A DNA stretch of 64,000 nt from Piper betle (Eukaryota > Streptophyta > Magnoliopsida > Piperales > Piperaceae), in contig JAURVB010006451.1 in assembly GCA_033002965.1 (NCBI GenBank), positions 1-64,000 of the forward strand, written 5' to 3'. The notes under the pieces were generated by a model. That model worked only from the letters and a program-made list of their open reading frames with translations, ran no database searches and was not told the DNA's origin. Made by a program: the position numbers and the translations under genes. Below, piece after piece: positions 1-64,000 of this stretch. How positions within the stretch are numbered: the stretch's first letter is position 1; each line of letters begins with the position of its first letter.

Positions 1-42
1 GGTTTCGAATATAAAACCCTAACTCGAATCGTGGGTTTTACA
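1..42 (-). repeat. Edge of a long LTR (same family as the solo LTR at 43671-46579)
   Basis: Read on the minus strand, this begins TGTAAAACCCACGATTCGAG and continues TTAGGGTTTTATATTCG. The solo LTR at 43671 begins TGTAAAACTCGCGACTCAAG and continues TCAGGGTTTTATAATCG. The match over about 36 bases, including the TG terminus, identifies an LTR start that runs off the left end of the window. It sits directly against the truncated family B repeat, so it probably inserted into it. Only 42 bp are visible, so the rest of the element cannot be judged. Confidence 0.6.
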
Positions 43-440
43 GGTAGGACCGGCCGGGGGAGGGGGGCATAGGGACGGGGTGGGGTGGGTGGATTGGGCG
101 TCGACAGGGGTGAAGCAGGGGCGACGCATCGGAGAGAAAGAATCGGGGAAAGAAATAGTCGGTGGCATATTCGTAATTAAAAGATGACTCAATTGAGTTA
201 AAAATAATAATTAATTCTAAATAATTTAAATATATATATAAAAAAATACCATAAAATATAATGCACACCATAACATCAAAATGACATATTTTATAATTAA
301 TAACCCACTCATTTTAACCGATTCAAGTGAATTAATTCTTATCCGATTTTTAATGAATCGGTCTAATTCAATAACTCCCCTCTAATCCAATTCAACATCA
401 GATTCCAATTTTTGCAATTGCAAACACAACACAAGAAGAA
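43..440 (-). repeat. Family B repeat, truncated copy
   Basis: Closely similar to the right half of the repeat at 36178-36947, including the tract from about 120 to 400 (AGAAATAGTCGGTGGCAT, TCGTAATTAAAAG, ATCAAAATGACAT, TTAATAACCCACT). On the minus strand it starts near 440 with TTGCAAAAATTGGAATC, matching the terminus of the other copy, and runs through an AT-rich module into a GC-rich tract. It stops at about position 43, where an LTR begins. It is probably non-coding and non-autonomous. Confidence 0.65.
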
Positions 441-1543
441 TCGGTGATTAAGGCGGTAGCACGCCAACCCCACACCGTGCTTTTGCCCACTCTAGTACTG
501 CCCTTCCGATCTACTTTCTTAACCTTATTCTGAATGGATGCCATGCTCTTTGGCCACTCTTCGCCTTCTCTTTTGTTTCACGGATTGATTCCACGAGGTT
601 CCAGTGAACTTTAATTTCCACAAATCCATTTACATTTGCCAACAAATTTTTTTTCCTTGTGGGTTTTGTTGGGAAGAATTGTCACAATACTAAATAAAGT
701 TATTTTGGCTAACAAAAAAAGCTTAATTAGCACACATGGAGAATGACTTAATTTCACAGTTTCAGGTAAGGTCTGTTTGGTTAGAGTGAAAATAACATAA
801 ATAAATAAATAAAGTTATTGAAAAAATGAAAATACATTAAAATTTTAAAGATTTTACTCTTATGCTTGGACAATAAAAAAATAAAATAAAAATGAAATAT
901 TTTTTGCACGTGTGTTTCCAAAATTTTCTTCAATTTTTTAAAACTTTTCACAAGAAAATGTTGTATGGTCTCCGTCAATTATTTTGCATTGCGCCGTTTT
1001 AAGCTTAGAGAAAAATTAGCGTTAAAAAGGTATTTAATCATAAAATAATTTATCATTTATAATTGCATGAATTTTTAGGTCAACCCCTCCGACACCTTTT
1101 AGGTACCCAGTTGAAGAAGGAGAAAATATTATTTTGTAAAATTTATACATCAACTTGCTTTGATTAAAAAAATTTTTACTAGATTTGTAGATTTAACCTC
1201 TAAATTTTTTAGTTCTTTCTGTATAATTTCCCAAACATGCCATAAAATACAAATTTTAAAAATAGAAAGGACCCAATTTCTCACACCCAACATACATATC
1301 GTTGACATCTTATATAGAGACTGATTATTAGCAGGTATTAATTTGTTTAAATCATTTGTATTTTATGGCTCAATATCCAACGAAAACAGCTAATAACGCC
1401 CTCTCTTGTATCTCATGCAATTTCTTGTTAGCCACTGTTTTCTATTAGTGATTTCATGGAGTGTTACAGCTTGGGGCAAAGTTTTCTTCCGCGCTTCCCT
1501 CTTATGCAGGTTAGCCTATATACGCTCATCTTGTCATGTACAG
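441..1543. other. AT-rich intergenic sequence
   Basis: Mostly AT-rich sequence with short poly-A and poly-T runs. I see no convincing coding region, RNA gene or repeat boundary here. Confidence 0.5.
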
Positions 1544-1764
1544 GTACAAGAGGATCTCAAGCTGGGTTATTTGAGAACAGCTGGCCCAGGTAAGCAACCG
1601 CCGCCGCCCATGTGCAACTCGTTAGAGCAAGACTACAGTTGACAGGTCTCTTTCTGGGCATTACTGGAGTTGGATTTCTTGCAGCCTTTGCAGCAATTCG
1701 GAGGACCAGAAACTATCGCAGGTCACCTGTTTCTATCAGGCTAGGTTGCAGAGGGAGCACATAA
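1544..1764 (+). pseudogene. Possible gene fragment: two in-phase exon-like segments with a membrane segment
   Basis: A segment at 1544-1589 follows CAG and is followed by GTAAGC. A second segment starts at 1646 after GACAG. Joined at these splice-like borders they are in phase: the first encodes VQEDLKLGYLRTAGP and the second a hydrophobic stretch, GLFLGITGVGFLAAFAAI, followed by a basic RRTRNYRR tail. Reading through, the frame closes at a TAA at 1762-1764. The intervening 56 bp would be a very short intron. I do not recognise the family. It may be the 3' end of a small membrane protein gene, a captured fragment, or chance. Confidence 0.3.
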
Positions 1765-3031
1765 CTTGTTTATTTCTCTGTCCCAGCTGACAATAGAATT
1801 AGAAGGTATATATATATATATATGTAGACTTCCATTGAATCTTGATGTGTACATGAGCTGTTTATGGTTCAAGTTGTTTTCTGGGTTTATTATCAAAATG
1901 ACAAGCGTGAATGGTTGTGATTGCAGGTTGGGCTAGGCTTTCCTGTTGGGTTTTTGATGCATGTTTGGCCTCTAATAAGTGTACAGTTATGCTTGGCTTT
2001 TTCCTTTTATAGTCCGGTTGCTCTTTAGGGTACACCTACGGACATTCGACACAGTCCTTCAATTAATTAAGACATTAGGGCATTCTTGGAACGCGAATTT
2101 GCTTTGGAAAAAAGGTTATTAGCTTTCTAATTTAGGTTCAGTTGGGTACGAATTCGAGTTAATTAAGCCGTGGTCGTTGATTTTACAAGTTGAGAGTTTG
2201 AAGTTGAATTGAGCCAAACACATTAGTATAGATATATAGTTCATCGAATTATATAAAAAATTCAAGTTGTTATTTATAAAAGCCCTAAAACAATTAAAAA
2301 TAAGAGCTAAAGTTGAACCAGGAAAAACAAAGTGCATTTGGCTTGATTACACCCCTACTATGTGTAAATCAACTATATCACAGGTAAAAAATAAAACAAA
2401 GTTTAAAATATCCTACTGGTTACCATATTTGATTTATAACCAGTATTAGTTATGGGTGGTATATTTGGATCAACCAGGTTGAACTAGGTTCAACCTAATT
2501 TATTTTTATGCATGCATATAAAATATTTTTGTAATCTATCTATATATATAATTACATAATGGCTAAAATATATACCATGGTTTTTAAAAGAATAGGCACC
2601 GTATTAAAACTCTAGTATGAATTGAAACTAGGCAACATGAAACACAGCGGATGCCTAATTTATTTTAATTTTATACATAAACTCTGATTGAATAATGAGA
2701 ATACTATATAATAATTTATTATTTAAAATATACATTTTAATTGAATTTAAATTTAAAAATAGATTTTAATTAATTGAGAATATATACTATATTAATTTGA
2801 TTTAATCTTTTTTTATTTTTATTATATTTTGATTAATCAAATCTCCTATTTTTAATCAAAGGGCCACCTTTGAATTCTCCGGTGATATCGAGGCTGACAT
2901 GATATTATATTTTTAAACTATGAAATAAACACAATACAATACAAATTACAAGACATCATAAACACAAATCAAATTATACAACATGGACAGAACTACTTGA
3001 TATATATACTCTTCTTTGTAATCACAAATAT
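1765..3031. other. Intergenic sequence downstream of the GRAS gene
   Basis: AT-rich sequence with a TA microsatellite at about 1807-1823. It lies 3' of the minus-strand GRAS gene and must contain its 3' UTR, whose end cannot be set. Nothing else is recognisable. Confidence 0.4.
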
Positions 3032-5291
3032 TTATATACGACGAACATATTGTGAAGAAGATGAAAGCTCAAGGAATCTAGTGGTAGAAGAAGAAGGCCA
3101 AGTCCAAGAAGAAGCAGTGTAGAGACTCACGTCCTTCCACCCCAACCTAAGTGTGCCGTCCCCATGCATGATGGTATAGCCGCTCCCCAGCGGGAACATG
3201 TTGAGAATCAACTGCGCCTGCGCCATGGCGTTGCCGCTCATCCCGACCTTCGCGAACCCTCTCCTCCCCATCTCCACCCTCCACCGCCCTGAGTACTTCT
3301 CCTCGCCTCTCCTCCCCGGCCTCTCCCACCGCCACTATGTTCCCTATCTCCCTCCCCATCACCCCCTCCTCCACTTCCTCTCTTGCGCCGTTGACACCGG
3401 CCGCCGCCGCCGCCGCCGCCGCGCCCACCGCGTCGAACATGGCGGAGTAGTAGTGCAGGGCGCCCACGAAGCGGTCGAGGAAGGGCGACCTCGCATTGGC
3501 CCCCGCGTCCTGCTCCACCAGCGTCACCACCGTCGGCGCCACCGCCTGCAATCAAGAGCGAGACAATGTGACGAGCAGAAGACTCCAAAGTTCATTCCGA
3601 AAGTCAAATTCAACGTTAATTCACATTTTGATCAATTTTTTTTTAAAACGCAAAAAATGTTAAATTATCTTGATAAAAATATAATAATATGACGATAGTA
3701 ACAAAGTTTATGGTGCCTTAAATAGAAACATAAAAATTGAATCTGTCCCAATTTTATTTGATGAACAAAATATAAATTTAAAACATTTACTTTTCATAAT
3801 ATAATTTTAATTGGAATAGATTTCATCAAAGACAAAACACTAGTTGGAATACTTTTCCATCATGTCAACTTATTTAAGGCAAATAAGTCAATGTAACCCT
3901 TATTTTTCGTATCACTTAAATAATTAAATTAGATTAATGGTAACACCTATTATTCAACCATAATTTATTTCATTTTCCCCATTTTGAATTGGATTGACTT
4001 AAAAAATTAATCGTGTAAGAGTGATCCACAATGAACCAATTAAATTCAGGTAGGAGAAAAGTAGGAAAAATTTAATTGATGTGCATAATATTACTCATTA
4101 AACCACACTTAATTTTTAAGTGAATCTTTTGACAATAGTTTTTAAAATTAATAACAAAGTCTTGTGACACACACTATTTTTCATTTAAAAAAATCTAAAC
4201 CTTAAACTAATTAATAAAAAATATTCAAACTGTCTACACTCACTTGGATGAGGTGCATGGTCTTCCAGTCCGGGCCGGCGGCGTCATACAGAGAGTGCTG
4301 CAACCAGTGCACCGCCACCGCCTCCCCCGCCGGAGCCGCACCACGGCCCCCACGTCATCGACGTCGCCGGCCCTCTTCGCCACCGGTTGGAACTCAAACG
4401 ACAGGCCCAGCCGTTTGGCGAACGCCGAGAGCTGCCGACCCGTCTCCTGCAGCACCTCCATCGACGTGCCCATGCCGGTGAGCCTGATCTGCGGCGGCCC
4501 TTCCATCCTCGTCGCCAGTATGTGGAACAGCGCTGGCCATTGGAGGCCTTGCATGACATCGAGGTCGATGATGTGGATCCTGTCTTTGTGGTGGCAGGCT
4601 TCGACGATGGCCTGGTTGGAGGTGAAATGTCCGAATTTGATGAAGGGGTAGATGGAGTTGAATATGTGGAAGGGTGATAGGACGGACTTGTGGGGGATGA
4701 GAGGGTTGCAAGTGCCCAGCCATGAGTTCATCACTCGGCTTGTCATGGCCTTGGCGAAGTGTGCCACCAATCTCTCTGCACAGGATGGAGAGTAGGGGAG
4801 GCTAGCTGGGTGAGCTCCAATAGCATCTCATTGGCCTCGGCCAAGTTGTCGACCGAGATGGCCACTGCGCACTCTAGTAGTAGCTTGAGCAAGATCAATC
4901 CGTGGTCTTGAATGCTCTCTTGATCATGATCTGGGTTGTATTGGCTTATGGGGTTGATGTTATTGTTGATCTGCCTCTTGGCAACCTTTTTGGGTCTGTA
5001 GTATTCGCCATTTGAGGACAAGAAGTTGAAGCAGTTTTCCTCCATTGGTGGAGTTTGATCTTGTTGGGGGAGCAAGCTACTTTGATCATCAGCTGAGAGT
5101 TGGTTGGTCACAACTTGAAATTCCAGCCACTCTGAGACCTCTGCTCTGACCTCGCCGCCGGCTCCGCAGTCGATAGCAGCACCGACGGCAGGCAGACATG
5201 GGGTGGGGACGGTGGTGTTGGTGGTGGAGAGTGGATGATGGGCAGTGCTGAAGTCCCACTGCTCATGGTGGAAGGCTTGGATCAAGTCCAT
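3032..5291 (-). CDS. SCR/SCL23: GRAS-family transcription regulator, SCARECROW/SCL23-like
   Basis: Two exons: 5291-4244 and 3545-3032, separated by a 698-bp GT-AG intron (CAA|GTGAGT ... TTGCAG|GCG). The start is the ATG at 5289-5291 (MDLIQAF). A variable N-terminus of about 130 residues is followed by the GRAS domain: the leucine-rich region from GLILLKLLLECAVAIS, the VHIID motif (IHIIDLDVMQGLQWP, about residue 240), the second leucine-rich region, PFYRE (RFVGALHYYSAMFDA), and SAW ending in LYTASSW. These are hallmarks of the SCARECROW/SCL23 clade, nuclear regulators of radial patterning and endodermis or bundle-sheath fate that work with SHORT-ROOT. The N-terminus is shorter than in SCR, closer to SCL23. 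Three frame breaks are each explained by one base in a G/C run: one G short on the coding strand at 4795-4798, one short at 4324-4328, one extra at 3314-3317. With those allowed for, the product is about 520 residues. A GCC/GCG run near 3400-3425 encodes eight alanines. Probably functional with assembly errors; a young pseudogene is the alternative. Confidence 0.85.
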
Positions 5292-7554
5292 ATGCAATCT
5301 AAAGATTCTGACAAGTGAATGTCACTTTTGAGATTAAATTCTTCAACTTGGTGTTTGCATGAGAATTGCATGGAAAGATGATTGATCCGGAGGAATCACA
5401 AAGATTCACAGAGTGCTCATAAAGTGCTTGCAGGCCTCATATGGCGGAAGAACATTCATAACACGACCTTTGTTTAATAAAACATGGTGCGCATTTGTTT
5501 ATTGTGGCCAGGCCGGCAGCGAAGGACATGGAAATGAAGTCAAGTAGCTTGGGGACAAACCCACGTCATGCTGGTGGTGACCTTTCCGATTATATGATCA
5601 GATTTCACATCTGCTCTGCCAATTCATAATTTCTCAAGAAAAAGATTGCAAGAGCAAGACTGATTCTGGGTCTGGAGTCTGGACAAGCTGTCTCGTGGGA
5701 ATTCATGAAAAGATGGGGATGTAGACAGCCACGTTGAATAAACTAAGTTTGATGCATTGCAATGGTTATTTTAATGGACGAAACTGGGTATTGTAAACGG
5801 AGGTCTGGACAGGTGATGATCCAGGAACAGGGAACCTGGGAAAAACAAGAAAGGATCCTCCTCAGTTGTGGTATATTGCTTGCCTACATGATTAAGTTTT
5901 GCGTACGCTAATAAAATTCTTATGGCTCGGAACTACTGTAGTTCTTTTTTTCCGCAAAAAAATCATAGTATTTTGGGTACAACAGGTTCTTCTTAATTAA
6001 GAAGAAGATATTTTCATTTATCATGATCAGCAAGTCTCGTGGCCATGACCGGTCCTCCTGATCAATACATCATATATGAGATCAAAATGTAGGCTTTAAT
6101 TTGTGAAGCAGAGTATATATGTATTGAAATGATGTGAAAAAGATAAAAAGCTTTTTCTAGATGCTTCTTTCCCGGTGTTTTTCAATGTGAAGCTGCAATA
6201 TCTCCAAATCTCCTTCCACTTGTTTTGCAAGCTTTAACAATCACAAGAAGGCGAGTAAGAAAATATAAAAAATGGATGTTGCCGCAGTATAAATCTTCTC
6301 CAATAGCACCAAACTGAAGTAGTGACAGTTTTAGTGCTTCAAAGCCGGTATACTTGCCTTTGATCTTATTGCTGCATAGCATTACGAGGCTACTTTCAAT
6401 CAAAGATCGATAATAGTTACATATACTTTTAGACAAGTAATAGCAAGCACAAAGTTAACTGCAAAGAGCTGTATACGGCTATCAACAGAGAGCCAAAAAA
6501 GTGATACAATTTACTTCCAAAAGTAACAATGTAAATAATATCGATAGCATATTCACTGCGGCCACATATACTGGACAGAGATTCCCACTGAGACAGATAG
6601 CTTAATACAAGTGTATGTATTATGTATATATAAGTCATAATGCAGCCATGCAAGCATGAGAGAATGTGGAACGTCACCATTGAGAAGACAATGGCCTATG
6701 TTTTCAAGTTTATATAATACTCTTACTTGCGGTTACTGGTTTCTACCTGCCCCAATTTTCAAGTCCAAATTAAAAATTATGATTGATAAACTAAGTGAGT
6801 TGCAGCAGGCCGGCTCTTAAACATGTTCACAATGGCCTATGTTTCCAAGTTAATATAATACTCTTACTTGCGGTTGCTGTTTTCCACCTGCCCCAATTTG
6901 CAAGAAGTCCAAATTAAAAATTATGATTGATAAACTACGTGAGTTGCAGCAGGCCGGCTCTTAAACATGTTCATAATGCATAGACACGGATTTGAGACGA
7001 CGTCCACAATTTATCTTTGAAGACTTAGTATTCTATCAAACAAGATAAAGAGCAAAACTTCCTGGTTGCTGACAGTATCCGACAGTTCCTGGAGATTTAA
7101 CTGTATGAAAGTGAAAGTCACCCTGTTTTGCCGACCAACTAGAGTTTTTTTAACTTCAACAAAGACCAAAGAAGCAAGAGATGAATTAGTCAGGTACCTA
7201 CAACTTTACAAAAGCCTGGTCTTCAGATAAAAACTTGAAAAGTATATCACAAAATCTGACTACCCAGAAATGGAATTTACCAGTTTTCAATTGTGGGAGT
7301 AGATAACACGGTAGCAACTTCCTCGTAACGGTTGTAATTTGTCAAATAAGCTCGTTTTGGATTCCAACAGGAGGCAAAATTCATGAAGCAGATACATTGA
7401 CAAGTGATGAGAATGGTTCAATCTTAAAAGGCTTCCTCTATTACCAACTAGAAGCTGAAAATTAAATTTCATCTTATTTTTCAAATAAATAACACATGAA
7501 TGTTACTGTAGCTAATGTACGTACAAAAACTTGCAAGGAATTGTTAGAATTGTC
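5292..7554. other. Upstream region of the GRAS gene; intergenic
   Basis: Contains the promoter side of the minus-strand GRAS gene (from 5292 upward) and the 3' flank of the PPR pseudogene. Apart from the tandem duplication at 6688-6974, no coding region or RNA gene is supported. Short open frames at 6182-6680 and 7287-7484 show no family motif. Confidence 0.4.
6688..6974. repeat. Tandem duplication, two units of about 141 bp
   Basis: Both units begin ACAATGGCCTATGTTT and end near GCAGGCCGGCTCTTAAACATGTTC. Unit 1 runs from 6688 to 6828 and unit 2 from 6829 to about 6974. They differ by a few substitutions and small indels, so the duplication is not very recent. Confidence 0.9.
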
Positions 7555-9842
7555 TCACCAATAGTCTCCACATGAACATACCTTTGAAATGGTGGAATCT
7601 GCTTACATCTCTCACAATTATCTCTCTTTCCACAATCTTGGATATATATTTATTAGCAGTATGGCAATCCACACACACTCTTAGATTTTTTGTGACACGA
7701 ATGGTTGTCCCAGGTGGGGTACTCATGATACCAAAGGCGATAGCAAGCCTTTTGCTATGGCTACATAGCAGATACCTTTTCTGCTCTTCCTCTACATCAT
7801 GGAGCACATCAGCTGTGTTAGGTACATACCCTAGTCGCTCCATCTGCTCCTCAAGCATATCTAGTGTCTCTTGAATTTCATTGTATAAAGGATGGGACTT
7901 GTCATCTGCTATAAACACATGAACTTTGTTCTTTAGTTCAATCCAGCTAGATGCTGGTTTCTTTTTCAGTCCCTTGACCCTGAAAACCTTTCTTAAGTTA
8001 GCAGCATCCTGCCATCTACCACCAGCTGAATATAAGTTTGCCATTAAACAATGAGCACCCATGTTATCAGGCTCAAGATCCATAATCTTCTCCACCACAT
8101 TTTCGGCCAATTCAATGTTTTTGTGAACTCTACATGCACCCAGCAAAGTTGACCAAACACTGGCAGTGGGTTTTATCTTCATGTTGGAGATGAAGTGATA
8201 GGCTTCCTTCAAGCGGCCCACTCTTCCAAGAAGATCAGCAACAGCTGCATAATGTTCCAAACCAGGAGCAATGCCATATTCTTGGTTCATGCTGTTAAAA
8301 TATATAAATGCTTCATCCACCAATCCTGCATGACTGCAGGCAGTCAAAACTGCCACAAATGCAACATAATTAGGTCAGACATTCTTGTCTTTCATTTGCT
8401 GATATAGAAACAAGCTCCATGAGCTCGCCCATGCAGAGCATAACCCATGATCATAGCTGTCCAGGACACCATATCAGCTTGCTTCATCTTGTCAAATATC
8501 ATCGAAGCGAAATGGATGTTTCCACACTTTGCATACATGTCCACTAGTGAACTCTCTATGAAAATGTTATTTTCAAATCCATGCCTTATTATGTATCCAT
8601 GAAATTGCTTTCCAAGATGCAAGGTACTTAAATGGGCACAAGCAGGCATCAAACTGGAGAAACTTACTGGCACGGGCTTGAAATTAGCTGCCAACATGTC
8701 CCGAAATAATCTTAGGCCTTCATCAAATAATCCATTCTGCACAAATGCAGCAATCAGTGAATTTCAAGAAATAACATCTTGCTGAGGTAGGAGATTAAAG
8801 ACGGTCTGCGAATCGCCCACTCTAGTGCAATTAGTATACATGTCAATCAAGCTACTTCCTACAAAAACAGCGGTATCAAATCCATGTCAAATAGCATAGC
8901 CATGAGTCTCCTTCCCTTTCTGAATGTCTACATACTCTGCAAATATAGGCATAATGCTAGATAGAGTGAATGAATCAGGCTTCATGCCTGACAGTCCCAT
9001 CTCTCTCAGCATTACCAATGCCTCTTTATACATTCCATTCTGTGCATTCCCAACAAATACCGAGTCCTAGAGACTAGATCCTTTACCGTCATACTGTCAA
9101 AAACTTTCCTAACAGGTTCCATCCGATTAACATTTTCATCCACCCTTCTTCTATCCAAAACCGGATCAAGACAACCACCAGCATCAAAGCTACCATCCCC
9201 TGAGCCACTTGAAATATCATTTATACTTAGTTTATTTACCACATATTTCTTGCCATGGACCCGATTCAATTCTCTTACACCGCCCAATCCATCAAATATT
9301 TCCATTGAATTCAAATTCAAATTTGAATGAGGAATTTCATCAAACAGACGGCGCGCATCCAAATTACGACCATCCGCAGCAAGCTCCCTATAGCACCCGC
9401 TCCACAACTTGCCTTTACATATTCATCAAGGCATTCCCCGTGTACAAATCCCCCTCACATCTAATCCGAATAACCAAGCCATGCAACCCCTCCCCGAGCC
9501 TCAAATCCGCCAAACAAGAGCAGCCCCTGAGCACGGAGGGAAGACGTTGGTCTGGCCGGTTTCCGGAGGCGACCATGTTGACGAAAGTGGAGAGGGAGGA
9601 GGCAAACAAGCCATGGGGTGGCGTAGCAGCGGATGAGGGACTTGAAGGCGAGGGGGAAGGGGGAGGGGAGGGCGTAGAAGGCGAGGGTGGCCTCGCGGGG
9701 AGGCCGAGGGAGGAGTAGATGGGAAGGAGGAGGTGGTGGGCGGGGTTCGGAGGAGGTGGGCGTGGAGCTGCTTGGCGTGGGAGGGGGCGGTGATGGCGGG
9801 GAGGAGGTGTTGGAGCGCCCTGGTTGTGGCGGGAAAGTGCAC
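7555..9842 (-). pseudogene. PLS-class PPR gene with E and DYW domains, decayed
   Basis: The intact family are organelle RNA-editing factors whose DYW domain is the cytidine deaminase. The N-terminal region (9842-9415) has HAKQLHAHLL, typical of PLS-class PPR proteins, followed by PPR repeats, the E region and a DYW domain ([43 protein letters not shown]). The zinc and catalytic signatures (HSKRLA, CVDCH) are still visible. Lesions are numerous: TGA for an expected CGA in YAI*HGFD, TGA for TGG in VIS*NSL, TGA for CGA before PNYVAFVAV, several frameshifts (near 9066, near 8420, in the GC-rich N-terminus), and a loss of about 5 bp near 7579. That last lesion puts the terminal CSCGDYW-stop (ending 7555) out of frame with the domain. 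No ATG is clear at the 5' end; the frame at 9842 starts with GTG. Unlike the neighbouring conserved genes, substitutions create stops, so this is a genuine pseudogene. Confidence 0.85.
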
Positions 9843-10260
9843 GGGTTTTTAAATCTCTCTTCTCCGCGGGAGATTGCGGATTGCCGACCGTCCGATTACA
9901 AGAATGGTTAAATATATTTTAAAAATAATAATAATAAAATAAATTTTCCTGCTGTAGTTGACAAAGGTGCTGGGCATCAATTATGAGACTAAGAAGAAAG
10001 CCATGAATAAATTTGCAGAGCCTACCTATACCCATGAAAAGAAAACAAGCCCAAAGCAAGGCGGGAGGAAAAGTACAATTAGTACCTCAGTACTGAAGAT
10101 TTAGACTGTCAATAGGAAAAATCTATCACATGAGCTTGCTCTCATTTCAAGAACACCGAAAAAGTCAGAAACCAAAGATCATTTCGCTTGTTGCAAAAAT
10201 GTAGTGTACGACTTGAAACCTTCAAAGAACAACTGAAAGGCCTTCTTTTTTCGGGACAAT
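9843..10260. other. Short intergenic region
   Basis: Lies upstream of the PPR pseudogene and downstream of the bL20 pseudogene. No feature can be supported. Confidence 0.4.
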
Positions 10261-11037
10261 TGGTTTATTTCCGGAAAAGCTTTTTGGGATATGTCAACCA
10301 GTGAGTGCCTTGAAGCTGTGTGGTTCATGCATAGACAACTCTGATGGCACCTTTCTGTTGAGCTGAATGTTCTCCTTAATTAGCCCGTGAATGAAGTTTC
10401 CATAATTCACCTGCAGATGACATGAATTTGCAATTCAGATAAATTAGCAATGAGATATGATGAGAGGCCTCCAACATTGGATTTCTGCAAATTAAAAGCA
10501 TTCATCCATTACTCATCTACAGGACGACAGATCCTTATCCGGAAGAGTATAGAATGAAAATGATGATTTCTCAGATCACTAAAAGGAATAGCACATTGAG
10601 CATATAAAAATTCTCACCCAGGTGACTAATAATGTTCTCATACTACAACTATTGAGAGGAAAGATAAACTTCATGAATTAGTTCCTAATCTAGCAAAAAC
10701 ACTTGAGTCTGCAATATTTGTCGGATCTCAAAACTGTGAGATAAAATGATGTATATTCGATGCAGTGACATCATAAGCCACCATCGTCGCACACAACTCA
10801 ATCAGAACAAAATTACTATGCACATTACAGAAACAGATAAAGAAATGAAATCATATACTCATGCAAGCTGGTTCCGGCATTGATCCTCTCAATCCAGAGA
10901 GATCACATGTCTCTTATCTTGTTACGGCTATCCCTGTAGGAATACTGAAGGGCCTTTTCAACACGCTCTTAAGCAATGTGGACACAGTTTTTGGCTCTCC
11001 CCCAGAACCCTTTTGCAAGCTGGAATGTTTTCTTCAT
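10261..11037 (-). pseudogene. bL20m: Nuclear pseudogene for mitochondrial ribosomal protein bL20
   Basis: Exon 1 (11037-10859) starts with ATG and reads MKKTFQLAKGFWGRAKNC, then stop-ERVEKALQYSYRDSRNK, then stop-SLWIERINAGTSLH. Exon 2 (10410 to about 10261) follows a CTGCAG acceptor and reads VNYGNFIHGLIKENIQLN followed by RKVPSELSMHEPHSFKAL. These are the conserved blocks of plant bL20m (KLAKGF.GRAKNC, SLWI.RINAGTRLHG, VNYGNF.HGL). Lesions: TAA in place of the conserved arginine codon of IARERV, TGA (from CGA) in DMRSLW, and an apparent 4-bp insertion after KAL, beyond which VDISQKAFPE continues in another frame. The 448-bp intron (10411-10858) keeps GT and AG borders, so this is not a processed retrocopy. 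bL20m is an essential large-subunit protein, so a working copy should exist elsewhere. Confidence 0.85.
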
Positions 11038-11988
11038 GTTCATCTCTCACCTTCTACATATGCCCCAACAAAAAATAAGCAACTCCTTCAGTTTTGAGAC
11101 AATTTAACTACTAGTAAAGTGTTTTCATCCAAAAATCATACAATTGTGATTAATCATTGAAAAATGCCCCATCCTGGCAAATGTTTGCAAAACAGCAAAA
11201 CTTACATAAAAATAGTTTGCAGCTCAAATGCGAATAGTTTCATAGTAGACATCTGTCTTTATTGTATGTATATAAAGCATGTTTGGATGAATGTAGCTAA
11301 ATGACTCCACAGGGGAACTTCATCGGACTGTAGCATGCATTATACAAAACATAAAAAGGCCACACAACACACAATAACATTAATGTACAGAGAGTTTGGT
11401 TGCAAAAGAGAAGTTTTACATCATGTCTTTCATTCCTTACTACTTAATTAGAAATTAGATTTTGCTAAAACTTGGACAAAGTTATGCTAAAAGAAATTTA
11501 AATTGTTGGCATGAGCCAATCTAGCTTCTCACGTCTACTGATATAACTAGCCATGAAAGCAGCAGCAATTTTCCAACTATCATGCTCAAGTGAGCTCATT
11601 CGTATCAAGAGATACACAACTGTAGTTCTATCTACTCTTTCCACTGCCACAATTATATAAAACCCCATTCAAACTCACACAAAAAATCCTTAACGCCAAA
11701 ACCAAAGCATCAAACAGATTAGAAGATAAAAGAAAGATAAAATGGTTCTCAAAGTTAAACTTGAGCCATGAACAATCAGAACGAAACTAAAATTCAAACA
11801 CATGATTTCAAAATAACTTATAAAAAAGTCCCCGAAATAACAAGTGAACTCTCAAATTTCGAAAAATAGCACCCATCTGTCAAATGGTTACCGTAACAAA
11901 CAGCAAAGTAGGTAGACTCCTCCAATCCTATGGAAAGGAATAAAACAATGAAAGTGATAATAAAAGTGATCAGACCTAATCCACATCA
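11038..11988. other. Intergenic region between the bL20 pseudogene and the gypsy element
   Basis: Former 5' flank of the bL20 gene on the minus strand, cut by the retrotransposon at 11994. No coding region is visible. Confidence 0.4.
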
Positions 11989-11993
11989 GAGAG

Positions 11994-12323
11994 TGGTATG
12001 ATCATCTTCAATAGCATTGATGAGAGGATCTTTACCCTTGTTCTGCCGACCATACCTGCTTCATCGGAGCCATGTAGGTGACGAGCCGGAACTGGTAAAG
12101 TGGAGAACTTTGGATTGGGTAATAGAAAATGGAGCAGGGGAATGTCCTACTTCCTTGGTGTTCTTCCTAAAAGATCGGAAGAAGAACAAAAGCAAACACA
12201 AATTGTATTATCATATTCTCAATGTCCACAATTGATATCTTTGCTCTGTTTTTATATCCACGCCCTCCCTTATACAATTGCCTTTACAATTACAAGAATA
12301 CCCCTCTCACTTTATTCATACCA
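11994..12323 (-). repeat. 3' LTR of the gypsy element
   Basis: Starts TGGTATGATCATCTTC and ends TTTATTCATACCA in plus-strand orientation. It matches 16812-17140 along its full length with scattered substitutions and small indels. Confidence 0.95.
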
Positions 12324-12380
12324 AGTACCCTCCCCAATGAAAACAACCTTGCCCTCAAGGTTACTAAAAACATTAGCAAC

Positions 12381-13812
12381 TTACAAAGAACACTCTTCTG
12401 GTTGACATGCAGATGGTAAGGAAGATTGCACGTGAACATCAGCTGCTACTGATGCTTTCAATTGAGAAACATGGAAGACGTTATGAAGTTGGGAATCAGA
12501 AGGTAATTGCAACTTATAAGCGACCTGCCCAATGCGTTGGATGATAGGAAATGGCCCATAGAATTTTGCAGCAAGTTTGTTTGACTTCTTTGTTCTCAAT
12601 GAATTTTGTCGGTGCTATTGTAGCTTCAAATATACTTGTTGGCCGACCTGAAACTCAACATCTCTTCTACGCAAGTCATGGTAATGTTTCATCCTTAACT
12701 GTGAAGCTTTCAAGTTTTCTCTCAATTCTCGTAGTAATTGATCCCTGTGGCGTAGAAGTCCATCTACTTCCACCGTTTTGGTTGTACCAGGAATGTAAGA
12801 AAGCAATGTTGGTGGTGGCATGTTGTAAACTGCCTCAAAAGGGCTCATGCGTATCGATGATTGAAAACTTGTGTTGTAACAAAATTCTGTCCAAGCCAGC
12901 CACCTAGCCCAAGTATGTGGTCTATCTGCAGAAAAACACCTCAAGTATTGCTCCAAAATTTTGTTGATTACCTCTGTTTGACCATCCGTTTGAGGATGGT
13001 ATGCAGAACTATAGTTAAAAGCCACACCTTGCAGTCGGAACAGTTCATTCCAAAAAGAACTTGTGAAAGTTGGGTCTCTATCACAAATGATTGAAGTTGG
13101 CATTCCATGGAGCTTGAAAATCTCCTCAAAGAACAATTGAGCTATTTTCTGAGCAGTGAATGGGTGTGCAATAGAGATAAAATGGTTGTATTTTGAAAGT
13201 TTGTCGACTACTACAAAGATTCCATCTTTTGTTTGGCTTCTCGGCAATCTAGTAATAAAATCTATGCTGATTGATGTCCATATTTGCTGGGGTATAGGAA
13301 GAGGCTGTAACAATCCCGCTGGTGCCAAAGTAGAACTTTTGAATTTCTGGCAAGTTTTGCAATTCTACAAATGAGTTACTACATCCTTATACATTCTTGA
13401 CCAAAAAAACTGCACGCAACCTCTTCAAAGTTTTCTGAATACCCTCATGAGTTCCATCATGAAACTCTTTTAGAATAATGGGTATGAGGTCCATTTGAGA
13501 ATTCAAGTAGATTCTATTCTTGTAAAAGAGAATGCCATCTTTCAGTGACCAATTTGCTAAAAACTTGTTCGCTGCACAGTGCTGTATCAAATTTGAGATG
13601 TGCTCATTTGTGGCATAAGCTTCTTTAATCTCATCTAACCATCTTGGTATAGCCATTGAAATTGCTGCTAAGAATATTGAGTCTTGATTCTTTGAAATGT
13701 TGGTAGCTTTTTCAGACAATTCCTTTTCATTTTGTCTAGACAATGAATCTGCCACTTTGTTTTCTCTTCCCGGCTTATATTCAATTACAAAATCATATCC
13801 TAACAGCTTCAC
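12381..13812 (-). pseudogene. Gypsy integrase region, broken frames
   Basis: The N-terminal part (13812-13387) ends in EFHDGTHEGIQKTLKRL, the HH part of the zinc-binding domain. The core (13328-12615) shows the DDE signatures IDFITRLPRS, ICDRDPTFTSSFW and SAYHPQTDGQTEVINK. After a break, 12599-12381 carries the module FYGPFPIIQRIGQVAYKLQL then HNVFHVSQLK, which in chromoviruses precedes the chromodomain; no convincing chromodomain follows before the LTR. The open segments lie in different frames or are split by stops. Confidence 0.85.
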
Positions 13813-13845
13813 TAGCCATCTTTGTTGTGTTGTTGTGTGGATTTT

Positions 13846-15198
13846 CTAATCCCATAGAAACTTGAGGCTTGAGTGGTCTGTTCGAACTATAAATGTCCTT
13901 CCCAAAAGGTAGTGACGCCATTTTTGGACAGCTAGTACTAAGGCCATCATCTCCCTCTCATAAGTGGATAACAATAAATTCTTTCCATGCAAAACCTTAC
14001 TGAAGAAAGCAATTGGATGATTTTGTTGCATCAAGACTGCACCTAGTCCCACTCCACTAGCATCGCATTCCACCACAAATGGAATGGTAAAGTTAGGCAA
14101 AACAAGGACAAGGGCAGCAGTGAGAGCCTGTTTCAGATTAATGAAAGAATCATCTGCTAGTTGATCCTCAATGATAAGAATCCCTCTTAAGCAAATCAGA
14201 CAATGGAGCAGCAATATTACCAAAGCCCTTGATAAATTTTTTGTAATACCCTGCTAATCCCAAAAAGGCCCTTACACTTTTTATTGACTTTGGTATTGGC
14301 CAGTTCACGATGGTTGATATTTTCTCCTTGTCCACACTAACTCCATCTAAAGAAATAACATGACCCAAATATTGAATTTGATGTAATCCAAAAGAACACT
14401 TCTCCTTCTTTGCATATAACTCATGTAATAGCAACTTTTTCATGGTTTGTTCAATATGGAGTAGGTGATCTTCCCAACATTTGCTATAAATGAGTATATC
14501 ATCAAAGAAAACTAATATAAATTTTCTAAGATATGGAGCAAATACCTCATTCATTAAAGCTTGAAATGTTGAAGGTGCATTAGATAACCCAAAGGGCATG
14601 ACTTTGAATTCATAGTGACCATGATGGGTGCGAAAAGTTATTTTATGTACATCAGCCCCATGCATCCTTATTTGGTGATACCCTAATCTTAGATCTAGCT
14701 TGGAGAAATAGATAGTGCCATGTAATTCATCCAAGAGTTCATCAATGTTGGGGATGGGAAATTTGTCCTTGATGGTTGCCTTGTTGAGAGCCCTATAGTC
14801 TATGCACATCCTCCAACTTCCATCTTTTTTTATCAACAACACCAGGGATGAATATGGACTTGATGTGGGCTGAATTATCCCTACCTCGAGTAATTCCTTG
14901 ACTTGCCTCTCTATTTCATTTTTTGAAAGTAAGGATATCTATATGGCTTAACAGCCACAGGTGGAGTTCCTTCCTTCAGAGGTACATGGTGATCATAAGC
15001 TCTTTGTGGTGGCAGACTTTTGGGTACAGAGAAAACTTTTTCAAATTTTTGTAGCACATTGTCCAACTGTTCCTCTTGTAGGGTTGATAATGAGTGAATT
15101 TGTTGCTTTGTGCTACTATTGTTCAGTACCTGTAGATTCATTAGTAAACCTTGTTTTCTCTTTTTGAAGGAGTGAGTTATCTGTTTCTTGTCACACAA
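13846..15198 (-). pseudogene. Gypsy reverse transcriptase and RNase H, broken frames
   Basis: The RT core (14842-14168) has WRMCIDYRALNKATIKDKFP, FSKLDLRLGYHQIRM, the catalytic FVFFDDILIYSK-like block (FFDD, usual for gypsy), and FLGLAGYYKKFIKGF. The RNase H segment (14223-13846) has ECDASGVGLGAVL, STYEREMMALVLAVQKWRHY and VRTDHSSLKFL. An upstream piece (15198-14911) has the linker PPQRAYDHHVPLKEG. Stops and frameshifts separate the pieces, although the catalytic residues survive. Confidence 0.9.
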
Positions 15199-15473
15199 TT
15201 GACTTGGGGAGTAAGTTGACCTTGTAACTCCACTGTTTTTCCATTTTCAATGAAAGACATTTTAAGGGATTCAAAATTCCACAATATTGATCCCAAAGTC
15301 TTCAGCCACTAAATGCCTAAAACAATATCAAACTCCTCCAGCTGAAGTATAAAGAAATCTGAAACAATACTATACCCAGGAAGATCTAACATAATGCCCA
15401 CACACTTGCCCCCACAACTCATCTTCTCACCATTGGCTATCTAAACCTTCAAACCATTATTTGTCTGCACTTG

Positions 15474-16650
15474 TCACTTCAATTTCTGGATCAGACTTGC
15501 ATTCACAAAATTGTGTGAACTCCTCGAGTCTATCAGTACTATTACTTGATGTCCACCCACTCTCCCTAACATTCTCATGGTGTTAGTAGTTGTGGCGCCA
15601 GTTAATGCATTAAGAGATATAGCTGGAATAATGGAGTCCCACTCTTGTTCACTGTCCTCTTGCTCTGATATGTCTTCATCTCTTACTACTTCAATGGTGA
15701 ATAATCTTTTGCATTTGTGTCCAGGAATAAATTTCTCATTACATTTGAAACATAAACCTACCTCCTTCCGTTCTTGCAACTGTTTGACAATGAATTTTCT
15801 TCCGTAAGTTGCCTCTTTAGATTTAAAATCTGCCACATCTGTTGCTTCTCCTTTGCTAGTAACATAATTGTTTTCTCTTTTAGATGAACCAGCTGTGTGC
15901 TCATAATTCCCTCTCGTTTGTCTTACATATGAATGTGATTTATGGTTCACATGGTGCTCCAAATGTCTAGCTAGACCTTGTGCATCTAACAATGTTTCCG
16001 ATTTTCTTGCTTTCACCTCCATGCACAGCTGTGGACTGAGACTACATGTGTAACTACTGACTTTCTATTTTTTGTCATATGACCAGCCTTAGTTGCCAAC
16101 CTATTGAATCTGACAGTATAATCTTTTACTGAGGAATCTTGAATTAATCTAGTAAGATCACCATAGAAATCTTCATAATTGGATGGTCCAAACTGTAAGT
16201 TCATAACTTCTTTCAACTTTGCCCAACTAGGTATTCCATGATGTTCTTGCAACATATCAAACCAAATTTGGGCATCATCTTCCAAATGAAAGCTTGCTAA
16301 TTCGACTTGTAAATGTTTTGTTGATTTTATGTAATTTAAAGAACTTTTCTGCTCTACTAAACCAAGGAATGGGATCCTTTGAACCATCATACTTTGGGAA
16401 ACTCATCTTTGATCCTTTCAAACAATCTTCATTTTGAACAACACGAAGAACACTCTCATGGACTTTCTATTGAGCACGCTCCATCCCAAATTTGGATGTA
16501 CCTTGTGATTGTCTACTACCTGAAGACAATGGTTGCTCCTCATGTTGAAGATTATTGTGGTTTCCCTGCAATTGATCTTTGACATCTACCACATTTGCAG
16601 AAACCCTAACATGCGAAGTACCAATCACATCTTGGTTGTCAAGATTCAAT
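15474..16650 (-). pseudogene. Gypsy gag, zinc knuckle and protease region, broken
   Basis: The gag start lies near 16649. A TAG at about 16467-16469 interrupts it, and the same frame continues into the PKYDGSKDPIPWFSRAEKFF block typical of retrotransposon gag. The capsid part is at 16390-16013. Segment 16022-15474 carries the zinc knuckle CFKCNEKFIPGHKC and, at its end, the protease active-site block LIDSRSSHNFVN. The family motif there is D-S/T-G, so the glycine has become arginine, which should abolish protease activity. Confidence 0.85.
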
Positions 16651-16811
16651 CTATTCCCAACAACCTCATTTTTAAACTATAATAACAACTCAAATTTTGT
16701 AGAATATCAACAAAAGCAAATAGTAAATGATCTTGAACCTTCCTGATTTGGGCTAATTCTTTAGAGTTTGGTGAAGAATTCGTACCTCCCTGCCTGGCTC
16801 TGATACCAATT

Positions 16812-17140
16812 TGGTATGATCATCTTCAATAGCATTGACGAGAGGATCTTTCCCCCTATTCTGCCTACCACTCTGCTTCATTGGCACCATGTCGGTGTCG
16901 ACCGGAATTGGTAATGTGGGGAACTTTGGATTGAATCATAGACAATGGAGCAGGGAAATGTCCTGCCTCCTTGGTGTTCTTCCTAAAAGATCGGAAGAAG
17001 AGAACAAAAGCAAACACAAATTGTATTATCATCATATCAATGTCCACAATTGATATCCATGCTCTGCTTTTATATCCCGTCCTTCCTCATTCAATTACCT
17101 GTACAATTACAAGAATGCCCCTCTCACTTTATTCATACTA
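16812..17140 (-). repeat. 5' LTR of the gypsy element
   Basis: Starts TGGTATGATCATCTTC (plus strand) and ends TTATTCATACTA, followed by the target duplication GAGAG. The tRNA-iMet primer binding site abuts it on the left in plus-strand coordinates. Confidence 0.95.
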
Positions 17141-17145
17141 GAGAG

Positions 17146-19390
17146 TTTCAAACTCTGAGGCTCATAGCTAACGGTATGAACACTAAGAAATTGGAAAAAC
17201 GAAAAAAGTAGAATTCGACACTACAAAAGCAAAGCAATTCCATCCGTATTTAGCCAGCTAAAACTGATAAGATCCTGCTCCTCAACTTCACTCACAGAAT
17301 ATAACTCCTTTTACCTTGCTTGCCCCCTAAAATTTCAATCACAAAAATTGATTTTCCAAGTACGACTTTGATATATCCATAATTCAAGCATCGGCATCTC
17401 AGTGACAAAAAAGATGCCTGCAGTGTAATATGATCTACGAGTCCTGTAAAGGAAGTACTGCTACAAACCCAAAAAATGGGAAGAAAAAAGCGAGAAATAT
17501 CGAATAGTTGTCATGTATTGTCAACAAACAACAAGTAGACAATGAGTTCCAACTGGGCATTTCCACAAACACTTTCAAACATGATCACTGCGATTTCAAC
17601 AACCTAAAATACAACACCATTTCGCCACACCCAAAAAGAAAAAAGAGACCAACTTCAACGAAACTTCAAACAAACAGCACACAATCAAACAAGCAACTAA
17701 CTCAACCTCAAGCAGACAGCAATCCAAACCAAAAAAAGAATAAAACACCATTTGGTAACAACATAATCCATAAAAAAAAGAAGAAGAGAAAAAACACAAC
17801 AAATATCCAACCTTTTCCCCTCCAAATCGACTACGGGAAGGTCGGTCAGAAAGGCCGGACAACGCTCCGGCAACGAGCGCCGCCGGCAATGGCGGCGTGG
17901 AGAGTTGGAAGAAGGTAATAAAGGTGGCGGCGGTTGTCTGAGCAAACCTGCACCGTCGGATTTATTCGAACGGTTCAGATTAGATAAAGCAGGCTGCTTT
18001 ATACCACCGACCTCACTTCCCCCAATCCCCGCAATACGAACCCTCCCAATGCCGCCTTCCCCTCGCCGATTCAGGTGTGACCACCCTAACATCTGTTCTT
18101 TACATATGATTGCGATTGAATATTTATTGCTGGGTTGTTATTATTATTTTTTATGTGTGTGCTAGAAGCAACTACCCATCAACCAATCTCTTGATTTTTT
18201 TGTTTTTTATTTTTATTTTTATTTTACAACAAGGTGTTGAATTTGAGTATAGAATAATGTTAATGTTATGAGTTAATGGTTGTTGCTTTGATGCTTGTGA
18301 GTTGTTTTTTATTTAAAATGTTGTTTGTGCATTATGGGATTCACAGTGGATTGATCCTCCCTTTGTCTCCCTTGTATGTATAGACAGTCTATGGCCGTTG
18401 TGTTCGCTGGGTATTCATACTTCTCTCTCGCTACCTCCATCCTGTCCTGCTTGCAATTTTTTCCTTTGTTTAGCTGAGTTCAGCTGAAATGTGAATGGTT
18501 TTTGTTTGTTTGTTTGTTTTGTTTTAGAAGTGTAAATTTTCCCTTTGTTGTAGAAGTTTTCATCTTATGTTTTCCATTTTGCGTGGCTCTTTTCGGGTGC
18601 ACAGTGATAGCGATTGACTATTCTGAATGAGGTCTATTTTTTGGGCGCGAATCAATTGTTTGTTTAAGGCTGCGTTGCTGACGTTGTGTTTTGTTGGGAG
18701 TGTCGTACTTAATGTTATCATCATACATAATTATCTATTCGGAAATGCTATAGGTAAAATGGGTATCTTGACATTATTTGATTTTAATTATATCTATGAA
18801 AGGAACCGATTTCCATGTTCATGTTTATCCTGGTTGATTTACAATCCTAACTTAACAAACTTCTCTCAGAAATTGCCAATACCCAGGTGAGGGCTCCGTG
18901 AAGCTGCAATGCTGCTGATAGAGAACGGCATTTGGATTGACTGATTCACAAAATGTATCCCCATTGTGAAGTTCAGTACTCAGTGTTACCAGCTACATGG
19001 AGGAAAAATTGCCAACCACCAATTTAAAAAAGGTTTGGATTTATGAACTTCCCAACATGATTGTTTCCATCATCATTGGCTAATTTGTTGGTTAACTTAC
19101 TTTTTTTTATTGTGGTTATCTTTTAGTATGTTAAAATTACATGCTTAATCATACCAGTGCCAGCTCTTATTTCTCTTCTTTTCTTTTCTTTTCCTTTTTG
19201 ATTTTTTTTGGTAATGGCAATTGGCAACCATTACATTGGAAGTCTGATCATTTACATAGACGGATTCATTGTTACTTGGTGTGTGGAACGAAGAACAATT
19301 TGTACCTTTGCAACTGCATATTAAACTTGAAAATGACATCTTTAGGTTATTTCTGATGCAATTTTAACTCATTTTGTTGCATAATGTAGG
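17146..19390. other. Upstream region of the P-class PPR gene
   Basis: About 2.2 kb without a supported coding region. The GC-rich patch at 17820-18070 may mark a transcription start. An acceptor-like TGTAG lies just before the ATG at 19391 and CCCAG|GTGAGG occurs near 18891, so the PPR mRNA may have a spliced 5' UTR; this is inference. Open frames here lack family motifs. Confidence 0.4.
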
Positions 19391-20764
19391 ATGGATCGTC
19401 GATTCTCAACCAAACTATTGAACATTTGCATATCTTCTTTATGTAAAGCACGAAATTTGGAAAGGGCCGAGATAGTTTTAGTTGATGGAATTAGACTTGG
19501 TTACATTCCAAATGTTGTTACATATAATACTTTGGTATCAGCTTATGCTTGTGTCATTGGGCTTGATGCAGCTTACTCTATACTAAACCGTATGAGAGAT
19601 GCGGGTATAAGGCCAAATATTATCACTTACAATAGCTTGATTGCTGGGGCAGCCAGATACCGTCAACCATCTTTTTCTCTTAAATTCTTTGCTGAAATGT
19701 TGCAAAATGGAATTTATCCAGATTTATGGAGCTATAATACGTTGATGCATTGCCTTTTCCAAGCTGGTCATCCTGATATAGCTTATCAATATTATCTGGA
19801 TATGGTTTCAAAGAATTTTGCCCCATGCTTAACCACATACAACACCATTATAAACGGCCTCTGCAAAACAGGAAATGCTCTTCGTGGACTAAGGCTGTTT
19901 CAGGAATTAGGTGGTCTTGGAATCACTCCTGGAATAGTTACATACAATACAATCATTGATGGCCTTTGCAAAGCTGGTAGACTGAGACTGGCGAGAAGGA
20001 TTATGTCTGAACTTGGAGTGTCAGGTCTCTTGCCAAATGCTATTACTTACACAACACTCATGAAGCATTTGTTTAAAGCACGGAGGTTTGATGAAGGGTT
20101 TGACTATTTTTTGGAAATGAAGAATAAAGGTTACACGCTTGATGCCTTTACCTACTGTACCATAATCAGTGCTTTGACCAAGATGGGTAGGATAGAGGAG
20201 GCATATAAGTGCATCAATGAGATGATAAGAGAAGGGATTGAACTGGACATTGTGTCATATAATACAATTATTAATGTATGCTGTAAAGATAGCAAATTGA
20301 ATATAGCGCTCAAGTTGTTAGACGAGATTGAAGAAAGTGGACTCAAAGGTGATTTATATACTCACACCATTTTGGTTGATGGGTTTTCTAAGTCTGGCTG
20401 TATTGATTCTGCTGACAAGCACTTAACATACATGGAAATGACGGGGCTTGAACCAACTTTAGTAGCTAAAAATTGTTTAATTTATGGTTTATGCAAGATG
20501 GGCCGGGTAGATTTTGCTGTAAGGTTCTTCAATGAGATGAATGTAAGAGATCATTTTACATATTCCACCCTGATACATGGTCTTTGTAAAGCTGAGAAAT
20601 ATCGCCCGGCACTCAAACTCTTGACCACTGCTTTGAGAGCAGGTATAGAAGTTTTAGCTTCTGACAAACATGCCGTTCGTAATGGCTTACATCATTCTGG
20701 ACTTAGGAGAGAGCAAAGGAAACTCAGATCAGCTCTTCGGGTTGCTAGGAGGATCAAAATCTGA
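19391..20764 (+). CDS. P-class pentatricopeptide repeat protein (At4g17915/At5g46680-like)
   Basis: A single uninterrupted 457-codon exon. It starts MDRRFSTKLLNICISSLCKA and contains about ten P-type PPR motifs of 35 residues with the usual VVTYNTLVSAY, ITYNSLIAGAARYRQ, DLWSYNTLMHCL, TTYNTIINGLCK and FTYSTLIHGLCKA patterns. The N-terminal block, the DAGIRPNIITYNSLIAGAAR region and the basic C-terminus match Arabidopsis At4g17915 and At5g46680 as I remember them, also intronless proteins of similar length. P-class PPR proteins bind organellar RNA and influence its stability, splicing or translation; no specific target is known for this subgroup and none can be read here. No DYW or E domain is present, so it is unrelated in class to the pseudogene at 7.6-9.8 kb. 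The frame appears intact and functional. Confidence 0.9.
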   Translation: MDRRFSTKLLNICISSLCKARNLERAEIVLVDGIRLGYIPNVVTYNTLVSAYACVIGLDAAYSILNRMRDAGIRPNIITYNSLIAGAARYRQPSFSLKFFAEMLQNGIYPDLWSYNTLMHCLFQAGHPDIAYQYYLDMVSKNFAPCLTTYNTIINGLCKTGNALRGLRLFQELGGLGITPGIVTYNTIIDGLCKAGRLRLARRIMSELGVSGLLPNAITYTTLMKHLFKARRFDEGFDYFLEMKNKGYTLDAFTYCTIISALTKMGRIEEAYKCINEMIREGIELDIVSYNTIINVCCKDSKLNIALKLLDEIEESGLKGDLYTHTILVDGFSKSGCIDSADKHLTYMEMTGLEPTLVAKNCLIYGLCKMGRVDFAVRFFNEMNVRDHFTYSTLIHGLCKAEKYRPALKLLTTALRAGIEVLASDKHAVRNGLHHSGLRREQRKLRSALRVARRIKI

Positions 20765-23700
20765 CATTCACTAGGGATTGTACTTTATTACTTTTGCTGA
20801 AATAACACTGTAAAGCAGATTAAGAATTGTTTTTCAATCTCCTCAGCAAGTAGATGGCCAAGGATATACTTGAAGACATGGCTATCAAGTCTATGGGTGC
20901 CTACAGGAAAGTTCTTATGCCGAACTTGTGTGCATTAATGTGACAGCTTTTCTTCCCAGTGGCAGCTTTGTTGATACAAAGAAGGCTTTGGTTTTTCAAG
21001 TAAAAGTGGTAAAGTGTTTCTTTTTCTGAGTTTGATATAGCAAACACTGAAAATTGTTAAATTTTGTCTTGGAGTTAGAATGAGAATCCTATGATTCAAA
21101 GAGAGATCATTAAAGATGGTTTCTTGACTATTACATTACTCTTTTAAAATTACTATCATAGATTATAAAAATAATAAACACATTGGTTTCTTCTTTGTTG
21201 TCCATAGTCTTGTGGGTATCAGGAATGTGAAGCTTTTCCGTACCATGCTTGGTATCTGAGTCTCAGTCTTAGCTGTTCCAATAAGCTGTATCTCTATTTA
21301 GTCTTATATATATACCTGCATGTACTACTTCAACCAATATATATTTTTTATTTATAAAGGAAAACTTGGGAATGGTTTTGTCCATTCAACTATTCATTTT
21401 TGTGACTTCTATTCATTCTTGTGGTATCTAAGTTTCAAATTTTTGTGTCTAAGAGGTATTGTGTATAAACAAGTAATGCAATAAGTTGTGAAATCAGATT
21501 GATTGTTACTAGTTTTCCTTCTATTTCCTATTCTCCTACTGTCTTTCTTATCCTTTAAACAGGTTTTGATCATGGCATTCGGGGCAGGTTAGATCCTGTA
21601 TAATGATAATCTCTTTCGTCTGAGTCATTATTTTGCCCACTACTTACTATCTCTGTTACTTCTTACGGTTTATTCCTTTTTGCCTATGACCAAGAATATT
21701 GTTTTTAGTGAGGAAATTCGATTAATTTTGCTAGTTTTCATCCTATTCTTATTCTCCTACTCCTCCTTCTGCCTTTAGTATCTAATTACTTTTGAATAGT
21801 AACCATAGATCTTCTGTCACTTGATTTGAACTTCTTGTTATTATTCAATCTTTCTTAATATTTAGTCATGGGTTGAAAACTGATCTTTGGGATATTTTTT
21901 TCCTTGGCAGTGATAAACAGCAGATGGTAACTACAGGTACGGTTAAATTACCTGTATTCACAATTTTTCTTTCCTAAATATTGTAACTTTCAAATTGATT
22001 TTTTTTTATAATGAACTTTGATGTCAAAAGTTGAACAAAGATAGATGTGTTGAATTGGTTGTCCTCTAAACAAAATGAATACCTCTAGTTTATAGTTTAT
22101 ATGTTTTATAAATTATATATTAGGAAAATTACTGAAATTGTCAAACCAAAAGGATTAGTTGACTAAACTGCCAGATCCTATTTTTCAGAAAACGCAAGTT
22201 CAAAAAGCGAAAAAGGGATAGGTGCAGAGACTCAATGGAAGTTGTTCTAACGAATCAAATGAGGTTGCCTTTACCTTTATAACTTTTACCCTAAATATAT
22301 GTCCCTAATTCAGATTAATTTCAATCCCCCCCACTTTTTTTCCTCTTCTACCTTATTTTAAAAAGAGGCTGACATAAATCTTGATCTACGATCCATCCAA
22401 TTGCCCTGAAATACACCAATTTGGGGGTCCTTGCAGCAATGATATGGTTCGAGCCCATTGTTTGGTCTGTTACATTGATGTGACCCTTTCACAAGCAGTT
22501 TGATATGCAATCTCTAGTTCTGAAATCAGCCTTACCAAGTATGGTTTTCTTTAGTTTTAAGATTAGAAATTCATTTTTTTAAAGAGGCTTTTCGAAGGCT
22601 ATGAGCAGAGGTTTTGTTCAGAACCAGATTTGATCACCCTCTAATCTTGTTGCCATATGGAGAATGTGAGGGAGAAACCACCCTATGGTCTTTTGAGTTT
22701 TTGTTTGAAATATTTAAAGGTGGACTTTTGGTGAATTCATTATGCATTTTTTTCCTTTGAAATAGATCTCATTGCATATAGTTTTTTAAGGGAAAATCAC
22801 ATGATCTACCTATATCTACAATTACTGCTGTGATTGTTGATCTAAGAATTTATTGTAAGCCTAATCCTGAAACTATGGCCTCCCCCTATCATCTTCTGAT
22901 GGTTTGTCTAATTTTTCTTCAGGTCAGAAATTATTTTAAAGTCAATTTTTACCTAGGTTATTCTTGATGCAACTGTAAATTTTTTAACTGATCATGATAA
23001 TTTGTGAAATTACTTTTCGCAGTAGGGTTGTTTATGCATGACCCTGTTCGAGATAATGATTTTCATATCCTTGTTGTATTGAGAAATATTTGAAAGCTCA
23101 GGATGTCTTATTATAGAGACCTACGAAGACCTAAGACCATTTTTATGAAGGTGCAAATGATAAGTGAATGTCACACAATTCTCTTCAAGTGATTTCACTC
23201 TATTACAAGTGGAGGTCACATAACTCGGCAAGGAAGTTTGCCTAAGTCACTTTGCTTCTTTTGAAATGCTGACCCTCACTGCTCACTTTTATGATCGTCG
23301 CGTCTATATGATCTTGAGATAATGTTCCCTGCTGTATGGAAACCCATTTTGGAGCGCACCAGGTACATCATTAGAATCCGCATTTTGATACCTCTCCAAT
23401 GAGAATAACATTCATTGATTCAATTTGGTTCCTTGATTCAGGCAGTCAAGCATATGATATCTACCTGCTTGTCTGCTTGCTATTATTTTATTCTTCTTGC
23501 ACTTTATTCTTCAGACAGTCAGAGAGATACAATTGGCGTATATACAGTCATTGTTTTTTGGTAAATAGTAAGGAGGAAATTTAGCGTTGAAAATTTAGTG
23601 AGCATTTTGTACACTTGATCAGTTTTGCATTTGTTTGAATTGTTGATGCTTTTTATAATCCTGATGGGAACCAAGAAATATGCTTTGTCAATGAAAGAAA

Positions 23701-23781
23701 TGTCAAACTTCCTCATCTCTTTACCTGTTCTTCCTCACATATGTATGTATAATGTATATTTTGTACAGGTTCGTTATGATG
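20765..23781. other. Intergenic region between the PPR and ACR genes
   Basis: Three kilobases of moderately AT-rich sequence between convergent genes. It must contain both 3' UTRs. I see no coding region, known repeat boundary or RNA gene. Confidence 0.4.
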
Positions 23782-26232
23782 TTAAGAGGAACCAATGAGC
23801 TCAACATTGGAAGTACCAGCAACATTGTTCCTTCTCCACATGAACTTCTTGAGGGAGGAAGCACTCTTGGCTGCCATCTTTGCCAATGCGGCTGTTGCAG
23901 GGTACAGAGATGTCACCTCCTTCAATTTGAGGTTGGCCAACCCAACCTTCTGCCGGACGGCCTCCATGGCCTCCTGCCTCACCGGGTTGGTCGCGGCATG
24001 GGGCGTCAAATAGAACACATTCTTGGCCATGCCATCGGGCGTGGTGACGTCTGCTCCAGTGACAGACCACTCATTGTCCTTGAAGGACTGGGTGAGATCT
24101 GCCAGCAGCCCTTGTCTATCCCCCGAGCACATCTCTACCCTTATTCCCTGCATGAATGATCATGAGCAACGTCCATACAAACCATAGCTTTCTATTTCAA
24201 TGGCAATCAAATGATATATACCGGGGACGATCGAATTTCAATGGCAGCCTCTACGCATTGGACTAATCTCTGTGTTTCTTCCTCGGCGAACATCGACTTC
24301 CCTTCTGCGTGTTTGATATAAAATTTCTGCATGGACAAGTTTGTTAGCTGAATATTTTTGAGATGGTGGATATATCGAATTGGAAAAGACAATGGCTACT
24401 ATATATATGTATATAATCTTAATGAGCAATTAGATTTCTTTTAAACTGATTTAACTAATAATATTTATAATACTAAACCATCTCATCTCAGTATTTAATC
24501 CTCCAATTATCGACTATCCTACCTGACTTGCCCATGACTCAGTGGTTCTGACTTCGCCATGGAAGACAAAGTAGCCCAATTCATGCAGGGTGCACAACAC
24601 GTCCAACAGCAGCTTCCCCCTGTCCTTGCACTCCACTCTCAGCACCGGATAGCCCCTCTCCCACCACTCCTTCACCGTCACAGCTCCTGCCGCCCGACCC
24701 AATACTGCCGCCGGTGCAGTCCCGGCTTCGTCGTCCATCATCATCAGCTTGTGCAGCCGCCTCTCGCCGCCATGCATGAAGCTGCCGGGCCTGGTGCAAA
24801 TGGCGACCCTGCCACCTTGGCCGAGCACGTTCAGCAGCCGCGCCTGTAAGTCATGATGGTCAGCCGCAGATCCTCCGGCGACGTCGATGAGGCAGGCGAC
24901 TCGGCGGCCCGGTGCCCTGATCTTCGCCTCCACCACGTTGCAATGGAAGTTGTTGAGGATGGCAAACACGTCGGCCATGAGACCATCCCTGTTTGTTCCC
25001 TCCACCTCCAATGTTGTAATATTGTTCCTCCTAGAGCTGCTCATCGTCGACCTTTTTGTGTTCAGACCAGACTTCATTGCCTGGTCATGGCTTCCATAAT
25101 ATTAATTTTATGAACAGCACATCTTAATGAATAATATCCTTGTTTTGCTTATATTCATTTATATACAGTGACGATTATTACCTGTTCAATGATAGCAATG
25201 GCGTTTTTTGTCAGCTTATCGCCATCCTGTTCTGTAACGTGATACACTGCAATTTGATAACTGTAGAATTAAGACGAGTACGTATAGTATACATGCATAA
25301 AACTTTAGATAAATACAAAAATAAAGTCTTTAATAACAACATTCAACCGTAATATTATTTAATCATGATATATTCAGAAAAAAATGTCTTTTCTCTACTG
25401 TTTTTTATTATCATCTCTAAACCAATTTTGGTCGTGGAGAAAAATTCTATATTTCTTTTTATATTAGGAGATGTTTGAAGGTAATCAATCTTGTGTTAAT
25501 TTTCTGACCTTGTCCATACCAAAAAAACATTATCCAATTTTAAATGTGGAGAACAGTAGAATAGAAAAAGTTTCTTGGGATTTTTGGGTAAAGAAGAAAA
25601 GTTTATAAATTAACATATATTCGCTTTTAGAAATCACCAAATATATATGAAAAAAAGACATCAAGAGTTTTTCTCCACTGTAAATTCTCCTGTCTATTTT
25701 TTAAGGTGTAGATAAAAAACACTTTTTCAGTAAAAATTAAAAGTGTTGAAAATTAATTTCATAATATTATTTATAATAACAATACGGTAATGATGTGATG
25801 TTCACTCACCATCTCTGAAAGACCCATCGCCGTTGCTTAAGATGTGAGCCTCGTTAATAGAGAGGTTGTGGTCGCTCAAAATCTCTACTCCTGTAAGCAG
25901 CATCTCATGATCCCACCGACCATCCACCTGATGAAATAATCCCAATCAGATACATATAAGATCAGTAAAGTACCACAGCTCTCACGGTGCATTACATACA
26001 AACATGGAAGCTAAAACATATTGGAAGGTAGAAACGGATAATACAGAACAAATCACAAGTGAGAAGGAAGAGAAGCACCATAACTATAGTGGCGGTTGAG
26101 GAAGCGATGTTGTTTACAGACACCCTGCAATTGCCAAAGATCATGAAAATACAAAAGATAAATAAATTAGCAAAACATTAATAGAGAGACATCAAGAAAT
26201 CAAAGGAACCTTGGAGCACTGTACTTCAACAT
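23782..26232 (-). CDS. ACR: ACT-domain-repeat protein (ACR family)
   Basis: Seven exons read cleanly: 26232-26210, 26124-26079, 25927-25810, 25246-25182, 25080-24523, 24326-24222 and 24147-23782. All borders are GT-AG and all phases agree, giving 426 residues, the usual ACR length. Four ACT units can be seen: a first one built from exons 2-4 (GVEILSDHNLSINEAHILS ... DVYHVTEQDGDKLTK), a second from about residue 105 (LEVEGTNRDGLMADVFAIL), a third from about 230 (LRVECKDRGKLLLDVLCTL), and a fourth from about 306 (IRVEMCSGDRQGLLADLTQS). Plant ACR proteins resemble the regulatory ACT domains of bacterial GlnD uridylyltransferase and are thought to sense amino acids. They have no catalytic domain, and none is seen here. 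The N-terminus (MLKYSAPRVSVNN) is shorter and more divergent than the family's usual start, so an upstream exon could be missed. No frame break was found. Confidence 0.9.
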
Positions 26233-27813
26233 GGTCTCGTTAATGTTGGTAGAAGAAGATGGCACCCAATTATCAGTTTCCATCTTCCCCTCTCAACTAT
26301 CCTCTTCACAGACACCCACATATGAATATGAATATAAAATGTCTGAGAAACTTCATGGCGATGGAAAAGAAGCCGATCAGGCGTCATCGTGAGTCACGAC
26401 GACGTGTTCATAAGAACGCGTTGATGAGTGATGAAAGCATGCACGCTTACATTGTATGAGTAGAAAGTCAGGTACTATGATTGGTCAGTTAGAAGTATAT
26501 TAACATTAAACAAAGAATTAATGGTTAAAAAGTCTGAAGTTTTTGTTTTAAAAAATCTTGATTTGAAGTTTGGAATTGGACGCTGCTATCAGAAGCCGCA
26601 CACAGGCGGTGGCAGGTGAGCAATCACATTAGTATTAGTATCCAAATAAAAGAATCAAAAGCCCGTGACTATTGCGACAAATTAGTGGGATTACTGTGAG
26701 ATGAAACATTATTTAGTTGGTTCGATGAATCCAAGTTCGGATCCATTGATCAGTCCGAAACAAACTTGTGTTGTTGTTTCCTATAAATTAGTTGCTCGAG
26801 CAGTAAGGCCAATTTCAAAGAGGGGATTTTTTTTTGTTTCTCCTAAGAGATGGGTGTAATTTCAAAGAGGGGGAGGTGTTGGAATTGAGATATTGGCATA
26901 AAAAAACAAATTTGTATGTGAGAAAGATACCCATTTAATGAATGCAACAGCTATTCCGTCTTCTACCTCGAAAGACTAGGTCTATTTGAGATATGTCTTC
27001 TCCATTCCTGCACATCACGTGATCATCTCCTCCTTCACCTACCGAAGCGTCTTGTCCATCTTCTTCTACATTTTCATTGCTTGTTAGAGGGTAATGTTTT
27101 ACACTGTGATAGTAGCATTAAGTGATTTGAAAAAAAATAGAGAAAATAAAAGAAAAAAGAGAAAACAGCATAATTGAATAGCATAATATCAGTAATTCTT
27201 AAGAAAACATGAATTTCCAGCCATTAGAAGAACAAATAGAGGAGCTTCTATGTCTGTTCACCACCAATAGTCTAATTTGTGTGCATTAAAAAGAGCCAAC
27301 CTCACCTCAATCATATTGCTCCAAATACGGCATACCTAGATATCTTACAGTTTTGACGTTCATAAAGTTCAGTTGGAGTTCAGAAGAAACAGATAATAGA
27401 TTTACAATTCATCAAAAACCAATAATTTACTAACAACATTTGAGAAATTTTAGCATGATAAATTTTACAATATATATGTAATAATAATTGGCATACATTC
27501 CCAGCAGCCTTGCCCATCTTTACATATTACAGGCATCCAAAATAAAATGAATGAATAAATAATCAAGTTCGATTAACATTTCCACCAAGAATAAGTTCAT
27601 AATATAGAACTCTATTCAGGTGAGCAAAAGTAGAATGAGGCACATCTTTGATTTGTTTGCCAGGTGATAGCCGTCTATTATATGAATTCACAGTAGATAT
27701 TTCACCTCCGTAGAGTCGTAGCAAGATGAGCACCAGAAGCCATAACTTCGGATTACTTGAAGAAAGGAATATTTGCACTGTGTTCTGTCATCTTAGCCCA
27801 GTGTACAAGAACT
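26233..27813. other. Intergenic region between the ACR and NDR genes
   Basis: Contains the ACR promoter side and the NDR 3' flank. An open frame at 27563-27778 (minus) lies just past the NDR stop codon, has no domain and is most likely NDR 3' UTR. Nothing else is recognisable. Confidence 0.4.
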
Positions 27814-32303
<4,490 letters not shown>

Positions 32304-35263
32304 GAACCTCCTCCACGCCGAGCAGCTCAATTCCGCACAAAAAAACTCGCGTAACATCAACACCGCATCAAATCCACGCCAAAGAATACAAAAAAAAAAA
32401 ATTTACAGGAAAGGATCGAGCAGGAACGAATGTGGTGGAATTGAACAGAAGAAGAATGTCGACAAAATCAACGAAAAAATTTTCAAAGAAATGAGCACAA
32501 GCGCTCCCCTCGCCTCCCTGGAAGGGGAGGAGAGGAGGGGCGGGCATGGTGAGAGGAGGAGAGGAGGAGCCGGGGGGCGACGAAGTCGGAGGACCGCGGG
32601 ATGGTGCGGATATTGGTTGCGGATTGATTGGGCGTGCGCGCGGGGTTGGGGACGAAGGGGGCTTTTATGTCATTTCATAATTTAATAATTATTACAATAA
32701 GGAAAAAAATAATAAGATGGTTATGTCTCCTCAAACTTCAGCTTCACGCGTGTTGTTTAATGTTTTTAATAGACTCTTAAAATAATATTTATATTTATGA
32801 AAAGTAGAGGGGAGAGATTAATAAAAAATTATCTTCTTTTTATATTATTATAATACAAAAAAAATTTAAAGGGTTCTAAATATTAAGTTGAGTTAAAATT
32901 TTATAATTATTTTTTTATTATTTATTTTTCTATTTAAATTTACTTTAAATAATAAGTGTACCTTGCATAAACTATATAAGTTAATGTACGTAGAGATCAT
33001 TTTATTTAGTTCTATATGTAATATTTAATGGAGTAATATCTGGCTTATTAGTAATAATAGATTATATATTTTTAATTTTGATTAATTATTTTTGAAAAAA
33101 TAATTTAAATTTATTGTGTTGGACTTTTGGCCGAATTATTACAATGTAAGTGAGATCATTTCATTTAGTTTTATATATAATATTTAACGGAGTAATATCT
33201 GGCTTATTAGTAATAATAGATTATATATTTTTAATTTCGATTAATTATTTTTTAAAAGATAATTTAAATTCATTATATTGGACTTTTTGGCCGAATTATT
33301 ACAATGTAACTAATACATATAAGGCTCAAATAATAAATTTAAATAAATTATTATTATTAATTTCTATGTTAAATGATGGCCTATATTTGAGTTATTTTAA
33401 GCTTAATAGGAATGAGTTATTAAAAAATAATATTTTTAGTTAAAATAATTTATTTATTAAACTTAAAATAACTCGAGTGTGTATAAGTGTTCAATTCAAC
33501 TAATATAGCGTGGCTAAAATTCTCTCCGTTTAAATTGGTGTTGATTTCAAAATAAATCAAATCTATACAAGTTTAAATTAATCAAGAATGAGTACAGTCA
33601 TGTTCAGTTTGACTTGATTTGATTTATATTCGATAATTTTTTTTAAAGCAAAAAATTTATAAAGCTAGGCAGAAAGAGTTTTTACAAGGATAAGGGTTCA
33701 TAATCGAGATATTGTACATTAAATTTAATATATTTTATATTTTCATGTAGTTATTTATATAAAATATAAAATATAATAAATATAATAATGTCATAGTAAT
33801 GATAATATAATTGTTTTTTACACAAACAAATTATTTGTCATTTGATTGATACCGAGTTGAATTATTTAGTCACAAAACTAATTTTATTTTAAATTATATG
33901 GAGAAAAATGTGAACAAATAAAACTCAAGCCGGCCTTTTATTTGACTCAAGTTTAACTCGATTTAAAGTCCTTTAAAATTGATTTAAACTCAATGGCAAA
34001 TGAGTTGAGTTTGAACTCAACTCAACTCGAGTCAACTTGTTTGATTAGTATCCCTAAGTTAACATTAGAGTTTATAAAATATAAAATAATAAAATGAAAA
34101 TTTACCCTTAAATATTAAACAGAAGTAAATATATAGATTGCTCATAAGCCATATTTTAAATGAAAATTTTGTACTTACAATCACATAACACATTTATGAA
34201 TAAATTAAAAATTGTTCCTTGAAGTAAGAATTCCTCTAATTTGAAGATATATTTTGTGAATAGATTAAAAAATCACGGTTTTTATTTTGCACACATAATT
34301 TTGTATTTACAAAAACATAATTCCATTTTGAGAGTGATTTTAACAACACCAGCTTTAAACTTTAAACAGACAGACAGAATTGAAATATATTTATCAATTC
34401 GGCAATATATATTGAATTGATGGCTGCCATCTTCTTCCTCACGTCTGTCTCATATTTCTAGCTTATTTTGAAGGTACTGGCATGCACGCACGTCCAACAT
34501 TATTCAAATATCTGCATCTTAGTGCAGGACCATGTTCTAATTGTGCACTATATATTATTTAAATGGTCCAGTTGTAATTAGCATAATTCAGACGGCTAAT
34601 TGAATGTACCAAACAATGTCTTGTTAGTGACAAAGGTGCCCATATCATGATTTCATCGGAAAACCCCCAAAAAAAGCACTAGAACATCATGAATCCATTT
34701 GATTTTGCAATGTAAAATTGATGTGCTTTGTGAAGCCCACACCTAGTTTAGGACAAATAATATAGTAGTAACACTTATCTCAAAGGTCCATTTGCTCAAT
34801 GCCCAATTTTGAACTTTCATGGACGTTCGGATGGAAGAGGGGACAGACAGTGGATAATCAATTTCGTCAAATATCTGATGACCCAGAAAAAAGGGAAAAA
34901 AGCTGGTGACTGAATGAATTGATATTTATTTAATAACCATTTCAATTAACTTCAAGGATAACTTTCTTTCTTCATTGATGCAAAATAAGTTTTTCATGGA
35001 TGTTCAATTTAGTCATTCATACATTAAAGCCTAGTGTAAATTTTGTCAAAGAAAGCAACAGTATTATCGGTTTCTTTCTCATAACACAAGACCTGAGATA
35101 TATAAAACGGATGAATTAGTAAATGGTCTACACAGGTGCATGAATCAATCAATACCCATTCCTCAACTTGTTTGATACAAGGATATATAACCATTTCTAA
35201 TTAAAACACAACAACATTATGCGTGTTTTTATGTCCCTGTCGAGCAAGAAGAAGTAGAAACAT
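32304..35263. other. Promoter side of NDR and AT-rich repeat-bearing intergenic DNA
   Basis: The 32304-32660 segment is GC-rich and should hold the NDR 5' UTR and core promoter. Beyond about 32700 the sequence is very AT-rich. Apart from the 159-bp tandem duplication at 32991-33308 I see no coding region. Confidence 0.4.
32991..33308. repeat. Tandem duplication, two units of 159 bp
   Basis: Both units contain GGAGTAATATCTGGCTTATT or a near match, then AGTAATAATAGATTATATAT and GGCCGAATTATTACAATGTA. The marker TGGCTTATTA recurs at 33041 and 33200, giving a period of 159. Related diverged single copies occur at about 51600-51720 and 51880-51990, so the unit belongs to a dispersed family. Confidence 0.85.
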
Positions 35264-35271
35264 CAGCATAC

Positions 35272-36116
35272 CATGGCTGCATGAATCGGAATCGGTTTTC
35301 CAGGGAGTCGGAATCGGAATCGAAATCGGTCTGAATCGGCCAGGAATCGGTTCAGTTGAATCGGTCCAAATTAGTTTAATCGGTCATATATAATAATTTG
35401 ACAATTCATAATATAAATATATTAAGATTAGGTATTGATGTTATTTTGATATTATTCTGTGTATTATAGTTTATGATATTTTTAAATATTTTTTAAGATT
35501 TTTTTAAAATTATTTAGAATTAATTATTATTTTTAACTCGAGTTAGACTCGAGTCAACTTTTAATTACGAGAATGCCACCCTCCGCTCTTTACCCCCGCC
35601 GCCGCCGGCGGCCCGGTCGACGGCGAGTCTCGCGGCGGCGATGTCGGAGGATGTCGGCAGCCCGGTCGGACGAACAGTCGGCGGCCCGGAGTCGGCGGCG
35701 ATTCGTGCGTCACAGCCCGATTCGGTCCGGCCACACGTCGGCGGCGACGTTGCGAGGTCGGCGGCGAGGTCGGCAGCCCGGTCGGCGGCGAGCCCGGAGT
35801 CGGGGACGCACGGCGGAGGGCGGAAACGGGGCGGCAGCGGGCGGACGAGCGACGGCGGTGTGGGGGGAGCGGGTTTGATTTTAGGTTTTTAAAATCCAAA
35901 TTACCATTTTACCCATGCTTAAATAATTTAATAAAAATCATACCTAGGGTATTTTAGTAATTTCCTAAAAAACCGATTCCGATTTAAATCGGCCGATTTC
36001 GATTCCGAGTTAAATCGGTCGGAATCGGCCGAACTCGGGCGATTCGGTGACCGATTCGGGGCCGACCGATTCGGCCCCGAAATCGGATCGGCGCGATGCC
36101 GATTCGTGCATCAGAG
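35272..36116 (+). mobile_element. Family A element, hAT-like non-autonomous transposon, copy 1
   Basis: An 845-bp element flanked by the 8-bp direct repeat CAGCATAC (35264-35271 and 36117-36124). Its ends are CATGGCTGCATGAATCGG and, read inward from the other side, CTCTGATGCACGAATCGG, an imperfect terminal inverted repeat. Inside lie GAATCGG-rich subterminal repeats, an AT-rich module (about 35420-35580) and a GC-rich tract (35580-35870). No transposase is encoded. An 8-bp target duplication is the hAT hallmark, but the class assignment is inference. A second copy in inverted orientation lies at 38071-38914. Confidence 0.85.
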
Positions 36117-36177
36117 CAGCATACATATTGCTTATGCATGGATAATTCTCACTTTGTCATTGGTCTAAAATACCATG

Positions 36178-36947
36178 CTTGCAAAAATGAGTGGAATCAG
36201 ACGATTTAAATTGGATAGGAAGCAATCCGCACAAAAAAAGGGGTAAATTGGTATTCGTAAAAATCGGTTCATGAATTGGCCGATTCATGCCGATTCTGGA
36301 ATTGGCCAATTCTGGATGGCGACGGGCAACCGTGGGGGGGGGTGGGCAACGGCGGCGAGGGATAGGGTGGGGGGAAGACGGGGCGACGACTAGGTGCATG
36401 GAGAACAGGAGGGGCCGGCAGGGAAGGGGGTGGCGGGGGCAGGGCGAATTGGGCGTGGCCGGTGGCATGGGGGGGACAGATTAGGCTAAGAATTGCGGCG
36501 AGGTGTGCGGGGGACGGGTAGGTAAGTGGATGGCAGGGCAGGTTGGGGCGGGGTGCGCAGGGGGTGGGTGGGGCCGGTGGGGGAGGTGGGGTGGGGGCGG
36601 CGACGGTGATCAGCGGAGGTAAAGGAGGGGCGGCACGTCGGGAAGAGAGAATCGGGGGAAAGAAATAGTAGGTGACATTCTCGTAATTAAAAGTTGACTC
36701 GACTCCGACTTTTGTTAAAAATAATAACTAACTCCAAATAATTCAAAAAGAATCCAAAAAATATAGAAAAATATCATAAAATATAATACATATCTTAATA
36801 TCAAAATGACATGTTCTATAATTAATAACCCACTGATTTTGATCAATTCAAGTGAACTGATTATTATCCAATTTTTGATAAATCAGTCTAATTCAATAAC
36901 TCCCTTCTAATCCGATTCAACGACTGAATCTAATTTTTACAACTATA
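36178..36947 (-). mobile_element. Family B element, full copy
   Basis: About 770 bp bounded by the 12-bp direct repeat TAAAATACCATG (36166-36177 and 36948-36959), so the target duplication is within those 12 bp. Termini are short inverted repeats (TTGCAAAAATGAG against TTGTAAAAATTAG). Its layout (subterminal CCGATTC motifs, AT-rich module at 36671-36840, GC-rich tract at 36300-36640) parallels family A, and the right half matches the truncated copy at 43-440. No protein is encoded. The element class is uncertain. Confidence 0.7.
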
Positions 36948-37269
36948 TAAAATACCATGGAGTAGCGAAAGTACTTGAACTTACAAGGGCGGCAAAACCA
37001 GAAGTCACAATCTTTAAGGAAGACTCATAAAAACAGGCTTCAATACGTACATGAGCAGCTTGGATGAGCTGTACCCAAGCATATTTAACAGTGAAGGTTG
37101 TCAATTTTAACTTGTTAATCCGCTTGAACTTGCTCTTAAATTCTGTCGTGGACCAAAACGTTGGAGTGGGAACAGTTTTGGCTCCCATGTGTGTTGATCT
37201 TTGCCACACTTTTATTGTGGGTCTTTCAGCATACAACTTGACCTTTCCATGAAAATGAACTAGCAACAT
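36943..37269 (-). CDS. Unrecognised open reading frame of 108 codons
   Basis: Starts at an ATG (37267-37269) and reads MLLVHFHGKVKLYAERPTIK and onward, with no domain I recognise. Its 3' end runs into the direct repeat of the family B element. The base composition is less AT-rich than the surroundings, which is the only hint that it might be coding or derived from a gene. It could be an old gene fragment or chance. Confidence 0.2.
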   Translation of the reverse strand: MLLVHFHGKVKLYAERPTIKVWQRSTHMGAKTVPTPTFWSTTEFKSKFKRINKLKLTTFTVKYAWVQLIQAAHVRIEACFYESSLKIVTSGFAALVSSSTFATPWYFI

Positions 37270-38062
37270 TATTGGGGCCTTTTTTTTAAAAAAACATCAT
37301 TACTAATTTAATATTAGATAAATTTTAATTTTATATATAAATTTTCATTAAATAATGAAATAAAGTATAATAATTTAATATCTTTGATGTAAAATTTGAT
37401 TGAGTTTAAAGATGGATCATCATTGAATAGAATATCATTTCACTATTTAATGACACCTAAATTTCTCTCGTGCCAACATATATTAGTTAACTAATAAATT
37501 ATGCTCAATTTGAAGTAAACATTTCTAATGCCTCTAGCTAATTACATAAAAAATTTCCTTAAAAAATTTCTCGTATCAATTTTACTTCCTTATATTAGCA
37601 AAGTTGCATTAACCTGATGAGATGATAATCAAGAAATAACTTTTATAATGTTCCGTAAATAAAAAATTGTCAATTGACTCTTACTAATAAAAAGGGAATT
37701 TAATACTGACATATGATTAAAAATAAGAGTTGTAATCAATCAAAATTTAATAAAAAATAAAAAAATAAAAATTTTATTTATAATCATTATCTTCTCATTA
37801 AATGAGAATTTATATTTGAAGTCAATAGAAGCCTATATATAAAATATTATGTTATTATAATTTATCTCATCATTTAATGAAAATTTACCTATAAAATTTA
37901 AATTTATTGGCAGTGTACGTCACACGTAGTATGACATCTTACCTATTTTAATATAAAAATACATAAATTATCTTTTGAAATAAATTGGCCCTAAGATAAT
38001 TCTATACACACACACACATATATATATATATATAGCTATTGTAACTAATATGCTATTTGGTG
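36960..38062. other. AT-rich spacer between elements
   Basis: Very AT-rich sequence with a CA/TA microsatellite at about 38008-38034. Apart from the weak frame at 36943-37269 nothing is supported. Confidence 0.4.
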
Positions 38063-38070
38063 GGTTAAGC

Positions 38071-38914
38071 CTCTGATGCACGAATCGGCCGCCGATTTAA
38101 ATCGGATCGGCGTCGCGCCGATCCGATTTCCAAGTCGGCCCCGAATCGGTCCACGAATCGGCCGTTTTCGGCCGATTCCGACCGATTTAACTCGGAATCG
38201 GAATCGGCCGATTTAAATCGGAATCAGTTTTTTAAGGAAATTACTAAAATACCCTAGGTATGATTTTTATTAAATTATTTAAGCATGGGTAAAATGGTAA
38301 TTTGGATTTTAAAACCTACCCCTCTCCCCTGCTTCCGCTGTCGCGTTCGCTCCGCCGCCCTCCGCCGCGCTTCCACCGTCCGACCTCAGCTCCGTCCGAC
38401 CACGCCACCGCCGCCCGATTCCGACCTCAGCTCCGCCCTCCGCCGCACTTCCGCCGTCCGACGCTGCGCCCGATTCCGAACTCGGCTTCCGCCGTCCAAC
38501 ACTTCCGCTGTGCTTCCACCGTGATTCCGCCTCGATTCCGCCGTTCGACCCTCCGCCCGACCTTCCGACCACGCCACCGCCGCCCGATTCCGAGGGTGGC
38601 ATTCTCGTAATTAAAAGTTGACTCGAGTCTAACTCGAGTCAAAAATAATAATTAATTCTAAATAATTTTAAAAAATCTTAAAAAATATTTAAAAATATTA
38701 TAAACTATAATACACAGAATAATATCAAAATAATATCAATACCTAATTTTAATATATTTATATTATGAACTGTCAAATTATTATATATGATCGATTAAAC
38801 TAATTTGGACCGATTCAACTGAACCGATTCCTGGCCGATTTAGACCGATTCCGATTCCGACTCCGACTCCTTGAAAAACCGATTCCGATTCCGATTCCGA
38901 TTCATGCAACCATG
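38071..38914 (-). mobile_element. Family A element, hAT-like non-autonomous transposon, copy 2 (inverted)
   Basis: An 844-bp element flanked by the 8-bp direct repeat GGTTAAGC (38063-38070 and 38915-38922). The ends CTCTGATGCACGAATCGG and, read inward, CATGGTTGCATGAATCGG match copy 1. The internal AT-rich module, GC-rich tract and CCGATTC-rich ends are all shared with copy 1 in opposite orientation. The different 8-bp duplication shows it is an independent insertion. Confidence 0.87.
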
Positions 38915-38990
38915 GGTTAAGCCACGGAGTGGAGTCTAACGTAGACGTAGAGTTATTTATATTATTTTTTTATTATAATAAATATTATTG

Positions 38991-39245
38991 CCAAAATTTT
39001 GATTTCGTCATTAATTACTAATTTTCATGAAATGATTGATGATAGTATCGTGTGTCTATTGGGTCAAGGAGGAGAGGGAAGCTCTAGAAAAAAAGAGAGA
39101 GAAGTGACTTGGAAACCAAAATTTTGATTGCGTCATTAATTACTAATTTTCATGAAATGATTGATGATAGTATCGTGTGTCTGTTAGGTCAAGGAGGAGA
39201 GGGAAGCTCGAGAAAAAAGAGAGAGAGAGAAGTGACTTGGAAACC
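38991..39245. repeat. Tandem duplication, two units of about 125-130 bp
   Basis: Unit 1 (38991-39115) and unit 2 (39116-39245) both begin CCAAAATTTTGATT and contain AATGATTGATGATAGTATCG then GAGAGAGAAGTGACTTGGAA. They differ by a few substitutions and the length of a GA run, so the duplication is recent. Confidence 0.92.
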
Positions 39246-39455
39246 GATAACATTTAATGATAAATAGTGGCTACATATATATCCTTAGTTTGATTGCAAT
39301 ATCAGCGGACGCCAAAACATGATACACGTTGAGGTCTTGAACTATTACCAAAATATAATGGAGACACTGATGGCTAGAGGCCTCACTAAATAGACCGATG
39401 CCAGCCAAAGAAGGCTATTTGCACGCATGATTTATTGGGTTTATTTTATATTGAT

Positions 39456-39860
39456 CGTTAAAGGTATTAGTGACTTGTCCATCGGTTAATTAAAAAGACT
39501 ATTCTTTAAATTAACTTTTAAATCAAGAGAGACCTTTGACTTGTATTGCAAATCTTTTTGAAGGTCTTTAAGGCTTAAAGTGATATCAAAGTCAGGATAT
39601 GAGTTTTACTTACGCCGATTCACCGATTGTAGAAGTTTCCTTCATAGAAGGGCTTAATAGTGGTCGGATTTTACCTATTATTTATGCAAATTGTAGAAGT
39701 TTCTTTTATAAAAGGGCCCAACACTGGTCGGGTTTTGCCTATTAATTACGCCGATAGTAAAAGTTTCCTTTATGGAAAGGTCCAATAATAGTATTATAAT
39801 TCATGCCGATTATAAAAGTTTTATTTATGGAAGGGTAAAATAATAGTATCAGAGCTTGAT
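39456..39860 (+). repeat. Degenerate LTR remnant with primer-site-like sequence
   Basis: The stretch contains about four diverged repeats of roughly 60 bp (variants of GTAGAAGTTTCCTT...TATGGAAGGG...AATAGT). It ends in AATAGTATCAGAGCTTGATT, of which AGTATCAGAGC at 39845-39855 resembles the tRNA-iMet primer site found in the gypsy element here. This suggests the 3' edge of an old LTR followed by its primer site. The 5' boundary is a guess. Confidence 0.4.
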
Positions 39861-42044
39861 TGAGAGCCTAAAGAGCCCCAAGGTGATTAACTTACCAAAA
39901 TATGTATGGTTTTATTGTGCATTAGTACGAAGATTGGAAGTGGACCAAGTTTATTCTCAATCTCGCTTAATTAGTCTAATATGGATGCATTCCTTCTTTT
40001 TTTCCTTATACTATAATATATATAATATTTTAATATTTAGCTTATAAAAAAGCCATAAAAAATATCCATTGTTTGTCAAAGATTCCATTGTTTGTCAAAT
40101 CGAGCCGTCAAACTTCGCATGAAAATCATGTTTCTAAATTTCACATCACGAGTCAAATCATTATTAAGAAAATTTTTTATTATAAACCCCTCTACATTGT
40201 AAGAAACTAAAATTAACTCATTATCTTCAACGAGCAAAGGAGTAAAAGCTTATTATAAATGAGCCTCCGTAGGCTAGAGAATTGTTTTATCGAATCCGTT
40301 GTAACACTTGACTAATAAGTATAAATTACTTAAATTAGTAGTTAAAAAACTTATTATAATAATTAAGTTAATTTATTTTCATTTATATAATTTACACTAA
40401 AAAGGCAAGTGCTACAGCATAGATGAAATAACTTCTTACAACTCTTTCACATCTCTTTATCCTCTCTTGTGTAAAATCAAAGAGAATATTTTTTTATAAA
40501 CCCCTTATAAATAAGCAGCATCGTTTGAAAACACAAAATTTAAACTTGACTCGACATGTTATAGATGTGGAATTCATTTAGAATCAATTCCGAACAAACT
40601 TGGAGTCATTTATATCAAATTTATAATTATAAGAATACAAAATTATATAAAAATAATATATATTTTGACATTCATAAGAATTTGACTCGTAAGTTAAGGA
40701 ATCTAGTCGACTTAGAAGAATTTTTGGAGTTAAAAAAAGGTTTTCAAGCTTAACGGGTACCTTTGAACCATCTTATAATAATAATAATAGGTGGTCATCT
40801 TATACTTATACACCAGAGAGGAGAGGATACGGGGAGGCGAGAGAGTTTGAGAGAAATTATCGCCCTCGTTCGAGGGCGCTCGCGGGGAATTTTTAATATC
40901 AAATGGAAGCTGCAATGTTGAAACGGCCAAGACAACGTCCAACTTGAATCAGGCCAAAACGTTTCTCCGAGCAGGCAGCAAGCATTAACACCTCGGCCCC
41001 CGGTCATGAACCATTAATGGAAGTGATGTAAAATATTTTGATGACGAAAATGGTCGACGGCGGTCAAACGCCGATCGGAAACTTCCACGCCGGCCGTGCA
41101 TGCACGTCCCCATCACGTGATTCGCGTGCTACTTTAATTTCCTGTGCCTTTTTTTTCTTTGTGGTTCTTACAAATTATTTGTCTCGGTGTCTTTTAGTAC
41201 ACGAGTGCTTCACTTAAAATTTGGGCTAGATGTATTAAAATCCGGTAATATTAAGGTAAGCAACATTTTATGAGCGAAGGGTACTTCTAATTTGAAGCCT
41301 TTTGGTGTTAAACGATGGGTCGATATGTATGGGAAATAGAGATATATAAATAAGAGATTGGCAGGTTTTTATCTTTTTTAATATATTAATGTAACATATT
41401 TTTAGAGTTTTCAAAAATATACTAATTTAAGAGTATTTTCAAACTTTTTTTAATCACAGCTACTTTGATAATTAAAATAAAAGGGTTAAAAATATCAAGT
41501 TGATTTGAAAATTTATTAGCATCTTAATTATTTATTTTTATATTTAACTATGTGGATTTTAAATAGTAGCTCCCGCTAAATTAGTTCAAATCAAAATTGT
41601 AGCTCATATATATAAATTTATATAAAGTGTAGCTCATGTATATGATGCTTATTTAACTCTGATAAATGTGTGGTTCAAAATAAATAAAGTTTTTTTATCT
41701 TATAACATATACACCAGCTTCCAAGAGTAAACAATTTTAAAGAGCGTACAAAGGATTTGGCCCAGCCTGGCTCAATATTAATTGATTCATTCAAGCACAG
41801 GCTAGCTCTGAGCACTTAGTATGTTTTCGGTCAATTATTAATATTTGGATAAAAAAGTATTTCGAAAAATATAACTTGAAATAATTTATTCAAAAATAGC
41901 GTTTACATGGTTCAAGTCGGAAATGCGAGAATGTTTAATTAATTACCAACAAAAATGGTAAATCAACAAGAATAAAATTCACAACAATAACACACACAAT
42001 CCAACCCTACCGCCAACCCTAGTGCTTTAGGAGAAACCTATGTA
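39861..42044. other. AT-rich intergenic region
   Basis: No coding region or complete element can be supported. The segment just downstream of 39860 may be internal sequence of a decayed LTR element. Confidence 0.4.
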
Positions 42045-42049
42045 TATAC

Positions 42050-42246
42050 TGATAAGTTGTAAATATATTATATAGATTTTCCTCCTAACTAATTTTTGTA
42101 GACCTCGTCCTCATCTTTATCCTAATAGATTGTAACTACATTATACAGATTTTCCTCCTATAATTTTTGTAACTAATTTCCTGTTATATACTCTATTTAT
42201 ATGTGAATAGAAAAATCTCTCGTTAAGGAGAATTTATTTATTTTTA
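42050..42246 (+). repeat. 5' LTR of the copia element
   Basis: Begins TGATAAGTTGTAAATATATT and matches the 3' LTR along its length, with a few substitutions. The copy ends around the TTTTTA before TTGTATTAGAGC. Confidence 0.9.
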
Positions 42247-42274
42247 TTGTATTAGAGCTTTCATCTCTCAATCC

Positions 42275-42451
42275 AATGGCCTCTCCTACAGACTCCACTT
42301 CCACTGACTCTGTCTTAATTTCCTCTGTCCCTATCAACTTTCCTGTGGTAAAATATATTTCCCAGGACATCTTTCTTAAACTTACCAGAGAGAATTTTAT
42401 TCTTTGGAAAGCCCAAGTCCTTGTCCTACCCACTCATCGTAGGATTGCTTG
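42275..42451 (+). pseudogene. Truncated copia gag N-terminus
   Basis: Reads MASPTDSTSTD, then NFPVVKYISQDIFLKLTREN and FILWKAQVLVL, the conserved start of copia gag (the LxxxNFxxWKxQ pattern). It stops at a TGA at 42449-42451. The sequence that follows belongs to the linker before RT, so the deletion junction lies close by. Confidence 0.75.
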
Positions 42452-43670
42452 ATGGTACCTTCCCGAAGCCCACACATCCTGTTTATCAAACGGCCCTTCG
42501 CACACGACCCTCATCTCCACCTATGTTTATCAAACAGCCCTTCCCACAGCTGTCGGATATGTCCTCCCCCTCCTCTATCTCTCCCTCTGCTCTACCCAAT
42601 ACCTCAATACCTTTCCCTCCATCGCTATCCATTGTCTCCTCCCAATTAGATGTTTCGGCCCCTCACTCTTCTCCCTCCCCATCCATCATTTCCTCACACC
42701 CTGTTGCTTCTTCACTATTACAGGATGCTCCCTACCCTTGTCTTTATATGTCCAGTACTGCATCTTCCAATGTTAAGATCCACCCTATGATAACCCGTAG
42801 CCAAGATGAGACTCGCAAGCCCAAAATACTTTTCTCTACCCGCTACCCTATTCCTTCTTGTCTTCTAACAACCTCTTCCTCTCTTCCCCTTGAACCTACA
42901 TGTTTCACCCAAGCTTGCAAGGACCCAAATTGGCGTCAAGTAATGAATGACAAATTCAACTCTCTACTAAAAAATCGTACACAGTCCTCAGTTCCTTGCC
43001 TTTCATCGATGAATGTAGTTGGTTCAAAATGGGTTTTCAAAGTAAAACAAAGATCTGATGGCTCTCTTGAACAGTACAAAGCCAAACTAGTTGCGAAAGG
43101 GTTCCATCAACAACTAGGTCGCGACTACAATGACACCTTCAGTTCAGTAGTTCGCATTGGCACCATTCATCTTGTTATTTCTATTGACATTTCAAAGGGT
43201 TGGGTTCTTAGGCAACTTGATGTTAAGAATGCTTTTATTTCATGGTGATCTTAAAGAGACAGTATTTATGGAGCAACCTCAGGGGTTTATTGATTCTAAG
43301 TCTCCTGATTATGTTTGTCACTTACACAAGTCTATCTATGGATTGAAGCAAGCATCCCGGGCTTGGTATCACAAGTTTAGTACATTTTTTCTCAACTCTG
43401 GGTTTCAAAATTCACCTCATGATGCCTCCATGTTTGTTCTCGCCACGGATACCTACATGGTAATTCTCCTCATTTATGTGGATGACATTATCTTGATCGG
43501 CTCCTCTTCTGTGATGATGTCAAAATTTATTGGGATTCTCTCTTCACACTTTGATATGAAGGACTTAGGTCAGTTAAATTTCTTTCTTGAAATGGAAGTC
43601 ACTTATCGGAAATATGAAATTCTTCTTTCTCAAACCAAGTATGCCCTTTAGTTGCTTCAACAATTGGTAT
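42452..43670 (+). pseudogene. Copia linker and reverse transcriptase, broken frame
   Basis: A serine/proline-rich linker (from 42460) leads into RT: WRQVMNDKFNSLLKN, GSKWVFKVKQRSDGSLEQYK then AKLVAKGFHQQLGRDYNDTF, and QLDVKNAFI. A frameshift near 43235 moves the frame to HGDLKETVFMEQPQGF, IYGLKQASRAWYHKF and the catalytic YVDDIIL. A TAG at 43649-43651 (KYAL-stop) ends it just before the solo LTR insertion. Confidence 0.9.
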
Positions 43671-46579
43671 TGTAAAACTCGCGACTCAAGTCAGGGTTTT
43701 ATAATCGTTAGCTGGTCGGTTCGACCGTGGTCCGAGTTGGTTCAGCTTTCAGAACACGTGTGCGGGGCCGAGGCCGACCGTGTGCACGTGCTATGAGGGT
43801 TCTTGTATACCCAAGTATTGATGATAGCGTCAGATATGCATCAGCAGACTGAGTTATCAGTAGATATGAGAGTATACAGTTGATGATTTTATTTTTTTTA
43901 TGTTGTGACCGTAGAATTAGTTTAGGCTGAATAACGCATTAGGACGCGTTAGATGGTATTCGGGTGGGTTATTAGTTATATAGCATGTCATTTGGATGTT
44001 GTTGTGTTTGTTTTATTTTATGAGATTTTTCCATATTTTTCTAGATTTTTTTAGAATTTATTACGAACTAGTTATTATTTTGACTCGAGTAGGAATCGAG
44101 TCAATACTTATTTACGAGTTTGCCACTAGGGGTGTTTTTCTCCCTCCCGACACTTCCTCACCCAAACCCTACCACCGCCGCCCACTGTGGTCGCCGCCGC
44201 CACCGCTGCCAATGCCGCACAGCCGCCGATCAACGCCGCCCCACCCCGCCGTGCAGTCGCCGTGCCGCCACGACCCACCCCGGCCACCGTCTCGCCGCCA
44301 CGACGCCGGAATCGCCCCACAAGCCGCGACTCCCCCCCTTGTCGATTCGCCGCCGTCCGGGCAGTGCCGTCACCGCCGTGACCCCGACGACCACCACCTT
44401 GACCTCGCCGACATTTCCCCCATCATCCCGACCGCCGTCGAGGCCGGCCGTAGCCCCGATCGGAGCACGCCGTCGCCGCCGCCGACAGCCATCGCCGCCC
44501 CGGCTACCCTGTTTGACACCACCATCGGACCAAGCTCGTCGAGCTGGTGCCGATAGACCCCCTGATTGCCCCGTCCAGAATCATCGCCGGAAAACCGCCG
44601 GAATGCCGCCGACACTCGCCGGAAAATCGTCGAAACCGCCAGAAAATTGGATTCGTGGGAAATTCGCCGGATCATCCGCCGAACGCACCCGGTCGAATCC
44701 GATCGGACTTCGGACGCCGCTAGGTGCCGAATTCGAGTTTCGAGCCACAAAACGGAAACCCTAGCCGTCGCCGATTTTCGACGACGCGAGGTATAAATTA
44801 CTCCGACGTAAATTCTTAAGTTTTGTAATTATTAGGGAAGCATGCTAGACTAGATAATTAGATGAATTTTTGTGTTTTTGACGTGTCTGTATGTTTGTGT
44901 GTAATTTAATAAAAATTATGAAATTGGTTGATTGATGAGTGTTAAAATGGAAAAGTAAGGAATTAATTAGGTGAACTAATTAATTACCCTGATTTCATGA
45001 GACGTAGATTGAAAACTCACTAGGATTGACTTAGGATGAATGTGTGATGATTGATGCGTGATTGCGTTGATTGTGTGTGCATGCTATAGGATGTGTGATT
45101 CATCATGCGGGCGTTAGCTTTTAGCTTGATTGTGTAGGTACGGTGTAGGAGCTCGCCGCCTAGGCGCGTGGACCCGTTTGGAGCTTCTACCAGGTCCGTT
45201 TAGGACTCGTTCTCTGTTTTTACGCTACTCTATTGTGTATTTGATTTATCATGTGCAAGACGAGTTAAGTGGCGTTTTATCGGATCCCACTTAACTCGGG
45301 CCATTTAGCCAACAATTTTCTGGATTAATAACCCTCGAGGATGAGATCCCTCGAGCTTGTTTTCGAAAATAAGATCCACCTCAAGTTGCCTTCGGGCCTA
45401 TTATAATAAATCCCGACCCAGCCCTATAAATAATTTTATCAAGTTTTCAGTGAGACAAGAGGAGATGAATCGACTTGCACGTACCATGAGCGGATGCCGT
45501 GACAGTCAAAGCGGGCTCTGGATTAGTGCCAGCGGACTGTTCCATTCCCGAGGGATCCTGACAACTCCGCGTTTGAGTTCCTCACACCCGGAGGACGTGG
45601 AGGTTTACGGGTACTGTTTAGTACAGCGCATGTCCGGACTTGTGGTTCAAAGGGTACTAAAGGCGACTGTCTGAGAGTACTCGGCCTACGTGCTCAAGGC
45701 CAGGAGAGATATGGAGGTTCGGAGAGGGCTTAGGATAAAAGTTTTACGTGAAGTACTGAAAAAGAAGTGTCGTGAGCGGCACAGTACCAGATAGATCGGG
45801 ATGCTGTTGAGTCAGCTGCTCGACGGCTCCTCTGTAGTTGCCCTTATGAGAGTTCTTGAGGAAGATATATATGATGGTTTGCTTTCCATGAGAGTTTGCT
45901 CTCATGTTCCAGTTTGATATTAGTTATTTCCGGACCAGTGACACCCGTTGCTGACGTTTTTCTATATATATGTAGGTGAGAAATGCGAGGGATGAAAGCT
46001 GTCGGGACTGCGGAGGAGCAGCACGGAACCGCGCACACATGTACCTACCACGTGTAATGTATAATGATGGTGTGTTAATGCTGTGTGAATGATAATTAGG
46101 ATGTTTTTGTCTTGATGAATTGCTTATTATGAAACGAACGGATAATTGTGAATGAGTAGGAAGCCTTGGAGTTCAGACTCGGCTCAGATGAAAACAAATG
46201 AGATAATGATGAATGCTACGGTAGATTGTCATGTTTTATCGTATTTTGATAAAATATTTATATACCCTTGTTGTGGACAGGTTGGCCCCTATTGCACTTT
46301 TAGGGGAGATTCTGTCCGTTTTTCCGTAAAAATTAATGAATTTTTAATTAAAATTTCTTGCTGTTGCATGGTTTTGTTTTGCTTGCACATCATAGCATGC
46401 ATGTAGGACTACGTTAGAACCCACGCATCCCATCCATGCATTTCATGTTTGCATCTCCATCTTGAGACACCGAGGGCAGATCCGGGTCGGCTTAACCGAA
46501 CCCAGTAGATTAGCGAACGGTTCGGTCGCCGATGACATTTCCGGGTCGGTTCACGGGTGAGCCGAAATGGGGTGTTACA
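43671..46579 (+). mobile_element. Solo LTR, 2.9 kb, nested in the copia element
   Basis: Begins TGTAAAACTCGCG and ends GGGGTGTTACA, the TG...CA ends with TGTAA/TTACA inverted repeats expected of an LTR. The flanks GGTAT (43666-43670) and AGTAT (46580-46584) form a 5-bp target duplication with one mismatch, and the copia sequence resumes exactly after it. No primer site or pol domains are inside, so this is one LTR left by recombination between the two ends of a larger element. A GC-rich tract at 44160-44780 gives long open frames of low complexity that are unlikely to be genes. The same LTR start appears at 1-42 (minus). Confidence 0.85.
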
Positions 46580-47314
46580 AGTATGGATGCTGTAAAACCA
46601 ATTTCGACTCCTACTTCCGGTGATCGCCTTTCCATGAATGATGGTGACATCCTGTCTAATCCTACTGAGTATCGTCAGCTTGTTGGGAGCTTACAATATC
46701 TAACACTTACATGACTGGACTTTGCTTATGTTGTTAATGGTATTTGTCAATTTATGCAGACTCCCCACACATCTCATCTTTTTGCTGCTAAGCGCATCCT
46801 GCGGTATATTAAAGGCACTTTGGGTTTTGGCCTTCGCTTTACTCCCTGCAGTTCCTTCACATTAATTGGTTACACTGATGCTGATTGGGCAGGCTGTCCA
46901 GACACATGCTGCTCTACCTCTGGGTTTGCTATTTATCTTGGGCAAAATTTAATCTCCTAGATTTCTAAGAAACAATCAATAGTTTCTAAGTCTAGCTCAG
47001 AAGCTGAGTTTCGCTCCTTGGCTCTTCTTAGCTCAGAGGTGATGTGGCTACTACATTTACTCAAAGCCCTACAAATTCCATTGTATTCTCCATTGACCCT
47101 CTACTGTGACAATGTCAGCACCCTTAATTTGGCATCCAATCCAGTTCTACACAATAAAAGCAAGCACATTGAAATTAATATGCATTTTATTCGAGAGAAG
47201 GTAGCAGCTGGAATTGTTAGACTTCGACATATTCCCTCCACTGACCAAGTTGCCGATTTATTTACTAAGCCTCTCTACCGTCCTCATTTTAAATTGCTTC
47301 ACTCCAAGCTTTAA
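46580..47314 (+). pseudogene. Copia RNase H region, broken
   Basis: Continues the copia pol after the solo LTR: KPISTPTSGDRLSMNDGDIL, EYRQLVGSLQYLT (then a stop), AAKRILRYIKGTLGFGLRF, YTDADWAGCPDT, SKKQSIVSKSSSEAEFRSLA, LYCDNVSTLNLASNPVLHNK, and the terminal TKPLYRPHF. Two in-frame stops are visible (near 46713 and 46961). The catalytic D of DADW and the acidic residue of SSSEAEF remain. Confidence 0.88.
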
Positions 47315-47344
47315 GTTGGTTCCGCTCTTGAGCTTGTGGGGGGG

Positions 47345-47543
47345 TGATAAGTTGTAAATATATTATATAGATTTTCCTCCTAACTAATTTCTGTAGACCT
47401 CGTCCTCGTCTTTATCCTAATAGATTGTAACTACATTATATAGATTTTCCTCCTATAATTTTTGTAACTAATTTCTTGTTATGATACTCTATTTATACGT
47501 GAATAGAAAAATCTCTCGATAAAGATGAGTTTATTTATTTTCA
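47345..47543 (+). repeat. 3' LTR of the copia element
   Basis: Begins TGATAAGTTGTAAATATATT directly after a run of Gs and ends ATTTATTTTCA. It matches the 5' LTR with few differences, so the copia insertion is not very old. Confidence 0.9.
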
Positions 47544-47548
47544 TATGC

Positions 47549-49182
47549 AATGTCAACTAATTGACTACAAAAATAATCCAAAGAACCTAAGATATAATTA
47601 AAGTCAAACTGTTTTAAAAAAATGTCAGATGCATAATTAATAGATTAGATATGTAAAGCTAAGGTATTGATAAAGAAGATGATTAAAGTTGTATTTTAGA
47701 AGAGTTGAGCAAGTAATTAAGTAACAAATTTAGATTGATAGGTCATACATTACATACTACTCATTGACTAATTGCATACGTAACCCAAGTTCACTTACAA
47801 GTCAATTTTTCCCCAATATCTCTAATACATAAATGAAATGACGGTGCAGTTACGGCGTGCGAAAATGAAGCTCTTGTGCTTAGTCGACAAGGTTTACAAC
47901 TTGGGTTCAAGTTAATTTATTTATTTATTATCGAAAATGTCGTGTGAAGCCTCATAATTCATAGTTAAAAAGTTGAAATTACCGTGCTTGGATGTTTTTT
48001 ATAACATTGACATTTCCTCCATTTTATGGCCATCTTTATGCATCTCACTTTTTTTAGATTAGTTTAGCTAGTCGATTAGTCCAATCTTAGTTGGTAATAT
48101 ATCTTTTTTGCTTTCCCTAAATTGTCGGTGTCAATCTTTAGTGTATTCAATCAACAACAGGGAAATATATATTATATTTTATTATTTATCTCAATCCTAA
48201 AGGCAAGCTTTTAGTGAACAATTTAACTACTTTGATACCTGCATACACGCTAATCAACTTCCATAAAATACAATTTTCTCTACCTATTCATGCAAAGACC
48301 CCATGGTTACAACAATGGTTTTTTTTATCTCTAAAAATTAATCAGCTCACTCCTTTTTGTCAATCTTCAAGATAAATCTTAATTAATATAATAATATAAC
48401 TCCATAATTAGAGTCGGTTAATTAAAACACGACAAATTATTTTTTATTTAATTAAATATATAGTAATCACATTGAATTCCAATTTACTCAGATCGTACAA
48501 CACAAACTAACTCGAATAAACTCATTATTCTGAATTAAACTTTTATAAAATTGAATATTGAAATCCTAATATGAGCTTCAAAAAATATAACACATGGTGT
48601 CCGGACCATAGTTTTAAATGTTGTATCGCATTACTAGATTGTACCCAATATACCAGTACCCGCTTTAAATCCAATACAATATAGTTTAGGCCTTTGTATT
48701 AATTTAATTTATACATATTTTTTAATGTAAAAATTTTATAAATTTGAGTTCTCGTTAAAAATTATGGTATTTTAACTAATATTAATAAAATATTTTATTT
48801 ATAATTTTAATATTTGGTTGAATCCGATTGGCCGGTTAAACCAAATATACCAATACTTTACTATAATTAAAATTATGGTCCATGTTTATGCAAATAATCC
48901 CCCTCAGCCCTCACTTTCTTGGGACCCCGCGTGATATGAGCCAAGTCCATTGGCCAAAGCACAAAGCGTCGACCGAATCAATCCATGCACCAAAACGCTT
49001 CCATTCAAAGGGTCTCTCTTCCCACTCCATTCATATTCGCAATCCCTTCCTAACTTTTCTCCACAATATTTGTTATCTTGCCAACCATTTTAGTCAATCT
49101 ATCCTCTACCTCTCTCTCTTTATCTTCTCCCAACAAAAGAAGTGTCTCCTCTCCTCGTCCTCCATAGTATAAGCTTTGGATC
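47549..49182. other. AT-rich intergenic region upstream of the lipase-like gene
   Basis: No coding region or repeat boundary is supported. The pyrimidine-rich stretch at about 48980-49165 probably includes the promoter and 5' UTR of the hydrolase gene. Confidence 0.4.
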
Positions 49183-51227
49183 ATGGTGAGGCTTCCTTCA
49201 TGACGTTTCTCCATCTGGGTACCTGACTTTTGGACTAATTTCTTATTCTCGGATTTGTTTGAACTTGTTTAGGCAGTGGATATGGAGAATATCAAGTATG
49301 AAGAGGTTTGGAGTTGATGACTTCCTTGCTCTGTTCTATGGTTCTGATACGTATGTGCGTATATTTACGTGTTTGAATCGTTTAAATTTGGTGATTGTTG
49401 CTCGCAGGAATACATAACCAATAGCAGAAGATTACAGCAGTTTACATGCAGATGGCTGCCGGTTGATCAAGAGCCCAAGGCGTTGGTGTTCCTCTGCCAT
49501 GGTACCTCACCGAAACTCCTCTGTTTTTTTACAATCCAATTCTTCGTATATTCATGCTTTAGTCTGGTTTTTGACGTGCATGATTGTTTGCTTTTTGGTA
49601 GGGTATGCCGTTGAGTGCAGTATTTTTATGAGAGGTGAGTTCAAATTTTGATATGTAAAGTTGAAAGCATAAGGAGACGTGCATCGTTTGATGATCTAAA
49701 TCAAATTCGTGCTCTGTTTTTTGTGTTCTTCAGAAACTGGTGTGCGTCTTGCTAAGGCTGGTTATGCTGTGTATGGAATCGACTACATCGGCCACGGCAA
49801 GTCGTCCGGCTTGCAGGCCTATGTGCCCAACTTTGAGGAACTTGTCAACGATTGCTCTGAGTTCTTCACCAAATTATGCGGTGAGCAAATCATATTTCTC
49901 TGCCAATTAAACCGTTTTTCATATCTTCTTATCTTATTTTTCTCTAGTTTAATTCTGGGTGTTCCGATGACAGAAAGGAAAGAGAACAAAACCTTAGCAA
50001 GGTTTCTCTTCGGTGAATCCATGGGAGGTGCAGTAGCTCTTCTTCTTCATAGGAAGAAGCCCAAGTACTGGGACGGAGCAGTTCTTGTTGCTCCCATGTG
50101 CAAGGTTTGCTTTTTTGTTTTTTAAACTGCAAGACATGGGGATCTTTTTGTGAAGTTGGTAGCATAATTTGATTGTTTAATACCTATATATCAATTCTAA
50201 TTCATGTTTTTCCCTTTTCTTCTTCAGATTGCTGATGAGATGAAGCCTCACCCTGCGATCATCAAAATTTTGAACAAGCTTGCAGGGATCATCCCAACTT
50301 GGAGAATCATTCCTACCAAAGATATCATTGATATTGCCTTCAAAAAAGTGGAAAAGAGAGAGGAGGTAACATTTACCATTCACAACAAATTTTAGTCAAT
50401 CAATAAGATTTTCTACCAATCCAGTTGACACAAAAGTCTCTGGTGAAAACAGATCAGGTCCAATCCTCACTGCTACAAGGGGCGGCCCCGTTTGAGGACT
50501 GGTCATGAGCTCCTCATGGTTAGCATGGATATTGAGAAGAATCTGGACAAGGTGATTACAATATAAAAAACTGTCTTTCGCGTTTGTTGAATGATGGTAC
50601 ATGATCCTTGATTAGCTCATTCTTTGTTGCCAAAACTAACATAACAAGTCAACTAATTGAGACAAACCTCATTAATTAGCATATTAGCCATGTCAATACC
50701 TTCAATTTGAGATCTGTCTTTCATTTAGTTATCGTCTTTAGAACTTCGAATTTGGGTAGGATGCAGTCACAAGAACTTAATTGTAATGGCACCGAGTGGA
50801 GCTTCTTTTGTATTAGTTCCAATTAAATTAATACCTGGCCTGGTCATATTAGAATATTGTTGTGTGATACTTTAAATGATGTAAGATTTAAACGAATTGA
50901 TTTGTTTCTGTGTGTTTACCTACACAGGTCGCATTGCCCTTCATTGTGGTTCATGGTGGGGATGACAAAGTGACCGACCCCAAGGTGAGCGAGCTCCTCC
51001 ATCAGACTGCCTCTAGCAGCGACAAGACCTTGAAGCTGTACCCCGGAATGTGGCACGGGCTGACCTCCGGCGAGCCGGAGGAGAACATCGAGCTCGTCTT
51101 CTCCGACATCGTCGACTGGCTCGGGCAGAGGTCCGACAGTGGGTGTGGTAGGTTGGAGAGTGAACGGAAGGCGGAGCATGATAAACAGTTTAACTCCCAC
51201 ATCAAGGAGGTTGCATTGGAATCTTAG
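49183..51227 (+). CDS. MAGL: Monoacylglycerol lipase-like alpha/beta hydrolase
   Basis: Nine coding exons: 49183-49185 (ATG only), 49273-49305, 49408-49501, 49602-49634, 49734-49880, 49974-50104, 50228-50365, 50453-50551, 50928-51227. All have GT-AG borders with matching phases; total 325 residues, usual for plant MAGLs. The first exon was chosen because ATG|GTGAGG joins TTTAG|GCAGTGGAT to give MAVDMENIKYEE; the ATG at 49282 is an alternative. Features: LVFLCHGY near the oxyanion site, YGIDYIGHGKSSGLQAY, nucleophile GESMGG (Ser119), acid GGDDKVTDP (Asp239) and GMWHGLT (His269). The family hydrolyses monoacylglycerols and related esters; the caffeoylshikimate esterase of lignin synthesis is a close relative, and substrate cannot be told from sequence. 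No frame break was seen. Confidence 0.92.
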
Positions 51228-54200
51228 GCCAAGCTGCGACTTTAACTTGCATCGAATCTTAATTGTTTTTCTTTGTTGATAATCTGAAATAACCATGCCA
51301 GTGATGCTCAAGACGCCGCCAATACATTACGTTTTCTTTTTTTGTAAATGAATTTGTAAATGTTTCATGCAGGGATGGTGGTGTAGCTTTATTACAATGA
51401 ACACGTTAATAAAGTGTTTGGTTGCAGAAAAAAATTTGTTACAAAGTTTTTATTTTATAATTATGAAAAGTAAAAGAGCCCACAAAATAATATTTAGTAA
51501 TTATAATTGCCAAAGTGAGGTTTGTTAGTATTCGAAAAAAATAAAGGGGACTACCTCGTTTCTCTTTTTATCAAGTTTTGTAAAGGTTTTAAAAAATAGG
51601 TGAGATCGTTCAATTTAGTCTTATATCTAATATTTATGTGATAATAAACTATATATCTTTAATATGGTTAATTATTTTTTAAGTGAGGCACTTTGGGCTA
51701 GGTCGTTATAAATATTATTAGAGCATTTTGATTCAGTATTAGATGGCAAATTAGATGGTAAGTCTGAATTAAAGACGTTGGCTAGGCTCCTAGTCACGGG
51801 CAAAAATAAATAGTAAAATAGGGCTAATAACGGGCCATATATAAGAATTTCAGAGATAAAATTTCCTAAAATCGGTGACTTGTGAGATCTCTTAACTTAG
51901 CCTCAAATAGAATATATATCTTTAATTTGATTAACCATTTTTAAAAAATAATTTAACCTATTAATTTATACATTGAGTTAGGTCATTATAGAATGTCTCT
52001 CCCACTTTATATTTTACTAATGTTATACCAACACGTTTTTTAAGTTAATGGTACAATTATATATTTTTTCAACAACTAAACTCAAAAGAACGAAACCAAA
52101 TACCTTATATATAGGAAAATGGTTAAAGAAGAGAGATATATGTTCAAATTAATTGTAATGTCATCAATTAACATGGATAAGTAGGAAGAATCAAAAGTTG
52201 GATTATTAACCAGGTCCATGCCATGTTCTGTGGTGCAAATCAAGACAGCCATTTTCAGGGTACCTTTGAGCAATCAAGCTACTAGAGAGAGCTGAATTGG
52301 CCTAAACAAGAAATCTCTGAGCAGATAGGAACAGCTGACCAGTAGCGACCAAAAGTGAATGTCCGAGCTTGGCCTCTACCTCATGCGTCCCATTCCACGA
52401 CGATAAGCTGTCCAACGCTTGAGCCACACGGATCTGAACAAGCCAACAAAGACAGCGACGTGGATTGATTTGTAGGGCATCACTATTAGTTTGGTTTTAT
52501 CCCTTTGCATTAAACTTACAAAATTGTTAAAACTTATTATTTAGTGTTTATTGTTGTTATTCAATGTTTCAAGTGGTTCATTCACATTGATTGTTATGCT
52601 CATCTGTTTGTGATTGATAACTTGTTAGTGTGGTAATTACTATTCGAGATCAATAATGTTTATTTATTTTGTTCATATTTTACATTGATTTATTTTTTGT
52701 AGTAATTGATTCTAGATATTTAACAAAGCATGGCGTGTAGTTTCATTCTTGATTTTTTGGATTTATCCGATATATCAGCCTCATCTTGTACCAGAATGTG
52801 GACTTATTTATTTTATTTATTATGGTGTTCAGTTGTATTATTTGGATCCAATGTATTAATAAAAACATCTTTGATCGATTTTTGGCAAAAATATAGAGAC
52901 GAAGAGACATGACACTTAAAAAAATTTCACAAAATATTATAAAATACAAAGCCTTTTTTATGTTTTAAATATTTGAATAAAATTCTTCAGCAATTGTAAC
53001 TGGTAGGTTAATTTCATATTAGTTTCGAGCGTAACTGATAACTTGTATATAAATTAATAAAAAAACCTTATTATTTAAATTAATTTTTAAATTTAAAAAG
53101 ACTCATAAAACCTGTTTTAAGTCTTTTTGAGAAGCTCATAAAGCCCAACAATAATTACCAAACTTTTTTGAGGGCTTATATGGCCCAACAATAACCACAG
53201 AATGTTATTTATGAATTCTGTATTTTTTATAATTATAATAGAAAGAATTTTGTGACAATTTTTGAAAAAAATTTCATCTAAATTTTTTCAATACAACCAA
53301 ATGCCTTGTTATATTTTGCAAGCTATTGTGCTGGTTTTTTCAACCTAATTAATTGTAAGGGACTTAAATTCCACAATTAGGGGACAAAAGGAGTTGAATT
53401 ATTTTATCAAATCTAGGCTGAATTAACTTTTTTTGAATATTTAAAAAAAATCATTCTGACTTCATGATGATTTTTTTCCCTCTCAAAGCTTACTTCAAGA
53501 TGAGTTCATCCTCGTGATTCTACAGCTAAAATGGGCTTCAATTGGCACCGACAAAGCCCAAAGAGCTCTCTCTGATTCCATTTTGACGGTCATGGCATTC
53601 TTCGTATTTCTGGAAGCAGATGTTTGAAACCTTGCCGTGGTATACTTACTACTTCATATTTGGTAGCAAACAATTATAGAAATATACTGCAACATTTGCA
53701 GACCATGGAGCAAACAAAAATTGGAAGAGTTTCTCTATATGTTTGTTTGCTTTGGTCAGTTCACCATCAGGTAGCACTTATGCATCAACACAGATAAGAA
53801 TAGGAAAATTTTTAGACTGCCCAACTTAGCTGCGGCCCGAAGCTTTTCCGATTTGCATCTTTTTTTCTGTCTTTTCTACCGGGCAATGCAATTGTTCTTT
53901 ACAGAGTTAAAAGTGTTGACCACTTTTGTTGTTTTCGAGCCAAATAACAATCACAAAAGCCTAGTATTGTCTCGTCAAATTATAGAAGATAATTTTTTTT
54001 TCAAAAACTCTAGCCCATTCTCACTTATGTGTTTTAATCTCTTATATCATAAATTAGCTGTAAAAAGCTATGAGAGTAGTAAATGTAGTATTAATTTCTC
54101 CATGAACCAGATTATAGATGTAGTTTTATATTAGATGTGAGAAGATCTCACGGTAGAGGTGAGAGTAATAAGGGTAACATTTACGAGTAGAGGTAGTATT

Positions 54201-55642
54201 AACCTCTCATAGAACCGTACTCTAGATGTAGTCCTATGTGAGCAGTTGTGAGAGTAATAAAGGTAGCATTAACCTCTCCTTGAACTAGACCATATGTAGT
54301 CTTATAAAGATTATCATGCTTATTCCCTTTAGCAATCACTAAAGATCATTTTACCAATTTCCATAAGCCACATGAAATAAGCTACATCAAAAATAAAAAC
54401 CACCGTACTTCTTCCCTTCAGTGACCATTAAAGATAATTTCACCAATTTTCATAAACCACGTGAAAATTGTAAAATTAGCCTACTTGACTCTAATATCAT
54501 TGTTGAGCCCTTGAAAAGAGCTTAAAACAACAACAAAAAAACTCGCAATAAGTGTTATTGGTTTTTTTAATAAAAAGGCTTGCAACAATCAAAGGAAATT
54601 CACAATAAATGTTACTAACCTCTTTTAATCTAAAAGTTACATCGATAAATAAAGTTTTCTCAATAACCTATTATTCACGACCGATATTAGATAAACTCAA
54701 CAATCTCCCTTTTACATATCAGGTAGAAGAGTATACCTAAAACCCCGTAACCTGACAATATCCTTTTAAATCATCAGGCATAACACACAAAGGGGGAAAC
54801 ACACGAATAATCAAAGCCTACTTGGTTTTAGTATCACTATTGGACCATTTAGGCCTCCAAAAATACTTGCAACAATCAAAGGAAATTTGTAACAAGTGTC
54901 ATGGGCCTTCCTTATTCTCTAAGCTAATTTTTGAATTAAGACATACATGTGATATATATTTTAAGTCTTTTGGAGCCCAACGGGCTCAAAAAAACATGTT
55001 CAATCTTGCAAAGCTCCAAATACCTTAGTCTTCCTCCCATCCTTTTGTAAAAACACTATTAAAGCCCGCTCTCATTTAGAAATGCTAATTTATTCAAGTT
55101 TGAGTTTTCTAAACTAAGATTTTGCTCATTTATCTTTAATTTCCAGATGAAGAACTGTTTTAATCCACACACACATATCTCATATGGTTCATTATTATAT
55201 AAAGCCAAAATTCCAATTTAAAAATAGAATAACTCCTTTCCCATAAAATCTACATCCAATAAAGTAGTCATGCTAAACCATTTTATTCTCATTTAACATC
55301 ATTTTTATCAAAAAACTCTTTTAAAATAAACATTGATGCATCTAAATTCAAAATATCGAGCTTTAATTAATACTCTTTCCCTCCCAAAAATATCCGATTA
55401 GAAAATCGAGCGGGCTAGCTATAAGCCCACTTGTTCGTTGTATGGGCCCAACGGCCAACTAAATGGACACGGCCCATCAACTCATCTGACCCACCGGCCG
55501 TATCTAACCCCTTCGATCGAAGCGGCGAAGCTAGGGTTTATCATTTCACCGGCGGTCCATCGCCGCCGCCTCCGCCGGGAAATCGTCGCCCCTCGCCGGA
55601 GACGAAGAAGACGAAGCCTTAGTCACCTCCCCTCCCGCAACC
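51228..55642. other. Long AT-rich intergenic region
   Basis: Contains the lipase 3' UTR, diverged copies of the 159-bp repeat (about 51600-51720 and 51880-51990), and degenerate repeats at 54060-54310 (variants of GTAGTATTAACCTCTC...ATAGATGTAG). No gene is supported. The last 200 bp before 55643 are GC-rich and should include the SF3B3 5' UTR. Confidence 0.45.
54060..54310. repeat. Degenerate tandem repeats
   Basis: About three diverged units share GTAGTATTAAYYTCTC, GAACCRGA and AGATGTAGT followed by GTGAGAG. Function unknown, probably remnant of a repeat element. Confidence 0.5.
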
Positions 55643-58600
55643 ATGTACCTCTACAACCTGACGCTGCAGCGCGCCGCCGGCATCACCGCGGCCATCAACG
55701 GCAACTTCGTCGGCGGCAAGACGCAGGAGATCGTCGTCGCCCGGGGCAAGGTTCTCGACCTCCTCCGCCCCGACGACAACGGCAAGATCCAGACCATTCT
55801 CTCGGTGGAGGTGTTCGGCACCGTCCGGTCCCTGGCTCAGTTCCGCCTCACGGGCTCTCAGAAGGACTACGTCGTCGTCGGCTCCGACTCCGGCCGCATC
55901 GTCATCCTCGAGTACAACAAGGAGAAGAACGTCTTCGACAAGGTCCACCAGGAGACCTTCGGCAAGTCCGGCTGCCGCCGCATCGTCCCCGGCCAGTACC
56001 TCGCCGTCGACCCCAAAGGCCGCGCCGCCATGATCGCCGCCTGCGAGAAGCAGAAGCTCGTGTACGTCCTCAACCGCGACACCTCCGCCCGGCTCACCAT
56101 CTCCTCCCCGCTCGAGGCCCACAAGTCCCACACCATCGTCTACTCCATCGCCGGCGTCGACTGCGGCTTCGACAACCCCATCTTCGCCGCAATCGAGCTC
56201 GACTACTCCGAGGTCGACCAAGACGCGACGGGGCAGGCGGCCAGTGAGGCGCAGAAGCACCTCACCTTCTACGAGCTCGATCTGGGGCTCAACCATGTCT
56301 CGCGCAAGTGGTCGGAGCCGATCGACAACGGCGCCAACCTCCTCGTGACGGTGCCCGGCGGCGGCGATGGCCCGAGCGGGGTCCTCGTTTGCGCGGAGAA
56401 CTTCGTCATCTACAAGAACCAGGGCCATTCCGACGTCCGCGCCGTTATACCCCGTCGACCCGATCTTCCCGCCGAGCGTGGCGTCCTCGTTGTCTCGGCG
56501 GCGACCCATAAGCAGAAAGGGCTGTTCTTTTTCCTCTTGCAGACCGAGTATGGAGACATCTTCAAGGTGACATTGGAGCACGAGAATGATCAAGTTTCTG
56601 AATTGAAGATCAAGTACTTTGATACAATACCAGTGACGTCGGCAATGTGCGTGTTGAAGTTGGGTTACTTGTTTGCAGCTTCCGAGTATGGGAATCATGG
56701 TCTGTATCAGTTCAAGGCGATTGGGGAAGGGCCTGATGTGGAGGCTTCCTCGGCCAATCTGATGGAGACGGAGGAAGGGTTCCAGCCCGTGTACTTCCAA
56801 CCGCGGGCGTTGAAGAACCTTGTTCGGATTGATCAGGTTGAAAGCCTTATGCCGATTATGGATATGAAAGTTCTCAACTTGTTTGAAGAGGAGACGCCGC
56901 AGGTTTTCACTCTTTGTGGGCGTGGCCCTCGTTCTTCGCTTAGGATCTTGAGACCAGGTTTGGCTGTGAGTGAGATGGCCGTGTCCCAGCTTCCTGGTGT
57001 GCCTAATGCTGTTTGGACGGTTAAGAAGAATGTGAGTGACGAGTTTGATGCGTATATTGTTGTTTCGTTCGCTAATGCTACTCTTGTGCTTTCCATTGGT
57101 GAGAATGTGGAGGAAGTTAATGATAGTGGATTCCAAGATACGACGCCATCGCTGGCGGTCTCCTTGTTGGGTGATGATTCTTTGATGCAAGTCCATCCTA
57201 ATGGTATTCGCCATATCAGAGAGGATGGGAGGATTAACGAGTGGAGAACACCAGGGAAGAAGACTATTACTAAAGTTGGTTCTAATAGGTTGCAGGTTGC
57301 CATTGCATTAAGTGGAGGGGAGCTCATTTACTTTGAGATGGATCCCACGGGCCAGTTGATGGAAGTGGAGAAGCACGAAATGCCGAATGTTGTATCTTGC
57401 TTGGATATTGCACCAGTCCCTGAAGGCAGGCAAAGATCTCGATTCTTGGCTGTTGGTTCTTATGACAACACCATACGCATATTATCTTTGGATCCCGATG
57501 ACTGTATGCAAGTTCTGAGTTTGCAAAGTGTCTCTGCTGCTCCTGAGTCTTTACTCTTGCTTGAGGTAAAGGCCTCAGTTGGTAATGATGATGGTGCTGA
57601 TTATCCTGCCAGTGTTTTTCTAAATGCGGGCCTACAGAATGGTGTGTTGTTTAGAACAGAGGTTGATATGGTCACCGGCCAGCTTTCAGACACTAGGTCG
57701 CGATTCTTGGGACTGAGACCTCCCAAACTGTTCTCTACGTTTGTGAGAGGACGGAGAGCAATGCTTTGCTTATCAAGCCGACCTTGGTTAGGTTACATTC
57801 ACCAAGGTCGCTTCTTACTTACTCCTCTCTCATATGAGACATTGGAATATGCTGCATCATTTTCATCAGATCAGTGTGCAGAGGGTGTTGTCGCCGTGTC
57901 AGGAGATGCATTAAGGATTTTTACAATCGAGAGACTTGGTGAAACGTTCAATGAAACTGCCATTCCATTAAGATATACACCTAGGAAATTTGTTCTACAT
58001 CCAAAAAGAAAAATCTAGTCATTATTGAAAGTGATCAGGGGGCCTACAATGCGGAGGAGCGTGAAATTGCAAAAAAGGAATGTTTAGATGCGATGGGAAT
58101 TGAGGAAAATGGGAACGAACCTGATGAACAAATGGAAAATGGAAGGGATGGCGAGGACAAAGATGAATCTCATGATGATGAGCAATTTGGTTATCCTAAG
58201 GCCGAGTCAGGAAAATGGGTTTCTTGCATTAGAGTGCTTGAGCCAAAAACAGGAAATACAACTTGTTTATTGGAGTTGCAAGAGAATGAAGCGGCATTTA
58301 GTATTTGCACGGTTAATTTTCATGATAAAGAGCATGGCACCCTACTAGCAGTCGGAACAGCAAAATCGCTACAATTTTTTCCAAAAAGGACTTTCTCTGC
58401 ATGTTTCATCCATATCTATAGGTTTGTCGATGATGGCAAAGGTCTTGAACTTTTGCATAAGACCCAGGTTGATGGTGTTCCTCTAGCATTGTGCCACTTC
58501 CAAGGAAGATTACTAGCTGGCGTTGGCTCTGTTCTCAGATTGTATGATTTGGGTAAAAGAAAATTGCTTAGGAAGTGTGAAAATAAGCTTTTCCCAAATT

Positions 58601-60425
58601 CTATTCTTTCTATTCACACTTATCGAGACCGAATTTATGTTGGCGATATTCAAGAGGTATTGCTTTATGACTTTATCCCGTTTTCATTCAACACCATTTG
58701 AGATGCATAGAATTCAAACCACAGATGTTTTCCTTTTTGCGAGGATAACTTGGTCCCTTGGAAGTGACCTTATTCTTCTATGGACTAGGCTTGCTTAAAT
58801 CTTTTACTTAGGTATAAGCTGAGTTGGTAATTTTGCACTTTATGTTTAAATTTCTGCGTATGATAATTTCGACTAGCAATTTGCTTATTTCCAAGTGAAG
58901 ATACTTTTTTAAGGGTTTGGGGTCCTGTTATGTTCATTTTGGAGGGCTAAGTGAAGGTTTGTCAATTTAATTATACAGTATTGTTCATAGTTCATCCATT
59001 CTCCATCTGTCTTTTTTAATGAATTTAGTACAGTGTAGTTTTTCCTATGCGGACTTCTACTTCTGGCCTTAGTTGATTTTAATCCAAACCTTTTTTTCCC
59101 CCTATTTCCGATGTGTGTTACCCATTATGGATAAGTCATTGGTTTAAAATGTTTATAAAAATGATTTTGATTTTGCAGTCATTCCACTATTGCAAATATA
59201 GAAGGGACGAGAACCAGCTTTACATATTTGCTGATGATAGTTATCCTAGATGGCTGACAGCAGCATATCACGTAGACTTTGATACCATGGCAGGAGCTGA
59301 TAAGTTTGGTAACATATACTTTGTTAGGCTACCACAGGATGTGTCTGATGAAATTGAAGAGGATCCTACTGGTGGAAAGATAAAGTGGGAACAAGGGAAG
59401 TTAAATGGAGCACCAAACAAAGTGGAGGAAATTGTACAGTTCCATGTGGGTGATGTTGTCACGTGTTTGCAGAAGGCTTCTCTCATACCTGGTGGTGGGG
59501 AGTGCATTATTTTTGGTACTGTGATGGGAAGTGTAGGGGCTTTTCTACCTTTTACCTCGAGGGAGGACGTGGACTTCTTTTCCCACTTAGAGATGCATAT
59601 GAGGCAGGAACATCCACCTTTATGTGGCAGAGACCACATGTCTTACAGATCTGCATATTTCCCTGTGAAGGTAATACGAATTATTTGAACTGCTTGATTT
59701 TAATCTTTAGATTTTGTTTATTTATTTATTTATTTTCGTGTGTATCTGTGAAGGTTTGTCCTTCAGTCTGTACTGAACTGTCATTTGGTTCTTTAAGTCT
59801 GCATTACAGGCCATTTGGTCCTTTAGAGCATACAAGTAGTTGCATGCAGCGACTAATTTGTTATTTGCCAGCAGCTTGTGCTTGACGTAATTTGCAATTT
59901 AGTAATGATATTTGTTATTCTAGATTATCATACAGTTCTTGGTATCTAAAGCCAGTTTGAGAATTCAGCCATGGAATATTGGATGAACTTGCACTTTGTA
60001 GTGAACATGTTTATTTGACCTTTTTACAGGTTGAAGTTGTCTGCCAAATTTCCCTATTTGCGAGGAGATGGCTTTTTTTAATATTTATTTATTTATTTAT
60101 TATTATTATTATTTTGCAATATTTCATTTTTTTAACATAACAACCTGCCAATGTCATTTGTTGTCGACTGTAATTGCTCAACTGTAGTTTGTTCATTCGT
60201 TTCGTCATCCTATATCCATCTGTTCAGACAAATTTAAAACATTTATTTTTAGTTTGATCAATTTTTCCTTTTTGACTTTTGATGCAGGATGTGATTGATG
60301 GTGATCTTTGTGAACAATTCCCGACACTGCCATTAGATTTGCAGAGGAAAATTGCTGATGAATTGGACAGAACCCCTGGGGAGGTGCTGAAGAAACTGGA
60401 AGACATTAGAAACAAGATTATTTAA
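55643..60425 (+). CDS. SF3B3: Splicing factor 3B subunit 3 (SF3B3/SAP130)
   Basis: Three coding exons: 55643-58656, 59179-59670 and 60288-60425, with GT-AG borders. The product starts MYLYNLTLQRAAGITAAING and ends LEDIRNKII. SF3B3 is a large scaffold of three beta-propellers in the SF3b complex of U2 snRNP, which stabilises branch-point recognition in the nucleus. The N-terminal MMS1-like propeller and the C-terminal CPSF_A domain (exons 1-3) are both visible. One frame break lies in the A run at 58009-58013: one added A turns HPKRKI-stop into HPKRKN-LVII. The total is then 1214 residues, the length I recall for Arabidopsis SAP130a/b. A single homopolymer indel in an otherwise perfect 1214-residue gene argues for an assembly error. 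GC content falls steeply from the 5' to the 3' part of exon 1. Confidence 0.95.

Positions 60426-64000
<3,575 letters not shown>

What the first reader, a model, noticed from the sequence alone, without database searches (positions are those of the whole stretch)
35420..44130. A ~160-bp module with a conserved hairpin is shared by a long LTR and by short TIR-like elements
The segment at 43965-44130 inside the solo LTR matches the AT-rich module of family A (35420-35580, and 38590-38750 reversed) and family B (36671-36840 and 161-310, both reversed). Shared blocks include GGGTTATTA, ATGTCATTT, ATTATATTTTATGAT-like, TTATTATTTT and TTTACGAG.TTGCCAC-like. In its centre lies an inverted repeat: TGACTCGAG/CTCGAGTCA at 38619-38641 (one mismatch at 35534-35556) and TTGACTCGA/TCGAGTCAA at 44080-44104. 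In each case a GC-rich tract follows. LTR and TIR elements are not expected to share sequence, so either one captured it from the other, or families A and B are not TIR transposons, or the module has a selected role such as a promoter or silencing target.
Basis: partly seen in the sequence, partly recalled or inferred. Interest (0 to 1): 0.8.

Follow-up and report, generated by a model that had tools for sequence, protein, structure and literature searches.

The report
Retrotransposon promoter carried by hAT transposons
In this plant genome a stretch from the likely control region of a copy-and-paste element also sits inside many small, unrelated cut-and-paste elements, most likely because the latter picked it up as internal filler and spread it.

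Summary
A ~165-bp AT-rich block is homologous between a 2.9-kb solo LTR (43671-46579) and four short elements of families A and B: 70-78% identity to the LTR copy, 0 of 1000 dinucleotide shuffles as good in any of 4 comparisons. The hairpin is intact in the LTR and A2, has one mismatch in A1, and is broken in both B copies.

A and B are genuine TIR transposons: non-autonomous hAT elements with 8-bp target duplications. A related LTR belongs to a chromovirus (SH3_Tf2-1 + chromodomain).

At least four related hAT subfamilies (A, B, D, E) carry versions of the block; in B, D and E it follows the same hAT junction. D has ~40 bp more LTR-like sequence upstream plus LTR-like leader. On module trees the hAT versions fall among LTR lineages. 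Best reading: hAT elements captured a piece of chromovirus LTR, probably promoter plus start of leader, and amplified it. Donor direction is inferred; a single hAT clade is not statistically rejected.

The dyad is not significantly more conserved than its surroundings and its changes are rarely compensatory, so selection on a hairpin is unsupported. Precedent: filler DNA in maize Ds (PMC3260210).

The parts
43671..46579 (+). Solo LTR (2909 bp) of a chromovirus-type element, TGTAAAACTCG...GGGGTGTTACA, inserted in a copia-type element; flanks GGTAT / AGTAT (4 of 5 match)
   Evidence: the same left end in 7 of 8 copies fetched (the 8th, L007, lies at a contig end); copia type of the host from RVT_2 hits; chromovirus type inferred from L089, upstream of the related LTR L071
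43962..44126 (+). Module in the LTR, about 290 bp from the LTR's left end
44080..44104 (+). Dyad TTGACTCGA-N7-TCGAGTCAA in the LTR
35272..36116 (+). Family A copy 1 (845 bp), non-autonomous hAT: ends CATGGCTGCATGAATCGG / CTCTGATGCACGAATCGG, AATCGG-rich flanks, 8-bp target duplication CAGCATAC
35430..35580 (+). Module in A1, dyad with one mismatch around 35533-35557, followed by a GC-rich tract
38071..38914 (-). Family A copy 2 (844 bp), non-autonomous hAT, 8-bp target duplication GGTTAAGC
   Evidence: read, checked; homology to A1 80% over 841
38595..38738 (-). Module in A2 with perfect dyad around 38618-38642
36174..36947 (-). Family B copy 1 (774 bp), non-autonomous hAT, 8-bp target duplication TAAAATAC
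36671..36836 (-). Module in B1; dyad broken
42..422 (-). Partial family B copy 2; next to its filler the start of a related LTR (1-41, reverse, cut by the contig end)
   Evidence: both limits approximate
161..311 (-). Module in B2; dyad centre deleted

Best explanation
The module is a piece of the U3 region of a group of chromovirus (Ty3/Gypsy) LTR families, probably their promoter: an AT-rich stretch, then a dyad, then TTACGA-N3-TGCCAC, then a pyrimidine-rich leader. A hAT lineage acquired this piece as internal filler just inside its 5' subterminal region, by repair after excision or by an LTR insertion followed by deletion, and non-autonomous descendants spread it: family D keeps the longest piece, B lacks about 40 bp of it, A descends from within B, and E carries a more distant version. 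Shown: homology, hAT nature of A and B, the common hAT junction of B, D and E, longer LTR homology in D. Inferred: LTR as donor, mechanism of capture, promoter activity, number of captures (one to three).
For: A and B have hAT hallmarks. 12 of 12 fetched D elements (12 of 40 listed, found by similarity to L019, which has the extra stretch) and one of the two modules in L019 join the same hAT 5' end (...GGTCAAAATCGGT, with variants) to ~40 bp more LTR-like sequence (ATAACGCATTAGGACRCGTTATA..GCAGTTTGGG) than B has. D upstream 42 nt scores 34.5 against LTRs versus at most 19.2 in 100 block shuffles; D leader 27.7 versus at most 22.7. Of 20 fetched hAT 5' ends (20 of 40 listed) 11 carry B, 1 D, 2 F and 6 E filler (assigned by eye). 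Module trees: D clade 98/86 and B+A clade 99/95; LTR rows join each with modest support (86/79, 87/69; 83/86) and ten LTR rows lie outside a 96/91 branch; E joins a diverged LTR, L036, at 97/87, and LTRs are one side of a branch in 0% of 200 bootstrap trees. In nine of ten LTR stretches the LTR start is recognised, 379-413 bp before the dyad. Maize Ds elements carry filler that can include LTR retrotransposon pieces (PMC3260210, passages).
Against: A tree with the hAT modules as one clade is not rejected (p-AU 0.33, 0.41, 0.20), and with one exchange only the direction rests on the root, which is the midpoint and weak. E and L036 have long branches, so their pairing may be an artefact. The hAT layout (subterminal repeats, AT-rich block, GC-rich leader) resembles the 5' end of an autonomous hAT such as Ac (recalled), so the block could be native to hAT. 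No hAT relative lacking module-like filler was seen among the 20 ends fetched. B's leader only just exceeds shuffles (22.4 versus maximum 22.0). No expression data.
Confidence: 0.7

Rival explanations
1. Reverse direction: the block is the native promoter and leader of an ancient hAT transposase gene, and a chromovirus took it up as its U3 promoter.
For: Same junction after the hAT 5' subterminal region in families B, D, E and F; one hAT clade not rejected (p-AU 0.20-0.41).
Against: LTR modules lie on several sides of the hAT clades in the best trees. No autonomous partner was found, but only 781-901 bp next to 20 of 150 listed hATC hits were examined.
Confidence: 0.2
2. Selected regulatory module: the dyad is a binding site or hairpin kept by selection, which explains its presence in unrelated elements.
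For: 6348 exact dyads, 93% of those with spacer 0-20 having spacer 7; the core also in tandem arrays, family C; strong folding in LTR, A1, A2; in LTR and D modules the arms are somewhat better conserved than both flanks (0.885 versus 0.853 and 0.778; 0.889 versus 0.845 and 0.774).
Against: Pooled non-CpG arms versus other columns p = 0.16; in B the arms (0.865) are below both flanks (0.876, 0.925); 108 one-sided, 6 double non-pairing and 7 compensatory changes among 551 scored arm pairs; dyad lost in B1 and B2. Common descent explains the spacing.
Confidence: 0.08
3. Chance similarity of AT-rich sequence.
For: The block is AT-rich.
Against: 0 of 1000 shuffles in each of 4 comparisons.
Confidence: 0.01

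Closest known systems
Maize Ds elements with filler DNA (Ds2, Ds-l4; PMC3260210, passages seen)
   Same: Non-autonomous hAT elements, Ds-l4 about 1 kb, with short TIRs, subterminal hexamer repeats (AAACGG there, AATCGG here) and unrelated filler, which in maize can include LTR retrotransposon sequence
   Different: Here one specific LTR segment is shared by several subfamilies with high candidate counts, and it looks like a promoter; Ds ends were not compared with these
Chromovirus LTRs (Ty3/Gypsy; Tekay-like by recall)
   Same: A related LTR (L071) follows an SH3_Tf2-1 and chromodomain tail (L089); long LTR, TG...CA ends
   Different: The window copy is solo; copies spaced about 5 kb apart suggest a short element, not tested further

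Membership tests
hAT superfamily (family A) | 8-bp target duplication | tested here: met
   Exact in 18 of 22 copies with both ends found, of 30 fetched; one more with one mismatch, 3 not (L010, L012, L020)
hAT superfamily (family A) | Target consensus nTnnnnAn (recalled) | tested here: met
   T at position 2 in 13 of 18, A at position 7 in 14 of 18; overall T 0.29, A 0.28
hAT superfamily (family A) | Short terminal inverted repeats with subterminal repeats | tested here: met
   Imperfect ~18-bp TIR; 19 AATCGG/CCGATT in A1, 5 in B1
hAT superfamily (family B) | 8-bp target duplication | tested here: met
   Of 30 loci: exact in 7 (L039, L040, L042, L047, L054, L060, L062), one mismatch in 10 (one doubtful, L063; L043 and L044 share flanks), none found in 12, no right end in 1 (end shifts of up to 2 allowed, no chance control)
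hAT superfamily | Mobilised by a hAT transposase with matching ends | tested here: inconclusive
   Next to 20 of 150 listed hATC hits no matching end; AATCGG/CCGATT count 0 in 19 and 1 in one
Chromovirus (Ty3/Gypsy) | Chromodomain at the integrase C-terminus | tested here: met
   PF24626 E 1.7e-23 and PF00385 E 6.8e-6 (26.4 bits, cut-off 25.1) in L089, upstream of the related LTR L071; not tested for the window's own subfamily
LTR of a retrotransposon | TG...CA ends and 5-bp target duplication | tested here: inconclusive
   TG...CA present; duplication 4 of 5

The most novel reading that the evidence does not exclude
The cassette is a shared, mobile promoter: chromovirus LTRs, several hAT subfamilies and tandem-array repeats (family C) carry the same dyad core, are switched on by the same factor, and exchange it repeatedly, so that one regulator controls class I and class II elements together.
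Probability: 0.1. Interest if true: 0.75.

Novelty: new variant of a known kind. Interest (0 to 1): 0.42.

Why it matters
Filler capture by hAT elements is known, but here the filler looks like a control region of a retrotransposon, kept through several hAT subfamilies; the loose first look gives 4537 candidates for A and 5560 for B (not confirmed copies). If it is active, small DNA transposons would be spreading a retrotransposon promoter, and small RNAs against one class could also hit the other; both are testable. It also warns that repeat annotation by similarity alone may mix LTR and hAT families in this genome.

Tried and rejected
Hairpin under selection: not supported. A and B as non-TIR elements: rejected by target duplications. 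Search for an autonomous hAT partner: 150 hATC hits listed of 1242 candidates, 781-901 bp next to 20 of them examined, nothing. Direction from the tree: midpoint root only, one-clade test not rejected, so left as inference. Literature: in the listings of seven completed searches (titles and starts of abstracts seen, 15 of 462) I saw nothing on an LTR promoter carried by hAT elements; the hits I took for primer-like matches and did not open. Only PMC3260210 was opened, as passages. The species was not identified. The profile was built from 13 modules that include the five of the window, so their matches to it are no independent proof. Labels for the trees were partly set by hand after reading flanks. 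Dropped before the trees: sequences under 125 letters, identical sequences, all but 8 or 3 of the A rows; B was thinned to 16 rows; one of four E elements was left out (short match). In one search, 14 of 83 rows fetched through the exact dyad were dropped; some of the rest were found with queries that contain the module.

Full report
What was claimed. A block of about 160 bp with an inverted repeat is shared between a long LTR and short TIR-like elements. I checked the homology, the nature of each carrier, the wider genome and the likely history.

The homology is real. Self-BLAST of the window gives 70-84% identity between module copies, E 1e-15 to 1e-38. None of 1000 dinucleotide shuffles of each of four partners reached the real score against the LTR copy.

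What carries it. Family A: 22 of 30 fetched copies have both ends recognised, 18 of these with an exact 8-bp duplication biased to nTnnnnAn; ends are CATGGTTGCATGAATCGG and CTCTGATGCACGAATCGG, with AATCGG-rich regions inside them. Family B is a relative with more diverged copies (72-86% identity to B1 in the 39 other main hits), with ends CATAGTTGCAAAAATCGG and 8-bp duplications, exact in 7 of 30 and with one mismatch in 10. Both look like non-autonomous hAT elements; one search lists no ATG/GTG/TTG open frame of 150 aa or more inside A1, A2 or B1. The LTR runs from 43671 to 46579 and lies in a copia-type element (RVT_2); its left end is the same in 7 of 8 fetched copies. A related LTR (L071) follows a coding tail with SH3_Tf2-1 and chromodomain (L089), so the LTR group is of chromovirus type.

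How common it is. The exact dyad with a 7-base spacer occurs 6348 times, control 0; spacers of 0-20 add only 449. One search listed 50 sites. I fetched 20 stretches covering 27 of them, chosen mainly for spacers other than the two commonest. By reading: ten stretches are LTRs of several families (nine with the LTR start recognised, L072 by similarity); three are hAT of B type (L079, L082, L084); L075, L076, L086 and L087 are tandem arrays, about 75 bp per unit in L087 (the others were not measured), and L075 also holds an A element; L080 and L081 look array-like; L074 holds a truncated module in a context I did not resolve. The 23 listed sites not fetched have the spacer of the window LTR (14), of family A (8) or of L071 (1); that assignment is by spacer alone.

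History. An odd hAT copy (L019) led to family D. 12 of 12 fetched members (12 of 40 listed) and one of the two modules in L019 join the same hAT 5' end to about 40 bp more LTR-like sequence than B has, and most continue into an LTR-like leader. The second module in L019 and the F elements L135 and L142 (same flanks, so perhaps one event) keep about 10 bp. Of 20 fetched hAT 5' ends, 11 carry B, 1 D, 2 F and 6 E filler. E holds a distant version: E-values 2.6e-10 to 6.8e-7 in four examined, with high composition bias, but 0 of 500 dinucleotide shuffles of each of the four scored as well (best shuffle 5.7 bits against 18.9-30.7). Module trees put A inside B, D beside old LTRs, and E beside a diverged LTR, L036, whose LTR start is recognisable with a shift of one base. 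The simplest reading is that LTRs are the donors, once or up to three times, with later deletions on the LTR side of a fixed hAT junction. Against certainty: a single hAT clade is not rejected (p-AU 0.33, 0.41, 0.20), the root is a midpoint, long branches are in play, and the shared junction argues for one capture.

The hairpin. Of 83 modules, 69 were not fetched through the exact dyad; the 62 of LTR, D and B type enter the test. Non-CpG arm columns average 0.904 identity to consensus versus 0.863 elsewhere, p = 0.16. In LTR and D the arms are a little above both flanks, in B below both. Arm pairs: 430 unchanged, 108 one-sided, 7 compensatory, 6 double without pairing, 7 gapped. The best-conserved ten-column windows are AT-rich blocks just upstream of the dyad (TATTATTTTT) and further up (TATATTTTAT). 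Folding is strong in LTR and A2, weaker in A1, and no better than shuffles in B1 and B2. So neither an RNA hairpin nor special selection on the dyad is supported; the position in U3 before a pyrimidine-rich leader suggests a promoter, which is inference.

Known background. Maize Ds elements are hAT elements with subterminal hexamers and filler that can include LTR retrotransposon sequence (PMC3260210, passages seen). The present case is a variant of that, notable because one regulatory-looking LTR segment is shared by several hAT subfamilies.

Noticed in passing
L075, L076, L086, L087, and flank of L024: Family C: tandem arrays (about 75 bp per unit in L087) holding the dyad and ATTACGAAATT, with outward-facing GC-rich leaders at array ends (e.g. 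L087 1069-1766), like a two-way promoter with repeated sites; the carrier element is unknown.
   Followed up: partly
L019 2767-3809: A D element appears to carry the module at both ends in opposite orientation, like a foldback; the right end is cut by the fetched stretch.
   Followed up: partly
window 42048-47545: The solo LTR is nested in a copia-type element: RVT_2 pieces lie before it (42421-43651) and copia-like sequence seems to go on after 46580 (read by eye).
   Followed up: partly
window 43671-43700 and relatives: The left end of related LTRs also holds GACTCGAGTC (TGTAAAACCCGTGACTCGAGTCAG), the sequence that makes up the dyad arms.
   Followed up: no
window 1-41: A related LTR starts in reverse next to the filler of B2, which looks like a nested insertion of the kind that could lead to capture.
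   Followed up: no
G000 C8857, C828, C600; C1, C30: Copies of the window LTR's module or dyad lie about 5.0-5.1 kb apart in one orientation, suggesting a short element with about 2 kb between its LTRs; C6 (5.9 kb) and C10173 (3.4 kb) differ.
   Followed up: no
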